Assembly (NCBI GenBank): GCA_022819985.1
Contig: JAJEGH010000028.1
Location: 1 to 64,000 of the forward strand
Reading direction: 5' to 3'
Length of the DNA stretch: 64,000 bases
DNA from: Alphaproteobacteria bacterium
GTDB taxonomy: Bacteria; Pseudomonadota; Alphaproteobacteria; Bin65
Below the pieces are notes generated by a model. The model was not told the DNA's origin and made no database searches. It saw only the letters and a list, made by a program, of their open reading frames with translations. The number at the start of each line of letters is the position of its first letter. Within the stretch, counting starts at the first letter, position 1. The position numbers and the translations under genes were made by a program. Of the stretch, positions 1-64,000 are shown piece after piece.

Positions 1-534
1 CTGCGCCTTGCCGAGCGGCTGGCGCTGGTCGAACGGCAGATCGCCGAGGTCGAGGCCGAGCGCGACGCGGTCGTGCGCCGGGGCGCCGCCCTGTCGTCAG
101 CGGCTGCGTCCGGGAACGATACCGCGCAGGCGGCATTGCGGATCGCGGCGCTGACCCGGCTCAAGGGGATCGGCCCGAACGACGCCACCCTGCTGACCCA
201 TGAGGTCTTCTACCGGAACTTCCGCAACCGCCGCGAAGTGGCGGGCTGGGCCGGGATTGCGCCGGCCCCGTGGGCGAGCGGGGATGTCCAGCGCGACCAG
301 GGGATCGGCCGGGACGGGCCGGGCTGGGTCCGGGCCCAGCTCATCCAGATGGCGTGGCGCTGGTTGCGTCATCAGCCCGACAGCGCGCTCAGCCGATGGT
401 TCGAAAGACGCACCGCCGGCGCCGGCGGGCGGGCGCGCCGGGTGATGATCGTGGCGCTCGCCCGCAAGCTGCTCATCGCCCTCTGGCGCTTCTGGGAGAC
501 CGGCCTCGTGCCGACCGGCGCCAGGCTCGCCTGA
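1..534 (+). CDS. IS110-family transposase, C-terminal half (partial)
   Basis: The reading frame is open from the first base, so the N-terminal RuvC-like DEDD domain lies outside the window. A helical charged linker (first ~30 residues) is followed by a Transposase_20-type domain: RLKGIGPNDATLL (helix-hairpin-helix-like), a block ending GWAGIAPAPWASG, then the basic stretch DVQRDQGIGRDG. The Ser in WASG sits where the C-terminal catalytic serine of IS110 enzymes is found. The protein ends in a basic helix rich in Ala, Leu and Arg. No frameshift is visible in this half, so it may be functional if the missing part is intact. The opposite strand also has a long open frame here, which is a high-GC shadow. 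Confidence 0.85.
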   Translation: MRLAERLALVERQIAEVEAERDAVVRRGAALSSAAASGNDTAQAALRIAALTRLKGIGPNDATLLTHEVFYRNFRNRREVAGWAGIAPAPWASGDVQRDQGIGRDGPGWVRAQLIQMAWRWLRHQPDSALSRWFERRTAGAGGRARRVMIVALARKLLIALWRFWETGLVPTGARLA

Positions 535-860
535 GACCGGAACCGCGGCCTTCCAGCTCCGGCCGGACGCGGCCGGGCTGGGCCGGGCGGTGTGTGAGCG
601 GCACTCATCCTGGGCTGAAAGACGCCGATACTCAGAGGGCTCCCACCGCTCGGAACGTTGCGCCCGCAGCACGCGGGATCGGGGCACGGAACCGGCTGCG
701 CCGGAAACCGGCCGGATAAAAGGTGGGTCCGCGCAACCGGCGCGAGACCGAAGCGCAAAAACGTTCCGGCCCGGCAAGCAAGACGATCCCTGCCGAACAC
801 GGAGAACCAACATGAACTAGGGCACACCAAATCCCGACTTGACTGCAAATGCCTCATAAA
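1..860 (+). mobile_element. Right part of an IS110-family insertion sequence, cut by the window edge
   Basis: The transposase C-terminal half (1-534) is followed by about 325 bp without a convincing gene. The right end is placed near 860. At 861 the sequence becomes homologous to the middle of an interspersed repeat that is complete at 10438-10606, so the element seems to have inserted into one arm of that repeat. A TTGACT hexamer at 839-844 lies just inside the proposed end and points outward; IS110 elements often carry a -35 box there that forms a junction promoter in the circular form (family knowledge). A long non-coding 3' flank suits the IS1111 subgroup, whose guide (bridge) RNA is encoded downstream of the transposase; that assignment is inference. 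Confidence 0.6.
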
Positions 861-1036
861 AGGATGAGGAGGAGGGGAATGTTGAGGCGTTTGGACCCCC
901 CAACCTCCTCATCCCGAGTAGGCGCGTCAGCGCCGTATCGAGGGGCCGTATCGAGGGGCCGTATCGAGAGCCTGCCCCGAGCCTGTCGAAGGAGACGCCA
1001 CGCTGCCGCGGCTCCGTCAAAAACGGATGCGTTCTA
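861..1036. repeat. Interspersed repeat, copy 1 (left arm missing)
   Basis: Shares AGGATGAGGA at its start, TCCTCATCCCGAGTAGG at 906, the following CGCGTCAGCGCCGTATCGA and a GATGCGTTCT-like end with 10472-10606. Here the GCCGTATCGAGGG motif is repeated three times (about 931-968). The left arm present in the second copy (TCGATACG...CTACTC) is absent because the IS110 sequence abuts at about 860. No gene is seen between 535 and 1096. Confidence 0.75.
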
Positions 1037-1096
1037 GTGTTGACAGGGGCCGGCCCTACTCCAATTCTCGGGGACTGAAAAGGGGAGTGGCCGGCC

Positions 1097-1294
1097 GTGT
1101 CTCCGGAACTCATCGGATATGTCAATCTTGCCGGGATCGTGGCCGTGGTGGCGTTCCTGTGGCGTGTCGACGCCCGCTGGCAGGATCGGTTCGACGCGCT
1201 GAACCGGAGACTCGGTCAGCTCGGCGAACGCGTTGCCCGAATCGAGGGCATCCTGACGGGAAATCCGGCTCCGCCTACGGAGCCGGCGGAGTAA
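1097..1294 (+). CDS. Small single-pass membrane protein with coiled-coil tail (65 aa), unknown function
   Basis: GTG start at 1097 with an AGGGGAG ribosome site at 1080-1086. The protein has one N-terminal hydrophobic helix (about residues 8-22, YVNLAGIVAVVAFLW) and then an amphipathic heptad-like segment (DRFDALNRRLGQLGERVARIEG), ending in a Pro-rich tail. Such short TM-plus-coiled-coil proteins are common and poorly characterised. It stands alone between a repeat and the ABC transporter operon, and I cannot assign a function. The ribosome site and domain pattern support it as a real gene. Confidence 0.6.
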   Translation: MSPELIGYVNLAGIVAVVAFLWRVDARWQDRFDALNRRLGQLGERVARIEGILTGNPAPPTEPAE

Positions 1295-1520
1295 CGCAAC
1301 GGGAGAAGCGCCCGCCTTCGCGCCGGCGACCTTGCGGCTTGCGCCTGACGCCGAAGCCGCGGCGGCCTGCTGCCTCTGCACGGCGCACCAAGACCCGAAT
1401 GTCAAACCGGGACAGCGCCGCCCCAAACTATCCTAGACAGTGCCGATGGCCTCGGCTTAAGTGCGCGCGCTGACCCGGCGGGCCGGACAACGCTGCGGCA
1501 GCCGTAACGGGAGGCGCTCG

Positions 1521-2420
1521 GTGGAACTGATCCAGGTCCTGGTCGCCGGAATCGCGCAAGGCTGTGTCTACGGCCTGATCGCGCTCGGCTTCGTGCTGAT
1601 CTACAAGGCGACCGAGCAGGTCAATTTCGCCCAGGGCGACATCATGATGCTCGGCATGTTCGCGGCCTTCACGCTGATCGCGATCGCCGGCTTGCCCTGG
1701 TGGCTCGGCGCGCTCGCCGGCATCGCGATAACGGGCGTCTTCGGCTTCTGCCTCGATGCGTTCGTCCTGCGCCGGATCATCGGCCAGCCGCAGTTTGCCG
1801 TGATTATCCTGACGATCGCCGTGGGGTTCGTTTTCCGCTCGGCCGCCGGCGGCGTGTGGGGCGCCGACCCGGTCTCCTTCGATACGCCCTATGGCGGCCT
1901 GGTCGTCACGCTGGACGAGAACGAGACCGGACGGACGGTCATCGACGCGGCCGACCTGACGATCATCCTGGGCACGCTCGTCCTGGTCGGCGCGCTCTAT
2001 GCCTTTTTCCGCTTCACCCGGATCGGCGTCGCCATGCAGGCGTCGTCGCAGAACCAGCTTGCCGCCTACTATATGGGCATACCGGTCAAGTATGTGATCT
2101 CGCTGATCTGGGGCATCAGCGCGGCGGTCTCGTGCATCGCCGGCATCCTGCTGGCGCCGAAAATCGCGACCTTCGATCCCGATGTCGGCTTCCTCGCGAT
2201 CACGGCCTTCGCGGCGGCGGTGATCGGCGGCTTCGGCAGCCTGCCCGGCGCCGTTCTGGGCGGCCTCATCATCGGCATTACGGAGCAGCTGGCCCAGGCC
2301 TACCTGCCCGGCGAGTATGCCCGCAGCATCGCGCCGATTTCCGGCTTCGTCATCCTGCTGGCCGTGCTGCTGATCCGGCCCGACGGCCTGTTCGCGCAAA
2401 TCCAGCGCAAGAAGGTGTAG
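1521..2420 (+). CDS. livH: Branched-chain amino acid type ABC transporter permease (LivH family)
   Basis: Inner-membrane permease of a HAAT-family importer. GTG at 1521 is preferred because GGGAGG lies at 1509-1514; this gives 299 aa, normal for LivH, while an upstream in-frame start at 1461 would add a non-hydrophobic leader. It begins with a hydrophobic segment containing GIAQGCVYGLIALGF, followed by NFAQGDIMMLG, both typical of LivH N-termini. About eight further hydrophobic segments follow, with the coupling signature AAVIGGFGSLPGAVLGGL near residues 230-250. It is first in an operon with livM, livG, livF, an acyl-CoA ligase and a binding protein. Substrate could be branched-chain amino acids or, given the ligase, an aromatic or other organic acid. 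Confidence 0.9.
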   Translation: MELIQVLVAGIAQGCVYGLIALGFVLIYKATEQVNFAQGDIMMLGMFAAFTLIAIAGLPWWLGALAGIAITGVFGFCLDAFVLRRIIGQPQFAVIILTIAVGFVFRSAAGGVWGADPVSFDTPYGGLVVTLDENETGRTVIDAADLTIILGTLVLVGALYAFFRFTRIGVAMQASSQNQLAAYYMGIPVKYVISLIWGISAAVSCIAGILLAPKIATFDPDVGFLAITAFAAAVIGGFGSLPGAVLGGLIIGITEQLAQAYLPGEYARSIAPISGFVILLAVLLIRPDGLFAQIQRKKV

Positions 2421-2427
2421 CCGGCCC

Positions 2428-3510
2428 ATGCGCTTCGTCTTCAAAACCGGCTACGACCAGGACATCCGCTTCTTCAAGCATACGGGCTACTGGCAGTCCT
2501 ACGGCTTCCTGTTCCTCACCGCCGTCACCGCCCCGCTCTATCTGGGCAATTTCGAAATCTCCGAGCTGACCCAGGCGATCAGTTTCGCCATCGCCGGCCT
2601 CGGCCTGATGCTGCTGGTCGGCTTCACCGGGCAGGTCAGCCTCGGCCATGCCGCCTTTTTCGGCATCGGCGCCTACGCCCAGGCCTGGCTGCTCGCCAGT
2701 TTCGATATCTCCTTCCTCGTCGCCATGCCGATCGCCGCGGTCTTTACCGGCATTATCGGCTTTCTGCTCGCCATCCCGCTGTTGCGCATGACCGGCATCT
2801 ATCTCGCCATCGGCACGCTGGCGCTGTCCATCGTGCTCGAGCAGATCCTCAAGAGCTGGAAGTCCGTCACCGGCGGCTTCGACGGCATGGCGGTGGAGCC
2901 GGCGTCCCTGCTCGGCTACCAGTTCAACCCGGACAGCTGGGATTTCTACTATGTCGCGCTGGCGATCCTGATCCTGGTGCTGGCGCTGTGCGCCAACCTG
3001 CTGCGCAGCCCGACCGGCCGGGCCATGGTCGCGGTGCGCGATTCCGAAGTCTCGGCGCGCAGCATGGGCGTCAACATCGCCCGGACCAAGATCACCGCCT
3101 TCGGCATCAGCACGGCGATCACCGGCCTCGGCGGCGCCCTGTTCGCCCACAAGCTGCAATATCTGGCACCCGACGGCTTCAACCTGATCATTTCGATCAC
3201 CTTCCTGCTGATGATCGTCGTCGGCGGACTGGGCTCGCTGCAGGGCGCCATCCTCGGCGCGCTGGTCGTGATCCTGCTGCCCCAGGCGATCACGATCATG
3301 AAGGACTACCTGCCGCCGTCGATCGGCCACCAGCCCGGCCTGGAGCCGGGCATTTTCGGCCTGCTCCTGGTCGCCTTCATCCTGTTCGAACCGATGGGCA
3401 TCTACGGCCGCTGGCGCAAGATCAAGCTGTTCTTCGATATCTTCCCGGTCTACCGCAAGGCGACCTTCCGGCGGCAGAAGGCCTACCTGAAGACGGAGCG
3501 GATGCGGTGA
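2428..3510 (+). CDS. livM: Branched-chain amino acid type ABC transporter permease (LivM family)
   Basis: Second membrane subunit, 360 aa, starting 7 bp after livH. About ten hydrophobic segments are visible. The family motif GFTGQVSLGHAAFFGIGAY lies at about residues 66-84, and the coupling region VVGGLGSLQGAILGA near 270-285. Residues 1-20 (RFVFKTGYDQDIRFFK) form a cytosolic leader. It overlaps livG by a GTGA junction (3507-3510), indicating translational coupling. It pairs with LivH to form the pore; the specificity is set by the binding protein at 7047. Confidence 0.9.
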   Translation: MRFVFKTGYDQDIRFFKHTGYWQSYGFLFLTAVTAPLYLGNFEISELTQAISFAIAGLGLMLLVGFTGQVSLGHAAFFGIGAYAQAWLLASFDISFLVAMPIAAVFTGIIGFLLAIPLLRMTGIYLAIGTLALSIVLEQILKSWKSVTGGFDGMAVEPASLLGYQFNPDSWDFYYVALAILILVLALCANLLRSPTGRAMVAVRDSEVSARSMGVNIARTKITAFGISTAITGLGGALFAHKLQYLAPDGFNLIISITFLLMIVVGGLGSLQGAILGALVVILLPQAITIMKDYLPPSIGHQPGLEPGIFGLLLVAFILFEPMGIYGRWRKIKLFFDIFPVYRKATFRRQKAYLKTERMR

Positions 3511-4268
3511 GCGCGGTTCTGTCGGCCGACGACCTGACGATCCGCTTCGGCGGGCTGACCGCGGTCGACAGCGTCTCGTTCGAGGTGCGGGAGCGCGAGG
3601 TCTACACCATCGTCGGCCCGAACGGCGCGGGCAAGACGACGATCTTCAACCTGATAAGCCGGATCTACGACCCGACGGAGGGCCGTATCCGCTTCGGCGG
3701 CGCGGACATCACCGAAACGCCGGCGCACCGGATCGCCGGGCTCGGCATCGCCCGCACCTTCCAGAATATCGAACTGTTCGAGCACGCCACCGTGCTGCAC
3801 AACCTGCTGGTCGGGCGCCATTGCAAGAGCCGGACCAACGTGTTCGAGGAACTGGCCTTCCTGCCGAAGGTGCGCCGGGCCGAATACGCCCATCGCGAGA
3901 AGGTCGAGGAGGTGATCGACTTCCTCGATCTCCAGCCCTACCGCGAGCAGTATATCGCCAACCTGCCCTACGGCGTGCGCAAGGTCGTCGAGCTGGCGCG
4001 CGCCCTGTGCACCGAGCCGAAGCTGCTGCTGCTCGACGAGCCGGCCTCCGGCCTCAGCGTCGAGGAGACGGAAAACGTCGCCTTCTGGATCGATGACATC
4101 AAGAACGATTTGGGGATCGCGATCCTCATGGTCGAACACGACATGTCGCTGGTGACGGAAGTGTCCGACCGGGTGATGGCGATGAACGACGGCAAGACGA
4201 TCGCCGAGGGCACGTCGGACGAGGTGCAGAACCATCCCGACGTGCTGCGCGCCTATCTGGGAGCGTGA
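3507..4268 (+). CDS. livG: ABC transporter ATP-binding protein (LivG family)
   Basis: One of two ATPases of the importer. The GTG start overlaps the livM stop; this gives 253 aa and places GPNGAGKTT (Walker A) at residues 37-45. The Q-loop segment IARTFQNIELF, Walker B LLLLDEP and the switch His in VEHDMSLV are all present. The C-loop reads LPYGVRKVVELARAL rather than LSGGQ, which is usual for LivG-type subunits. It is followed 4 bp later by livF. Confidence 0.92.
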   Translation: MSAVLSADDLTIRFGGLTAVDSVSFEVREREVYTIVGPNGAGKTTIFNLISRIYDPTEGRIRFGGADITETPAHRIAGLGIARTFQNIELFEHATVLHNLLVGRHCKSRTNVFEELAFLPKVRRAEYAHREKVEEVIDFLDLQPYREQYIANLPYGVRKVVELARALCTEPKLLLLDEPASGLSVEETENVAFWIDDIKNDLGIAILMVEHDMSLVTEVSDRVMAMNDGKTIAEGTSDEVQNHPDVLRAYLGA

Positions 4269-4272
4269 GCCG

Positions 4273-5082
4273 ATGGCCGAATCCCTGCCCGACACCCTGC
4301 CCGTTTCCCCGGCCGATCCCGTGTTGAGCGTCCGCAATATCGAGACCTACTACGGACCGATCATGGCGATCCGCGGCGTCAGCCTCGACGTGCCGAAGGG
4401 CGGGATCGTGACCGTGCTGGGCGCCAACGGCGCCGGCAAGACGACCATCCTCAAGACGATCAGCGGCGTCATGGACCCGCAAAAGGGCAGCGTGCGTTTC
4501 GAGGGCGCCGAAATCCAGGGCCGGGACCCGGACTGGGTGGCGCGCCGCGGCATCGCCCATGTGCCGGAAGGCCGGGAGGTCTTCCCCTTCCTCACGGTGC
4601 GCGAGAACCTGCTGATGGGCGCCTTCGCCCGCTCCGACCGCGGGGCGGTCGCCGGCGACCTGGAGATGGTCTACGGCTACTTCCCCATCCTGCAGGAACG
4701 TTCGGAACAGCAGGCCGGCTATCTCTCCGGCGGCCAGCAGCAGATGCTCGTCATCGGCCGCGCCCTGATGGCCCGGCCACGGCTGATGCTGCTCGACGAG
4801 CCGTCGCTCGGCCTGTCGCCGATCCTGGTCAAGGAAATCTTCGGCATCGTCCGGCGGCTGAACGAGGAACAGGGCGTGACGATGCTGCTGGTCGAGCAGA
4901 ACGCCAACATGGCCCTGCAGGCGGCCGACTACGGCTATGTCCTCGAACTCGGGCGCATCGTCATGGACGACGAATGCAGCCGCCTGCTGGAAAGCGACGA
5001 TATCAAAGAGTTCTATCTCGGCGTCAAGAAAGACGCGGTGCGCGGCAAGAAACGCTGGCGCCGCAAGAAAACCTGGCGCTGA
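4273..5082 (+). CDS. livF: ABC transporter ATP-binding protein (LivF family)
   Basis: Second ATPase, 269 aa. Walker [10 protein letters not shown] is at residues 50-58, the canonical C-loop LSGGQQQM is near 153-160, Walker [14 protein letters not shown] is near 175, and the switch region reads VEQNANMAL. The first ~16 residues are a Pro-rich extension, and the last ~18 residues form a very basic tail ([12 protein letters not shown]) beyond the usual LivF end. It lies between livG and the acyl-CoA ligase gene. Confidence 0.92.
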
Positions 5083-5106
5083 CCCGGCGCAGCGGACGAG
5101 GACGAT

Positions 5107-6957
5107 ATGGACGGCCCGACCGGCACGACGACACCCGAGAGCATCCTCTTCGACGGCTGCGATACGCTGCCGAAGCTGTTCCGCAAGCGCTGTACCGAAG
5201 AGGCCGGCAAGGTCGCCATGCGCGAGAAGGACCTCGGCATCTGGCGCTCGATCTCCTGGGCCGAATACGGCGAAGCGGCGCGGCTCGCCGGCCAGGGCCT
5301 GATGGCGATGGGGCTGGCGCGCGGCGACGTCGTCTCGATCCTGTCCGAGACCAACAAGGAATGGATGTTCGCCGACCTGGGCGCGATCTGCGCCGGGGCT
5401 TCGAGCAGCGGCGTCTACACGACGGATTCGGCCAAACAGCTCGAATATATCGTCAACGATTCCCGCTCCGCCTTCCTGTTCGTCGAGAACGAGGAGCAAC
5501 TGGACAAGTATCTTCAGGTCCGCGACCGCGTGCCGACGCTGAAGAAAGTCATCGTCATGGATCTCGAAGGCCTGCGGGATTTCGACGACCCGATGACCAT
5601 GAGCTGGGACGAGCTGCTCGAACTCGGCCGGCAGTTCGGCGCGGAAAATCCGTCGGCCTGGGACGACCGCATCGACGCCTCTGCGCCCGACGACGCGCCG
5701 ATCCTCGTCTACACCTCGGGGACGACCGGCCCGCCCAAAGGCGCGATGATCTCCAACCGGAACATCGTCTTCCAGGTCAGCAACGGCAACGCGATGCTGA
5801 ATTTCCGCGAAGGCGACAACCAGCTCGCCTTCCTGCCGCTGTGCCATATCGCCGAGCGCGGCTTCTCGATGTTCCTGTCGATCGCCTTCAAGACGGTCGT
5901 CAACTTCGCCGAGAGCCCGGAAACCGTGGCGGAGAATGTCCGGGAGGTGGCGCCGCACTACCTGTTCGCCGTGCCCCGCGTCTGGGAGAAATTCTATTCC
6001 TCCTTCACGATCCGGATGGAGGACGCGACCTGGACCGGCAAGCGGCTCTACGGCTGGGCCATCGGCGTCGGCATGCGCATGGCCGAGCACCGGATCGAGG
6101 GCACGGAGCCGGGCATCGACGAAAAGCTGCTCTACGGGCTCGCCGATTTCCTCGTGCTGCGCAACGTCAAGACCCTGATCGGCCTGCGCCGCACGCGCTG
6201 GACCGCCACCGGCGCGGCGCCGATCTCGCCGGACCTGATCCGCTGGTATCTCGCGCTCGGCATCAACATGGTCGAACTCTACGGCCAGACCGAGAATACC
6301 GGGGTCGCCACGAGCAACCGGCCCGACGAATTCAAGGTCGGCACGGTCGGCAAGGCGCTGCCGGACACCGAAGTGAAAATCTCGGAACGGGGCGAAATCC
6401 TGATCCGGGGCCCGCACGTTTTCAAGGGCTACCTGAACAACCCGGAAAAGACGGCGGAAACCGTGGTCGACGGCTGGCTGCACACCGGCGATGTCGGCTC
6501 GGTCGACAACCAGGGCTTCTTCCGGATCACCGACCGCCTCAAGGACATTATCATCACGGCCGGCGGCAAGAATGTGACGCCGTCGGAAATCGAGAACCAG
6601 CTCAAATTCTCGCCCTATATCGCCGATGCGGTCATCGTCGGCGACAAGCGCAAGTTCCTGTCCTGCCTCGTGATGATCGACGAGGACACGGTGATGAAAT
6701 TCGCCCAGGACAGCAACGTGCCCTTCTCCAACTATGCCAGCCTGTGCCGCGCCGACGCGGTGCAGCGGCTGATCCAGGGCGAGATCGACAAGGTGAACCG
6801 GGATTTCGCCCGGGTCGAGCAGGTCAAGGCGTTCCGGCTGATCGAACGGGTCCTGATGCCGGAGGACGACGAGCTGACCCCGACCATGAAGCTCAAGCGC
6901 GGTTTCGTGAGCGCCAAATACAAGGATTTGATCGACTCGATGTATGAGGCGGCGTAA
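5107..6957 (+). CDS. Long-chain-type acyl-CoA synthetase (AMP-forming) inside the liv operon
   Basis: Adenylate-forming ligase, 616 aa, activating a carboxylic acid to its CoA thioester with ATP. The P-loop YTSGTTGPPKGAM is at about residues 200-213, the A5 motif reads ELYGQTEN near 391-398, and the hinge/A8 region contains TGDVGSVDNQGFFRITDR and LKDIIITAGGKNVTP. The C-terminal TPTMKLKRGFV is typical of the long-chain acyl-CoA synthetase branch, where the Lys completes adenylation. It lies 24 bp after livF and 89 bp before the binding-protein gene. Ligases embedded in HAAT operons often act on the imported acid, so coupling of uptake to CoA activation is a reasonable inference. True substrate is unknown. 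Confidence 0.9.
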   Translation: MDGPTGTTTPESILFDGCDTLPKLFRKRCTEEAGKVAMREKDLGIWRSISWAEYGEAARLAGQGLMAMGLARGDVVSILSETNKEWMFADLGAICAGASSSGVYTTDSAKQLEYIVNDSRSAFLFVENEEQLDKYLQVRDRVPTLKKVIVMDLEGLRDFDDPMTMSWDELLELGRQFGAENPSAWDDRIDASAPDDAPILVYTSGTTGPPKGAMISNRNIVFQVSNGNAMLNFREGDNQLAFLPLCHIAERGFSMFLSIAFKTVVNFAESPETVAENVREVAPHYLFAVPRVWEKFYSSFTIRMEDATWTGKRLYGWAIGVGMRMAEHRIEGTEPGIDEKLLYGLADFLVLRNVKTLIGLRRTRWTATGAAPISPDLIRWYLALGINMVELYGQTENTGVATSNRPDEFKVGTVGKALPDTEVKISERGEILIRGPHVFKGYLNNPEKTAETVVDGWLHTGDVGSVDNQGFFRITDRLKDIIITAGGKNVTPSEIENQLKFSPYIADAVIVGDKRKFLSCLVMIDEDTVMKFAQDSNVPFSNYASLCRADAVQRLIQGEIDKVNRDFARVEQVKAFRLIERVLMPEDDELTPTMKLKRGFVSAKYKDLIDSMYEAA

Positions 6958-7046
6958 CCTGCCGGTCCAATGGGCAGTGCGATTTCCGGTCGCCAGAACC
7001 GGTTCGCCGCCCGCCCCCGTTCCAGCTTTTCGTAGGGAGGAACCCC

Positions 7047-8222
7047 ATGAAAACAAAGGCAAAAATGCTGTTGGCCGGCGTCTCGGGCGCCGCGCTGATC
7101 GCCTCGGGCGCCGCGTCCGCCCAGACCCGCGGCGTGACGGATACCGAAGTCGTCGTCGGCAGCCATACGGCGCTCACCGGCCCGGTCGCCCCCTGGGGCG
7201 TCGGCCAGGCCGCCGGCGCGCGGATGGCGTTCGCCGAAGCGAACGCGAAAGGCGGCGTCCACGGCCGCAAGATCAAATTCATCGTCGAGGATCACGGCTA
7301 CCAGGTGCCGAAGGCCGTCCAGGCCGCCAACAAGCTGCTCAACCGCGACAAGATCTTCGCCATGGTCGGCGCGCTCGGCACGCCGATGAACAACGCCGTG
7401 CTGCCGCGCCAGATCAAGGCGAACGTGCCGAACTTCGTGCCGTTCACGGCGTCGCGCCAGATGATCGAGCCCTACCACCGGCTGAAATTCCTCGCCTTCG
7501 CCAGCTACTACGACCAGATGCGCGCCGCGACGAACTATTTCGTCAAGGAGAAGGGCTTCAAGAAGGTCTGCGCCCTCTACCAGGACACGGACTACGGCCG
7601 CGAAATCCTCCAGGCGGTGAACGATCAGCTGAAGGCGCTGAACCTGAAAATCGCCGGCGAGTCCGCGCACAGCCCGCGCGAGAAATCCTTCGTCGGCGCG
7701 ATCACCAAGCTGCGCAAGGCCGGCTGCCAGGTGACGATGATGGGGACGATCATCACCGATTCCATCGGGCCGTTCCTGACCGCGAAGAAGCTGGGCTGGA
7801 AGAGCGTCTTCGTCGGCACCATCGCGACCTACGACCTCATCGTCGCGGGTTTCAAGAAGGGCCTGATGAACGGCTACTACGCCATGACGTCGTTCGAGAT
7901 GATCTATCCGGACACCGCCGACCCGGCGCAAAAGGCCTGGGCCGACGCCTTCAAGAAATACGCCGGCCGGCCGCACACCGGCGCATCGCAGCTCGGTTAC
8001 GGCAGCGGCGTGCTCTTCGTGGAAGCCCTGAAGCGCGCCGGCAAGAACCTCACGGTCGACAGCTTCATCGCGGCGATGGAAAGCCTCAAGAACTACCAGA
8101 TGCCGATCGGCGGCCCGCCGCTCACCTTCGGCCCGAACGACCACCAGGGCTCGACCGAGGCCTATCTGGCGGTCGTCGAAAACGCCCGCTGGAAGACGCT
8201 GACCAAGCCGCTGTCCTACTGA
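7047..8222 (+). CDS. ABC transporter periplasmic substrate-binding protein (Peripla_BP_6 / LivJ-like)
   Basis: Periplasmic receptor of the importer, 391 aa. A GGGAGG ribosome site lies just upstream of ATG 7047. The signal peptide is residues 1-25, with a likely cut after ASA before QTRGVTDTEV. The mature start VVVGSHTALTGPVAPWG and the later block QDTDYGREILQAVNDQLKA are typical of type I periplasmic binding proteins. It comes last in the liv-ligase operon and is followed by a large inverted repeat. Ligand could be an amino acid, an aromatic acid or another small carboxylate; the sequence alone does not decide this. Confidence 0.9.
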   Translation: MKTKAKMLLAGVSGAALIASGAASAQTRGVTDTEVVVGSHTALTGPVAPWGVGQAAGARMAFAEANAKGGVHGRKIKFIVEDHGYQVPKAVQAANKLLNRDKIFAMVGALGTPMNNAVLPRQIKANVPNFVPFTASRQMIEPYHRLKFLAFASYYDQMRAATNYFVKEKGFKKVCALYQDTDYGREILQAVNDQLKALNLKIAGESAHSPREKSFVGAITKLRKAGCQVTMMGTIITDSIGPFLTAKKLGWKSVFVGTIATYDLIVAGFKKGLMNGYYAMTSFEMIYPDTADPAQKAWADAFKKYAGRPHTGASQLGYGSGVLFVEALKRAGKNLTVDSFIAAMESLKNYQMPIGGPPLTFGPNDHQGSTEAYLAVVENARWKTLTKPLSY

Positions 8223-8280
8223 GGCGGAACCGGCCCTCCGCCGGCTGCGGACTGAGGCAACGGCGCCCGACACTCCTCTC

Positions 8281-8390
8281 TTGTCACCCCGGACGGAGCG
8301 GAGCGACGATCCGGGGGCCAGAGCCACGGGCAGAAACCGTGCCGGGCGACTCTGGTCCCCGGCTCTCCCTCCGGTCGGCCGGGGTGACAA
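8281..8390. repeat. 110-bp inverted repeat bounded by TTGTCACCCCGG / CCGGGGTGACAA
   Basis: Perfect 12-bp ends (8281-8292 and 8379-8390) enclose a second inner inverted pair (CCGGGGGCCAGAG at 8331 against CTCTGGTCCCCGG at 8350-8362). The element sits 58 bp after the binding-protein gene and could act as a bidirectional RNA hairpin or terminator, but it has no T-tract. It looks like one of the palindromic repeat families of this genome. The rest of 8223-8562 shows no gene. Confidence 0.75.
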
Positions 8391-8562
8391 CAGAAGGTGA
8401 CGCTTCGGTTTCTCCGCGAATACATCGGGGCGGCGGACAGGACTTCGGGTTCCGCCCGTACCTGAAACTCAAACCGACTCGCTAGCGGTCGATCCGGCCA
8501 GTTGATCCCGTCGGCGGCGGCCTCTACTCTGCGCCGCCTCTCAACTGCGCGGCGGAGGAACC

Positions 8563-9312
8563 ATGCCCGAACGGGATTCCGGCGGCCCCGGCGTCGCCCT
8601 GATCGTCGGCGCCGGCGTCGCGACCGGCAGCGCGGTCGCCCGGCGCTTCGCCCGCGAGGGCTTTACGATCTGCGCGACCCGCCGCGACCGCGCCGACGGG
8701 CTGAAAGACCTCGCGGCCGACATCGAAGGTCTCGGCGCGAGCATCCATACCTTCGCCTCCGACGCCCGCAAGGAAGAGGCGGTCGTCGAACTGGTCGAAG
8801 CGATCGAGAGCACGATCGGCCCGATCGGGGTGTGCGTCCACAATATCGGCGCCAATGTGCGCTTCGACATCGGCGAGACGACCTCCCGGGTCTACTACAA
8901 GGTCTGGGAGATGGCCGCGTTCAGCGCCTTCCTGTTCGGCCGCGAGGTTTCCAAGAGAATGGTCCCGCGCGGCCGCGGCACCATGATCTTCACCGGCGCG
9001 ACGGCGAGCGTCCGCGGCGCCGCCGGCTTCGCCGCGTTCTCCGGCGCCATGCACGCCAAGCGGGCGCTGGCCGAGGCCATGGCGCGGGAACTGGGGCCGA
9101 AGGGCATCCATGTCGCCCACACCGTGATCGACGGCCCGATCGACACGCCCTGGACCCGCGAACTGATGCCGAACCTGATCGCCGAGCGCGACTGGGACGA
9201 CAATCTGCTGCAGCCGGACCATATCGCGGAGACGTACTGGAACATCCACTGCCAGCCCCGCACGGCCTGGACCTTCGAGGTCGACATGCGGCCCTGGGCC
9301 GAGCCCTGGTAG
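8563..9312 (+). CDS. SDR-fold protein lacking the visible YxxxK catalytic pair
   Basis: 249 aa; GGAGGAACC directly precedes the ATG. An N-terminal Rossmann motif GAGVATGSAVARRF gives nucleotide binding, and VCVHNIGANVRFD corresponds to the NNAG region. Where classical SDRs have Tyr-xxx-Lys, this protein reads FSGAMHAKRALAEAMA: Phe occupies the Tyr position and Met the Lys position. Close relatives I recall have FSAAKFALRALA, keeping Lys. The downstream GPKGIHVAHTVIDGPIDTPW is standard for this branch. It may be a non-catalytic or atypical reductase. It precedes an isomerase and a thioesterase in the same direction. Confidence 0.85.
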   Translation: MPERDSGGPGVALIVGAGVATGSAVARRFAREGFTICATRRDRADGLKDLAADIEGLGASIHTFASDARKEEAVVELVEAIESTIGPIGVCVHNIGANVRFDIGETTSRVYYKVWEMAAFSAFLFGREVSKRMVPRGRGTMIFTGATASVRGAAGFAAFSGAMHAKRALAEAMARELGPKGIHVAHTVIDGPIDTPWTRELMPNLIAERDWDDNLLQPDHIAETYWNIHCQPRTAWTFEVDMRPWAEPW

Positions 9313-9339
9313 CCCCGCAGGGAAGGAAAGAGCGCACGC

Positions 9340-9354
9340 ATGAGCAAGCCATGA
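9340..9354 (+). promoter_or_regulatory. Four-codon leader reading frame overlapping the isomerase start
   Basis: ATG AGC AAG CCA TGA precedes the isomerase and overlaps its ATG at 9351. The purine-rich ribosome site GGAAGGAAAG (9321-9330) is better spaced for this ATG (9 nt) than for the gene start (20 nt), so re-initiation across ATGA is possible. The two starts share ATGAGCAA, suggesting a small local duplication. Confidence 0.35.
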
Positions 9355-9938
9355 GCAAAACCGTCGAATTCTGGTACGACGTGCAGAGCCCCACGGCCTA
9401 TCTGGCCCATTGGGAATTGAAGAAGATCGCCGCGCGCACCGGCGCGGCCGTCGACTACCGGCCGATGCTGCTCGGCGGCGTCTTCAAGGCGACCGGCAAC
9501 CGGACGCCGGTCGAGATCGAGGCGAAGGGCAAGTGGATGTTCTTCGACATGTCCAACTATGCCCGGAAATACGGCGTGCCGCTGAAGCCCAACCCCTATT
9601 TCGTCTTCAGTTCCCTGCCGCTGATGCGCGGCGCGGTCCTGGCGCAGGAGCGCGGCGAACTGGACCGTTACAACGACACGATCTTCTACGGCATCTGGCG
9701 CGACGCGAAGAATCTCGGCGACCCCGCCGTCATCGTCGAAACGCTCAAGGAAGCCGGCCTGGACGCCGCCGCCTATGTCGAGGGCATCCAGCGGCAGGAC
9801 GTGAAGGATGCGTTGATCGCCAACACGAACGAAGCCGTGGAGAAAGGCGCGTTCGGCGCGCCGACCTTCTTCGTCGGCGACAGGATGTGGTGGGGCCAGG
9901 ACCGGCTGGACTGGGTCGAGCGGGAACTCGCCGCATGA
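9351..9938 (+). CDS. DsbA-fold 2-hydroxychromene-2-carboxylate isomerase-like protein
   Basis: 195 aa. The start YDVQSPTAYLA with Ser13-Pro14 matches the kappa-GST/HCCA isomerase branch, where this Ser contacts glutathione. PMLLGGVFKATGN, the KYGVPLKPNP segment and the late cis-Pro motif GAFGAPTFFVGDRMWWGQDRL are family hallmarks. It has no CxxC, so it is not a thiol oxidase. In aromatic degraders this family acts on ring-cleavage products, but many members have unknown roles. ATG 9351 is preceded by a four-codon reading frame at 9340-9354 that overlaps it by ATGA. The stop overlaps the next start (ATGA at 9935). Confidence 0.88.
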   Translation: MSKTVEFWYDVQSPTAYLAHWELKKIAARTGAAVDYRPMLLGGVFKATGNRTPVEIEAKGKWMFFDMSNYARKYGVPLKPNPYFVFSSLPLMRGAVLAQERGELDRYNDTIFYGIWRDAKNLGDPAVIVETLKEAGLDAAAYVEGIQRQDVKDALIANTNEAVEKGAFGAPTFFVGDRMWWGQDRLDWVERELAA

Positions 9939-10345
9939 GCGCCGACCTGACGGAATGGTTCGCCGGGGACGCCGTCCCGATGGCCCGGACCCTCGGGATC
10001 GAACTGGTCGATGTCGAGCCGGACAAGGTGGTCGCGAAGGTCGAGGCGCGCGAAGAGCTGAGCACGTCGTCGGACGCGATGCACGGCGGCGCGATCATGG
10101 CGGTGGCGGATACGCTGGGCGCCATCGGCACGGTCGCCAACATGCCGCGCGGCGCGCGCACGACGACCGTCGAGAGCAAGACCAACTTCTTCCGCGCGGT
10201 CCCCGTCGGCTCGACGCTCACCGCCGAAGCGACGCCCCTGCACAGGGGCCGCACGACCCAGGTCTGGCAGACGAGGCTGACCGGCGAAAACGGCAAGCTG
10301 GCGGCGCTGGTCACCCAGACCCAGATGGTGCTGTATCCGGACTGA
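9935..10345 (+). CDS. PaaI-family hotdog-fold thioesterase
   Basis: 136 aa, a normal length for the family. The motif HGGAIMAVADTLGA (about residues 51-64) is the hotdog central helix with the conserved HGG and the acidic residue used in hydrolysis of acyl- or aryl-CoA. TTTVESKTNFFRAVPVG and the late WQTRLTGENGKLAAL strand fit as well. It is translationally coupled to the upstream isomerase, so the pair may act on the same CoA ester or metabolite. The specific substrate cannot be read from sequence. Confidence 0.88.
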   Translation: MSADLTEWFAGDAVPMARTLGIELVDVEPDKVVAKVEAREELSTSSDAMHGGAIMAVADTLGAIGTVANMPRGARTTTVESKTNFFRAVPVGSTLTAEATPLHRGRTTQVWQTRLTGENGKLAALVTQTQMVLYPD

Positions 10346-10437
10346 GGCGGGTCCGGAACGCCGCGTTCGACGACGAGCCGGCGCCGCTAAAGTGCGTCCG
10401 TTCTCGATGGAAGCGCTGATGCAACTATGGCGCCCCT

Positions 10438-10606
10438 TCGATACGCCCCGCCCTAGCGGGCGGGGCTACTCAGGATGAGGATGAGGGGTGTTGAGGGACT
10501 CGAACACACAATCTCCTCATCCCGAGTAGGCGCGTCAGCGCCGTATCGAGGGGGCCGTATCGAGGGGCGCCACACCGCAGCGAGTCCTTCCGAGACAGAT
10601 ACGCTC
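10438..10606. repeat. Interspersed repeat, copy 2 (complete inverted pair)
   Basis: The left arm (TCGATACG at 10438 through CTACTCAGGATGAGG to about 10482) is the approximate reverse complement of the right arm starting TCCTCATCCCGAGTAGG at 10514. The copy ends at GATACGCTCT (10597-10606). The inner part matches 861-1036, where the left arm is lost. No gene lies between 10346 and 10632. Confidence 0.75.
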
Positions 10607-10632
10607 TAAAGTGCCCGGCACGGCTCCCGCGG

Positions 10633-10848
10633 TCAGAGCAGCTTCAGAAGGCCGAAGGCGATCGCGGCGTTTGCGATTACGATGCCGAGAGCGACCTGGT
10701 AGAGATCGGCTTTTGTCGCCAGATGGCCGAGGCCGGAAACGCTCGCCTTGCGCATGGTGCGGGCAAGAACCTCGGCCTGCGGACGCTCGATCCCGGCGGC
10801 TTCGAGATCGCGGGCGGCCTCAAGGGTATCGAAACCGGTTGCGCGCAT
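10633..10848 (-). CDS. Small DUF1640/CCDC90-like membrane-anchored protein (71 aa)
   Basis: The order is FDTLEAARDLEAAGIERPQAE, then LATKADL, then a C-terminal hydrophobic helix (YQVALGIVIANAAIAFGLLKLL). This is the short bacterial DUF1640-like arrangement. Homologues usually have a longer coiled coil between the N-terminal block and the TM helix, so this one is compact. ATG 10848 is chosen because the family motif follows at once; an in-frame start at 10941 would add 31 unrelated residues. No strong ribosome site is visible. Function unknown; mitochondrial relatives (CCDC90/MCUR1) scaffold membrane complexes. Confidence 0.55.
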   Translation of the reverse strand: MRATGFDTLEAARDLEAAGIERPQAEVLARTMRKASVSGLGHLATKADLYQVALGIVIANAAIAFGLLKLL

Positions 10849-11034
10849 TGCGGCCTCAGCAGCGGATCGCCCTTCTATCGTAAGCGCAGATATCCGGAAG
10901 TTCAAAGGCCGGGCTGCGTCGGGCCGCAAGGTGTGCCGCATCGCAGACTGTCAACGGCTTCGAACACCTCCACAATCCCTCCCCGTCATATCGACCGGAG
11001 CGGCGAATCGGGGCCCGCGGAGAATGCAACGCGT

Positions 11035-11154
11035 CCCCCCTCCCCTTGGGGGAGGGGGTTAGGGGGAGGGGTCAGCGGATTGTGCACTGCCGGAATCGGC
11101 GTAGTTGCAACGACAGATGACCCCTCCCCTAGCCCCACCCCCAAGGGGAGGGGG
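11035..11154. repeat. Large inverted repeat of C/G-tract arms
   Basis: Left arm 11035-11073 (CCCCTCCCCTTGGGGGAGG...) is nearly the exact reverse complement of right arm 11119-11154 (GACCCCTCCCC...AAGGGGAGGGGG), with about 45 bp between. Such paired polypurine/polypyrimidine arms form very stable hairpins. A partial GTCATATCGACCGGAGCG repeat lies just upstream at about 10985. No gene was found in 10849-11382. Confidence 0.75.
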
Positions 11155-11382
11155 ATTCGGCCGAGGCGATCCGCTACCTGGAGGGGCAATTCGCCTTGCT
11201 GCCCGACCACGCCAACGCATACCCCTTGCGGTCCCGGAAACACTTGCCGGACAAGGCCCACAAATCGCCTTTCCGGTCGCGGATTCGGCATCCCGAAGGA
11301 ACCGGCGACGGCCCTCCGTGCGGCGGCGGCCGGAATGTCGCTGCGCCGCGCCCGCCGGAGGCGCAACCCGGCAAAGCCGAAT

Positions 11383-12360
11383 TCACCATGACCATCCGTG
11401 TTTGCGGTAATGCCTTGTGAACTTGCTGCACCGGGATTTCAAACTTGAGAAGCCGGGCGCTTTCCGATCGCTGGCCGATGCGCGTCGAACGGGGCTGCAA
11501 CACATTCTGTCGGCGCGCCGGAGAGCATTTACCACCTTCGGGTTGTATCTTGCATGGCAGACTTTCCACGCATCCCTAACGCCTCGTTTCCTGATTAATG
11601 CTTTACGATGTTCTTCATCTGAACATTTCAACCGTCTTGTCAGCAGTTCTTCTATACGGTTGGTATATTTCCAGCACCGGCTCGCCGCGGCGTACCAGTT
11701 CGTCCCGAGGCGCGCCGAATCCGGGTCTCCCTTCGGCTGCGTTCTGCGTCCGGTCGACCGCCCCCGGTCCTGCCCCGCCATCGCGACCAGCAGCGAGCCG
11801 TGCACGAAGGCGGTACCGCCGCCCGGTGCGGCGATCCTGAGCCAGTCGCCGGCCCGGCCGGTCACCTGCACTTCCTGGCCGGTCCGGAGCGAGCCGACGA
11901 CCCGATGGTTCGTGCCCGGCCCGGCGCGCAGGTTGGAGCCCGTGCGCGCCCTCATCCGCCGGTCCATCGGGGAGATTCCCGGCCCGCTATCCTCTTCCAC
12001 GACCGTCCTGGTCGCTTCGCAGCTGAATCCCGTGAAATCGGTGATCCGCGCCGCGCCCGACAGGTCGCACTTGCTCATCTGGTGGCGGAAATGGGTCGCG
12101 CAGCTTTCGGCCTGGCGCCGGAAGACCGGCAGGCAGCCGGCGTATTGGCGGTTCTTGGTATTGCTCTCGAAATTGGTGTTCTGGCGGCAGAGCGCGATCT
12201 TGTTCCGGATCGCCTGCCGGCACGCTTCGCGGTTGCCCGACACGTCGGAATAGTAGACCCCGTCGATGTTGCCGAATTTCGGCTTCAACTCCTTCGCCGA
12301 GGCCGCCGGCACCGCCGCCGCCGCCAGCAGCAAGGCGAGACCCGCCAATCCAATCCGCAT
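11383..12360 (-). CDS. Secreted Cys-rich/SH3b protein, paralogue 1 (325 aa), unique C-terminus
   Basis: Signal peptide residues 1-22 (cut after ASA before KELKPKF). The mature N-terminal domain has six Cys (47, 58, 76, 87, 98, 114) in blocks shared with the two upstream paralogues; an SH3b domain (about 136-192, GSNLRAGPGTNHRVVGSLRT and GDWLRIA) follows. SH3b domains bind cell-wall or protein ligands. After about residue 197 the sequence differs from both paralogues: it is basic and Cys-containing (RCWKYTNRIEELL, RADRMCCSPVRR) and ends KHGWSW. GGAGGAG precedes the ATG. The upstream DNA is also shared with the paralogues, so the whole unit was duplicated. Function unknown; periplasmic or envelope location inferred. 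Confidence 0.8.
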   Translation of the reverse strand: MRIGLAGLALLLAAAAVPAASAKELKPKFGNIDGVYYSDVSGNREACRQAIRNKIALCRQNTNFESNTKNRQYAGCLPVFRRQAESCATHFRHQMSKCDLSGAARITDFTGFSCEATRTVVEEDSGPGISPMDRRMRARTGSNLRAGPGTNHRVVGSLRTGQEVQVTGRAGDWLRIAAPGGGTAFVHGSLLVAMAGQDRGRSTGRRTQPKGDPDSARLGTNWYAAASRCWKYTNRIEELLTRRLKCSDEEHRKALIRKRGVRDAWKVCHARYNPKVVNALRRADRMCCSPVRRASASDRKAPGFSSLKSRCSKFTRHYRKHGWSW

Positions 12361-12433
12361 TCCTGTTCTCCTCCGTTCGAGGGCCCGTCGCCCTTCCTTC
12401 CATCCGCCCGTAGGTCTAACGCCGGACGCCGGC

Positions 12434-12970
12434 TCAGTAGCGGCCGAGCAGGAACCGGGTCTCGGCGAGCACCTTGGGGTCTTCGCCCTCGACCTTGTTC
12501 ACCGCCTTGATGTCGGCGAAATAGACGTGGCCGCCGCCGCCGGAGCAGGGCGGCAGGTAGCCGCCGGTGGCGTAGCTGCCGGTCGCCCGGTTGCGCTCTT
12601 CGAGGAAGGCGCCCTTCGGCATATCGTCGGTCTCGCCCGGCACCGCCGGCAGGTCGGCGCTCTTCGCGCCCTTCGCGATCCAGAAGCCGATCTTGCCGTG
12701 GCCGCCGTCGTCGGACAGCGGCTGGAAATCCCGGTCGTTGAACTCGACGATAATCGCGTTCGCGCCGGCCGGGATGTTGCCGATGCGCAGCGGCGGCGTC
12801 GCGCCCTTGCCGCCGAACTTGGAGCATTGCTGACCGTCCGGGATCTGGAAGCCGTTCCACGCCGGATCGGCCATATCGACCGTCAGATCGGCGGCCTGCG
12901 CCGGCGTCCCGGCGGCCAGGGCGAAGGCGACCGCGAGGGTCGCTGCGATGCCTGCTTTGTTGTTCTTCAC
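12434..12970 (-). CDS. Secreted PEBP/YbhB-like protein (178 aa)
   Basis: GTG at 12970 is chosen because AGGAAAGGAG lies just upstream and a clean signal peptide follows (NNKAGIAATLAVAFALAAG, cut near AQA before ADLTVD). The mature part has CSKFGGKGATPPLRIGNIPAGA, then IIVEFNDRDF, GHGKIGFWIAKG and GGYLPPCSGGGGHVYF. These correspond in order to the phosphatidylethanolamine-binding protein motifs (G..SPpL.w..vPagt, DpDap, hWvv, G..pP.g..HrY). The ligand-site His and Asp pattern is only partly kept. It sits between paralogues 1 and 2 of the SH3b family on the same strand. YbhB-like proteins have no firm biochemical role. Confidence 0.65.
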   Translation of the reverse strand: MKNNKAGIAATLAVAFALAAGTPAQAADLTVDMADPAWNGFQIPDGQQCSKFGGKGATPPLRIGNIPAGANAIIVEFNDRDFQPLSDDGGHGKIGFWIAKGAKSADLPAVPGETDDMPKGAFLEERNRATGSYATGGYLPPCSGGGGHVYFADIKAVNKVEGEDPKVLAETRFLLGRY

Positions 12971-13070
12971 GATTTTTCTCCTTTCCTGCGGCGAAAGCCC
13001 GCCATCGTTGTCGTCCGAAGGATGCCCGCGCCGAAATCGGACGGTGCCCGGCGCGAGCGGCTTCGCGGCC

Positions 13071-14024
13071 TCAGCGCGGTCGCAGAAGCCGGATACACTT
13101 GGAAAACGATCCGCCGCCCCTCTTGCAGCGATCGAACGCGTCATTTCTTTTGTAGCGGTCGCAAGCTTGTTTCATCCGGTAAACCATTTCGCTTTCACGG
13201 GGGGACGACGCACGAAAGGCGCCGCAACAAGCATTCCCCATTGCACCGTACGCCGCTTGCTTCCGTCTGCGGACGGGATCGCACCTTTTTAATCCACGGC
13301 ATGAAACCGTCGCTTTGAACGCCGCGTTCGCGCGGGCGATGGCAGCCTGGCATCGGCCCGAGGCGGAAGCGAGGGCGGGATTCACGCGGTCGCTCTCTGG
13401 TGCTGTCCGTCCGGCAGGTTGACGGCGCTGCGCCTGCCCCGCCATCGCCGCCAGCAACGACCCGTGCACGAAGGCCGTACCGCCGCCCGGTGCGGCGATC
13501 CTGAGCCAGTCGCCGGCCCGGCCGGTCACCTGCACTTCCTGGCCGGTCCGGAGCGAGCCGACGACCCGGTGGTTCGTGCCCGGCCCGGCGCGCAGGTTGG
13601 AGCCCGTTCGCGCTTTCATCCGCTCGTCCAGCGGGGAGATGCCGGGGCCGCTATCCTCTTCCACGACCGTCTTCGTCACCTCGCAGCTGAAACCGGTGAA
13701 ATCGGTGATCCGCGCCGCGCCGGACAGGTCGCACTTGCTCATCTGGTGCCGGAAATGGGTCACGCAGCTTTGCGCCTGTTGCCGGAAGATTCGCAGGCAG
13801 CCGGCGTATTCCCGGTTTTTCGTGTTGCTTTCGAAGTTCGTGTTCTGGCGGCACAGCGCGATCTTGTTTTTGATCGCCTGCCGGCAGGCCTCGCGGTTGC
13901 CCGACACGTCGGTGTAGTAGACGCCGTCGATATTGCCGAATTTGGGCTTCAGCTCTTTGGCCGATGCCGCCGGCACCGACATTGCCGCGGCCAGCGCCGC
14001 AAGGCACACCCTTCCGATCCGCAT
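13071..14024 (-). CDS. Secreted Cys-rich/SH3b protein, paralogue 2 (317 aa)
   Basis: ATG 14024 is chosen because it aligns with the starts of the other paralogues and has CGGGAG about 10 bp upstream; an ATG two codons earlier is possible. Signal peptide 1-22, then the same six-Cys domain and SH3b domain as paralogue 1 with only scattered substitutions. From about residue 198 it diverges to an Ala/Arg/Cys-rich tail (RCQAAIARANAAF, GLKRCDPVRRRK, GNACCGAF, FDRCKRGGGSFSKC). The tail shares no clear similarity with the other two. Its neighbours are the PEBP-like gene and paralogue 3. Confidence 0.8.
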   Translation of the reverse strand: MRIGRVCLAALAAAMSVPAASAKELKPKFGNIDGVYYTDVSGNREACRQAIKNKIALCRQNTNFESNTKNREYAGCLRIFRQQAQSCVTHFRHQMSKCDLSGAARITDFTGFSCEVTKTVVEEDSGPGISPLDERMKARTGSNLRAGPGTNHRVVGSLRTGQEVQVTGRAGDWLRIAAPGGGTAFVHGSLLAAMAGQAQRRQPAGRTAPESDRVNPALASASGRCQAAIARANAAFKATVSCRGLKRCDPVRRRKQAAYGAMGNACCGAFRASSPRESEMVYRMKQACDRYKRNDAFDRCKRGGGSFSKCIRLLRPR

Positions 14025-14124
14025 CCCCATTTTTCTCCCGTTCGAAGACCCGTCGCCCCTCATTCCATCCGCCGGAACGCCGCGCCGCCCAGCCGGCGGC
14101 CTGCGGGGAAGCCCGGCCGCTGCG

Positions 14125-15141
14125 TCAGCAACGCGTAAATTTGGACGCTATCTTGTCGTGGCTGTACCGGACAGTGGAACAACGGGCGCCTGTACGATAG
14201 ACCCACCTTCCGTGCCACTTGCCGTTCACAAAGGGGCCTTGGGCAACACTCCCGTTGGAGGCGCGCAAGACCCACTTTCCGTGCTGCTTGCCACGGACCA
14301 GTGTGCCCGTTCCCTGGATCGAACCGTCGGATAGCTTCCATCCTACCGTTCCCCGCCCGACGGCGACGCCGCCCGCGCACGCCCCGGACCAGGTCGCCGT
14401 CTTGGACGGATGGTAGCGGATCTCGAAGAAATAGCAGCCGGGCTTGTTGGCGAGTTCGAGCCAGCATTTCGCGCCGCCGCTCATCCCGGCGCATTTCGGC
14501 GACGGGCCGGCCGCCGGGCTGCCGCGTTGCGGTTGCGGTTCCTGGCGCCGTTCGGCCATCGCCGCCATCAGCGACCCATGCACGAAGGCCGCGCCGCCGC
14601 CGGGTGCGGCGATCCTGAGCCAGTCGCCGGCCCGGCCCGTGACCTGCACTTCCTGGCCCGTCCTGAGCGAGCCGACCACCCGGTGGTTCGTGCCCGGCCC
14701 GGCGCGCAGGTTGGAGCCCGTGCGCGCCCGCATCCGCTCGTCCAGCGGCGCGATGTCCGGCCCGCCGCCGTCTTCCACCACCGTCTTCGTCACTTCGCAA
14801 CTGAAGCCGGTGAAGTCGGCGATCCGCGCCGCGCCGGACAGGTCGCACTTGCTCATCTGGTGCCGGAAATGGGTCGCGCAGCTTTCGGCCTGGCGCCGGA
14901 AGATCCGCAGGCAGCCGGCGTATTGGCGGTTCCTGGTATTGCTCTCGAAGCTCGTGTTCTGGCGGCAGAGGGCGATCTTGTTCCGGATCGCCTGGCGGCA
15001 GGCTTCGCGGTTGCCCGACACGTCGGAATAGTAAACCCCGTCGATATTGCCGAATTTGGGCTTCAGTTCCTTGGCCGAGGCCGCCGGCATCAACGCCGCC
15101 GCCGCCAGCAGCGCCGCAAGGCACACCCTTCCGATCCGCAT
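14125..15141 (-). CDS. Secreted Cys-rich/SH3b protein with MORN-like repeats, paralogue 3 (338 aa)
   Basis: Start ATG 15141 (GGGAGGAG upstream) gives signal peptide 1-23, then the conserved six-Cys domain and SH3b domain. The C-terminal third is different again. After a CWLELANKPGCYFFE segment come Gly/Trp repeats of MORN type: GTVGWKLSDGSIQGTGTLV, RGKQHGKWVLRASNG and FVNGKWHGRWVYR. MORN repeats bind lipids or proteins in other systems. This is the promoter-proximal member of the minus-strand array. A REP-rich stretch lies upstream. Whether the three proteins form a complex or are alternative effectors is unknown. Confidence 0.8.
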   Translation of the reverse strand: MRIGRVCLAALLAAAALMPAASAKELKPKFGNIDGVYYSDVSGNREACRQAIRNKIALCRQNTSFESNTRNRQYAGCLRIFRRQAESCATHFRHQMSKCDLSGAARIADFTGFSCEVTKTVVEDGGGPDIAPLDERMRARTGSNLRAGPGTNHRVVGSLRTGQEVQVTGRAGDWLRIAAPGGGAAFVHGSLMAAMAERRQEPQPQRGSPAAGPSPKCAGMSGGAKCWLELANKPGCYFFEIRYHPSKTATWSGACAGGVAVGRGTVGWKLSDGSIQGTGTLVRGKQHGKWVLRASNGSVAQGPFVNGKWHGRWVYRTGARCSTVRYSHDKIASKFTRC

Positions 15142-15249
15142 TCCTGCTCTCCTCCCGTTCGAGGGCCCGCCGCCCTTCCTTCCATCCGTGCGCCCGAACC
15201 GAACGTCTAGCGCAACCGGCCGGCAGGGGGCAACGCCCGGCGCGCCCTC

Positions 15250-15630
15250 CCCGTCATTTCGACCGGGGCGTAAACCCCTACCCGTCATTTCGACCGACGG
15301 CCCGGCGCAAGCCGGGGCGGAGCGGAGAAATCCGGCGGGCGCTCTGCCGACGCCGACGGGCGGTGCGTGCGGCCGGCCTCCGTCGCCGGCCGGATTTCTC
15401 CCCTTCGACTTCGCTCAGGGCGGGCTGCTTCGCGGGCTGACGCCCGCTCCGGTCGAAATGACGGGAGAGGGGCGGGCTGACGCCCGCCCCGGTCGAAACA
15501 GCCTGCCCTGAGCGAAGCCGAAGGGACGGGAAGGGGCGGGCTGACGCCCGCTCCGGTCGAAACAGCCTGCCCTGAGCGAAGCCGAAGGGACGGGAGAAGG
15601 GCGGGCTGACGCCCGCCCCGGCCGGAAAGA
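15250..15630. repeat. REP-like GTCATTTCGACCG elements with a ~64-bp tandem array
   Basis: Two CCGTCATTTCGACCG copies open the block (about 15250 and 15282). The segment GCGGGCTGACGCCCGC then recurs at 15432, 15472, 15536 and 15601; the last intervals are 64 and 65 bp and include GCCTGCCCTGAGCGAAGCCG. Each unit contains a hairpin (GCGGGC...GCCCGC) and the CCGGTCGAAA motif. It is too GC-palindromic and irregular for CRISPR. Confidence 0.8.
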
Positions 15631-15707
15631 CGGGCGGGATTCGGGGATCGGGGGCCGGGCGCCCGGATCGGGCTTCAAAAAATTTTACCTATTTCTTTAT
15701 TTTTTTC

Positions 15708-15736
15708 TTGACAATCCGATTTCCGTCTCCTATATC
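15708..15736 (+). promoter_or_regulatory. Sigma-70-like promoter without an obvious gene
   Basis: TTGACA (15708-15713), exactly 17 bp, then TATATC (15731-15736). It sits at the edge of an unusually AT-rich run (15677-15720) in otherwise GC-rich DNA. No coding region follows within 500 bp, so it could drive a non-coding RNA into the repeats, or be chance. Confidence 0.4.
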
Positions 15737-15908
15737 GGTTCCGTCAACGCCCGAAATGCGCCCGGAGCGCCGCGCGGGCGGCTTTCCCGTCCGATCCCGA
15801 CCGCCGATCCCCGCGCCGGAGATGCCTCCCGGCGGGCCGAGCGCGGCTTCCCTTCCCGTCCCTTCGGCTTCGCTCAGGGCAGGCTCTTTCGACCGAAGCG
15901 GCCCCCAT

Positions 15909-16066
15909 CGTCATTTCGACCGAAGCGCAGCGAGCGGAGAAATCCGGCCAGCGACGGGCGCCGGTCGAACGCCGGAGCCTCTGGCGTCGCACTGTTTTCC
16001 GGGGAGCGCCCGCCAGATTCCTCCACTACGCCCCGGCCGGGGGCCGGGGCTCCGGTCGGAATGACG
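15909..16066. repeat. 158-bp element bounded by CGTCATTTCGACCG / CGGTCGGAATGACG
   Basis: Ends are inverted copies of one 14-bp motif. The inside carries GCGGAGAAATCCGGC and a complementary-type CCAGATTCCTCC segment. The same design occurs at 22409-22562 and 47037-47210. Confidence 0.8.
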
Positions 16067-16089
16067 GGAAAGGGCGCGCGCTCCGCCCG

Positions 16090-16450
16090 GGTCGGGAAAG
16101 CGGGCCAACCCGTTGTTTTTCCGGCCTGTTCTTCGAAAACGAACAGCGAAAGGATGTGCAGAACGATGAGGACCATTATCCTATGTTTGCGGATTTTGCG
16201 GCCGGACCGGCGTGGCGTTCCGGATCGCCGACAGCCCCGAAAGCGTTGCGGGGCAAGGCGTTGCGCGGAATGCCGGAGCGGTGCGGCGAACCTGTCCGGC
16301 GTTTTTTTTCGAAAGACAGACCGGTCTGTCCAGGTCAGGGAACCGGGACAACCTCCTGTTTTTCCTGCCTATTTCCGGAATCGAATATTGAACGGTCGTA
16401 CAAAAATGCAGGATTTTTGTTCTTTTTTTCCTGTTCTCACGGCGGCGTCG
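16090..16450. other. Gene-free AT-rich stretch with two related ~90-bp blocks
   Basis: Blocks starting near 16091 (GTCGGGAAAGCGGGCCAACC) and 16333 (GTCAGGGAACCGGGACAACC) share spacing and a following GTTTTTCC run, suggesting an old duplication. A CTGTTC/GAACAG hairpin lies at 16126-16146, and several T-runs occur at 16301-16309 and 16424-16431. Open frames here have no recognisable domains or codon pattern, and I call no gene between 15142 and 16550. Confidence 0.5.
16315..16330. promoter_or_regulatory. Perfect palindrome GACAGACCGGTCTGTC (TetR-operator-like)
   Basis: A 16-bp perfect palindrome in a T-rich context. Its 14-bp core recurs at 46757-46770 in another gene-free stretch. ACAGACCGGTCTGT-type palindromes are common operators of TetR-family repressors (family knowledge). 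No gene starts close by. Confidence 0.5.
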
Positions 16451-16550
16451 GCACGGCCGGGCCGGCGTAACCGCGGCGGAAGAGCGGTTCCGGGGCGCGG
16501 CCCCCCTGCCGCCGGCGCCCCCGCCGCCCTCGCCCCTACCGCCGACGCCC

Positions 16551-17366
16551 CTACCGCCCACGCCGGGGCCCGCGCGCCAGGGCGTCGATGACGCCGCGGA
16601 AGCCGCGCACTTCGCCCCCGGTCATGTTGGCCCGGTGCAGGACGGTGCGCAGGTTGCGCGCCATGACCGGGCGGCGCTCCGGCGGATGGAAATAGCCGGC
16701 CTCGTCCAGCGCGCCTTCGAGATGCTCGAACAGGTTGAGCAGGTCGGAGTGCAGCGCCGGCGCATCGGCGCTCCCGGCCCCCGCTTCCGGTTCCGCCCCC
16801 GGTTCCGGTTCCGCCGCCGCCGCTATTCCGGCCGGGCCGGCCGGCCCCGCGGTCCACCATTCCCAGCCGACCAGCAGCACGGCCTGGGCCAGGTTGAGCG
16901 AATTGTGCGCCGGATTGAGCCGCGCCTCGATAATCGCGCCGGCGAGCGCGACATCGTCGTTGTGCAGGCCCTTGGATTCCTTGCCGAACAGGATGCCGAC
17001 GCGCGCGCCGCCCGCCTCGGCCCGGCGCATCTCCGCAGCCGCCTCGCGCGGGCCGAGCGCCGGCTTGTTCATGTCGCGCGGCCGGGCGGTCGTCGCATAG
17101 ACACGGTGCAGGCCGTCCAGCGCCGCCGCGGTCGAAGCGCAGAGGCGGGCCGCTTCCAGGATCGCCTCGGCGCCGGAAGAAGCCGCGAACGCCTGTTCGC
17201 TCGGCCAGCCGTCGCGCGGAGCGACCAGCCGCAGGTCGGACAGGCCGCAATTCATCATGGCGCGCGCCGCCGTGCCGATATTCTCGCCGAGCTGCGGCTC
17301 GACCAGGATTATGGCAGGGGCGATGACCGCCGGGGCGGCGCTAGCGCCCATTCCCGTTGCGCCCAT
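16551..17366 (-). CDS. trmJ: SpoU/TrmJ-family tRNA 2'-O-methyltransferase
   Basis: 271 aa. The N-terminal SPOUT fold starts IILVEPQLGENIGTAARAMMNCGL (motif 1 region), with VGILFGKESKGL (motif 2) and NPAHNSLNLAQAVLLVGWEWW (motif 3), the knotted SAM-binding elements. TrmJ methylates the ribose of tRNA position 32. A Pro/Glu/Ala-rich low-complexity linker separates the SPOUT domain from a C-terminal helical part (ALHSDLLNLFEHLEGALDEAGYF to RGFRGVIDALARG), as in TrmJ. The start overlaps the end of cimA (by 26 bp, or 11 bp from the ATG at 17351), so the two are probably co-translated. Confidence 0.88.
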   Translation of the reverse strand: MGATGMGASAAPAVIAPAIILVEPQLGENIGTAARAMMNCGLSDLRLVAPRDGWPSEQAFAASSGAEAILEAARLCASTAAALDGLHRVYATTARPRDMNKPALGPREAAAEMRRAEAGGARVGILFGKESKGLHNDDVALAGAIIEARLNPAHNSLNLAQAVLLVGWEWWTAGPAGPAGIAAAAEPEPGAEPEAGAGSADAPALHSDLLNLFEHLEGALDEAGYFHPPERRPVMARNLRTVLHRANMTGGEVRGFRGVIDALARGPRRGR

Positions 17367-18969
17367 TTCCGTTACGGGCGTCGGCGTGGCGCAGCAGCTT
17401 CCAGTAGATCGCGTCGCGCAGCGCCTCGTAGGAGGCTTCGATGATGTTCGGCGAAATCCCGACGGTCGACCAGCGCAGGCCGCTGCCGTCGGTCGATTCG
17501 ATCATCACCCGGGTCACGGCGGCCGTGCCTTCCTGCGGCGTCAGGATGCGGACCTTGTAGTCGGTGAGCCGCATGTCGGCCAGTTCGGGATAAGCGCGCA
17601 GCAGCGCCTTGCGCATGGCGTCGTCCAGGGCGTCGACCGGCCCGTTGCCCTCGCCCGCCTCCAGATAGGGCTCGCCGGCCACGTCCAGCTTGGTCACGGC
17701 GGTGGACACCGTGGTCAGGCTGCCGCGCGCGTTGTAGCGGCGCTCGGTCTCGACCCGGAAACTCTCCATGGTGAAGAATTTCGGCAGGCCCTGCAGCAGC
17801 TTGCGGGCCAGCAGTTCGAAGCTGGCCTCGGCGCCGTCATAGGCGTAGCCGTCATGCTCGCGCGCCTTCACGTCCTCGACCAGCCGGCCGATCTTCGGAT
17901 TGTCGGCGGCGATCCCGATCCCGGCGTCGGCCAGCCGGGCCAGGACGTTGGAGCGGCCGGCCTGGTCCGACACCACGATATGCCGGCGGTTGCCGACCAG
18001 GGCCGGGTCGATATGCTCGTAGGTCCGGGGGTCTTTCTGGACGGCCGAGACGTGCAGGCCGCCCTTGTGGCTGAACGCGCCTTCGCCGACATAGGCCTGG
18101 CTGCGGTCCGGGCTGCGGTTCAGCAGCTCGTCGAGCATGTGGGAGATTGAAGTCAGCCGTTCGAGCTGCGCCGGCGCGACGCCGGTTTCGTAGTCGGTTT
18201 TCAGCGCCAGGGTCGGGATCAGGGAGATCAGGTTGGCGTTGCCGCAGCGCTCGCCCAGCCCGTTGATCGTGCCCTGGACCTGCCGCGCGCCGGCCTCGAC
18301 CGCGGCCAGCGAATTGGCCACGGCATTCTCGGTATCGTTATGGGCGTGGATGCCCAGATGGGAGCCGGGAATGTGCCGCGCAACGTCGGAGACGATGCGG
18401 TAAACCTCGTCCGGCAGGGCGCCGCCGTTGGTGTCGCACAGCACGATCCAGCGCGCGCCGGCGTCGTGGGCGGCCTTCAGGCAGTCCAGGGCGAATTGCG
18501 GATTGGCCTTGTAGCCGTCGAAAAAATGCTCGGCGTCGAACATCGCCTCGTCGAGCCGCCGCTTCGCCAGGGCGATGCTGTCGGCGATCATCGCGACATT
18601 CTCCTCAAGCGTGGTCTCGAGGGCGATATCGACGTGGAAATCCCAGGTCTTGCCGACCATGCAGACGGTGCGCGCCTTCGTGGTCAGGATGGCGGTCAGG
18701 CCCGGATCGTTCTCGGCGCTGCGCCCCGGCCGGCGGGTCATGCCGAAGGCGGTGAATTTCGCCGTCGTCAGGGCGGGCGGCGCGTCGAAGAAAAGGTCGT
18801 CGGTCGGGTTCGCGCCGGGCCAGCCGCCTTCGATGTAATCGACCCCGAGCGTATCCAGGGCCTCGGCGATCGTCGTCTTGTCGCGCACCGAGAAATCGAC
18901 GCCGCGGGTCTGCGCGCCGTCCCGCAGCGTCGTGTCGAACAGATGGATGCGCTTGTCGTCGACGCTCAC
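17341..18969 (-). CDS. cimA: (R)-citramalate synthase
   Basis: 542 aa. HLFDTTLRDGAQTRGVDFS at the N-terminus and GIHAHNDTENAVANSL (metal-binding HxH) are LeuA/CimA catalytic motifs; GWPGANPTDDLFF is typical of the CimA branch. It condenses pyruvate with acetyl-CoA to citramalate, feeding isoleucine synthesis without threonine. A C-terminal LeuA-type allosteric domain (about 395-525) suggests feedback control. The GTG start at 18969 has GGAG upstream; an ATG nearby is in another frame. The extreme C-terminus is a low-complexity Asn/Gly/Arg repeat (NGNGRNGNGR) that overlaps the trmJ start. Confidence 0.9.
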   Translation of the reverse strand: MSVDDKRIHLFDTTLRDGAQTRGVDFSVRDKTTIAEALDTLGVDYIEGGWPGANPTDDLFFDAPPALTTAKFTAFGMTRRPGRSAENDPGLTAILTTKARTVCMVGKTWDFHVDIALETTLEENVAMIADSIALAKRRLDEAMFDAEHFFDGYKANPQFALDCLKAAHDAGARWIVLCDTNGGALPDEVYRIVSDVARHIPGSHLGIHAHNDTENAVANSLAAVEAGARQVQGTINGLGERCGNANLISLIPTLALKTDYETGVAPAQLERLTSISHMLDELLNRSPDRSQAYVGEGAFSHKGGLHVSAVQKDPRTYEHIDPALVGNRRHIVVSDQAGRSNVLARLADAGIGIAADNPKIGRLVEDVKAREHDGYAYDGAEASFELLARKLLQGLPKFFTMESFRVETERRYNARGSLTTVSTAVTKLDVAGEPYLEAGEGNGPVDALDDAMRKALLRAYPELADMRLTDYKVRILTPQEGTAAVTRVMIESTDGSGLRWSTVGISPNIIEASYEALRDAIYWKLLRHADARNGNGRNGNGR

Positions 18970-19127
18970 CCGGCATCTCCGAACCGTTTCGCGGCAATCC
19001 GGAGAGTTACCACCGGGACGCCGCCGCTTTGCTGCGACACGGCCTCACAGGGCGCGCCGGAGGGCCCGGCTTTCCCCGCGGCAATCGCGTTGCTAAGTAG
19101 CGGGCCGGAAGCCCCGCCGCCGGCCCC

Positions 19128-20525
19128 GTGCCCGAAGCCGTCATGCCCGAAGCTCCTGCGCCCGTTTCGTCCGTGCTCGACCTGATCGGCAATACGCCGC
19201 TGGTCGAGGCCGCCTGCTTCGATACCGGGCCGTGCCGCCTGTTCCTCAAGCTGGAGAACCAGAATCCGGGCGGCTCGATCAAGGACCGGGTCGCGCTTTC
19301 GATGATCCGCGCCGCGGAGGACGCCGGCGACCTCGAGCCCGGCGGCACGATCGTCGAGGCAACGGCGGGCAACACCGGGCTCGGCCTGGCCCTGATCGGC
19401 GTGCTGCGGGGCTACCGCTGCATCCTGGTCGTGCCGGACAAGATGAGCCGGGAGAAGATCTTCCATCTCAAGGCCCTGGGCGCCGACGTCCGCCTGACCC
19501 GCTCCGACGTGGGCAAGGGCCATCCGGACTATTACCAGGAGGTTGCGGGCCGCCTGGTGCGGGAGATACCCGGCGCCTGGTGGGCCGACCAGTTCGGCAA
19601 CCCGGCCAACCCGAGGGCGCACGAGACCGGCACGGGGCCGGAAATCTTCGGGCAGATGGGCGGCGACGTGGACGCCGTTATATGCGGCGTCGGCTCGGGC
19701 GGAACGCTCGCCGGCATCGGCCGTTTCATGGCTGCGCACTCGCCGAAGACGGAAATGGTGCTGGCCGATCCGGAAGGCTCGATCCTCGCCGACTATGTCA
19801 ACACCGGGACGCTGGGCAACGAAGTCGGCTCATGGCTGGTCGAGGGCATCGGCGAGGACTTCATCCCGCCGGTCGCCGATCTCGGCCCGGTCCGCAAGGC
19901 CTACACCATCCCGGATTCCGAGGCCTTCGCGACCATCCGGACCCTGCTGCTGAAACAGGGCGTCTTCGCCGGCACGTCCTCGGGCACGCTGATCGCGGCG
20001 GCGTTGCGCCATTGCCGCGAACAGAGCGAGCCGAAGCGGGTCGTCACCCTGGTCTGCGACAGCGGCGCGAAATACCTGTCGAAAGCCTACAACGATTACT
20101 GGCTGGCCGATCAGGGCTTTCTCAGCACCGAACCGGCCGGCGACCTGCGCGACCTGATCGGCCGCAAGCATGCCGAGCGCGCGGTGGTCACCGTCGAGCC
20201 GGACGAGACCCTGACGGCGGCGTTCGGCCGGATGAAGCTGCACGACGTTTCGCAGCTGCCGGTCATGGACGACGGCCGGATCGTCGGCATGGTCGACGAG
20301 AGCGATATCCTGCTGTCGGTGCTGGACGATCCGGGCCGATTCGAGCGGCCCGTGCGCGAAGCGATGACCGCCAACCTGGAGACCATCGAACCGGGCGCGC
20401 CGGTGGATTCGCTGCCGGTCCTGTTCGCGCGGGACAAGGTCGCCATCGTGATGGAAGGCGAGCGCTTCCTCGGCCTGATCACCCGGATCGACCTGCTGAA
20501 CTACATGCGCCAGCGCGCCGCCTGA
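19128..20525 (+). CDS. Cystathionine beta-synthase-type PLP enzyme with C-terminal CBS-domain pair
   Basis: 465 aa. The PLP lysine is K52 in NPGGSIKDRVAL; TAGNTGLGLALIG is the substrate/phosphate loop and GVGSGGTLAGIGRF the PLP-phosphate Gly-rich loop. Residues ~345-465 form two CBS motifs (TLTAAFGRMKLHDVSQLPVMD, then FLGLITRIDLLNYM), which bind adenosyl ligands and regulate the enzyme. The architecture matches cystathionine beta-synthase rather than plain cysteine synthase. With the gamma-lyase-like gene at 21244 it would give reverse transsulfuration. The start is GTG 19128; an ATG five codons later is equally possible. Confidence 0.88.
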   Translation: MPEAVMPEAPAPVSSVLDLIGNTPLVEAACFDTGPCRLFLKLENQNPGGSIKDRVALSMIRAAEDAGDLEPGGTIVEATAGNTGLGLALIGVLRGYRCILVVPDKMSREKIFHLKALGADVRLTRSDVGKGHPDYYQEVAGRLVREIPGAWWADQFGNPANPRAHETGTGPEIFGQMGGDVDAVICGVGSGGTLAGIGRFMAAHSPKTEMVLADPEGSILADYVNTGTLGNEVGSWLVEGIGEDFIPPVADLGPVRKAYTIPDSEAFATIRTLLLKQGVFAGTSSGTLIAAALRHCREQSEPKRVVTLVCDSGAKYLSKAYNDYWLADQGFLSTEPAGDLRDLIGRKHAERAVVTVEPDETLTAAFGRMKLHDVSQLPVMDDGRIVGMVDESDILLSVLDDPGRFERPVREAMTANLETIEPGAPVDSLPVLFARDKVAIVMEGERFLGLITRIDLLNYMRQRAA

Positions 20526-20577
20526 GGCCGCGCCCCACCGGATCGAACCGCCGGATCGAACCGCCGGCGCGGCGCCT

Positions 20578-21093
20578 TTATCCCCGCCGTTCGTCCGGCG
20601 AATCGCCTTCCGGGGCAATCCGGGCATACCTGCCGCGGTAATAGAGCAGCGGATCGCCCTCGGCCTCGTGGCGGAACCGCACCACCTCGCCGACGACGAT
20701 GATATGGTCGCCGCCGTCGTGAACGGCATGGGTCCGGCATTCGAAGACCGCCAGCGCCCCGGCGAATACGGGGCAGCCGACGCTGCAAATGTCATAGCCG
20801 ACGTGGCGCCACTTGTCCTCCGACGGCCGGGCGAAATGGGCGGACACGTCCTGTTGCCGGTCGGTCAGCACGTTGACCGCGAAATGCTTCGCCGTCTCGA
20901 AGTGATTGAAGGAATAGCTGCCCCGGTCCAGGCAGAACAGCACCAGCGGCGGATCGAGGGAAACCGAACTCAGGGAATTGGCGGTAAAACCGACCGGCTC
21001 GCCGCCCCCGGACATGGTGGTGATGACCGTCACGCCGGTCGCAAACGTCCCCAGCGCACTCCGGTAATCGAGGGAATCCTTGTCGGCGGCCAC
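20578..21093 (-). CDS. Flavin reductase-like FMN-binding split-barrel protein
   Basis: 171 aa, GTG start with GGGAGG 6 bp upstream. The order RSALGTFATGVTVITT, GFTANSLSSVSLDPPLVLFCLD, FAVNVLTDRQQD and GDHIIVVGEVV is characteristic of the reductase component of two-component monooxygenases, which uses NAD(P)H to supply reduced flavin. No partner oxygenase is adjacent: it lies on the opposite strand between two transsulfuration genes. Partner unknown. Confidence 0.88.
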   Translation of the reverse strand: MAADKDSLDYRSALGTFATGVTVITTMSGGGEPVGFTANSLSSVSLDPPLVLFCLDRGSYSFNHFETAKHFAVNVLTDRQQDVSAHFARPSEDKWRHVGYDICSVGCPVFAGALAVFECRTHAVHDGGDHIIVVGEVVRFRHEAEGDPLLYYRGRYARIAPEGDSPDERRG

Positions 21094-21243
21094 GCATTGC
21101 CTCCCGAATCCTTGACCCGCGCGCCAGCCTAGCCGCCCCGCTTCCCGGCGTCAAAACGGCGCGCGCGCGGGCTGGCAATGGCGGCTGCGCTGTGCCAGTA
21201 AGCGCCGCGACCCTGCGATACCGCCTGTCTGGAGGCCCGATCC

Positions 21244-22386
21244 GTGAAGCTCGATACCCGCATCGTCCGCGCCGGTATTTCGCCCGACCCGACCACCGGC
21301 GCCATCCTGCCGCCGATCTACGAGACAGCGACCTTCGTCCTCGAGGAAGTCGGCAGGGACAAGGGCTTCGACTACACGCGGTCGTCCAACCCGACGCGCC
21401 AGGTGCTGGAGGACAATCTCGCCGCCATCGAAGGGGCGGAATACGGCATCTGCTTTTCCAGCGGGATGGCGAGCGTGGACAGCGTCATGAAGCTGCTGTC
21501 GGCGGGCGACCACACGGTCTCCTCGAACGACGTCTACGGCGGCGTATCGCGGCACTTCAACCGGGTGCTCGCGCGCTACGGCCTCGAATTCACCTATGTC
21601 GACACCGCCGATCCGGACGCGGTGCGCGCCGCCATCCGGCCGGAAACCCGGATGCTGTGGGTCGAGACGCCGACCAATCCGCTGCTCCAGGTGACCGACC
21701 TCGCGGCCATGTCGGCGATCGCGAAAGAGCACAATCTCCTGCTCGGCGTCGATTCCACCTTCGCCACGCCGGTCTTCCTGCGGCCGCTGGAACTCGGCGC
21801 GGATATCGTGGTCCACAGCACGACCAAATATCTCTCCGGCCACAACCAGATCATCGGCGGCGCCGTCCTGACCAATCGGGAAGACATCTACCGGGAGATG
21901 AAGTTCATCCAGAAGACGATCGGCGCCGTGCCCAGCCCGATGGACTGCTGGCTGGTCCTGCTGGGCCTGAAGACGCTGCATCTGCGCATGGCGCGCCACA
22001 ACGACAGCGGCATGAAGATCGCGCGCTTTCTGGAGGCCCACGACAAGGTCGCGCAGGTCCGTTATCCCGGCCTGCCCTCGCATCCGCAGCACAACATCGC
22101 CGCCGCCCAGATGGACGGTTTTGCCGGCATGATCTCCTTCGAGTTGAAAGGCGGCATCCCGGCGGGCAAGGCGCTGATGAACTCGGTCGAACTGTGCGCG
22201 CTGGCCGAGAGCCTGGGCGCCGTGGAGACCATGATCACCCACCCGGCGACCATGACCCATGCCGAGGTGCCGGCCGAGGAACGCCATGCCCGGGGCCTCA
22301 CCGACGGGCTGGTTCGCCTTTCGGTCGGCATCGAGGATTGCGACGACATCCTGGCCGACCTGGACCGGGCGCTGGCGGCGGCCTGA
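21244..22386 (+). CDS. Cys/Met metabolism PLP enzyme (cystathionine gamma-lyase / gamma-synthase family)
   Basis: 380 aa. Family landmarks: YTRSSNPTRQVLEDNLAAIEG near the N-terminus, the CFSSGMAS turn, WVETPTNPLLQVTD, and the PLP lysine K195 in HSTTKYLSGHNQIIGG. The late ESLGAVETMITHPATMTH block carries the substrate carboxylate contacts. Sequence alone does not separate gamma-lyase from gamma-synthase or beta-lyase. The nearby cystathionine beta-synthase gene favours gamma-lyase, completing homocysteine to cysteine conversion. A GGAG-like site precedes the start. Confidence 0.88.
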   Translation: MKLDTRIVRAGISPDPTTGAILPPIYETATFVLEEVGRDKGFDYTRSSNPTRQVLEDNLAAIEGAEYGICFSSGMASVDSVMKLLSAGDHTVSSNDVYGGVSRHFNRVLARYGLEFTYVDTADPDAVRAAIRPETRMLWVETPTNPLLQVTDLAAMSAIAKEHNLLLGVDSTFATPVFLRPLELGADIVVHSTTKYLSGHNQIIGGAVLTNREDIYREMKFIQKTIGAVPSPMDCWLVLLGLKTLHLRMARHNDSGMKIARFLEAHDKVAQVRYPGLPSHPQHNIAAAQMDGFAGMISFELKGGIPAGKALMNSVELCALAESLGAVETMITHPATMTHAEVPAEERHARGLTDGLVRLSVGIEDCDDILADLDRALAAA

Positions 22387-22408
22387 GCGGCGCGGCGACC
22401 TTCTTTAT

Positions 22409-22562
22409 CGTCATTTCGACCGAAGCCCCGGATTTATCCGGGGCGTAGCGGAGAAAACCGGCTGGCGGCGGGTGCCGGCCGCCCGCGCCGCGCTCCGACG
22501 GCGGAGCGCCCGACAGATTCCTCCGCTCCGCCGCCCGTTGGGCGGCTCCGGTCGGAATGACG
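22409..22562. repeat. 154-bp element bounded by CGTCATTTCGACCG / CGGTCGGAATGACG
   Basis: Same ends and internal layout as 15909-16066, with an extra GCCCCGGATTTATCCGGGGC hairpin near the left end. It fills most of the 22387-22711 gap, where no gene was seen. Confidence 0.8.
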
Positions 22563-22711
22563 GAGTGGAGTGCCGGTTCCGGCCGACGCCGACAGTCGAA
22601 CCGGCTCATTGCCGAACGGCCCTCCGGCTTGCAATGGCCCGGCTTCTTGGCCATCATGCCGGCGTCCCAGCGACCTGACGGATTGGGCGGGAGCCGGCCG
22701 GACCGACGACG

Positions 22712-23467
22712 ATGACTGCGCACACCACCAGGCTGCCCCGTTTCTTCTACCGCATGCCGCCCCGGCCGTGCCCCTACCTGAAAGGGCGCACGGAACAGAA
22801 TATCTTTACCGAACTGGCCGGCCCCAATACCGGCGGCCTGTACGATGCGCTGACCCAGTCGGGCTTTCGGCGGTCGCACAACGTGGCCTACCGGCCGGCC
22901 TGTCCGGGCTGCCGGGCCTGCGTGCCCGTCCGGGTCGTGGCGCCGGCCTTCGCGCCGGGCGCCAGCCTGCGCCGGATCGCCAGGCGCAACGCCGATCTGG
23001 CCGAACAGGATTTGCCGGCCCGGGCGACGGCCGAGCAATACGAACTGTTCCTGCGCTATGTCACCTCGCGCCACGGCGACGGCGAAATGGCCGGCATGGA
23101 TTTTCAGGAATATGCCGCGATGGTGCAGGACAGCCCCTTGCGCACCTTCGTCACCGAATTCCGCGACCCGAGGGGACGGCTGCGCGCCTGCGCCCTCGTC
23201 GACCGGCTGGAAGACGGCCTGTCCGCCGTCTACAGCTTCTTCGATCCGGCCCTCGACCGGCGCAGCCTCGGCACCTACACGATCGTCCGCCTGATCGCCA
23301 GGTCGCGGCAACTCGGCCTGCCCTATCTCTATCTCGGCTACTGGATCGAGGGCAGCCCGAAAATGTCCTACAAGTGGCGCTTCCGCCCGCTCGAAGGGCT
23401 GACGGCGGACGGCTGGCGCCTGCTCGACCTGCGCCCGGCCGAACAGCAGGATCTGTTCGCAGCCTGA
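22712..23467 (+). CDS. bpt: Aspartate/glutamate leucyltransferase (Bpt, ATE-like)
   Basis: 251 aa, normal for Bpt. CPYLKGRTEQNIFTEL and YRPACPGCRACVPVRV with its clustered Cys form the N-terminal ATE domain; SFFDPALDRRSLGTYTI and LYLGYWIEGSPKMSYKWRF are the C-terminal ATE/GNAT-like signatures. The enzyme transfers Leu from leucyl-tRNA to proteins with N-terminal Asp or Glu, marking them for ClpS/ClpAP degradation. It stands alone between a REP element and the hicBA island. Confidence 0.93.
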   Translation: MTAHTTRLPRFFYRMPPRPCPYLKGRTEQNIFTELAGPNTGGLYDALTQSGFRRSHNVAYRPACPGCRACVPVRVVAPAFAPGASLRRIARRNADLAEQDLPARATAEQYELFLRYVTSRHGDGEMAGMDFQEYAAMVQDSPLRTFVTEFRDPRGRLRACALVDRLEDGLSAVYSFFDPALDRRSLGTYTIVRLIARSRQLGLPYLYLGYWIEGSPKMSYKWRFRPLEGLTADGWRLLDLRPAEQQDLFAA

Positions 23468-23551
23468 CGATCCGGAAACCGCAGGAACCTGCTGCGTCGG
23501 CTGCCCGGAACGGCAGGGCCGCAGCGCCGCCCTGCCGGCTTCTGAATGGAG

Positions 23552-23580
23552 ACCGGCCAATAGCGCGCATGTTGCCAGTG
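23552..23580 (+). repeat. 29-bp direct repeat, left copy
   Basis: ACCGGCCAATAGCGCGCATG then TTGCCAGTG, identical to 24849-24877. It lies 84 bp after bpt. Flanks differ on both sides, so the identity is exact and bounded. A CGGCAGGGC/GCCCTGCCG hairpin just upstream (about 23510-23540) may end bpt transcription. Confidence 0.85.
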
Positions 23581-23831
23581 CCCCGGTTTGAAATTGCGGG
23601 GCCGATCGCGGTCCTATCGCCAGCAGGCGAACGATGCCTCATCTGGCGCGTCCGTCTCATGTGACTATATTTGCGCATAGACCCTTACCGTAGGGCTTGC
23701 TAGGGTAGGCTGCATCGAGCAACGCCAATATGTGAGCCAGCAGCCAAAGCGCGCGCAGCGTTCCTCGGTCGTGGGAAGCGGCAAGAAATCGGCCGTCTAG
23801 CCGCCGCCAGCAGATGGAAGGAGTAGCTTGG

Positions 23832-24155
23832 ATGATGCTCCAGCTTAATTTGAAAATTCGATGCGAGGCGGAGAAGATCGAACAATCCGGTCGTTGGATT
23901 GGAGAATGCAAGTCTTTAGGTATCGTAGTCGAGGGGGACAGCCTGGACGATGTCCACAATGCGACTGACGAAGCAATCGACCTTTTGTTTGCCGACCTTG
24001 TGGAAGATGGCGAGCTGGAGGAATTTCTTGCAGATCGCGGGTGGTCTCTAAATGAGCCAATCCCCGACGCCGTTTCCGAAGGCGTATCCGTATCTGTCCC
24101 GTGGGAATTGATTGCGCGTGGAGGCGCCCGTGATATCCAACGCAGCACTGCGTGA
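23832..24155 (+). CDS. hicB: HicB-like antitoxin
   Basis: 107 aa. ATG 23832 is chosen because AAGGAG lies 8 bp upstream. LKIRCEAEKIEQSGRWIGECKSLGIVVEGDSLDDVHNATDEAIDLLFADLV is the degraded RNase-H-like partner domain of HicB: a substrate-like strand pair followed by the A..a..l helix. The C-terminal part (VSVSVPWELIARG) lacks a clear HTH or RHH. HicB neutralises HicA and usually represses its own promoter. It overlaps hicA by 26 bp. Order antitoxin-first is one of the two known arrangements. Confidence 0.7.
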   Translation: MMLQLNLKIRCEAEKIEQSGRWIGECKSLGIVVEGDSLDDVHNATDEAIDLLFADLVEDGELEEFLADRGWSLNEPIPDAVSEGVSVSVPWELIARGGARDIQRSTA

Positions 24156-24363
24156 TGAACTGCGCGCACTGGGCTATGCGTTCAAGAAACAAGGGAAGCG
24201 GGTCGATATATGGAAGAAAGCAGGGTCTATCCACCGTGTGACCTTATCTCGGAATAAACAACACGATCCCAGGTACGCAGCAACGATACTGCGACAAGCC
24301 GGAATGGGTGAGAACGAAATCAAAGCATTTATTGAAGACGAAACCGAAAAAAACGCCCGATAA
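24130..24363 (+). CDS. hicA: HicA-like toxin, active-site His not conserved
   Basis: 77 aa, GTG 24130 with GGAGG 5 bp upstream. ALRDELRALGYAFKKQGK, then DIWKKAGSIHRVTLSRN, then TILRQAGMGENEIKAFI follow the double-stranded-RNA-binding-like HicA fold. HicA mRNA interferases carry a catalytic His just before this strand (GSHH or GKHDIW types); here the position reads GKRVDIW. A second His is present in SIHRV and NKQHDP. The toxin may therefore be inactivated or use a different residue. Co-translation with hicB is expected from the overlap. Confidence 0.65.
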   Translation: MISNAALRDELRALGYAFKKQGKRVDIWKKAGSIHRVTLSRNKQHDPRYAATILRQAGMGENEIKAFIEDETEKNAR

Positions 24364-24432
24364 ATAGCTTGCTGCCCCTGTATCGGGGGTATGAACGGGC
24401 TAACCACACAGACGCGCGTCCGAATTCCGAAT

Positions 24433-24665
24433 ATGCCGGTTGAAGGCTTGTCCATGCGGGCCGCCAGCCGGGTTGCAGGGGTTTCGATAACACCGTCGCG
24501 AAGCCGACGATCAAGGCAGGTCGGGCTTGCGCCGCCCATCGCCATGAAGCCGTGCGCAACGTCACCGCCAAAAAGGTTCGGTGCGATGAAATCCGGCCGT
24601 TCTGCTATGCGAAGGAAAAGAACGTCGCGCGCTCCAAGGCTGCCCCGCATGGCGCCGTCCGGTGA
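24433..24665 (+). pseudogene. Degenerate transposase fragment (N-terminal HTH and start of core)
   Basis: Frame 1 reads MPVEGLSMRAASRVAGVS; a frame change near 24485 continues DNTVAKPTIKAGRACAAHRH, then EAVRNVTAKKVRCDEIRPFC and YAKEKNVARSKAAPHGAVR before a stop at 24663. This order (SMRA.SRVA.VS.NTV, HVRN...QCDEIWSFCYAKEKNV) is one I recognise from a widespread alphaproteobacterial IS1-like transposase. The frameshift, the DEIRPF for DEIWSF change and early stop show it is dead. The rest of the element is missing. Confidence 0.7.
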
Positions 24666-24848
24666 CTGAGGGCCGCCGCCGAAGACCTCCTTCGGCCGGG
24701 TGTCCACTGCCGCGTCGTGCCGAAGACGCCCGGCGAGTTCTGTCCGCGCCCATACGATGCCCGCTTTCCGACATCGGAGCGATGCCATGCGCCGGGCCAA
24801 TGGTTTCGGACTCACCCGGCGCGCCTGCGGCGGCCGTGTTACATACAC

Positions 24849-24877
24849 ACCGGCCAATAGCGCGCATGTTGCCAGTG
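24849..24877 (+). repeat. 29-bp direct repeat, right copy
   Basis: Identical to 23552-23580. It lies 158 bp upstream of the TRAP binding-protein gene. Confidence 0.85.
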
Positions 24878-25034
24878 TGTGTTAAACGCATATAATGCCG
24901 CCGCGCTGCCGAGCGGGGGAGGACCGTTCCAGGATTTCCGCCGCCCCGACCGTCCGGAATCTGCCTGCCGGACATTGTTGCGTCAGCACGGTCGGGAGGC
25001 GCGAGGGAGCCACACCAGTCGAAGAGGACGCTTC

Positions 25035-26126
25035 ATGAAACGTCGTATATTCCTGTCGGGCGCGGCTGCGGCCGGCGCTACCGTCGCCGCCAGTGCGTTG
25101 CCGAAGCCGGCCCTGGCGCAGAAAAAGGTCGAAGCCGTAATGGTGACGACGTGGCCGCGCGACTTCCCGGGCCTCGGCACGGGCGCGCAGCGTCTCGCCA
25201 AGCGTATCAACGACGCCACCGACGGCAAGATCAAGATCACCTACTACGCCGCCGGCGAGAAGGTCGGCGCCTTCGCCTCGTTCGACGAAGTCGCGTCGGG
25301 CAAGGCGCAGATCTATCACGCTGCCGACTACTACTGGAAAGGCAAGCATCCGGCGTGGGCCTATTTCACCTCGGTGCCCTTCGGCCTGACCTTCACGGAG
25401 ATCAACGCCTGGATCCAGTGGGGCGGCGGACAGCAGCTCTGGGACAAGGTCGCCGGCGAATTCGGCCTCAAATGCGTCCGCGCCGGCAGCACCGGCGTCC
25501 AGATGGGCGGCTGGTTCCGCAAGGAAATCAATTCGGCGGACGATCTCAAGGGCCTGAAGATGCGTATCCCGGGCCTGGGCGGCGACGTCATGGCCAAGCT
25601 GGGCGCTTCGCCGGTTTCGCTGCCGGGCGGCCAGATTTACGAGAACCTGGTCTCCGGGGCGATCGACGCCACCGAATGGGTCGGGCCGTGGAACGACAAG
25701 TTCATGAAGTTCTACGAAGCGGCCAGCTACTACTACTATCCCGGCATGCACGAGCCCGGCGCCATGCTGTCCCTGGGCATGAACGGGTCCTGGTGGGGCA
25801 AGCTCAGCAAGAACGATCAGACGATCATCGAGGGCCTCGCCACCGCCGAGAACGACATCATGATGGCCGAATTCGACGCCAAATCGGGTCAGGCCCTCAA
25901 GGAACTCGTCCGCGATCACGGCGTGAAGCTGCGCCAGTTCAACGACGATGTCTACGATGCGTTCGGCAAGGGCGCCGAAGCGGTCTTCGAAGCGACCCGC
26001 GCCCACAGCAAGCTCGCGAAAGATGTCGACGACAGCTTCCGCGCGGCGCGCGCCGACCTCGGCGCATGGACACAGATTTCGGTTCAGGCCTATCTGTCCC
26101 AGCGCAACCGCGTTCTCGGCCTCTAG
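25035..26126 (+). CDS. dctP: TRAP transporter substrate-binding protein (DctP family)
   Basis: 363 aa. The leader MKRRIFLSGAAAAGAT resembles a Tat signal (RR then FL), with cleavage near ALA before QKKVEAVMV. The body has the DctP features: ITYYAAGEKVGAFASFDEV, the conserved Arg-bearing DDLKGLKMRIPGLGGDVMAKLG (binds the ligand carboxylate) and SLPGGQIYENLVSGAIDATEW. It resembles the subgroup that binds 2-oxo acids and related monocarboxylates. GAAGAGGACG precedes the start. The gene ends before a strong terminator, so it may be more highly expressed than its permeases. Confidence 0.9.
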   Translation: MKRRIFLSGAAAAGATVAASALPKPALAQKKVEAVMVTTWPRDFPGLGTGAQRLAKRINDATDGKIKITYYAAGEKVGAFASFDEVASGKAQIYHAADYYWKGKHPAWAYFTSVPFGLTFTEINAWIQWGGGQQLWDKVAGEFGLKCVRAGSTGVQMGGWFRKEINSADDLKGLKMRIPGLGGDVMAKLGASPVSLPGGQIYENLVSGAIDATEWVGPWNDKFMKFYEAASYYYYPGMHEPGAMLSLGMNGSWWGKLSKNDQTIIEGLATAENDIMMAEFDAKSGQALKELVRDHGVKLRQFNDDVYDAFGKGAEAVFEATRAHSKLAKDVDDSFRAARADLGAWTQISVQAYLSQRNRVLGL

Positions 26127-26150
26127 CCGGATCGCCGTATAGCCAGGATC

Positions 26151-26190
26151 GGGAGCAGCCGATAACGCCATCGGCTGCTCCCGGTTCTTT
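26151..26190 (+). terminator. Rho-independent-type terminator after dctP
   Basis: A perfect 13-bp stem (GGGAGCAGCCGAT at 26151-26163, ATCGGCTGCTCCC at 26170-26182) with a 6-nt loop is followed by GGTTCTTT. Partial read-through would set the binding protein above the permeases. Confidence 0.8.
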
Positions 26191-26285
26191 CGGCTCGGCT
26201 TCCCGTCCGCCCCGCGTGGGCGACCCGATGCGGGCGACCTAATGCGGGCGACGGGCGGACGTCATTGCCTGTCGAGCGATCCGGT

Positions 26286-27353
26286 ATGAGCATTGCAACG
26301 ACGGCCGATTCCGGCGCCATTTCCGACCTGCCTGCGGCGGCGTCCGGCCGGATGCAGCCGGCAATGCGCATTCTTGCGCTCTCCGTCTCCTATCTCGGCT
26401 TCGTCTATCTGGCGAACGCCTACCTGGTCTTCTGGCTCGACTGGCCGGGCGTCGCCGCCCTGCTCGGAGACGCCGGACTGTTGGGCTTTACCGCTCCGAA
26501 AGAGCCGATCGGCGACCGCGTCGCGCTCGCCGTTCTTCAGATTGCGCTTTATCCGGTTACCGTCGCCGCCATCGCCGTCTACGTTTTGCGGACGCGGGCC
26601 CGCACCCTCCATATGGATGCAAAACGCCTCAGCGCCATCGGCGCCTTCGTCGCCCGGGCCGCCTTCTGGACCGTTCTTCTCGTCGGCCTTGCCGATGCGG
26701 TCGTCTCCTTCCTGAGGGTCGAGGGCCTTCTCCCGGATGTCGTCGGCAAGGGCCTGGCGCAGGATCTGGGCAAGTCTTCGTTCCGCGCCCAGGTCCTGCA
26801 TCTGCCCCTGATGGCGGCCGCCATAGCGATCTCGCTGTTCACCCGCTCGGTCGGCTTCACCTGGCTGGCGCTTCTGGTCGTGGTGGCCGAACTCCAGATC
26901 GTCATCCTGCGTTTCCTCTATTCCTACGAGCAGGCCTTCATGGCCGATCTGGTGCGCTTCTGGTACGCGGCCCTGTTCCTGTTCGCGAGCGCCTATACGC
27001 TGCTCCATGAAGGCCATGTCCGGGTCGATGTGCTCTATTCCGGCTTCGGCGCGCGCCGGCGCGCCTGGGTCAACGCGGTCGGCGCGGCCATTCTGGGCGC
27101 CCCGGTCTGCTGGATCGTGCTCACGATGGGCCTGGCCAACAAGTTCAGCATCGTCAGCGGCCCGCTGCTCACCTTCGAAGTCACGCAGGCCGGCTTCGGC
27201 CTCTACGTCAAATACATGCTGGCCGGCTATCTGCTGGTCTTTGCCGTCACCATGCTGCTGGAATTCATGGCGTCGATGCTGTCCAACGCCGGCGTTCTGC
27301 TGGAGGAAGCGGACGCACCCAAGAGTACGGGCGAGAGCGATGTGCACCATTAG
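26286..27353 (+). CDS. dctQ: TRAP transporter small permease (DctQ family), unusually long
   Basis: 355 aa, about twice the usual DctQ. The C-terminal half (about 205-340) is the DctQ four-helix part, with LRFLYSYEQAFMADLVRFWYAALFLFASAYTLLHEGHVRVDV and the usual HVRVDVLY motif. The N-terminal ~200 residues add about four more hydrophobic segments, separated by a basic loop (RTRARTLHMDAKR). ATG 26286 follows the dctP terminator. It lies 36 bp before dctM. Whether the N-terminal part is a separate helical module typical of this subfamily cannot be judged without comparison. Confidence 0.85.
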   Translation: MSIATTADSGAISDLPAAASGRMQPAMRILALSVSYLGFVYLANAYLVFWLDWPGVAALLGDAGLLGFTAPKEPIGDRVALAVLQIALYPVTVAAIAVYVLRTRARTLHMDAKRLSAIGAFVARAAFWTVLLVGLADAVVSFLRVEGLLPDVVGKGLAQDLGKSSFRAQVLHLPLMAAAIAISLFTRSVGFTWLALLVVVAELQIVILRFLYSYEQAFMADLVRFWYAALFLFASAYTLLHEGHVRVDVLYSGFGARRRAWVNAVGAAILGAPVCWIVLTMGLANKFSIVSGPLLTFEVTQAGFGLYVKYMLAGYLLVFAVTMLLEFMASMLSNAGVLLEEADAPKSTGESDVHH

Positions 27354-27389
27354 GGGCGGCAGCCGGACGGCGCGGCAGGGCGGCGGCTG

Positions 27390-30053
27390 ATGGAATTCTT
27401 CTTCCTGCTGCTTCTGGTGCTGCTGATGGCCGGCGCCCTGGCGTCCGGTTATCCGGTCGCCTTCGCCCTGCCCGGCTCGGCCATTCTCACCATCCTGCTC
27501 GCAACGGTCGCCGGCCTCATTTTCACCGGCGACGAAGGCAGCTTCTTCCATACCGGCGGCCCGATCGAATGGCTGAATTCCGGGGTTTCCAACTTCCGGG
27601 GCGTTTACTGGGATCCCGATCGCGACACGCTGATCGCGATTCCGCTGTTCGTCTTCATGGGCATCATGCTCGAGCGGTCCAAGATCGCCGAAGACCTGCT
27701 GGTGACCATGGCCCAGCTGTTCGGCCGCATTCCGGGCGGACTGGGAATCTCGGTCGTCTTCGTCGGCGCCCTGCTGGCGGCGACCACGGGCATCGTCGGC
27801 GCCACGGTCGTGGCCATGGGGCTGATTTCCCTGCCGGTGATGCTGCGCAACAAGTACAGCCCCGCGCTTGCCACCGGCACGATCAGCGCGTCCGGCACGC
27901 TCGGCCAGATCATTCCGCCGTCGATCGTGCTCATCATCCTGGCGGACCAGCTCTCGAACGCGACCGACCAGGCGCTGACCCTGCGCAAGGCGGAATACAA
28001 GGCGGGCACCGGATCGAGCGCCATGCCCGGCGACTACGGCCTGACCTCCGCCAGCGCCGGCGACATGTTCCTCGGCGCCTTCCTGCCCGGCATGGTGCTG
28101 GTCGGGCTCTACATCGCGTTCATCCTGGTGACGGCGCTGATGCGGCCCAAGCTCGCGCCGCCCGTCGCGCGGGAAGGGAAATTCGACGCGGCCTTCGCCA
28201 GACGGGTGCTGATCGTCCTTGTGCCGCCGCTGACCCTGATCTTTGCCGTGCTGGGCTCGATCCTGACCGGCATCGCCACCGTGAACCAGGCCGGCGCCAT
28301 CGGCGCGTCCGGCGCCATGATCATGGCCGGATACCGGCTCTACCAAGGCCGCAGAGGCGCATTCTACCCGGCCGTGCTCGCGGTCCTGTCGATCGGCGCG
28401 ATCCTGTTCCTGCTCTCCGTCTACACGATCAATGTCAAGAATGTCGTCACCGCCGACGACGTGACGGCGCTGATCCTCGCGTCGGTCGCCGTCTTCTTCC
28501 TGCTCACGTCGCTCGTCTGGAGCGGCTGGCGCGTCTACAAGATCGACGACACGCTGCGCTACGTCATGGTCGAGACGGCGAAGACCACATCGCTGGTGTT
28601 TATCATCCTGATCGGCGCCGCGATGCTGACCTCCGCCTTCCGGGCCTTCGGCGGCGAGGATCTGGTCCGCGATTTCCTGTTCGGCCTGCCGGGCGGCTTC
28701 CTCGCCAAGTTCGCGCTGGTCATGGCGGTGATCTTCATTCTCGGCTTCTTCCTCGATTTCATCGAGATCGCCGTGGTCGTGGTGCCGATCATCGCACCGA
28801 TCCTGCTTGCCGATCCGTCGGCCAACATCACCGCCGTGTGGCTTGGCGTGATGATCGGCGTCAACATCCAGACCTCCTTCCTGACGCCGCCCTTCGGCTT
28901 CGCCCTGTTCTACCTGCGCGGCGTGGCGCCGGCGTCGGTCAAGACCATTTCGATGTACAAGGGCGTGGTGCCCTTCATCACGCTGCAGCTGGTCGCCCTC
29001 GGCATCGTCGGCCTCTATCCGTCGCTGGTGAATTATCTGCCGAACCGCATCTCGCTCAGCGGCGAGAATGCGCCGCCGCCGCGCAATCCGCGGCTCCAGG
29101 CCTGCATCGAAGAGCGCAACTTCGTGCTGATAACCGAGAACCGGGCCATCCTCCAGGCAGCTATCGACAAAGTGTCGAAGACGGACATCGCCTATCTCCC
29201 GGCCGAGCGGCGCGGAACGCTGAACCGGGCCTTCAAGAATGCGCGGGATACGTTCGCGCGGATCGGCGACGTCCGCGCTGCCGAGAAAGCGGTGGGTGTG
29301 TATGTGCCGGCCTACAGGCCGCTGCATCGCAAGGTGCGGTCGATCAACCGCCAGGTGCTGATCATCGACGAGAAGCTGGGCGAGGAAGCCGAGGATCTGC
29401 GCCGACTGCGGGAGGCCGACTCGCCGAACCGCGACGCGATCGCCGATCTGGAAAAGGATATGGCGGCCCTCCAGGCGGAGAAAAAGGCGCTGCTGACGCA
29501 GGTTCCCGCCGACTGGCAGGCCAGGCGCAAGCAATTCCTCGATCTCGCCAAGAAGGAGCGGCTGGCCCGGCTGCGCTATCGCCGGACCGTCGACGGCGCC
29601 TATGCGCCGATCAAGGAAACCCGGTCGCTGATTGCCGGCGCGGGCGCCTTGAGCGGCCTCAAACCGAAGCTCGCGGGGCTCAAACCGCTGATCGAAGCGG
29701 GCGACCCGAAAGCGGCGCAAACGGCGCTCCGGACCCTGGAGCGCGAGATGCGCTCGGTGGAAGGCACCAGCGCGATCCGCTCGCGCCTGAGCAATGCGCG
29801 GCGCAGCCTGCGCCCGACCCGGCTGCGGCGGGACCGGGCGCTGAAGGCCTATGACGATGCGCTGAAACGGTTCGACGGCGAGATCGCCTGGCGGACCGCA
29901 GCGCAGGCGAAACTCACCGGACCGCTGGCCGAATACGACGCGGCGATCGCCCAGACCATCGGCTTGCGCCTGCAACCGCGCCTGAACAGCGACCAGGCCG
30001 GCGACGTTGCCGTCTGCCTGGCTAACCACCGCGATATTTCGCTGAATTTCTAG
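27390..30053 (+). CDS. dctM: TRAP transporter large permease (DctM family) fused to a long charged C-terminal domain
   Basis: 887 aa. Residues 1 to ~550 are a DctM-type permease: GYPVAFALPGSAILT, IPLFVFMGIMLERSKIAEDLL, TTGIVGATVVAMGLISLPVML, SGTLGQIIPPSIVLIILAD and, late, IIAPILL plus TSFLTPPFGFALFYLRGVAP are its elevator-transport motifs. An extra membrane stretch lies around 320-380. From about residue 555 to the end (29055 onward) a charged, mostly helical, coiled-coil-rich domain follows (EKLGEEAEDLRRLREAD, DLEKDMAALQAEKKALL). Ordinary DctM proteins end after the last helix. The frame is uninterrupted, so this is a real extension. It is likely cytoplasmic; role unknown. Confidence 0.9.
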   Translation: MEFFFLLLLVLLMAGALASGYPVAFALPGSAILTILLATVAGLIFTGDEGSFFHTGGPIEWLNSGVSNFRGVYWDPDRDTLIAIPLFVFMGIMLERSKIAEDLLVTMAQLFGRIPGGLGISVVFVGALLAATTGIVGATVVAMGLISLPVMLRNKYSPALATGTISASGTLGQIIPPSIVLIILADQLSNATDQALTLRKAEYKAGTGSSAMPGDYGLTSASAGDMFLGAFLPGMVLVGLYIAFILVTALMRPKLAPPVAREGKFDAAFARRVLIVLVPPLTLIFAVLGSILTGIATVNQAGAIGASGAMIMAGYRLYQGRRGAFYPAVLAVLSIGAILFLLSVYTINVKNVVTADDVTALILASVAVFFLLTSLVWSGWRVYKIDDTLRYVMVETAKTTSLVFIILIGAAMLTSAFRAFGGEDLVRDFLFGLPGGFLAKFALVMAVIFILGFFLDFIEIAVVVVPIIAPILLADPSANITAVWLGVMIGVNIQTSFLTPPFGFALFYLRGVAPASVKTISMYKGVVPFITLQLVALGIVGLYPSLVNYLPNRISLSGENAPPPRNPRLQACIEERNFVLITENRAILQAAIDKVSKTDIAYLPAERRGTLNRAFKNARDTFARIGDVRAAEKAVGVYVPAYRPLHRKVRSINRQVLIIDEKLGEEAEDLRRLREADSPNRDAIADLEKDMAALQAEKKALLTQVPADWQARRKQFLDLAKKERLARLRYRRTVDGAYAPIKETRSLIAGAGALSGLKPKLAGLKPLIEAGDPKAAQTALRTLEREMRSVEGTSAIRSRLSNARRSLRPTRLRRDRALKAYDDALKRFDGEIAWRTAAQAKLTGPLAEYDAAIAQTIGLRLQPRLNSDQAGDVAVCLANHRDISLNF

Positions 30054-30089
30054 GGCCGGCTGGACGCTTCAGCCCGACCGGGAGCCGGC

Positions 30090-32330
<2,241 letters not shown>

Positions 32331-32353
32331 TCAGCGCTCCTTCGATTCTAGAT

Positions 32354-32381
32354 ATAGTAGTCGAGGCGGTATTCTGGTCAA
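32354..32381 (-). promoter_or_regulatory. Sigma-70-like promoter for parC
   Basis: Read on the minus strand: TTGACC (32381-32376), 16 bp, TACTAT (32359-32354), then AAGGAG and the parC ATG about 25 bp on. The remaining 32382-32652 contains the dnaB upstream region; it is AT-richer, with a CACAAACTGTG palindrome near 32532, but no clear second promoter. Confidence 0.5.
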
Positions 32382-32652
32382 GAAATTGAAGGCTCCGTCC
32401 GAATCGGGGAAGCTGCCGATACGATCGAGCCTGCCGCATCTGGTTGGAGACCGGTTTTCGGATCGGGGTCGCCGCGCGGCGCCCGGCGATCGAGGCACAC
32501 AGGCCTGTTCCGCCGCTTATGGCCGTAATTCACAAACTGTGCATAACTGGATACTGGATTGTTTTCTGCTCCAGCGTTTAGCCCTCGTTTTTTCTTCCGC
32601 AATACTGATACAGTTTTCATTCTGTCGTCTTGCAAAGCGGGAAACCACGCGC

Positions 32653-34173
32653 ATGGAAGGTTCGGGTCCGGTTCCGGCGCGCGGTCTCGATGGAGGCGCT
32701 CAGCCTGCGGACGGCTTGCACGAGGGCGCAGCCTTCCGTGTGCCGCCGCATAATTTCGAGGCGGAGATGGCGCTGCTCGGCGCCCTGCTCGCCAACAACC
32801 GGGCGTTCGACCGCGTCTCCGATTTCCTCCAGGTCGAGCATTTTGCCGATGCCCGCCACGGCCGGATCTTCGGCGCGATCCGCAAACTGGTCGAGATGGG
32901 CCAGGTCGCCGATCCGATCACGCTCAAGAACCTGTTCGAGAGCGATGGGTCGCTCGACGAGATCGGCGGCGCGGACTATCTGGCCCGCCTTGCCGCCTCC
33001 GTCGTCACGATCGTCAATGCCGGCGACTACGGGCGGACCGTGTTCGACCGGCACCTGCGCCGGGCGCTGATCGAGATCGGCACCGATATCGTCAACGAAG
33101 CCTACAATATCGATCTCGACCTCGACCCCTCCGCACAGATCGAACAGGCCGAACAGCAGCTCTACACCCTGGCGACCGCCGGCGAAACGCAGGTCGATTT
33201 CTCTCCATTCACCACCGTACTCGCCAGGGCGCTCGATCAGGCCGAAGCCGCCCACAAGCAGGATGGCCGGAGTGTCGGCATCAAGACCGGATTCAAAGAC
33301 CTGGACACGCTGCTGGGCGGGCTGCAGCCGTCGGAATTGGTCATCCTGGCCTCCCGCCCTTCGATGGGCAAAACCGCGCTGGGCACCAATATCGCCTTCC
33401 ACGCGGCCCGGGCCTATCGCGAAGAACGGGACGAAAACGGCCAACCCGTGCGCCAGGACGGCGCCGTGGTCGGTTTTTTCTCCCTCGAAATGTCAGCCGA
33501 AGAGCTGGCTACCCGGATCCTCGCCGAGCAGTCCGGCGTCTCCTCCCACCGGATCAGGCGCGGCGAGGTATCCGGGGACGATTTCTCCCGCTTCGTTCAG
33601 GTATCGCAGGAACTGAATTACCTGCCCTTCTATATCGACGACAGCGCGGACCTGAGCATCGCGGCCTTGCGCAGCCGGTCCCGCCGCCTGCACCGCCAGC
33701 ACGGCCTGTCTCTGATCATCGTCGACTATGTCCAGCTACTGCGGCCGGCGCCGGGGCAGCGGCCGGAAAACCGGGTGCAGGAACTGACGGAGATCACCCG
33801 CTCGCTCAAGGCGCTGGCGAAGGATCTGAACCTGCCGGTCCTGGCGCTCGCCCAGCTCTCGCGCAAGGTCGAGGAGCGGGAGGACAAGCGCCCGCAACTG
33901 GCCGACCTGCGCGAATCCGGCTCCATCGAACAGGACTCCGATGTCGTCATGTTCCTCTATCGGGAGCAGTATTACCTGGAGCGACAGGAACCGCCGCCGA
34001 ATACCGACAAATGGACCAAATGGTCGGAGAATATGGAGCGCGCCTACAACAAGGCGGACATTATCGTCGCCAAGCAGCGCCACGGGCCGATCGGCAGCGT
34101 GAAACTGCGCTTTGAACCGGAGTTCGCCCGCTTTGAGGACCTGGCGCAATCCTATCATGAAGAGGCGCGCTGA
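32653..34173 (+). CDS. dnaB: Replicative DNA helicase
   Basis: 506 aa. The N-terminal DnaB domain begins PPHNFEAEMALLGALLANNRAFDRV (31-55). The RecA-like ATPase has Walker A ASRPSMGKT at 233-241, FFSLEMSAEELATRIL, the Walker B/H3 region LSLIIVDYVQLL and SRKVEEREDKRPQLADLRESGSIEQDSD. It unwinds DNA at the fork and recruits primase. The first ~30 residues are a Gly/Pro-rich extension. ATG 32653 is the only start giving the standard N-terminal domain. The end overlaps alr. Confidence 0.94.
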   Translation: MEGSGPVPARGLDGGAQPADGLHEGAAFRVPPHNFEAEMALLGALLANNRAFDRVSDFLQVEHFADARHGRIFGAIRKLVEMGQVADPITLKNLFESDGSLDEIGGADYLARLAASVVTIVNAGDYGRTVFDRHLRRALIEIGTDIVNEAYNIDLDLDPSAQIEQAEQQLYTLATAGETQVDFSPFTTVLARALDQAEAAHKQDGRSVGIKTGFKDLDTLLGGLQPSELVILASRPSMGKTALGTNIAFHAARAYREERDENGQPVRQDGAVVGFFSLEMSAEELATRILAEQSGVSSHRIRRGEVSGDDFSRFVQVSQELNYLPFYIDDSADLSIAALRSRSRRLHRQHGLSLIIVDYVQLLRPAPGQRPENRVQELTEITRSLKALAKDLNLPVLALAQLSRKVEEREDKRPQLADLRESGSIEQDSDVVMFLYREQYYLERQEPPPNTDKWTKWSENMERAYNKADIIVAKQRHGPIGSVKLRFEPEFARFEDLAQSYHEEAR

Positions 34174-35329
34174 ACCGGCATCCGCCGTGCAGACCGGCGA
34201 AACTGCGGGACTGCTGACCGTCGACCTGGATGCGCTGGCCGCCAACTGGCGCATGCTGCGGGACCGCATGGGCGGTCCTGAGGCGGGCGGCGCCTGCGCC
34301 GCCGTGGTCAAGGCCGACGGCTACGGCCTCGGCGCCGTGCCGGTCGCCCGGCGCCTTGCCGCCGAAGGCTGCACGACCTTTTTCGTCGCTCACGCCGAAG
34401 AAGGCGTGGAACTGCGCCAGGCGGTTCCCGAGGCTGAAGTTTTCGTGCTGAACGGATTGCTGCCGGGTACGGCCCCGCTTTACCGCCGCAACCGGCTGGC
34501 GCCCTGCCTCAACGATCCCGGCCAGGCAGGCGCCTGGCTCGAATTTTGTGCCGATGCCGGCCCGCTGCCGGCGGCCCTGCATATCGATACGGGCATGACG
34601 CGGCTCGGCCTCGATGCCGAAGACCTTGACGCGCTCGATCTCGGGGCCTTGGGCGCCCTGCCCGGCCTGGTCGTGATGAGCCATCTCGCCTGCGCCGACG
34701 AGCTGGGCCATCCGCTGAACCGCCGCCAGCAGGCGGCCTTTGCCGCGGTCCGGCCGCGCTTTCCGGCGGCGCGCGCGAGCCTCGCGAATTCGTCCGGCCT
34801 GTTCCTGGACGACGAGTTCCGGTTCGATCTCGGCCGACCGGGCTACGCGCTCTACGGCGGCAACCCGACGCCGTCGGCCGGAATCAACCCTATGCAACCC
34901 GTCGTGCGGCTGCAGGCCCCCGTGTTGCAGGTCCGCGAAATCCGGGAACGCCGCACCGTCGGCTACGGCGCAACCGCAGAGACCGCGCCGTCCGCCTGGA
35001 TCGCGACGCTTGCGGCCGGCTATGCCGACGGCTATCTCCGCGCCATGAGCAACCGGGGCACCGTTTTCATCGACGGCCGAGCGTGCCCGGTCACAGGACG
35101 GGTCTCCATGGATCTGCTGACCGTCGACGTCACCGAGGCCGTGCAGGCCGGCAGCGAAATCCGCCCCGGCACCCTGGCCGACCTGATCGACACCCGGCAC
35201 ACGATCGACGATGTCGCCGGGCATGCCGGCACCATCGGCTACGAAATCCTGACGAGCCTCGGCAGCCGCTATCGCCGCCGTTACCTGGGCGAAATCGAAA
35301 CGGCCCGGCCGGCGCAGGGCAGCGCATGA
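34157..35329 (+). CDS. alr: Alanine racemase
   Basis: 390 aa. PLP lysine K52 in AAVVKADGYGLGA; catalytic Tyr270 in RTVGYGATAE; the RFDLGRPGYALYGG segment and GRVSMDLLTVDV are also conserved. It makes D-Ala for peptidoglycan. ATG 34157 overlaps the dnaB end by 17 bp, and the stop overlaps mlaE (ATGA at 35326), so dnaB-alr-mlaE are likely co-transcribed. Confidence 0.93.
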   Translation: MKRRAEPASAVQTGETAGLLTVDLDALAANWRMLRDRMGGPEAGGACAAVVKADGYGLGAVPVARRLAAEGCTTFFVAHAEEGVELRQAVPEAEVFVLNGLLPGTAPLYRRNRLAPCLNDPGQAGAWLEFCADAGPLPAALHIDTGMTRLGLDAEDLDALDLGALGALPGLVVMSHLACADELGHPLNRRQQAAFAAVRPRFPAARASLANSSGLFLDDEFRFDLGRPGYALYGGNPTPSAGINPMQPVVRLQAPVLQVREIRERRTVGYGATAETAPSAWIATLAAGYADGYLRAMSNRGTVFIDGRACPVTGRVSMDLLTVDVTEAVQAGSEIRPGTLADLIDTRHTIDDVAGHAGTIGYEILTSLGSRYRRRYLGEIETARPAQGSA

Positions 35330-36099
35330 ATTTCCTCGCGCCGATCGGCCGTGTCTTTATCGGCTTTCTGGTCGCGACCGGACGGCTGGTCGCGTTCGCC
35401 GCGGTTTCGGTCAGCCATTGTGTGCGGCCGCCGCTCTACGGCCGGTCGATCGGCCGGCAGATGATCCAGATCGGCTATTTCTCCCTGCCCGTGGTCGGGC
35501 TGACCGCGATTTTCACCGGCATGGTCCTCGCGCTGCAGTCCTATACCGGTTTCGCGCGGCTGAACGCCGAATCCGCCATCGCCACCGTCGTCGTCCTCAC
35601 GATGACGCGGGAGCTCGGCCCGGTGCTCGCCGGCCTGATGGTTGCTGGCCGGGTCGGCGCCGCCATCGCCGCCGAGATCGGCACCATGCGGGTGACCGAG
35701 CAGATCGATGCGCTCGCGACCCTGTCGACCGACCCTTACAAATACCTGATCGTCCCGCGCCTGATCGCCGGCGTGGTCACGCTGCCGATCCTGGTGCTGA
35801 TCGCCGACATCATCGGCGTGTTCGGCGGCTACGTCGTGAGCGTTCATTCGCTCGATTTCAACGCCGCCAACTATCTGAAGCTGACCTGGCAATTCCTCGA
35901 GCCGCTGGACGTGATCACCGGCCTCGTCAAGGCGGCGGTTTTCGGTTTTCTGGTGACGCTGATGGGCTGCTATCACGGCTTCCATTCCAGGGGCGGCGCC
36001 CAGGGCGTCGGCGCCGCCGCGACCAACGCGGTGGTCTCCGCCTCCGTGCTGATCCTGGCCGCCAACTACATGATCACAACGGCGTTCTTCGGAACCTGA
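35326..36099 (+). CDS. mlaE: Phospholipid-transport ABC permease (MlaE family)
   Basis: 257 aa, about five hydrophobic segments. The IGYFSLPVVGLTAIFTGMVLALQ start, the GPVLAGLMVAGRVGAAIAAEIGTMRVTEQIDAL block and FGFLVTLMGCYHGFHSRGGAQGVG are diagnostic of MlaE. It moves phospholipid between membranes with MlaF. The start overlaps alr. No MlaD (MCE) gene follows, as it does in many operons: after mlaF the next gene is radA. Confidence 0.93.
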   Translation: MNFLAPIGRVFIGFLVATGRLVAFAAVSVSHCVRPPLYGRSIGRQMIQIGYFSLPVVGLTAIFTGMVLALQSYTGFARLNAESAIATVVVLTMTRELGPVLAGLMVAGRVGAAIAAEIGTMRVTEQIDALATLSTDPYKYLIVPRLIAGVVTLPILVLIADIIGVFGGYVVSVHSLDFNAANYLKLTWQFLEPLDVITGLVKAAVFGFLVTLMGCYHGFHSRGGAQGVGAAATNAVVSASVLILAANYMITTAFFGT

Positions 36100-36119
36100 T
36101 CGATGACCGGGCCCGATCG

Positions 36120-36902
36120 ATGACAAGGACGGCGAGCGAATCCAAGATCGAGCTGCGCGGCCTGAAAAAGTCCTTCGGCGCCAAGACCGTGCTCGACGGC
36201 GTCGACCTCAGGGTCGGCGCGGGCGAATCGGTCGTCGTGATCGGCGGCTCGGGCTCGGGCAAGTCGGTCATGCTGAAATGCGTCCTGGGCCTGCTGTGGC
36301 CCGACGCCGGGTCGATCCATATCGACGGCGCCGACGTGACCGCGCTGACCGGCCGGGCGCGCCAGGCCCATACCGAAAAAATCGGCATGCTCTTCCAGAG
36401 CGGCGCCCTGTTCGATTCCCTGAAGGTCTGGGAAAACGTCGCCTTCGCGCTGCGCAGCCAGTCGGCCATGCCGAAGCGGCAAGCCCGCGACGTGGCCCTG
36501 GCGAAGCTGGCGCAGGTCGGGCTGGCCGCTGATGTCGCCGAACTGTCGCCGTCGGAACTGTCGGGCGGCATGCAGAAGCGGGTGGCGCTGGCGCGCGCGA
36601 TCGCGACGGATCCGGAGATCGTTTTCTTCGACGAGCCGACCGCCGGCCTGGATCCGATCCTGGGCGACATCATCAACCGCCTGATCGTCGATTGCGTCCG
36701 TCATCTCGGGGCGAGCGCCGTCTCGATCACCCACGATATGACCAGCGCCCGCAAGATCGCAGACCGGATCGCCATGCTGCACGAGGGCAGGATCGTCTGG
36801 GACGGGCCGGCCGCCGACATCGAATCGAGCGGCAACGCCTTCGTCGACCAGTTCATCCACGGCCGCGCCGAAGGGCCGATCGGAATGGCGGTCAGGAGGT
36901 AG
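36120..36902 (+). CDS. mlaF: Phospholipid-transport ABC ATPase (MlaF family)
   Basis: 260 aa. Walker A GGSGSGKSV, MLFQSGALFDSLKVWENVAF (MlaF Q-loop region), C-loop LSGGMQKRVALARAI, Walker B IVFFDEPTAGLDPI, and the switch THDMTSARKIADRIAML. The start ATG 36120 follows a six-codon frame (ATG at 36103 to TGA at 36121-36123) that overlaps it, so re-initiation is possible. It pairs with mlaE. Confidence 0.92.
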   Translation: MTRTASESKIELRGLKKSFGAKTVLDGVDLRVGAGESVVVIGGSGSGKSVMLKCVLGLLWPDAGSIHIDGADVTALTGRARQAHTEKIGMLFQSGALFDSLKVWENVAFALRSQSAMPKRQARDVALAKLAQVGLAADVAELSPSELSGGMQKRVALARAIATDPEIVFFDEPTAGLDPILGDIINRLIVDCVRHLGASAVSITHDMTSARKIADRIAMLHEGRIVWDGPAADIESSGNAFVDQFIHGRAEGPIGMAVRR

Positions 36903-36904
36903 GC

Positions 36905-38337
<1,433 letters not shown>

Positions 38338-38341
<4 letters not shown>

Positions 38342-38934
38342 ATCCGACCTTGCTCGATCTCATCGTTATCGGCGTGGTGCTGCTGTCCGCGATTTTGGCC
38401 TTTATTCGCGGCTTTACGCGCGAGGTGTTCAGCCTGGTCGGCTGGATCGGCGCTGCGGCGGCGGCCTGGTTCCTGCTGCCCTACACGGAACCTTATGCAC
38501 GGCAGATCGTCGATGACGCGCTGGCCGCCCGGATTATCGCGTCGGTCGCCGTGTTCATCGTCGTGCTGTTCGCCATCGCATTCATCGGTTCGCCGATTGC
38601 CGGACGGGTGCGCGGCAGCCACTTCAGTTCGACCGACCGGCTGCTTGGCGGCGTCTACGGTGCGGTGCGCGGCGCCGTCCTGGTCGTTCTGGGCTATGTC
38701 GTGCTGATTTCCTTCTTTCCGAAGGACAGCCAGATTCCCTGGATGCGCGATGCGGCCTCGAAACCTCTTCTGGAACGGGGACTGCGCATTGCCGAAGGGC
38801 TGTTGCCGGAAGGCGTGATCCAGACCGGACGCGACGCGGCAGCGGACCTGCGTACCGGAGCCGAGATCAAGAAGAAGATCGACGACGCCCGCAGGCCGGG
38901 CAGCGGCGTCGCAAAGCGCGATGCCGCCCAATAA
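38338..38934 (+). CDS. cvpA: CvpA-family inner-membrane protein
   Basis: 198 aa, GTG start overlapping the radA stop (GTGA). LLDLIVIGVVLLSAILAFIRGFTREVFSL is the CvpA N-terminal signature, with four hydrophobic segments up to ~130 and then a charged tail (GAEIKKKIDDARRPG). CvpA is needed for colicin V export and envelope stress tolerance. Its place directly before purF is the classical order. Confidence 0.92.
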
Positions 38935-40429
38935 CCGCCCGCCCGGCCAAGCCGCCAACAAGTCCCCGGTCACGATGACGACGAATCCGTTCGACGACGA
39001 CAAGCTGCGGGAAGAATGCGGAGTTTTCGGTATCTTCGGGCACGAAGATTCCGCCGCGCTGACAACCCTCGGCCTGCACGCGCTGCAACACCGCGGCCAG
39101 GAAGCCGCCGGCATCGTCGCCTATGACAGCGACCATTTTCACATGCACCGCGCCAAGGGCCATGTCGGCGACACCCTCAACTCGCCGGAAGTGATTGCGC
39201 GGCTTCCCGGACATATGGCGATCGGCCATGTCCGCTATTCGACCAGCGGCGACAGCATCATGCGCAACGTTCAGCCGCTGTTCGCTGATTTCGCATTCGG
39301 CGGCCTGGCGGTGGCGCAGAACGGCAACCTCACCAACGCCCGGGCGCTGCGCGCCGCGATGGTCCGCGATGGCCGGCTGTTCCAGTCGACCACCGATACC
39401 GAGGTGATCATCCATCTTGTGGCCAAGAGCGGCAGCGACACGCTGGTCGGCCGCGTGACGGATGCGATCGGCCAGCTCGAAGGCGCCTATTCCATGGTGC
39501 TGATCAGCAGGAAGAAGGTGATCGGGGTGCGCGATCCGCTCGGCGTCCGGCCGCTGGTGCTGGGCAGGCTCGATGCGAGCCATGTGCTCGCGTCGGAAAC
39601 CTGTGCGCTGGATATTATCGGCGCCGAGTTCCTCCGCGATGTCGAGCCCGGCGAAATGGTGGTGCTGGACGACGACGGCGTCGAGAGCCTGCGGCCGTTC
39701 CGGCGCCGGTCGAGCCGTTTCTGCATTTTCGAACATATCTATTTCGCCCGGCCGGACAGCCGTGTAGAGGGCCGCGGCGTTTACAGCACGCGCAAATCCA
39801 TCGGCGCCGAACTGGCCCGGGAGGCCGGCGTGCCGGCCGATGTCGTGGTGCCGGTGCCGGACTCCGGCGTTCCGGCGGCCATGGGCTATGCCGAGGCGGC
39901 CGGTCTGCCCTTCGAACTCGGGATCGTCCGGAACCACTATGTCGGCCGGACGTTCATCGAACCGGCGGACCAGATCCGCCATCTCGGAGTCAGACTGAAA
40001 CACAGCCCGAACCGCGATGCGCTGGACCGCAAACGGGTTGTACTGGTTGACGACAGCATCGTCCGCGGCACGACCTCGACCAAGATCGTCGAGATGATCC
40101 GCAATGCCGGCGCGCGCGAGGTCCACCTGCGGATATCGAGCCCGCCGACCGGCTATTCCTGCTTCTACGGAATCGACACGCCGGAGCGCGAGCAACTGCT
40201 GGCGGCACGGCACGACATCGAAGGGATGACCGCCCTGATCGGCGTCGATTCCCTCGCCTTCCTGTCGATCGACGGGCTGCACAGGGCGATGGGCGAGGCG
40301 GCCGGGCGCAACGCCGCCGCGCCGCAATTCTGCGACGCCTGCTTTACCGGCGACTATCCGACCGGCCTGACCGACTTCGAGGAAGGTTCGATCGGCAGCG
40401 AACTCTCGCTGCTCGAAGAGGATATGTGA
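38921..40429 (+). CDS. purF: Amidophosphoribosyltransferase
   Basis: 502 aa from ATG 38921, overlapping cvpA; ATG 38975 is also possible. The catalytic Cys33 in REECGVFGIFG becomes the N-terminus after cleavage of the propeptide. The PRPP-binding motif is VVLVDDSIVRGTTS. CIFEHIYFARPDS, YSCFYGIDTP and FCDACFTGDYP carry the Cys ligands of the Bacillus-type 4Fe-4S cluster, so it belongs to the iron-sulfur class. It commits PRPP to purine synthesis. Confidence 0.94.
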   Translation: MPPNNRPPGQAANKSPVTMTTNPFDDDKLREECGVFGIFGHEDSAALTTLGLHALQHRGQEAAGIVAYDSDHFHMHRAKGHVGDTLNSPEVIARLPGHMAIGHVRYSTSGDSIMRNVQPLFADFAFGGLAVAQNGNLTNARALRAAMVRDGRLFQSTTDTEVIIHLVAKSGSDTLVGRVTDAIGQLEGAYSMVLISRKKVIGVRDPLGVRPLVLGRLDASHVLASETCALDIIGAEFLRDVEPGEMVVLDDDGVESLRPFRRRSSRFCIFEHIYFARPDSRVEGRGVYSTRKSIGAELAREAGVPADVVVPVPDSGVPAAMGYAEAAGLPFELGIVRNHYVGRTFIEPADQIRHLGVRLKHSPNRDALDRKRVVLVDDSIVRGTTSTKIVEMIRNAGAREVHLRISSPPTGYSCFYGIDTPEREQLLAARHDIEGMTALIGVDSLAFLSIDGLHRAMGEAAGRNAAAPQFCDACFTGDYPTGLTDFEEGSIGSELSLLEEDM

Positions 40430-40433
40430 GGCC

Positions 40434-41141
40434 GTGGGCGCTCTCGAGGGCCGGATCGCGCTGATCACCGGCGCGTCGCGCGGCATCGGCGCCGCCGTTG
40501 CGGAGCGGTTCGCCACGGAAGGCGCCCGGCTTGTCCTCGCCGCCAGGACGCCCGGTGCGCTCGAAGAAATCGACGACCGGATCGCAGCGGCGGTCGACGG
40601 CGCCGAGGTCACTCTCGTGCCGGTCGATCTTGCGGAACACGACCGCATCGACGAAATGGCCGGAGCGATCGCCGAACGGTTCGGAAGGCTCAACATCCTG
40701 GTCGGCAACGCCGCGGTCCTGGGCGGGCTGGCGCCGCTGGCCCATGTCGAGCCGGAGCGCTGGGCCGAGACCGTGAACGTCAACCTTACCGCCAACTGGC
40801 GCCTGATCCGGGCCTTCGAGCCGCTGCTCCGCCGGTCGCCGGCAGGCCGGGCGATCTTCGTGACCAGCGGCGCCGCCGGGGGGGCCGTCCCCTACTGGGG
40901 ACCTTACGCCACCAGCAAGGCGGCGCTGGAAGCGCTGGTCCGGACCTGGGCCGCGGAACTCGAAAAATCCGACATCCGCGTCAACCTCCTCAGCCCCGGC
41001 GTCGTCCGGACCCGGATGCGCGCGGAAGCCATGCCCGGCGAGGATCCGACGACCTTGCCGCCGCCGGAAAGCCTCGCAGGCTTGTTCGTCGAACTGGCCT
41101 CGGCGGACTGCCGCCGGCACGGTGAAACCGTATTCGCCTGA
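40434..41141 (+). CDS. Short-chain dehydrogenase/reductase
   Basis: 235 aa, GTG start 4 bp after purF. TGASRGIGAAVAERF (NADP-type Gly motif), NAAVLGG (NNAG variant), VTSGAAGGAVPYWGPYATSKAALEAL with Tyr-xxx-Lys intact, and SPGVVRTRMRAEAMPGEDP. This is the YciK-like/FabG-like branch often found next to purF in Alphaproteobacteria. Substrate unknown. Confidence 0.88.
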   Translation: MGALEGRIALITGASRGIGAAVAERFATEGARLVLAARTPGALEEIDDRIAAAVDGAEVTLVPVDLAEHDRIDEMAGAIAERFGRLNILVGNAAVLGGLAPLAHVEPERWAETVNVNLTANWRLIRAFEPLLRRSPAGRAIFVTSGAAGGAVPYWGPYATSKAALEALVRTWAAELEKSDIRVNLLSPGVVRTRMRAEAMPGEDPTTLPPPESLAGLFVELASADCRRHGETVFA

Positions 41142-41148
41142 ACGGCCG

Positions 41149-42537
41149 TCAGGCCGTATCCGCATACGGATTCCTGCCTTTCCGCAGATGCAATCGCAGC
41201 GGCACCCCGTCGAGCCCGAAGGACTCGCGCAGGCCGTTGGCGAGATAGCGCAGGTAGCTGTCCGGCAGGTCCGCCGGCTTGTTGGCGAACAGCGCGAAGG
41301 TCGGCGGCCGCGCCTTGACCTGGGTGGCGTAGCGGATCCTGATCCTCCGGCCGTTGACCAGGGGCGGCTGGTGCGCCTCCTGCATCGCCTCGATCCAGCG
41401 GTTGAGCGCGCCCGTGCCGACCCGGCTGTTCCAGGCCGTATCGATTTTCAGGACTGCCCCCATCAGCCGGTCGATCCCCTGCCCGTCCAGGGCGGAGATG
41501 CAGGCAAGCGGAACGCCGCGCAACTGGCTGAGGGATTTTCCCAGGCTCTCGGCGATCTGCCGGCGGACCTTCTGCGGTTCGGCGACCAGATCCCACTTGT
41601 TGGCGGCGATGGCCAGGCCGCGGCCCTCTTCTTCGACCTGGCGGGCGATCGTCAGATCTTGCTTCTCGATGCCGTGGCCGAAGGACTGGATCGTCTGCGC
41701 GTCGATCATCAGGACGACGATGTCGGCGAACCGGATCGCGCGCCAGGTATCCATCGCCGACAGTTTTTCCAGGGAGCCGTCCACCTTCGCCCGGCGGCGG
41801 ACGCCGGCCGTGTCGATCAGGCGGATCGGCCTCCCGCCCGCCGCGTCCGGCCAGCGCCAGTCGAACGAGATGGCATCGCGGGTGATGCCGGGCTCCGGCC
41901 CGGTCAGCACGCGCTCCTCGCCGATCAGGCGGTTGAAGAGGGTGGACTTGCCGGCGTTCGGCCGTCCGACGATGGCGAGAGACATCGGCCGGTCCGCTAC
42001 GTCGGCGCCGGTTTCGTCCGCAGTCCCCGCCGGCGCTTCCAGATACGGCGCGAGGGCGAGCCGCAGGTCGCCCATGCCCAGGCCGTGCTCGGCGGAAATC
42101 GCCAGCGGCTCCCCAATCCCGAGGCCGAACGCGTCGAGCCGGCCCGGCTCGGCTTCCCGGCCCTCGCACTTGTTGGCGAGGAGCAGGACGGGGGTGCCGG
42201 CGCGGCGCAGAAGATTGGCGAAATGCCTGTCGTCGGGTGTAATGCCGGCCCGCGCGTCGATCAGGAACAGGGCGACCGCCGCATCTTCGAGCGCCCGGAG
42301 CGCCTGCGCGGCCATCCTGTTCTCGATCGCGCCGGCTGCGGCTTCTTCGAGGCCCGCGGTATCGACAACCGAGAATTTCAGGTCATGGAGGCGCGCTGGC
42401 GCTTCCTTGCGGTCGCGCGTCACCCCCGGCGTATCGTGCACCAGGGCGGCGCGCCGGCCCACCAGCCGGTTGAACAGCGTGGATTTTCCGACGTTCGGCC
42501 GGCCGACGATGGCGACCCTGGCCGTGGCGCCGGTCAT
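41149..42537 (-). CDS. der: Ribosome-assembly GTPase Der (EngA)
   Basis: 462 aa with the family's two GTPase domains: GRPNVGKST near residue 12 with DTPGVTRDR, DTAGLEE and NKCEG; then GRPNAGKST near 190 with PGITRDAI, DTAGVRRR and NKWDL. The C-terminal KH-like domain ends RLHLRKGRNPY. It is needed for 50S maturation. The start shares one base with the bamB stop (TAATG), so bamB-der are translationally coupled. Confidence 0.94.
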   Translation of the reverse strand: MTGATARVAIVGRPNVGKSTLFNRLVGRRAALVHDTPGVTRDRKEAPARLHDLKFSVVDTAGLEEAAAGAIENRMAAQALRALEDAAVALFLIDARAGITPDDRHFANLLRRAGTPVLLLANKCEGREAEPGRLDAFGLGIGEPLAISAEHGLGMGDLRLALAPYLEAPAGTADETGADVADRPMSLAIVGRPNAGKSTLFNRLIGEERVLTGPEPGITRDAISFDWRWPDAAGGRPIRLIDTAGVRRRAKVDGSLEKLSAMDTWRAIRFADIVVLMIDAQTIQSFGHGIEKQDLTIARQVEEEGRGLAIAANKWDLVAEPQKVRRQIAESLGKSLSQLRGVPLACISALDGQGIDRLMGAVLKIDTAWNSRVGTGALNRWIEAMQEAHQPPLVNGRRIRIRYATQVKARPPTFALFANKPADLPDSYLRYLANGLRESFGLDGVPLRLHLRKGRNPYADTA

Positions 42538-43889
42538 TACCGCATGGCGGTCAGGCGACCGCTGTCGTCCAGGAACAGGATCGTTCCCTGCGCAATCGCC
42601 GGCGGGATGAACACGCCCCTGTTCAACGGGATCCAGCCGATGACTTCTCCGGTATAGGGCGAGACCGCCAGGGCTTCGCCATGCGATCCGGCGACCACCA
42701 GGCGGTCGCCGGCCAGCACCGGTCCGGTCCAGAACGGCCGTCCGTCGGCCAGGTCGTCGTCGTCGGTAAACCGGTCGAGCCGGATTGCCCAGCGCACCCG
42801 GCCGTCGCTGCGCCGGATCGAGGCCAGCACCGCACGATTGGTCAACACGAAGACATAGTCGCCCGCCACCCAGGGCGTCTGACGGCTACTCAATTCGATA
42901 TCCCACAGCCGCCGGCCCGAAGCCAACTCGATGGCCGCCAGCCGCCCGGCGTTGCTCACGGCGTAAACCACGCCGCGGTCGATCACCGGACTGGCGATTA
43001 TGGCGCTCAGGCCGCCCACCGGATTACCGCGCTGCGCCGCGCCCAAATTCTCCGTCCAGACCAGGCTGCCGGAATCGGACCGTAGAGCGACAACTTCGCC
43101 GGTCGACTGGGGTGCAACCACAACGCCCTCGTCCACGGCCGGCGCGCCGCCGCCCAGAAGTCCGGTCTGGGCGGCCACTCCGTCGTGGCTCCACAGCTTC
43201 TTGCCGTCCTTCGTATCGAAGGCGATCACGGTATTTTCTGTGGTGACGACGAACAGGCGTCCATCGTCCGCTGCCGGTGGCGAGCGCATGGGCGCCCCGG
43301 TATCGCGCCGCCAGAGCACCCTGCCGCTCGCAGCATCCATACCCAAGACTTCGGCCGCACCGGTCGCAACGAAAAGCCGCCCCTCGTGATAGGCGATCCC
43401 GCCGCCGACGTCGCCGTCGCGCTCGTGCCGCGGCAAGGTCCCCTGGGACCAGAGCCGCCGGCCGGATTTCAGATCGAATCCCCGGACCGTGCCATTCGAA
43501 TCCATCGCGAATGCCCTGGCGCCGGCGATGACCGGCCGGGCCAGCAGGCGCCGGCTCCTCGAGAGCGAAAGCAGGCCCTGGTCCTCGGAGCCCGACCCGG
43601 CCCCGACCGACCACGCCTCCCGCGGATCCTTGCCCAGCGCCAGATGATGCATGGCGTGGTTCGGATAGCCGGCCTGTTGCGGCCAGGCGGCATTGGGCGC
43701 CGGCCGCGGCAGCACGATCCGGACATCCGAAATCCTGACATCGGCCTTGAGAATGTCGGGGGTCGGCAACACGGCCAGACGGCGGCCCGGCAGGGGCGGA
43801 TCCTCGCTATTGAAAATGTCCTTGATCGAGTCGCAACCCGCCGTCGCCAGACCTGCCGCCAACGCTACCGCAAGTTTAAGCCTGCTCAT
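42537..43889 (-). CDS. bamB: Outer-membrane assembly lipoprotein BamB
   Basis: 450 aa from the ATG at 43889 (an in-frame ATG three codons earlier is equally possible). The lipoprotein signal ends in the lipobox ATAGC. An eight-bladed PQQ-type propeller follows: repeats such as FDLKSGRRLWSQG, MDAASGRVLWRRD, FDTKDGKKLWSHD and IELASGRRLWDIE. BamB scaffolds the BAM complex at the outer membrane. Position between yfgM and der is conserved across many proteobacteria. Confidence 0.93.
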   Translation of the reverse strand: MSRLKLAVALAAGLATAGCDSIKDIFNSEDPPLPGRRLAVLPTPDILKADVRISDVRIVLPRPAPNAAWPQQAGYPNHAMHHLALGKDPREAWSVGAGSGSEDQGLLSLSRSRRLLARPVIAGARAFAMDSNGTVRGFDLKSGRRLWSQGTLPRHERDGDVGGGIAYHEGRLFVATGAAEVLGMDAASGRVLWRRDTGAPMRSPPAADDGRLFVVTTENTVIAFDTKDGKKLWSHDGVAAQTGLLGGGAPAVDEGVVVAPQSTGEVVALRSDSGSLVWTENLGAAQRGNPVGGLSAIIASPVIDRGVVYAVSNAGRLAAIELASGRRLWDIELSSRQTPWVAGDYVFVLTNRAVLASIRRSDGRVRWAIRLDRFTDDDDLADGRPFWTGPVLAGDRLVVAGSHGEALAVSPYTGEVIGWIPLNRGVFIPPAIAQGTILFLDDSGRLTAMR

Positions 43890-43932
43890 TTCTTTCACCT
43901 GCCGGCCGAGCCGTCCGCGACGCCGCGAACGC

Positions 43933-44640
43933 TCACGACTCTCCCATCATGGACAACAACTCACCAACCCGCCGTTTCAGAGATTCCGGCGCGGCGGCAT
44001 CGCCTGCAATCTGCTTGAATATGCGCACGGCATCGCCCTTTCGTCCCGCCTTTCGGTGATAATGCGCAATCAGTTCCAGCGCCGTATAGCGCCAGGTTGC
44101 GCCGGCTGCGGCAAGGGGCGTCAGCCGCTCGATTGCCCCGTCCGGCCCGGCCGTATCCAGGGCATGCAATCCCCACAATACCGTGCCGAGATCGCGAAAG
44201 ACCGGCGCCAGCCTTTCGTCGTCGGCGAGTTGGAGATAGAGCGCTGCGGCACCTTTCGCGTCGCCGGATTTTCCGACCAGCGCGGCCTGCCGCAATCGCG
44301 CCAGCGCCGCGTAGCCGCCGTCCGTCTCGCGGGCCAGCTTGTCGAGAATCTTGCCGGCTTCGCCGCTCTTCCCGCCGGCGGCGAGCGCCGTGGCCGAGGC
44401 GAAATCCACGCTTTCCGCCTCCTGCCCGCTGCGGATGCTATCCTGGTACCACTGCCAGCCCGCAACGCTGCCAACGGCGAGGATGGCGCCGCCGACGAAA
44501 TACTGGCCGTATTTCTTCCAGGTCTGGAGATACCGCTCCTGCTTGAGCTCTTCATTCACTTCCTGAATGAAGAGCTCTTCCTCACGGTCGATCTCGGTTT
44601 CCGGCGCGCTACCGTCGTTTCGTCTGCGCTTCCGTGCCAA
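43933..44640 (-). CDS. YfgM-like TPR ancillary protein (Tetratricopeptide_21 type)
   Basis: 235 aa from TTG 44640, chosen because AGGAG lies 9 bp upstream and the open frame further upstream has no domain. The order is a charged N-terminus (EELFIQEVNEELKQERYLQTWKKYG), one TM helix (QYFVGGAILAVGSVAGWQWYQ), then TPR-like helices in the periplasm. YfgM associates with SecYEG and chaperones. It heads yfgM-bamB-der, which supports the call. Confidence 0.85.
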   Translation of the reverse strand: MARKRRRNDGSAPETEIDREEELFIQEVNEELKQERYLQTWKKYGQYFVGGAILAVGSVAGWQWYQDSIRSGQEAESVDFASATALAAGGKSGEAGKILDKLARETDGGYAALARLRQAALVGKSGDAKGAAALYLQLADDERLAPVFRDLGTVLWGLHALDTAGPDGAIERLTPLAAAGATWRYTALELIAHYHRKAGRKGDAVRIFKQIAGDAAAPESLKRRVGELLSMMGES

Positions 44641-44915
44641 CGATTGTCGCTCCTGAGGGGCGAGCGCCCCTCCGCCCTCGTTCCGAAAAATGCGCCTATA
44701 GGTAGGGCCTCGCAGGCGCAAGATAAACCGTGACAGGGGCGCGCGCCGGCATGACCGACGGAGTTCGACCGAAGCGGTTGAACACAACAGCAACGAAGGC
44801 GATAATCCCACCGCCCGCAACCACGGTCCGATGATCGCTCCCCGATCGCCCCATGACCGCCCCATGATCGGCCAATGATCGGCGCTGTGCCGCAAAGCAT
44901 GAAAGAGCCGCCCGA
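44641..44915. other. Divergent intergenic region with ATGATCG repeats
   Basis: Between yfgM (minus) and the secreted protein (plus). Four closely spaced CATGATCGG/CCATGACCG-like units lie at about 44831-44882. No clear promoter pair was found. Confidence 0.4.
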
Positions 44916-45479
44916 ATGCCCCGGCCCTTCCGCTGTTTTCACGCCCTGATTCTCGCCGTCTTTCTTGGCGGTTCGGTCTGTTGGGCGCCGGCCGCCCGGG
45001 CGCAATGGACAGCCGGCGACTGGACCGGCAGCTCCTACATCGACCGTGCGGGGGGCTTCAGCCACTGCATCATGTCGGCCAGATACAACAGCGGCATCAC
45101 TCTCTATTTCCTGCTGTTCCGCAATCACGATCTGTTCATCGGCGTCGCGGCGCCGGACTGGTCGCTCAATCCGCACAGCCCCTACACGATGACCATGGCC
45201 ATCGACGGGAAGGTCATCCGTTCGGCGCCGGGCACCGTGCTCCGATACGATACGAACCGCCTGTGGCTGGCGCTGGGCAAGGACCGGGGCATCAGGGAGC
45301 GCCTGCGCTGGGGACTGAAGCTCCGGCTGCTGCAGGGCAAACGCGAATACGGGTTCCAGCTTACCGGAACCGCCGCGGCGCTGAAACGGCTCGTGGAATG
45401 CGTCGAACGGGGCAACCGATCGAACCCGGACAAGCGGCAGGACGAGCCGCCGGCCGCCGATCGGGACAAGAATTCGTAA
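44916..45479 (+). CDS. Secreted protein of unknown function (187 aa), IalB-like layout
   Basis: Signal peptide about 1-29 (FHALILAVFLGGSVCW then ARA before QWTAGDW). The mature part has the order WTGSSYIDRAGGFSHCIMSARY, then a hydrophobic strand ITLYFLLF, then IGVAAPDWSL and a late AAALKRLVECVERG with a second Cys. This strand-Cys...Cys pattern recalls invasion-associated-locus-B-like periplasmic proteins common in Alphaproteobacteria, but similarity is by pattern only. No operon partner. Confidence 0.7.
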   Translation: MPRPFRCFHALILAVFLGGSVCWAPAARAQWTAGDWTGSSYIDRAGGFSHCIMSARYNSGITLYFLLFRNHDLFIGVAAPDWSLNPHSPYTMTMAIDGKVIRSAPGTVLRYDTNRLWLALGKDRGIRERLRWGLKLRLLQGKREYGFQLTGTAAALKRLVECVERGNRSNPDKRQDEPPAADRDKNS

Positions 45480-45702
45480 ACCGGACAGCAACCGGGCGAA
45501 ATCCGGGGCCATCCGGCGGCGCTTGAGGGCGCCGGTGCTGCCGGAAACGCAAATGCAGTCTCAGGGCCACAATCTCAGTCAGGCCGCGGACCCCGGCCGC
45601 CCCGCAACGGCTTCCGTCATTCTTCCGGCCGCCGCGCGTTGTCTGCAAACGCCGCCGCGGCTAGGCTGCCGGCCGGCCCCGCAACGGTCAGGACGCTGCA
45701 CG

Positions 45703-46635
45703 ATGACAGAAAGCACTCCACCCGGCGCCATTCCCTTCGACCGGGAACTGGAGTTCGAATACGGGCGGATCGAGGCCGTCTCGCCCCTGATCCGCCGGGT
45801 CGTCGCGCCGAACGGTGGGCCTTTCACCTTCCACGGCACCGGCACCTACGTCATCGGGTGCGGCAAGGTCGCCGTCATCGATCCGGGCCCGCTGCTGTCG
45901 TCCCACATCGAAGCCCTGAAACACGCCCTGCGCGGCGAGACGGTCAGCCATATCCTGATCACCCACACCCACCGGGACCATTCGCCGGCCGCCGCGCCGC
46001 TCAAGGGCGACTGGGCGGCGCCGACCTGCGGTTTCGGCCCGCACGGCGGCGGGCGGATCGAGGCCGGCGCGGTGGTCGAGGCCGGCGGCGACGAGAGTTT
46101 CGCGCCCGATGTCGTCACGCAGGACGGCGACGTCATCGAAGGCGACGGCTGGACGGTCGAGGCCGTGCACACGCCGGGCCATACCTCGAACCATCTGTGC
46201 TTCCACCTCAAGGAGGAGAACGCCCTGTTCAGCGGCGACCATGTCATGGGCTGGTCGACCACCATCGTCTCGCCGCCCGACGGCGACATGGCGCATTATG
46301 TCGCCAGCCTGGACAAGCTGATCGCCCGCGGCGAAAGGGGCGACGACGCGATCTACTGGCCGACCCACGGCGCGCCGATCCGCGATCCTGCGGCCTTCGT
46401 GCCGGCGCTGAAGGCGCACCGCATGGGTCGGGAGGAACAGGTGCTCGCCTGCCTGGCGGACGGGCTGACCTCCATCGCGGACATGGTGCCGCGCATGTAT
46501 GCGAACGACGTGCCGCCCGCCATGTATCCGGCCGCCGCGCGCTCGGTGCTCTCCCACCTCGTCTGGCTGGTCGAGAAGGAAAGGGTCCACGCCGAAGGCG
46601 AGCTGGGGACGGAAGCGGCGTTCCGGCTGGTGTGA
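45703..46635 (+). CDS. Metallo-beta-lactamase-fold hydrolase (LACTB2-like) with C-terminal winged helix
   Basis: 310 aa, ATG 45703. Metal site H88-x-H90-x-D92-H93 in THTHRDHSPAAAPL; HTPGHTSNHLCF gives the next His, FSGDHVMGWSTT the bridging Asp, and WPTHGAPIRDP the last His. A C-terminal helical domain (KAHRMGREEQVLACL to SVLSHLVWLVEKERV) is the extra winged helix of the LACTB2/CPSF-like branch. LACTB2 is an RNase in animals; bacterial members are often uncharacterised. Confidence 0.88.
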   Translation: MTESTPPGAIPFDRELEFEYGRIEAVSPLIRRVVAPNGGPFTFHGTGTYVIGCGKVAVIDPGPLLSSHIEALKHALRGETVSHILITHTHRDHSPAAAPLKGDWAAPTCGFGPHGGGRIEAGAVVEAGGDESFAPDVVTQDGDVIEGDGWTVEAVHTPGHTSNHLCFHLKEENALFSGDHVMGWSTTIVSPPDGDMAHYVASLDKLIARGERGDDAIYWPTHGAPIRDPAAFVPALKAHRMGREEQVLACLADGLTSIADMVPRMYANDVPPAMYPAAARSVLSHLVWLVEKERVHAEGELGTEAAFRLV

Positions 46636-46756
46636 GGGGCGGTCGGGCGGCAGGTCTGCAACCCCTTATTTGAGCAAACATTCAAGTATTTTCTTCGCCG
46701 AAACCGTCGTTTTTCCGCAGTTTTCCGCCGCTTCTCCGTGCTCGATGCCGAATTAG

Positions 46757-46770
46757 ACAGACCGGTCTGT
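46757..46770. promoter_or_regulatory. Palindrome ACAGACCGGTCTGT, second site
   Basis: Same 14-bp core as at 16316-16329, preceded in both places by AG and flanked by T-runs (TTTTTTT at 46780-46786). The nearest start on the plus strand is hspQ at 47432, too far for a simple operator. Confidence 0.45.
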
Positions 46771-46784
46771 ATTTTGATGTTTTT

Positions 46785-46855
46785 TTGCACTTTGCAGGTC
46801 CTCGAATCGCCCGGACCCCGCAGAAACGCTGGGAAAATACGATTCGAGAGTGCAA
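46785..46855. other. Long imperfect hairpin in an AT-rich gap
   Basis: TTGCACT (46785-46791) and CTCGAATCG (46801-46809) pair with one continuous arm at 46840-46855 (CGATTCGAGAGTGCAA). It could be a structured RNA or a DNA cruciform. 46636-47036 shows no gene. Confidence 0.5.
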
Positions 46856-47036
46856 TAAAATAATTCATCCAGGAAATTTTGCCGTATCCTGCCCCGGGCG
46901 GGATCGGAAGGCGGGAGATGCGCATGGACCCCGGCGCGCCGCCTGTCCACAGCAGGCGCACTCCGGGCGTTGACAGAAGTACATATAGGGAACGAATTTG
47001 CCGGTGTCAGGGAAAATACAAACCTCATCGCCGCTT

Positions 47037-47290
47037 CGTCATTTCGGCCGGAGCGAACCGCAGAGCCTGCCTTGAGCTTGCCGAAGGCTTCACGGAGCGG
47101 AGAAATCTGCCCGGAGACCGACCGTTGCCCGATGCAGTGTGTGAGGAGGGGCCGTGCCGGGACAGATTTCTCCACTACGCGGGCTGGCGCCCGCTCCGGT
47201 CGAAATGACGATGGGGGGCGGGCTGGCGCCTGCTCCGGTCGAAATGACGATCGGGGGGCGGGCTGGCGCCCGCTCCGGTCGAAGTGACGG
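47037..47290. repeat. REP-like element with a 39/40-bp tandem extension
   Basis: CGTCATTTCGGCCGG at 47037 and CGGTCGAAATGACG at 47197-47210 bound an element like 15909-16066. The right end is then repeated at 47236 and 47276 (periods 39 and 40), each with GGGCTGGCGCC(T/C)GCTCC. Confidence 0.8.
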
Positions 47291-47431
47291 GGTGGAAATG
47301 CGGGCCGCTGTGGACGAGGATCGGGGTTTGCGTGCAGACGGGTTCCCGGCCACAATGGCGGCGCGCGGTGCCCCGGCGGGCGGCGCATTGATCGAAGAAC
47401 GGCGGCAACGCCGCACTACCGGGCCGGAGCC

Positions 47432-47758
47432 ATGCTTGCCACTGCCAAATTCGCCATCGGCCAGGTCGTCAGACACCGGCTCTACCCGTTCCGCGGCGTG
47501 ATCTTCGACGTCGATCCCGAATTCGCGAATACCGAGGAATGGTGGCAATCGATCCCCGAAGAGGTCCGGCCGCGCAAGGACCAGCCCTTCTACCATCTGC
47601 TCGCCGAGAATGCGGAGACGACCTACACGGCCTATGTCTCGGAACAGAACCTGCTGCCCGACGACACCGGCAAGCCGGTCGGCCATCCCAAGGTCAAGAG
47701 CATGTTCGGCGAGTTCGGCGGCGACCATTACGAAATCCGCAAGGACATCGCGCATTGA
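47432..47758 (+). CDS. hspQ: Heat shock protein HspQ
   Basis: 108 aa, the family length. KFAIGQVVRHRLYPFRGVIFDVDPEF (5-30), DQPFYHLLAENAETTYTAYVSEQNLLPD and HPKVKSMFGEF are HspQ signatures. HspQ is a small hemimethylated-DNA-binding-like protein that modulates Lon and is heat-induced. It is followed directly by an antitoxin relic. No sigma-32-like promoter was recognised upstream, where the REP element ends. Confidence 0.92.
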   Translation: MLATAKFAIGQVVRHRLYPFRGVIFDVDPEFANTEEWWQSIPEEVRPRKDQPFYHLLAENAETTYTAYVSEQNLLPDDTGKPVGHPKVKSMFGEFGGDHYEIRKDIAH

Positions 47759-47775
47759 GGGCAGGGCAGAACGCT

Positions 47776-47943
47776 GTGCCGTTTCCGGCGAAAACTCCCA
47801 ACGACGAGACCTGCGAGGCGCTCCGGCAGGCTGCGCAAGACGAGGACCTCACCGAATACGCTCGTCTCGACGACCTCAAGACCGCGCACGGCCGGCAGAG
47901 CGCCGACAAGAGCCGGCGCCGGGACCGAGGCCGGACCGGCTAA
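47776..47943 (+). pseudogene. RelB/DinJ-type antitoxin relic (C-terminal half only)
   Basis: The open frame reads VPFPAKTPNDETCEALRQAA, then LTEYARLDDLKTAHG. This corresponds to the C-terminal toxin-binding part of RelB/DinJ antitoxins (LPF..kiPN.eT..Al.ea..g..lteY.sld.L). The N-terminal ribbon-helix-helix is missing because the sequence runs directly out of hspQ. No RelE/YafQ toxin follows; the Nudix gene is convergent. It could be translated from GTG 47776 as a 55-aa peptide, but a truncated relic is more likely. Confidence 0.6.
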
Positions 47944-47975
47944 CCGGCCGTCCCCGACGGGCCGCCGCCTGCCGC

Positions 47976-48692
47976 TCAGTCGTAGCGCACGAAGGGGCGG
48001 TCGAGGCGGTAGGCGAACAGGGGGACGGTCTCAGCGTCGGGATCGGCCAGCCGGCGCTGGATTTCGCCGAGCATGAAATGGGTGACGTCGAGCAGGCCGA
48101 AATCGTCGGCCCGTTCGATCGGGATCCATTGCAGGTCCGACAGCTCGCCCGAGCCACCGATCCCGCCATCTTCCGGCCGGTACGTCGCCATGAAGAAACG
48201 GGCGTGGAAGCGGATCGGGCTGTAGGGCGACGTGATGGCCCGGGCGAGGTAGGTCAGGCGCGCCAGGTCCGGCGCCTTGCCGAGAGCGCGCATTTCGCGC
48301 CAGGTCTCGTCGTCGGCCGCGCCGACATCGCCGTCCGCCGCCAGCAGCAGGCCGGTTTCCTCGAAAGTTTCGCGGATCGCCGCCATACCGAGCGCCTGCG
48401 CCTTGGCGGCATTGCCGCGCAGGCCCATTTTCGCGACTGGCGCGGCGAGCGGCGTCGCGGGCTGCGCCTCCCAGTCATGGCTGTCGAGCCGGCCGCCCGG
48501 AAAGACGAAGGAGCCGGGCACGAATTTCGCCCGGTTGGACCGCTGTCCCATCAGAATTTCCGGTCCGTCCGGCCCGCTGCGGACCAGGATCAGCGTCGCG
48601 GCGTCCCGCGGCGTGACCGGCCTGCCCTCATGGCGTTTGCGCGGATGGCCGAGCCGGTGCGACAGGGTGAAGTTCCGGGTTCTGGGCGGCAT
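47976..48692 (-). CDS. Nudix hydrolase with expanded box (NUDT19-like)
   Basis: 238 aa. The Nudix box is split: GSFVFPGGRLDSHDWEA, an insert of about 25 residues, then GMAAIRETFEETGLLLA with REXXEEXG intact. This expansion is typical of the branch near NUDT19/NUDT7, which cleaves CoA and acyl-CoA. Lies upstream of no obvious partner; the neighbouring crotonase gene is in the same direction 48 bp before its start, so a CoA-related pairing is possible. Confidence 0.88.
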   Translation of the reverse strand: MPPRTRNFTLSHRLGHPRKRHEGRPVTPRDAATLILVRSGPDGPEILMGQRSNRAKFVPGSFVFPGGRLDSHDWEAQPATPLAAPVAKMGLRGNAAKAQALGMAAIRETFEETGLLLAADGDVGAADDETWREMRALGKAPDLARLTYLARAITSPYSPIRFHARFFMATYRPEDGGIGGSGELSDLQWIPIERADDFGLLDVTHFMLGEIQRRLADPDAETVPLFAYRLDRPFVRYD

Positions 48693-48740
48693 GGGCTCTC
48701 GTCGTCGGCCGGCAGCCGCGCCGGCGGGATCGGAGGGGGA

Positions 48741-49523
48741 TCAGATATCGTCGAACGCGCCGCTGCGGCCCTTGCCGCCGGCAAAGCGCGTCGCACCGCC
48801 CACGGCCTCCCGCTTCAGCGGCACGACGCCTTCCCGGCCTTCATAGCGCAGCGCCTCGTCGAGCGGCATGCCCCATTGGCGAATGGCGCTCATGCGGTCT
48901 GTCTGCATGCAGAGTTGCGGAAAGCGGGCGAGCTCGTCGGCCAGCGCGACGGCGGCTTCCAAGGCGGCGCCCTTCGGAACCAGCCGGTTGGCCAGGCCGA
49001 ACTCCAGGGCTTCCGGGCCGCGCACCGGCCGGCCGGTCAGGATCATATCCATGGCCCGGCTGTGGCCGATCAGCCGCGGCAGGCGGACGGTGCCGCCGTC
49101 GATCAGCGGCACACCCCAGCGCCGGCAGTAGACGCCGAACACGGCATCCTCCGCCGCAACGCGCAGATCGCACCACAAGGCCAGCTCCAGCCCGCCGGCG
49201 ACGGCCGGCCCCTCGACCGCGGCAATCACCGGCTTGTCGAGCAGCAGGCGCGACGGACCCATGGGGCCAACGCCTTCCGGCTCGTAGGCGATTGCGCCCT
49301 GCGAGGCGGACAGAGCCTTGAGGTCGTAGCCGGCGCAGAAGGCGCCGTCCGCCCCGGTGAACACGGCGACATCCGCCGAATCGTCGTCGGCAAAGGCGAG
49401 GAACGCATCGCGTAGGGCCTCGGCGGTCGGCGGGTCGACCGCGTTGCGGACCCCGGGGCGGTCGATCGTGACGATGCGGACCCGTCCGCGCGTCTCGACG
49501 ACGACGTTCTGGTATTCGGCCAT
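48741..49523 (-). CDS. Enoyl-CoA hydratase/isomerase (crotonase) family protein
   Basis: 260 aa. IVTIDRPGVRNAVD, the oxyanion-hole block AVFTGADGAFCAGYDLKAL and KPVIAAVEGPAVAGGLELALWCDLRVAAEDAVFGV are crotonase hallmarks. Glu positions for hydratase chemistry are not both obvious (VYCRRWGVPLIDGGT in the second site), so the reaction may be isomerase- or hydrolase-like. It likely shares a transcript with the Nudix gene downstream. Confidence 0.88.
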   Translation of the reverse strand: MAEYQNVVVETRGRVRIVTIDRPGVRNAVDPPTAEALRDAFLAFADDDSADVAVFTGADGAFCAGYDLKALSASQGAIAYEPEGVGPMGPSRLLLDKPVIAAVEGPAVAGGLELALWCDLRVAAEDAVFGVYCRRWGVPLIDGGTVRLPRLIGHSRAMDMILTGRPVRGPEALEFGLANRLVPKGAALEAAVALADELARFPQLCMQTDRMSAIRQWGMPLDEALRYEGREGVVPLKREAVGGATRFAGGKGRSGAFDDI

Positions 49524-49576
49524 GCGGTGTACAACTCCTGATCGGCGGCGGCATGCCGGCCGTTTCGGCGCAAACT

Positions 49577-50143
49577 TCAGCGTCTGCCCTTGCCCTTCTT
49601 CTTCTTTTTCGGCTTCCTGGCGCGCGCTTCGAGCCGGGCGACCTTCGCGCCCATTTTCATCAGGGTCTCGAGCTTGGACTGCGGCAGTTCCCGCACATCC
49701 TCGTACCAGCCGCCCGCGGCTTCGAGAAAGTCGTGCATGGACCGAATCCGGGCGACGGCGTCTTTACCGATGGCATCGTCGGTCCGGGCGTCCGACAGGC
49801 ATCCGGCCAACGCCTCGATCGCCGGATCGATCTCCCGCCTCTTGCGTGCGTCCGCGACGCGGGCGGCGGCCGTCCACAAATCGGTCTCGGCGACGAAATG
49901 ATCGCGCCGGTCACCGATCGCGTGGGTCCGGGCGATCAGGCCCCAGGATTGCAGTTCCCGGATGCTGGTGCTGACGTTCGAGCGGGCGACCTTCAGCGTG
50001 CCGGCGATCTCGTCGGCCGGCAGCGGCGTGCCGGCGACGTAAAGCAGGGCATAGATCTGCGCGACCGTCCGGTTCAGCCCCCAGCGCGAGCCCATCTCGC
50101 CCCAATGGAGAATGAAGGATTCCATGACCGGAGAAAGCTGCAC
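49577..50143 (-). CDS. GbsR/MarR-family transcriptional regulator
   Basis: 188 aa. GTG 50143 is chosen because AGGAGG lies 5 bp upstream. The winged helix runs NRTVAQIYALLYVAGTPLPADEIAGTLKVARSNVSTSIRELQSWGLI, typical of GbsR-like regulators. The C-terminal tail is Lys-rich (RKPKKKKKGKG). An 18-bp palindrome (50157-50174) sits immediately upstream of its ribosome site and is a likely autoregulatory operator. Confidence 0.87.
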   Translation of the reverse strand: MQLSPVMESFILHWGEMGSRWGLNRTVAQIYALLYVAGTPLPADEIAGTLKVARSNVSTSIRELQSWGLIARTHAIGDRRDHFVAETDLWTAAARVADARKRREIDPAIEALAGCLSDARTDDAIGKDAVARIRSMHDFLEAAGGWYEDVRELPQSKLETLMKMGAKVARLEARARKPKKKKKGKGRR

Positions 50144-50156
50144 GGCGCCCTCCTTA

Positions 50157-50174
50157 TTTCGGAATATTCTGAAA
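50157..50174. promoter_or_regulatory. Palindrome TTTCGGAATATTCTGAAA upstream of the GbsR-like gene
   Basis: Near-perfect 18-bp palindrome around GAATATTC, 14 bp from the GTG start and overlapping the leader. It lies in a strongly AT-rich patch (50150-50210). Binding there would block expression of the regulator gene. Assignment to this regulator is inference from position. Confidence 0.6.
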
Positions 50175-50227
50175 CATCGTATCATAATGGAAAATAAAGT
50201 CAATGAGCGGCGATTGGCGTCGGCTGC

Positions 50228-51583
50228 CTATCGCGCGACCCCGGTGTTGTCTACAAGGCGTAAACGCAGGGTGCCGATGTCCGAATGCCGCCCCGCCGTG
50301 ACGCGGGTGCGCCGCCCGCTGTCGCCGAACAGCCATCGCTCCTCTTCCGGCGGCAGAACCGCCGGATAATAGTCCGCCGGCGGCAGATCGCCGAAGGAGA
50401 CCCGCCCGGTCGCGTCCGTCCTGGAAACCCGATGCAACGGCCGTCCGTGACAGGGCGAGCGGCCGCCCCGCAGAACCCGGCCCGGCGGCGCCGCGCAAAT
50501 GTCGACACGCGCGTTTGCAAGGACGCCGCCGCCTTGCCGGACAAGGCTAAACGCGAGACGGCCCGGCGGTTTGGCGAGCGGCCGGGGCAGGCCGGCACCG
50601 GCGCCCAGCACCGCAACGCCGGCCAGGTCGTTGGACGGCAATGCAGAATCCGCCATGCGCCGCCAGTGCCATTTTCCGCCGTCGTAAACGCCGAGGCCGT
50701 AGCGGGTTGCGGCCCATATCCGGCCCCTGTCGTCCGCCGCCAGGCCCTTTACCGGCGCGGCCAGCGCAAACCGTGTCCAGAATTCGTCGCGATACCGGGT
50801 AATCCGGCCGAAATAGCCCAGCCAGAGGGCGCCGTCCGGGCCATCGGCCATGACATTGGCGCTGCCGGGACCGGCTGTGTCGTTCCAGCCGTCGCCGTGC
50901 CTCCGGGCGAGACCGCGATCGTGCGCCAGCCACAGGCTGCCGTCGCGGCCGGCATGGACGCCGGTCAGGCGCCAACGGGCCGGCAGGCCGGCGCCGGCTC
51001 TGAAGAGTTGCCACTCCGCGCCGTCGAAACGGGCCGCTATTCTCCTGCCGGCCACCACCCAGAGATTGCCGTTTCGCGCGGCTGCCAGCCCGTCGATCCA
51101 GCCGGCCCGGGCGGCGGTCAGCACCTTGTCGATGCCGGGGCTGAGCCAGGTCCGGCCCGTCCATTTCGCCAGTGTACGGCCGCCGGTTATCCAATAGCCG
51201 CCGGCCGGGTCGCAGGCGATCCGCCGGGCCGGACCGCCTGGCGTCCAATGGGTCAGGAGGCGGCGCTCGCCATCGAATTCATGCAGCCGCCGGCCGGTGG
51301 AAACGACGATCCGGCCGTGGCAAGCCGCAATGGCGTAAACGAAATCGGAATTCAGCGCGCCGCCTGCCTCGGTCCATCGCGTCCAGGCGCCACCGGCCAG
51401 GCAGGCGACGCCAAAACCTCTCGTGCCGACACAGACCCGGCCCGGCCCGGCGGTTTCCCGGTCTGCAGCTGCCGATTGCGCACTCGCGGCGCCGACGTCC
51501 AGAGCCATCGCCGCTGCGGCGGCGCCTGCTGCGAAGCGCCTCAGGGCACACCGAAGCCGGCCGGATACCGGGCGGGAACGCAT
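50228..51583 (-). CDS. Secreted beta-propeller protein with C-terminal carboxypeptidase-regulatory-like domain
   Basis: 451 aa. The N-terminus has an Arg-rich leader and hydrophobic run (FAAGAAAAAMALDVGAASA) ending near ASAQ. The middle carries repeated WxG/D blades of the two-component-regulator-propeller type (GRIWAATRYGLGVYDGGKW, GNLWVVAGRRIAARFDGAEW, GSLWLAHDRGLARRHGDGW). The C-terminal ~110 residues (ANARVDICAAPPGRVL to TGRVSFGDLPPADYY) look like a CarboxypepD-regulatory/CNA-B Ig-like fold. No kinase domain is attached. Role unknown; probably periplasmic or extracellular sensing or binding. Confidence 0.75.
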   Translation of the reverse strand: MRSRPVSGRLRCALRRFAAGAAAAAMALDVGAASAQSAAADRETAGPGRVCVGTRGFGVACLAGGAWTRWTEAGGALNSDFVYAIAACHGRIVVSTGRRLHEFDGERRLLTHWTPGGPARRIACDPAGGYWITGGRTLAKWTGRTWLSPGIDKVLTAARAGWIDGLAAARNGNLWVVAGRRIAARFDGAEWQLFRAGAGLPARWRLTGVHAGRDGSLWLAHDRGLARRHGDGWNDTAGPGSANVMADGPDGALWLGYFGRITRYRDEFWTRFALAAPVKGLAADDRGRIWAATRYGLGVYDGGKWHWRRMADSALPSNDLAGVAVLGAGAGLPRPLAKPPGRLAFSLVRQGGGVLANARVDICAAPPGRVLRGGRSPCHGRPLHRVSRTDATGRVSFGDLPPADYYPAVLPPEEERWLFGDSGRRTRVTAGRHSDIGTLRLRLVDNTGVAR

Positions 51584-51635
51584 TCGCCGTTCGGCGGATC
51601 GGCCGACCGAAAGGAAAGGCCCCGGCGCAGCGGTG

Positions 51636-52193
51636 TCAGCCAGCGGCCAGCAGGACTTCGGCGGCCTGCTTCGCCCGGGCGGCGGTCGAGCGGTCGTCGG
51701 TCAACTGGGCGACGACGGTGGCCCCTTCCACGAGCATGTAGACTTCTCCGGCGATCCGCCCCGGATCGGGCGCGCCAGCGGCCTCGGCCAGTGTCCGGAT
51801 CAGGGCGAGCAGACGCCCCTTGTGCGCGAGCGCCGCGCGATGGACCGGGTCATCGTGATCGTCGAATTCGCCGGATGCTTTCAGGAACGGGCAACCGCAG
51901 AAATCTTTGCCGGCAAACCAGGCGTCCAGCGCATCGAACAAGGCGAGCAGGCCGTCTTCCGGCGCGGCGGCGCGCGCTTCGGTTTCGGCAGTGAGCCACG
52001 CGATATGCTCTTCGTCCCGCTTTTCCAGGGCCGCCAGGATCAGCGCCTCCTTGGAGCCGAAATGGTTGTACAGCGTCATCTTGGCGACCCCCGCTTCGGC
52101 AAGGACCGCCTCGATTCCCGTTGTGCGATAACCGTGGCGGGTGAACAGCCGGAGCGCTGCATCGACCAACCGGTCTTTCTTCCTGAGGCTCAT
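51636..52193 (-). CDS. TetR/AcrR-family transcriptional regulator
   Basis: 185 aa. ATG 52193 has GGAG 9 bp upstream; a GTG five codons earlier also exists. The HTH is KDRLVDAALRLFTRHGYRTTGIEAVLAEAGVAKMTLYNHFGSKEALILAAL. The ligand domain has a CGCPFLKASGEF segment (CxC), as in a well-known TetR branch with C-terminal domain TetR_C_6/16. The inverted repeat at 52232-52260 is a likely own operator. Confidence 0.9.
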   Translation of the reverse strand: MSLRKKDRLVDAALRLFTRHGYRTTGIEAVLAEAGVAKMTLYNHFGSKEALILAALEKRDEEHIAWLTAETEARAAAPEDGLLALFDALDAWFAGKDFCGCPFLKASGEFDDHDDPVHRAALAHKGRLLALIRTLAEAAGAPDPGRIAGEVYMLVEGATVVAQLTDDRSTAARAKQAAEVLLAAG

Positions 52194-52231
52194 GGTCGGC
52201 GTCTCCACGCAATTCTTCGACGGGCGAAATC

Positions 52232-52260
52232 GGACAAAACTATACTATACCGTTTTGTCC
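52232..52260. promoter_or_regulatory. TetR operator candidate: GGACAAAAC-N11-GTTTTGTCC
   Basis: A perfect 9-bp inverted repeat whose 11-bp centre (TATACTATACC) also supplies a TATAGT-type -10 element for the minus strand, 39 bp before the tetR start. Repressor binding would hide the promoter. There is no divergent gene: the upstream SnoaL-like gene is on the same strand and ends 60 bp away. Confidence 0.7.
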
Positions 52261-52319
52261 AGTTTCGCGATTCGGAGTTCGACCTCCAGCCGGAAGATGT
52301 TTCGGAATGAACAGACCGG

Positions 52320-52739
52320 TCAATGCAAACGCCGGGTCGGCTCCGGAATGTCCCGGTCTTCCGCCTCGTCCATCGATACCGCCATGGGGCTCGCCTGGTG
52401 GTGGATCATGCGCCATTCGCCTTCCTCGTGCCGGAACATGTTGGTCGCCGCCAGAGTATGGCCGCCGAGATGCTCGTGGCACAGGACGATGGCGACATCG
52501 TCGAAAACGTAGGGCGTTGCGTTGCGGCACTCGATGGCGACATCCTGCTGGTGGGACAGGATCTGCCGCCAGCTGTTGAGGACCTCCTCCCGGTCCGTCA
52601 GGATGTCCCAGCCCGGATGGATGCAGGCGACCGGCGAGCGGACCGCCAGCAAATCCTCCAGCGCGCCGATATCCCGGTCGCGGAAAGCGCGATAGAATTC
52701 GCTGTTCGCCGTCAGCACCGCCCGGATGATCTCCCGCAA
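52320..52739 (-). CDS. SnoaL-like / NTF2-fold protein
   Basis: 139 aa. ANSEFYRAFRDRDIGALEDLLA, then CIHPGWDILTDREEVLNSWRQIL, then VAIVLCHEHLGGHTLAATNMFRHEEGEWRMIHHQASP follow the cone-shaped NTF2-like fold found in SnoaL and DUF4440 proteins. Members are isomerases, hydratases or of unknown role. Likely co-oriented with, but separately transcribed from, the TetR gene. Confidence 0.85.
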   Translation of the reverse strand: MREIIRAVLTANSEFYRAFRDRDIGALEDLLAVRSPVACIHPGWDILTDREEVLNSWRQILSHQQDVAIECRNATPYVFDDVAIVLCHEHLGGHTLAATNMFRHEEGEWRMIHHQASPMAVSMDEAEDRDIPEPTRRLH

Positions 52740-52926
52740 CTGCCCGCCTCCGGCCCTTTGTTCTTCGCGATGCGGCCCCGGTATCCGTTCTACGACGCCT
52801 GGCCGCGGTCGGTGCTTCCGGGCTGTATTGTGACCCAGGCGGCAAAGCCGTTCAACGTCGAACGGCTCCGACGTTTCGCAACCGCAGTGCAGGGCGGAGG
52901 GATCCGCGCCACGGCCGGCACGGCGA

Positions 52927-53325
52927 TCAGTCGGGGATCACCGCCGTGGTTTCGATTTCGACCATGGCGCCGGGCTCCATCAGGCCCTTGACCTCGATCA
53001 CGGCCATCGCCGGATAATGGCGGCCGATCGTATCGCGCCAGGCCTGGCCGACAGCGCGGGCGTCATCCAGATACGCCTTCTTGTCGGTAATGAACCAGGT
53101 CATCCGGACGATGTGGTCGGGCCGGGCGTTCGCCTCCTTCAGGATGGCCACGGTATTCTCCAGCGCTTGCCGGAACTGGGCCGTGAAATCGTCGGAGACG
53201 ACCTTTTCGGTGACCGGATCCCAGCCGATCTCGCCGGCGACGAATACCATGGTTCCTCTGGCGGCGACGCCGTTGGAATAGCCTTTGGCGCGCGGCCAGC
53301 CGGGCGGTTGCAGGAACTGCATCTC
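52927..53325 (-). CDS. RidA-family enamine/imine deaminase-like protein
   Basis: 132 aa from ATG 53325 (GGAG 10 bp upstream; TTG further out is less likely). GYSNGVAARGTMVFVAGEIGWDP and FRQALENTVAILKEANARPDHIVRMTWFITDK, then HYPAMAVIEVKGLMEPGAMVEIETTAV, match the Rid superfamily. The Arg used for catalysis in RidA sits in the GLMEPG.MVEIE region, where it is replaced, so this is a non-RidA subgroup. It faces an aryl-CoA cluster; deamination of an enamine intermediate of 2-aminobenzoyl-CoA breakdown would suit it (inference). Confidence 0.85.
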   Translation of the reverse strand, partial: EMQFLQPPGWPRAKGYSNGVAARGTMVFVAGEIGWDPVTEKVVSDDFTAQFRQALENTVAILKEANARPDHIVRMTWFITDKKAYLDDARAVGQAWRDTIGRHYPAMAVIEVKGLMEPGAMVEIETTAVIPD

Positions 53326-53492
53326 GGTCGCTCCAGGAATAAGGGCCAAGAATAAGGGGTAGACAGAAATTTTAGGCCTGAATATTTTATATCTAAACTA
53401 ATTTTCGGCTGTCCAGTCCCCGGTTTCGGCCGTTTCCGCTCCGTTGTCCTCCTTTCTCCCGGGCTCTGCCGCACGCAACCGACGCCATCGCA

Positions 53493-54287
53493 ATGACCGC
53501 TCTCCAGTCAAACCCGTTCGAGGCACAGCACGCGCTGGTCACCGGCGGCGGCCGCGGCATCGGTGCGGCGATCGCTGACGCCCTGGCAGCCAACGGCGCT
53601 GCGCTCACGCTGCTCGGCCGGACCGAGGCCACGCTGGAAGCCAAGCAGGCGGACCTGGCGGAGAATTTCGGCGTTGCCGCCGGAACCGCCGCCGCCGACG
53701 TTACCGACGAGGCCGCCGTCGAAACGGCATTCGCCAAGGCAGTCGCGGAACGCGGTCCGATCTCCATCCTTGTGAACAACGCCGGCCGCGGCGACAGCGC
53801 CCCCTTCAAGCGCACGACGACCGACTTTTTCATGCGCATGGTCGAAATCAACCTGCTGAGCACTTTCCTGTGCATCCGGCAGGTTCTCCCGGCGATGACG
53901 GAGGCGGGTTACGGTCGCATCGTCAATATCGCCTCGACGGCCGGCCTGGTCGGCTATCGTTATGTCACCGCCTATGTCGCCTCGAAGCACGGTGTGGTCG
54001 GCCTGACCCGGTCTCTGGCACTGGAGACGGCGAAGACCGGCGTGACAGTGAATGCGGTCTGCCCCGGCTATGTCGAAACCGACATGACCGCGGACACCAT
54101 CGCCAATATCGTCGAAAAGACCGGCATGGATGCCGAAGCGGCGCGGGCCCAGCTGGCGCAGGGCAATCCGCAGGGCCGCCTGATCGACCCGGCCGAGGTC
54201 GCCAATGCCGTGGTCTGGCTGGCGCGGCCCGACAGCGGCTCGATCACCGGCCAGTCCATCCCGGTGGCGGGCGGCGAGATCATGTGA
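53493..54287 (+). CDS. SDR-family 3-hydroxyacyl-CoA dehydrogenase-like enzyme
   Basis: 264 aa. TGGGRGIGAAIADAL (cofactor), NNAGRGD, NIASTAGLVGYRYVTAYVASKHGVVGLT with Tyr-xxx-Lys, and CPGYVETDMT. It is the first gene of a tightly packed cluster: marR starts inside its stop (TGATG). Such SDRs serve as 3-hydroxyacyl-CoA dehydrogenase in aminobenzoate-type beta-oxidation. Confidence 0.9.
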   Translation: MTALQSNPFEAQHALVTGGGRGIGAAIADALAANGAALTLLGRTEATLEAKQADLAENFGVAAGTAAADVTDEAAVETAFAKAVAERGPISILVNNAGRGDSAPFKRTTTDFFMRMVEINLLSTFLCIRQVLPAMTEAGYGRIVNIASTAGLVGYRYVTAYVASKHGVVGLTRSLALETAKTGVTVNAVCPGYVETDMTADTIANIVEKTGMDAEAARAQLAQGNPQGRLIDPAEVANAVVWLARPDSGSITGQSIPVAGGEIM

Positions 54288-54790
54288 TGGACGGCGACGT
54301 GAAACCGGGCGGCGACGTCGACCGCGAGACGGCGGCGACGGCGGACGACAAGCTGGAACTTCGGGTCTGGCTGCGCTTGCTGTCCTGCGCCAACCGGATC
54401 GAGCAGGATGTGCGCCAGGAATTGCGATCCGCATCCGGCATGACGCTGCCGCGCTTCGACCTGCTGTCGCAACTCGAACGCGCGCCGGACGGCCTGACGA
54501 TGGGCGAACTTTCCCGCCGGCTCATGGTCACCAGGGGCAACGTGACCGGTCTGATCGACCGGCTGGTCGAGGAAGGCCTCGTCGAGCGCACGCCGATGCC
54601 GAAGGACCGCCGGGCCCATATCGTCAGGCTGACGCCGGCGGGCGAAGCGGCTTTCGGCGAAATGCTGCCGAACCACGAGGCGGTGATTGCCGCCAAGCTG
54701 GGCGCCATGAAGCGGTCGGACCTGCGCCAGCTGCAGAGCCTTCTGGGCCGCCTGAAAGATCATCTGCACGACAAGGCGGCCGGCGGCTGA
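54287..54790 (+). CDS. MarR-family transcriptional regulator
   Basis: 167 aa. The winged helix reads LPRFDLLSQLERAPDGLTMGELSRRLMVTRGNVTGLIDRLVEEGLVERTPMPKDRRAHIVRLT, a standard MarR core with the DRR wing. Embedded within the aryl-CoA cluster and overlapping the SDR stop, it probably senses an aryl-CoA or acid ligand, as BadR/HcaR-like regulators do; ligand not shown. Confidence 0.92.
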   Translation: MDGDVKPGGDVDRETAATADDKLELRVWLRLLSCANRIEQDVRQELRSASGMTLPRFDLLSQLERAPDGLTMGELSRRLMVTRGNVTGLIDRLVEEGLVERTPMPKDRRAHIVRLTPAGEAAFGEMLPNHEAVIAAKLGAMKRSDLRQLQSLLGRLKDHLHDKAAGG

Positions 54791-54826
54791 GTGCCGCTTC
54801 CGTCCGCCGCACCTTCGAGGAAGCCG

Positions 54827-55705
54827 ATGCCCGAAACCGACATGCTCAAGCGTCACGGCCGCACCTTCGGCCAGATGCTGGAAGATACCTCGCCTGCGCT
54901 GGGCGCCGACTACAGACCGCGCCATTTCAAGTGGGAGGTCGATGGCAAGGTCGCCACGATCACGCTCAACCGGCCGGAAAAAAAGAACCCGTTGACCTTC
55001 GAAAGCTATGCCGAACTGCGCGACACCTTCCGGTCGCTGAGCTACGCCGAAGACGTCAGGGCGGTGGTGGTGACCGGCGCCGGCGGCAATTTCTGCACCG
55101 GCGGCGACGTCCACGAGATCATCGGCCCGCTGCTCGATCTGGACATGCCGGGCCTGCTCAACTTCACCCGCATGACCGGCGACCTGGTGAAGGCGATCCG
55201 CACCTGCCCGCAGCCGGTCATCGCCGCCATCGACGGCATCTGCGCCGGCGCCGGCGGGGCGATCGCCATGGCCTGCGATATCCGCTTCGGCACACCGGAA
55301 GCGAAGGTGCTCTACCTGTTCAACCGAGTGGGACTGGCCGGCTGCGACATGGGCGCCTGCGCGATACTCCCGCGCATAATCGGTCAGGGCCGGGCCGCCG
55401 AGCTGCTGTACACCGGCCGCGCCATGACAGGCGACGAAGGCGAGCGCTGGGGCTTCTATAACCGGCTGGTCGACGGCGCGGATCTGCTGGCAACGGCGCA
55501 GGCGTTTGCCGCGCGGCTGGCCGACGGGCCGACCTTCGGCAATTCCATGACCAAGAAGATGCTGGATATGGAATGGAATATGGGACTGGAGCAGTATATT
55601 GAGGCCGAGGCCCAAGCTCAGGCGATCTGCATGCAGACCCAAGATTACCATCGCGCCTACCACGCCTTCGTGGCCAAGGAAAAACCGGTATTCGCGGGCA
55701 ACTGA
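54827..55705 (+). CDS. Enoyl-CoA hydratase-family protein
   Basis: 292 aa from ATG 54827 (AGGAA 5 bp upstream); a GTG at 54791 abuts mar[42 protein letters not shown] (oxyanion hole) and [26 protein letters not shown] are crotonase motifs. The C-terminal [33 protein letters not shown] is typical. It likely hydrates or hydrolyses an alicyclic CoA intermediate in this cluster. The stop overlaps the acyl-CoA dehydrogenase start. Confidence 0.9.
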
Positions 55706-56895
55706 TGCCGGATTCGACCTATCTCGACTGGCCGTTCCTGGAAGACCGGCACCGGCAACTCGCCGCCGGTCTCCGCGCCTGGGCGGAAGCCAATCTCCGC
55801 CCGATGGAGCACGAAGTCCACGGCAAGACCGATGTCGACGACATCTGCCTGCGCCTGGTCAAAATGCTGGGCGAGGCCGGCTGGCTGAAGCTGACCGTGC
55901 CGGCGGCGTACGGCGGCGCCCATGAGACTCTCGACGTCCGCTCGATCGCCCTCGGGCGCGAAATTCTCGGCTACTATCTCGGCCTTGCCGATTTCAGCTT
56001 CGTCATGCAGGGGCTCGGCACCGGCGCGATTACGCTTTACGGCTCGGACGAGCTGAAGGCCGAATATCTGCCGCGAGTCGCAACGGGCGAACGGATCGCG
56101 GCGCTGGCGATGTCGGAGCCCCAGGGCGGCTCGGACGTCGCCGCGCTCGAAACGACGGCCGAACTCGACGGCAACCACTTCGTCCTGAACGGCACCAAGA
56201 CGTGGATCTCCAATGGCGGCATCGCCGACCAATATGTGGTGATCGCGCGCACGGGCGAGGCGCCGGGCGCCAAGGGCCTTTCCGCCTTCGTCGTCGACGC
56301 CGACAATCCCGGCTTCCGGGTCGCCGGCCGGATCGACGTGATGGCGCCCCATCCGCTCGCCACCCTGTCCTTCGACGATTGCCGGGTCCCGGCCAGCCAT
56401 CTGCTGGGCAACCCGGGCGAAGGCTTCAGAATCGCTATGGCAAACCTCGACATTTTCCGGACGACGGTCGGAGCGGCGGCCCTCGGCATGGCGCGCCGGG
56501 CGCTCGACGAGGCGGTGGCCTATGCGCAGACCCGCAAGGCGTTCGGCCAGGCGATCGGCGAATTCCAGCTCATCCAGGCCAAGATCGCCGAAATGGCGGT
56601 CAAGGTGGATGCCATGGCCCTGCTGGTCTATCGCTCGGGCTGGACCAAGGATGTCGGGAAAATCCGGGTGACGCGCGAAAGCTCAATGGCCAAACTGTTC
56701 GCCACGGAAGCCGCGCAGGAAGTGGTCGACGAGGCGGTGCAGATCTTCGGCGGGCTGGGCGTGACCGTGGGTCAGAAGGTCGAAGAACTGTATCGGGAGA
56801 TCCGCGCCCTGCGCATCTACGAGGGAACGAGCGAAGTGCAGAAACTGGTGATCGCCGGCCAGACGGTGAATGCGCTCGGAGCCGCTCATGGCTAG
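55705..56895 (+). CDS. Acyl-CoA dehydrogenase
   Basis: 396 aa. [25 protein letters not shown], then the FAD-contact block [34 protein letters not shown], and the C-terminal [39 protein letters not shown]. The C-terminal Glu in YEGTSE is the base position used by the isovaleryl-type branch. Translation is coupled on both sides (TGATG at start; ATGGCTAG with the ligase gene). Confidence 0.93.
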
Positions 56896-58591
56896 GATTC
56901 CCGGCGACGGCGCGACCGCCCATACGGATACCTTCGCACGCGACCGCCTGCCGCCGAAGGACCAGTGGCCGGACTTCGACTATTCCGGCCTGCCGGAACT
57001 GGCGGCCTATCCCGACCGGATGAATGCGGCCGTCGAATTCCTTGACCGGGCCGTGGCGGAATTCGGCTGGGGCGAGCGCCCTTGCATCCACTATGCGGAC
57101 GAGGTCTGGACCTATGCCGACCTGATGGCGAAGGCCGACGCCGTGGCCCGGGTGCTGGTCGAGGATATGGGGCTGGAAACGGGCAACCGGGTGCTGCTGC
57201 GCGGCCCGAACAACCCGATGATGGCGGCCTGCTGGATGGCGGTGCTGAAGGCCGGCGGGATCGTCGTCGCGACGATGCCGCTGCTGCGGGCACGCGAGCT
57301 CGCCTACATGGCGGAGAAGGCGCAGATCCGCCATTTCCTGTGCGATCTCGACCTGCGGGCCGAGGGCGACGGCGCTATGGAGCGGGCGCCGGTCCTGGAG
57401 CGGGTAAGGTACTTTACGCCGCTCGGCGACGCGTCCGACCCGGCCGCCGATCTCGATACGGCGATGGCCGCCAAGCCGGCGGGGTTCGGCAATGTCGATA
57501 CCGCGGCGGACGATATCGGCCTGATCGCCTTTACCTCCGGCACGACCGGCCAGCCCAAGGGTACCGTCCATTTCCACCGCGACATCCTCGCGATGTGCGA
57601 CTGTTTCCCGAAGCATGTCTACCGGCCGTCGCCGGACGATGTCTATGTCGGCACGCCACCGCTCGCCTTCACCTTCGGCCTGGGCGCGCAGTTGCTGTTT
57701 CCCATGCGGACCGGCGCTTCGGTCGTTTTCTATCCGGGACCGCCGAGCCCCGACCGGCTGCTGGACCTGATCGGCGAATACCGCTGCACGACGCTGTACA
57801 CGGCGCCGACCATGTACCGCGCGCTCGCCGACAAAATTGCGGAAAGCGGAAACGCGCCCGCAACCCTGAAACAATGCGTCTCGGCGGGCGAGACCCTGCC
57901 CCTGCCGACCTTCGAAGCCTTCAGGGCGGCGACCGGGATCCGGATCATCGACGGCCTGGGCTCGACCGAGATGATCCACATTTTCGTCTCGGCGGAAGGC
58001 GATGCCATCCGACCCGGCGCCACCGGCACGGCGATCCCCGGCTACGAGGCCTGCATTATGGACGAGGCCGGCACCATCCTGGAGCCGCCTTGCGAAGGCC
58101 TGCTGGCGACACGGGGGCCGACCGGCTGCAAATATCTCGACAACGAAGAACGGCAGCGCGCCTATGTCGTCAACGGCTGGAACCTGCCGGGCGACCGCTA
58201 CCGTCAGGATGCCGACGGCTATTTCTGGTATGTTGCCCGGGCCGACGACATGATCGTTTCGGCCGGCTACAATATAGGCGGCCCGGAGGTCGAGGATGCG
58301 CTGCTCGACCATCCCAAGGTGCAGGATTGCGCTGTGGTCGGCGCGCCGGACGAACAGCGCGGCCGGATCGTCAAGGCCTTCGTGATCCTGCGCGACCCGG
58401 CCGACGCGGGAGACGCGGCCGCGGAAGAATTGCAGGACTTCGTGAAAGCGGAGATCGCGCCCTACAAGTATCCGCGCGCCATCGAGTTCGTGAGCGAACT
58501 GCCGCGCACGGAGACCGGAAAGGTTCAGCGCTTCAAATTGCGCCGGATGGAAGAAGAGAAGGCCCGCGAAAGGGGCATCCGGGTGCAATGA
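56888..58591 (+). CDS. Benzoate-CoA / 2-aminobenzoate-CoA ligase family
   Basis: 567 aa, start overlapping the dehydrogenase stop. P-loop [18 protein letters not shown] near 214-231 (the HFH-D form typical of benzoate-CoA ligases), [14 protein letters not shown] (A5) and [26 protein letters not shown] (A8), with the C-terminal [12 protein letters not shown] lysine. It activates an aromatic acid with ATP and CoA. The adjacent fusion oxygenase makes 2-aminobenzoate or salicylate the best candidates. Confidence 0.92.
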
Positions 58592-58706
58592 ACCGGCACT
58601 CCGGCTCCGGCGACGCGGCTGTTGTCGTCCGTATCATCGCAACCGTTGTAGAAACCGTCGCTTCGGCCGGCAGGCAGCCCCGGCCCGGAAAAATGCAGGA
58701 AAGAGC

Positions 58707-60989
58707 ATGAAGATCAACTGCCTCGGCGGCGGGCCGGGAAGCCTGTATTTCGCGATCCTGATGAAGAAGTCCTTCCCGGACGCGCAGATCGCGATCTACG
58801 AACAGAACCGCCACGACGACACGTTCGGCTTCGGCGTCGTCTTCTCCGACCGCACGATGGAGGGCTTCCGCGAGGCCGACGCGCCGACCCACGAGGCGAT
58901 CACCCGCTCGTTCGAGCACTGGGACGATATCGACATCCACATCAAGGGCCGGGTGCTGAAATCGACCGGCCACGGCTTCGCCGGCATGTCCCGGGTCAAG
59001 ATGCTGCTGCTGATGCAGGACCGCTGCCGGGAACTCGGAATCGACATGCACTTCGAGGAGCGGATCGAGGATCCGGAAGACCTCAGGGACTGCGACCTGC
59101 TCTATGCCGCCGACGGGGTCAACTCGGTCGCCCGCGAGCGCTGGAAGGACCGGTTCCGCCCGACGCTCGATTTCCGGCCCAACCGCTTCGTCTGGCTCGG
59201 CTCCGATTTCAACTTCCCGGCCTTCACCTTCCATTTCATAGAAAACGGCCACGGCCTGTGGCGGACGCATTGCTATCGCTACGTCCAGGACATGTCGACG
59301 CTCATCATCGAGTGCACCGACGAAACCTTCGCCAACACCGGCCTGGAGGTTGCCGACGAGGATGCGACGGTGGCCTACGTCGCCGACCTGCTGCGCCCCT
59401 ATATCGGCGACGCCCGGATCATCAGGAACCGATCCCACTGGCGCCAGTTCCCCAACATTTCCTGCGAGAATTGGTCGTTCGACAATGTCGTGCTGGCCGG
59501 CGATGCGGTGCATACCGCCCATTTCTCGATCGGGTCCGGCACCAAGCTGGCGATGGAGGATTCCATCGCCCTGCACGGCGCGATTCTCGAGACCGGCGAT
59601 ATCGGCAAGGGACTCGCGCAGTATGAAGAATCCTACAAGCCGCAGGTCGAGAGCCTGCAACGGTCGGCTAGGGTTTCCCAGCGCTGGTTCGAGGAAACCG
59701 AGCGCTACTACGAAAACCTCGAACCGATTCAGTTCGGCTTCTCGTTGCTGACCCGCAGCCTGCGCATCAGCCACGGCAACCTGCGCCTGCGCGACGCCGA
59801 CTATGTCGAGAGCGTCGACAGGTGGTTCGCCGCCGGTGCGGCCAACCGGTCGGGCGTCAACCTGCCGGACGGCCCGCCGCCGCCGCCCATGTTCACGCCG
59901 TTCCGGCTGCGCGACATGGTGCTGGACAACCGGATCGTGGTCTCGCCCATGTGCCAGTATTCCGCCGAGGACGGCATGCCCGACGACTGGCATCTCGTCC
60001 ATCTCGGCAGCCGCGCCATGGGCGGTGCCGGACTGGTTATCGCGGAAATGACCAATGTCAGCCGCGTGGGGCGGATCAGTCCCGGCTGCGCCGGCATCTA
60101 CAGCGACGACCATGTCGCCGGCTGGAAGCGGATCACCGACTACGTCCACCGCTATACGCAGGCGAAAATCGGCTTGCAGCTGGGACACTCCGGGCGCAAG
60201 GGCTCGACGACGCTGCTGTGGGAAGGGTTCGACGAACCGCTACCGGAGGGCAGCTGGCCGATCATGGCGGCCTCGCCCCTGCCCTACAAGCCGCACAGCC
60301 AGGTGCCAAAGGAAATGGACCGGGCGGACATGGACCGGGTGGTCGGGGAATACCGCCAGGCGGTCATGCGCGCCGAGCGGGCGGGCTTCGACATGCTCGA
60401 AGTCCACATGGCGCACGGCTATCTGCTCAACAACTTCGTCTCGCCGCTGACCAACATCCGCACCGACGAATACGGCGGCAGCCTGGAAAACCGGATGCGG
60501 TTTCCGCTCGAGGTCTTCCGCGCGGTGCGCGAGGTCTGGCCGGAGGACAAACCGATCTCGGTGCGGATTTCAGCGCATGACTGGAAGGCCGGCGGCACCA
60601 CGCCACCCGATGCCGTGGAGGTCGCCCGGCTGCTCTACGCCGCCGGAGCCGACATCATCGACGCCTCGTCCGGCCAGGTGGTGTCCGACGAGGAACCGGA
60701 ATACGGCCGGCTGTTCCAGACGCCGTTCGCCGAACGCATCCGTCTGGAACTCGACCGGCCGACCATGGCGGTCGGCGCGATCAGCTCGTACGAGGACGCC
60801 AATTCCATCCTGGCCGGCGGGAGGGCCGATCTGTGCGTGATCGCCCGGGCCCATCTGTACGATCCCTACTGGACGCGTCACGCGGCCTACGAGATGGACC
60901 GGATCGGCTATGGCAAGGTCGAATGGCCGCCGCAATACGACACCCTCAACCGCGGCTATATCTGGCGCTTCGATTCGGCGGAGAAATAG
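58707..60989 (+). CDS. Aryl-CoA monooxygenase/OYE-type reductase fusion (2-aminobenzoyl-CoA monooxygenase/reductase or salicylyl-CoA 5-hydroxylase type)
   Basis: 760 aa, two flavin domains. Residues 1 to ~380 are an FAD monooxygenase (GGGPGSLYFAILMKK start, FGFGVVFSDRTMEGF, and VVLAGDAVHTAHFSIGSGTKLAMED near 262-285). Residues ~390-760 are an Old-Yellow-Enzyme-like NADH:flavin oxidoreductase (MFTPFRLRDMVLDNRIVVSPM, HLGSRAMGGAGLVIAEM, HGYLLNNFVSPLTNIRTDEYGG). This architecture defines the Azoarcus 2-aminobenzoyl-CoA monooxygenase/reductase and the salicylyl-CoA 5-hydroxylases. It lies 115 bp after the ligase, in the same direction. GGAAAGAG precedes the ATG. Confidence 0.9.
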   Translation: MKINCLGGGPGSLYFAILMKKSFPDAQIAIYEQNRHDDTFGFGVVFSDRTMEGFREADAPTHEAITRSFEHWDDIDIHIKGRVLKSTGHGFAGMSRVKMLLLMQDRCRELGIDMHFEERIEDPEDLRDCDLLYAADGVNSVARERWKDRFRPTLDFRPNRFVWLGSDFNFPAFTFHFIENGHGLWRTHCYRYVQDMSTLIIECTDETFANTGLEVADEDATVAYVADLLRPYIGDARIIRNRSHWRQFPNISCENWSFDNVVLAGDAVHTAHFSIGSGTKLAMEDSIALHGAILETGDIGKGLAQYEESYKPQVESLQRSARVSQRWFEETERYYENLEPIQFGFSLLTRSLRISHGNLRLRDADYVESVDRWFAAGAANRSGVNLPDGPPPPPMFTPFRLRDMVLDNRIVVSPMCQYSAEDGMPDDWHLVHLGSRAMGGAGLVIAEMTNVSRVGRISPGCAGIYSDDHVAGWKRITDYVHRYTQAKIGLQLGHSGRKGSTTLLWEGFDEPLPEGSWPIMAASPLPYKPHSQVPKEMDRADMDRVVGEYRQAVMRAERAGFDMLEVHMAHGYLLNNFVSPLTNIRTDEYGGSLENRMRFPLEVFRAVREVWPEDKPISVRISAHDWKAGGTTPPDAVEVARLLYAAGADIIDASSGQVVSDEEPEYGRLFQTPFAERIRLELDRPTMAVGAISSYEDANSILAGGRADLCVIARAHLYDPYWTRHAAYEMDRIGYGKVEWPPQYDTLNRGYIWRFDSAEK

Positions 60990-61057
60990 CGTCCGGTTGA
61001 AGGGATTCCGGCAGCGACTTACTTTCGTTCGGCCCGATTGCGGATCGGAAAGAAACG

Positions 61058-61324
61058 ATGGCGCTCAATATCGAAGACCCGGAGATCGACCGTCTTGCCA
61101 AAGCGCTCGCCGAAGCGACCGGGGAGACCGTAGAGGCTGCCGTCAGGACGGCGATTGAACAGCGGCTGACCCGCGAATGTTCCGCGGGGCGCGAACGCGA
61201 GCACAAGCTGGAAGCGGCGCGGGAGATCGTCGCGCGCACCTCGGCGCTCCGGTGGAAAGATTCCGGTAAGTCGGCCAGAGAAATGGTCGAAGACCTGTAC
61301 GACGAGAACGGATTGCCGAAGTAA
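61058..61324 (+). CDS. vapB: VapB-type antitoxin
   Basis: 88 aa. MALNIEDPEIDRLAKALAEATGETVEAAVRTAIEQRL is the PSK/VapB N-terminal DNA-binding helix pattern (GE...AV..Al), followed by a linker and KSAREMVEDLYDENGLPK, the toxin-binding C-terminus. GGAAAGAAACG precedes the ATG. Its stop abuts the vapC start. Confidence 0.9.
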   Translation: MALNIEDPEIDRLAKALAEATGETVEAAVRTAIEQRLTRECSAGREREHKLEAAREIVARTSALRWKDSGKSAREMVEDLYDENGLPK

Positions 61325-61726
61325 GTGGTCGTCGATACTTCCGTTGTCATCTCCATCCTGAAGGGCGAGCCCGAATCGGCGAGTTTCTTTACGGCGATTA
61401 TTGCGGCGGAAACGGTGCTGATCGGCGCTCCTAACCTATTGGAAGCATCGATGGTATTCGTCAGCCGGACCGACGGCGATTTGCGCGACGTCGACGCCCT
61501 TTGCAGCGACCTGGGTGTTCGCGTCGTCCCTTTCGATCCGGACGAATACCGCCATGCTGCGGCGGCTTTCCGTCGCTACGGCAAGGGGCGGCATCCGGCG
61601 CGGCTGAATTTTGGCGATTGCATGGCCTACGCCGCGAGCAAGTCGACCGGGGACGCGCTGCTATTCAAGGGCGCCGATTTCGCGAAAACCGATGTGGAGC
61701 GGCACCCGGCGTCCGCCGCGAAATAG
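61325..61726 (+). CDS. vapC: VapC-type PIN-domain RNase toxin
   Basis: 133 aa, GTG start directly after the vapB stop. The acidic residues are present: VVDTSVVISILKGEPES (first Asp and Glu), NLLEASMVF, RLNFGDCMAYAASKS (Asp), LLFKGADFAKTDV. VapC toxins cleave tRNA or rRNA and are held inactive by VapB. The pair lies 68 bp after the oxygenase gene. Confidence 0.92.
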   Translation: MVVDTSVVISILKGEPESASFFTAIIAAETVLIGAPNLLEASMVFVSRTDGDLRDVDALCSDLGVRVVPFDPDEYRHAAAAFRRYGKGRHPARLNFGDCMAYAASKSTGDALLFKGADFAKTDVERHPASAAK

Positions 61727-61731
61727 CCGGT

Positions 61732-61998
61732 TCAGGCCCGCCGCTTCCGCCGCCGGTTCTGCCGGCGTGTGACGCCTTTCTGGGCACGCGCCCGATCCTC
61801 CGCCATGACACGGTCGCCCCCGGCGGGCAATCCAATGGCAACGAGGCGGTCGGGCAGGGCAGCCATGACGGCATCGCGCTCGACATCCGAAAAGGCGAGC
61901 CAGTTCTCAACCTCTTCGCCGCTGCGCCCGCAGCCGAAGCACCAGCCGGTGTCGCGTTCCAGTTCGCAGACCAGAATGCAGGGCGATGCGACGGTCAT
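61732..61998 (-). CDS. DUF1289 protein
   Basis: 88 aa. SPCILVCELERDTGWCFGCGRSGEEVENWLAFSDVERDAV has the four-Cys DUF1289 motif (C...C.......C..CGR...E...W). These small proteins likely bind metal; function unknown. The tail is Arg-rich (RRQNRRRKRR). Convergent with vapC, ending 5 bp away. Confidence 0.88.
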   Translation of the reverse strand: MTVASPCILVCELERDTGWCFGCGRSGEEVENWLAFSDVERDAVMAALPDRLVAIGLPAGGDRVMAEDRARAQKGVTRRQNRRRKRRA

Positions 61999-62067
61999 CG
62001 CGTGCCGCTGCGGATACAGGTCGCCATTGCACGGATCGAACCCGGAGCCACCTCAGGGACGGGCGCC

Positions 62068-63045
62068 CTACGGGTACAGACCATCGACCTGCGCCCGCAT
62101 CTTCGCCAGCCCGGCGACGATATCGATCGCCGGGGTGTTCACCTCGACGAGCCGCGCCAACTCCTGCACCGCGCAGACCAGCGCGTCGATCTCCATTTTC
62201 CGGCCAGCGTCGAGATCCTGCAGCATGGAGGTGCGGTGCGCGCCGACCTTGCCCGCGCCGTCGATCCGCTTGTCGAGGTCGATCCCGAACGACACGCCGA
62301 GCGCCTCTCCCACGGTCTGCGCCTCGGCCATCATGGCGACGATCACCGGGCGGACAAGCGAGTCTTGCGCCATCTGCCCCAGGGTCGCGCCAGTGAGCGC
62401 ACTCACCGGGTTAAAGCTCAGATTACCCCACAATTTCAGCCAGATTTCGTCCCGGATGCGCTGCCGGACCGGCGCCGAAAAGCCGGCGGCCTTGAGGGCG
62501 TCCGACAGGCGCCGCACCCGGTCGGACTTGCTGCCGTCGGGCTCGCCCAGCGAAAAGCGGTTAAGCGAAATGTGGCGGATCACGCCGGGCGCGACGGCTT
62601 CGGCCGCCGGGTAGACGACACAGCCGATCGCCCGCTCCGGCCCGATCGTCTGCCATTGGATACCGCCTGGATCGACGGTCTCGAGGCGCGTGCCGGCCAG
62701 CGCACCGCCATGCTCGTGGAAATACCACCACGGGACGCCGTTGGTCGCCGTCACCACGGTGGTCTCCGGCCCCAGCATGGGCGCCATTTTCGGCGCGATG
62801 GCAGGCGCCGCGTTGGCCTTGACGGCGACGATCACGGCGTCCTGCGGACCGGCTTCGGCAGGGTCGTCCGTCACCGCCGGTCGGCCGATCCGCGTTTCGC
62901 CTTCGATATGCAGGATAATGCCGTTCTCGCGGATCGCTTCGAGAGTCCGGTTCCGGGCGATCACGGTGACGTCGGCCCCGGCGCGGGCCAGTTCACATCC
63001 CAGATAGCCGCCGATGGCGCCGGCGCCATAGATCGCGATTTTCAT
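62068..63045 (-). CDS. 2-dehydropantoate 2-reductase family (ApbA/PanE-like)
   Basis: 325 aa. [31 protein letters not shown] (NADPH Rossmann motif), [19 protein letters not shown], and the C-terminal [21 protein letters not shown] with [36 protein letters not shown] and the [10 protein letters not shown] motif are standard; the enzyme reduces ketopantoate or related 2-oxo acids. The start overlaps the ligase stop (ATGA), so it may act in the ligase operon rather than in pantothenate synthesis. Confidence 0.88.
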
Positions 63046-64000
63046 AGGTATTGCGCCAGTTTTTCGTGCAGGCCGATGCGCTGGACCTTGCCGGTCGCGC
63101 CCTTCGGAATTTCCTCAAGAACGACGATACGGCGCGGCACCTTGAAGTCGGCCAGCCGCACGGCCGCGAAGTCCCGCAGCGCGCGCTCGTCCACGCCATC
63201 TTCCCCGGCCGGCACGATGGCCGCGGCAACCTCCTCGCCGAGCTTGTCGTGCGGCAGGGCGAAGGTGACGGCCTGCGCTACGGCGGGATGGTCGAGCAGC
63301 ACTTCATCGACTTCGCGCGGCGAGATCTTCTCGCCGCCCCGATTGATGATCTCCTTGATGCGCCCGGTAATGGTCAGATAGCCGTCGGCATCCAGCAGTC
63401 CGAGATCGCCGGTATGGAACCAGCCGCCGGCAAAGGCTTCCGCGTTGGCCTCGGGGTTGGCCTCATAGCCGGGCGTGACGTTGGCGCCGCGGATACAGAC
63501 TTCGCCGACTGCTCCGGCGGGCAAAGGCCGGTTCGCGCCGTCGAGAACCGCGATTTCGGGTCCGGCGGCCAGGCCCACGGTGCCCGGCTTGCGTGCGGCG
63601 GGCGGCAGCGGATTCGACGCCATCTGGTGGGCCGCCTCGGTCATGCCGTAGCTCTCGATCACCGGGCAGCCGAACGACTCTTCCAGCGTGGCCATCACTT
63701 GCGGCGGCAGCGAAGCGGAGGACGAACGGATGAAGCGCAGATCGGCGCCGTCGATCGCAGCCCTGTTGCGGCCGGCGCGGGGCAGGACCGCCTGGTGCAT
63801 GGTCGGCACTGCGCTGTACCAGCTCGGCGCTGCTTCCGCCATCCAGGCGAAGAAGCGTAACGCGTTGAACCCCGGCGCGCACCAGACCGAGGCACCGGCG
63901 GCGAGGCTCGCCAGCACCGCGCCGATCAGGCCGTGAATGTGGAACAGCGGCATGACGTTCAGGCATCGGTCGGCGGGCGTCAGCGCCAGGGTCTGCGCGA
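63042..64000 (-). CDS. Acyl-CoA ligase (AMP-forming), C-terminal part, cut by window edge
   Basis: The open frame runs to the window end, preceded in frame by [12 protein letters not shown] before [17 protein letters not shown]. It includes [19 protein letters not shown] (A5), [21 protein letters not shown] and [21 protein letters not shown] (A8) and ends [21 protein letters not shown]. The family resembles the oxalyl-CoA/short-chain ligases (Pcs60-like). The P-loop is outside the window. Its stop overlaps the reductase gene. Confidence 0.9.

Follow-up and report, generated by a model that had tools for sequence, protein, structure and literature searches.

A palindromic repeat interrupted by an IS1111-type insertion sequence with a predicted guide RNA in an alphaproteobacterial genome

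Organization of the locus

The window – the whole stretch of 64,000 nucleotides analysed here – is the start of contig C35 in an alphaproteobacterial genome (G000) of 4.04 Mb and 51 contigs. It opens within an insertion sequence (IS) whose right part runs directly into a palindromic repeat (Table 1). A match to PF02371 (E 1.1e-12) identifies the reading frame at its start as the C-terminal end of a transposase of the IS110 family, and window positions 1-870 are 96% identical to part of a full-length copy on contig C11 of the same genome (C11:33071-33939), which is 1597 bp long (L009:1834-3430). Because the window begins at a contig edge (C35:1), the left flank of the element is unreadable within it.

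The preliminary description had proposed that an IS110 element with a right end at about 860 interrupts one arm of a palindromic repeat, and both points were borne out: the IS ends with base 860 (GCCTCATAAA) and the target core opens at 861. The subterminal inverted repeats are ATGAGGC and GCCTCAT, with extensions outside them of AGATCCT on the left and AAA on the right. The same description had suggested that TTGACT near the right end is the -35 box of a promoter formed at a circle junction. All 17 right ends that were found without requiring TTGAC contain it (one further match to the pattern in L105, lying within the repeat, was omitted), which supports the suggestion in part; no good -10 box was shown. 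Rfam gave only sub-threshold matches, at window positions 852-938.

Table 1. Features of the interrupted repeat and its insertion sequence (window coordinates)
Feature	Position	Strand	Basis or remark
IS1111-type insertion sequence, right part	1..860	+	left part past contig edge; 96% to C11 copy
Transposase gene, C-terminal part	1..534	+	lacks RuvC end; Ser-Gly in Tnp domain; PF02371
IS downstream non-coding region	535..860	+	alignment of 28 elements
Predicted bridge/seek RNA	582..775	+	limits approximate; outer stem; consensus fold of 16 relatives
Predicted RNA loops: target ~589-647, donor ~651-768	within 582..775	+	
Target guide 1 (predicted), CTCATCCT	604..611	+	complement of AGGATGAG right of insertion, core included
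Target guide 2 (predicted), TACTCAG	629..635	+	equals left flank plus core
Donor guide 1 (predicted), GGGATCG	675..681	+	tentative match to AGATCC at the left end, which is nearly invariant
Donor guide 2 (predicted), GGATAAAAG	714..722	+	equals right end CATAAA plus AG, save first two bases
TTGACT, -35-like box of supposed circle junction	839..844	+	conserved in right ends
Right subterminal inverted repeat GCCTCAT	851..857	+	left-end partner ATGAGGC
AAA, 3-bp right extension, IS right terminus	858..860	+	7/3-bp rule (PMC11187229)
AG core common to both junctions	861..862	+	intact sites compared with junctions
Right half of interrupted arm, spacer, intact opposite arm	863..1000	+	end approximate
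Opposite repeat arm CTACTC-GG-GATGAG, core GG	908..921	-	arm motif search
Intact repeat copy	10466..10568	+	AG arm 10466-10479; GG arm 10516-10529, minus strand

The palindromic repeat

Window positions 1-1036 match 48 places in the same genome, and most of these matches begin at query position 861. Intact copies of the repeat, including the window's second copy at 10472, read ...GGGGCTACTC-AGGATGAGG..., and so the repeat beside the IS begins partway into that arm, with its inner half. The full layout is CCTTCGATACGCCCCGGCC..GGCCGGGGCTACTC-AG-GATGAGG, a spacer, and then CCTCATCC-CGAGTAGGCGCGTCAGCGCCGTATCGAGG; these are two facing arms in which the same place reads AG in one and GG in the other. 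The genome carries 131 arms of the form CTACTC-RG-GATGAG, 50 with AG and 81 with GG (0 for a control pattern). Of the genomes searched for the arm motif, 6 of 7 in the genus have it and none of 14 others do. A repeat had been delimited at 861-1036; its start at the inner arm of the second copy is upheld, but its end is loose, as the extent of the match varies between copies.

REP repeats with a RAYT (Y1_Tnp) transposase were considered and set aside, there being no PF01797 match in this genome (97.4% complete); the same profile was detected in 5 of 14 control genomes. Between the repeat and a group of transport genes, window positions 1037-1420 hold a 65-aa frame (1097-1294) and are unmatched at that place in six sister genomes, with weak matches elsewhere in the genus.

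Insertion junctions and the missing arm

A search permitting up to three mismatches found three left junctions (C7, C11 and C27) and five right junctions (C11, C27, C35, C37 and C38) in the genome, all reading CTACTC-AG or AG-GATGAGG, respectively. The three left junctions are each preceded by the stem of the AG arm. Four of the five right junctions have sequence past the arm, with an intact GG arm about 50 nt further on in each; at the C11 right junction the contig sequence stops 10 nt past the IS. The join can be reconstructed as CTACTC-AG-IS-AG-GATGAGG, where the 2-nt overlap AG (CT on the opposite strand) is the core. All of the junctions lie in an AG-core arm and none in the commoner GG arm. 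They represent between four and six distinct insertion sites, because the start of C27 and C35 are one site and others may pair. Contigs C37 and C38 share an identical 141-nt start (C37:1-141 and C38:1-141; L213, L214) consisting of the IS right end, repeat and spacer, and then diverge, as could arise from recent copying, rearrangement or an assembly effect.

The preliminary description had anticipated that the lost arm (CTTCGATACG...CTACTC) would lie beside the IS left end, and had named a left flank devoid of repeat homology as evidence against an interrupted arm. Read as its reverse complement, C27 ends in CTTCGATACGCCCCGGCCTGGCGGCCGGGGCTACTC-AG-ATCCTATGAGG: the lost arm, followed by AG and then the left end of the IS. 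In six sister species (G001-G006) the reversed stretch from C27 position ~201 continues into window position ~1420, with differing breakpoints (C27 214 in G001 and 254 in G006; window 1509 in G006). From this gene order we infer that C27 is the chromosome directly upstream of the window, on the reverse strand, so that the lost arm does lie in the left flank. A reading of C27 as a circular 20-kb element, with IS ends at both contig ends, was dropped because synteny places it in the chromosome beside the window. An empty site was sought in the sister species, and neither the IS nor the repeat was found there in the five whose sequence was inspected, so that no intact repeat is shown at that place; the two flanking genes lie near each other there, with 43 nt between the matched stretches in L215.

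The transposase

The C11 copy has a full open frame of 416 aa from the first possible start and matches PF01548, PF02371 and NF033542, the last above its cut-off. A structural model of the protein (mean pLDDT 86.1) resembles the transposases of IS621 (8wt6; Z 21.1, 298 residues, rmsd 3.5) and ISCro4 (9t56; Z 21.5, 301 residues, rmsd 3.5). Its catalytic motif consists of E23, E80, D120 and D123, plus S315 (L009:1906-3102), and thus departs from a letter-for-letter DEDD in having Glu for the first Asp while the other three residues are kept. The substitution is present in 42 of 42 readable relatives (44 aligned), and more distant IS110 proteins read GID, GLD or GVD at this motif. E23 would face D11 of IS621, as judged from an offset of 12 between aligned ends, not a printed residue pair, together with the motif comparison. 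Mutation of D11 is described as abolishing IS621 activity (PMC11208158), and we did not find an EEDD variant named in the literature listings that were searched. The clade-wide replacement allows the identity required of the first metal-binding residue to be tested directly, and sets that require DEDD, such as the curated set described in PMC11187229, could miss the clade.

A predicted guide RNA downstream of the transposase gene

The non-coding region at 535-860 is predicted to encode a bridge or seek RNA, as in the preliminary description, and has predicted guides for both the target and the IS ends (Table 1). Among 20000 dinucleotide shuffles of 535-838, the 8-mer CTCATCCT occurs in 23, the 7-mer TACTCAG in 34, and both in 0. 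Guide 1 of the window copy matches at 6 of 7 scored bases, the outermost being the mismatch.

Sixteen sequences share a common fold of 56 pairs, 11 of them with changes on both sides. These both-side changes fill 41 cells, compared with 12.8 in shuffles (0 of 500 reach this number) and 0 to 6 in slid versions; further pair types in the fold are matched by 52 of 500 shuffles. The window sequence alone has a folding z of -2.45, and 3 of 200 shuffles fold as well. The conserved fold and the repeat-matching guide loops on which the earlier prediction had been staked are thus both present; the fold shows compensatory changes, and the guides also vary with the target in relatives.

Guide variation among related elements

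Relatives with other targets were gathered by a scan from which 80 loci were kept and by a search through 386 genomes, of which 47 had a match. Elements 70-80% alike occupy unlike insertion sites, and the guide slots of these elements correspond to the sites they occupy. We scored 24 right and 20 left flanks from 38 elements. Guide 1 matches the right flank at a mean of 6.31 of 7 positions, compared with a permuted mean of 4.19, and guide 2 matches the left flank at 4.53 of 6 compared with 3.86; 0 of 20000 permutations are as high in either case, counts that overstate independence because the relatives share ancestry. In reduced sets excluding G004b, G004c, L108, L109, L113 and L117, guide 1 gives 6.33 compared with 4.17 (18 flanks; 0 of 20000 as high), and true flanks also beat permuted ones for guide 2 (15 flanks; all of 20000 trials). 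In all 24 readable rows, out of 28, the donor triplet is identical to that of the right end, across five kinds (AAA, AAG, ACA, ATA and GTG).

One element, L102, fails both guides (3.5 of 7 and 3.5 of 6), and guide 2 is weak in L107, L108, L109, L113 and L117. Left unscored were L098, L099 and L100, whose left flanks are 2 to 4 nt at contig edges and which agree by eye, and also L114, L165 and the more distant loci; L111, L112, L121 and L125 were omitted because one end lacks a pattern match, with L111 agreeing by eye. The right flank of the G370 element is readable only to AGG, where the contig ends.

Classification and comparison with known systems

The RuvC-like and Tnp domains, profile matches and IS621-like fold place the transposase in the IS110 family, as is the case for the IS1111 group. 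IS1111 elements are described as having subterminal inverted repeats of 7-17 bp (PMC11208160), with extensions of 7 bp on the left and 3 bp on the right (PMC11187229); those observed here, 7 bp and 7/3 bp, agree, the repeats being at the low end of the range. The long non-coding region lies downstream of the gene, and CTCATCCT at 604 precedes TACTCAG at 629, as in the IS1111 order in which the complement of the top strand precedes the bottom-strand match (PMC11187229). Because Asp is absent at the first catalytic place and every other property compared agrees, we call the element an IS1111-group variant.

The closest parallels are drawn from excerpts of the published accounts. ISPa11, an IS1111-family element of Pseudomonas aeruginosa, also targets a palindromic repeat (REP), and the seekRNA given by the non-coding region downstream of its gene copurifies with its transposase (PMC11187229); the repeat and host differ, and the likeness is drawn from the published description. 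IS621, an IS110-group element of E. coli, likewise targets REP and uses a bridge RNA with target and donor loops and a CT core, which is AG on the other strand (PMC11208160), and its transposase has the same fold. Unlike the element described here, IS110-group elements encode the bridge RNA upstream of the gene, and IS621 has shorter subterminal repeats (PMC11208160) and Asp at its first catalytic residue (PMC11208158). ISPpu9, ISPpu10 and ISRm19, also of the IS110 family, are reported to lie in REP at one position in every copy (PMC1525189), a likeness again drawn from the published description.

Proposed mechanism and alternatives

The sequence, its junctions, the guide matches and the conserved fold make it almost certain that this is RNA-guided, IS1111-type insertion into a single site of a palindromic repeat present in many copies. 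The element represents a variant of a mechanism already known from ISPa11, ISEc11 and IS621 (PMC11187229, PMC11208160, PMC11208158, seen as excerpts), and it is by analogy with these that excision, RNA expression and catalysis are proposed. The element would excise as a circle, and one loop of the downstream RNA would guide both sides of the target (CTACTC-AG-GATGAG) while a second guides the joined IS ends. The transposase, with its RuvC-like domain and a Ser-bearing Tnp domain, would cut at the core, AG on one strand and CT on the other, and join the IS to the target, so that the circle inserts at a single site of the repeat. With many copies, exact intact sites, relatives with other targets and a repeat whose arms have unlike cores, the system offers a clean natural case of RNA-guided transposition.

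Palindromic repeats are described as targets of several IS families, some of them thought to be protein-directed (PMC1525189), and the transposase itself or the structure of the repeat DNA could select the site, with the matches in the non-coding region as by-products. This is highly improbable, given that relatives 70-80% alike occupy unlike sites and carry guides matching those sites. The element could also be a dead remnant, its guides no more than the trace of an old insertion; a contig edge truncates the window copy, and the relatives L106 and L117 have many stops in a simple reading. Against this stand the full open frame on C11, the single guide set shared by several copies and the conserved catalytic positions, and we consider a dead remnant improbable.

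The confinement of the insertions to AG arms could be an effect of chance or ascertainment and not of the core, as there are only four to six distinct sites; with 50 of 131 arms having AG, simple arithmetic gives about 0.02 for four in a row and about 0.003 for six. Core pairing is described as strongly preferred in IS621 (PMC11208160), and we favour a core effect, chance being unlikely though more credible than either alternative above. Two arms that are alike over the guides and differ in having AG or GG as core are a natural test of the role of the core.

Guides and host repeats

L106, an element with 80% identity to the query over its best segment, sits in CTACTC-AG-GGTGAGG and has the guide CTCACC. 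Its host has 13 arms by a wider pattern, and the AG arms among them are five GGTGAGG and one GATGAGG. In G000, where the guide is CTCATC, the AG arms include at least 36 GATGAGG and at least 9 GGTGAGG among the arms listed. The L106 guide thus matches the commoner repeat variant of its own host, and the contrast between guides and host arms gives a Fisher p of 0.004; the arms are few and related to one another, which makes this a lead rather than proof. It is a tentative but real possibility that this IS1111-type clade works with Glu for the first Asp and that its repeat-seeking members re-tune their guides to the commonest repeat version of the host.

A further relative (L110:993-2586) is inserted in a different palindromic-looking sequence, and repeat targeting may therefore have arisen more than once. 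Elements 71-76% alike (L097, L098, L099 and L105) are also present in bins labelled Bryobacterales, Pseudomonadales and Vicinamibacteraceae, reflecting either transfer or binning error.
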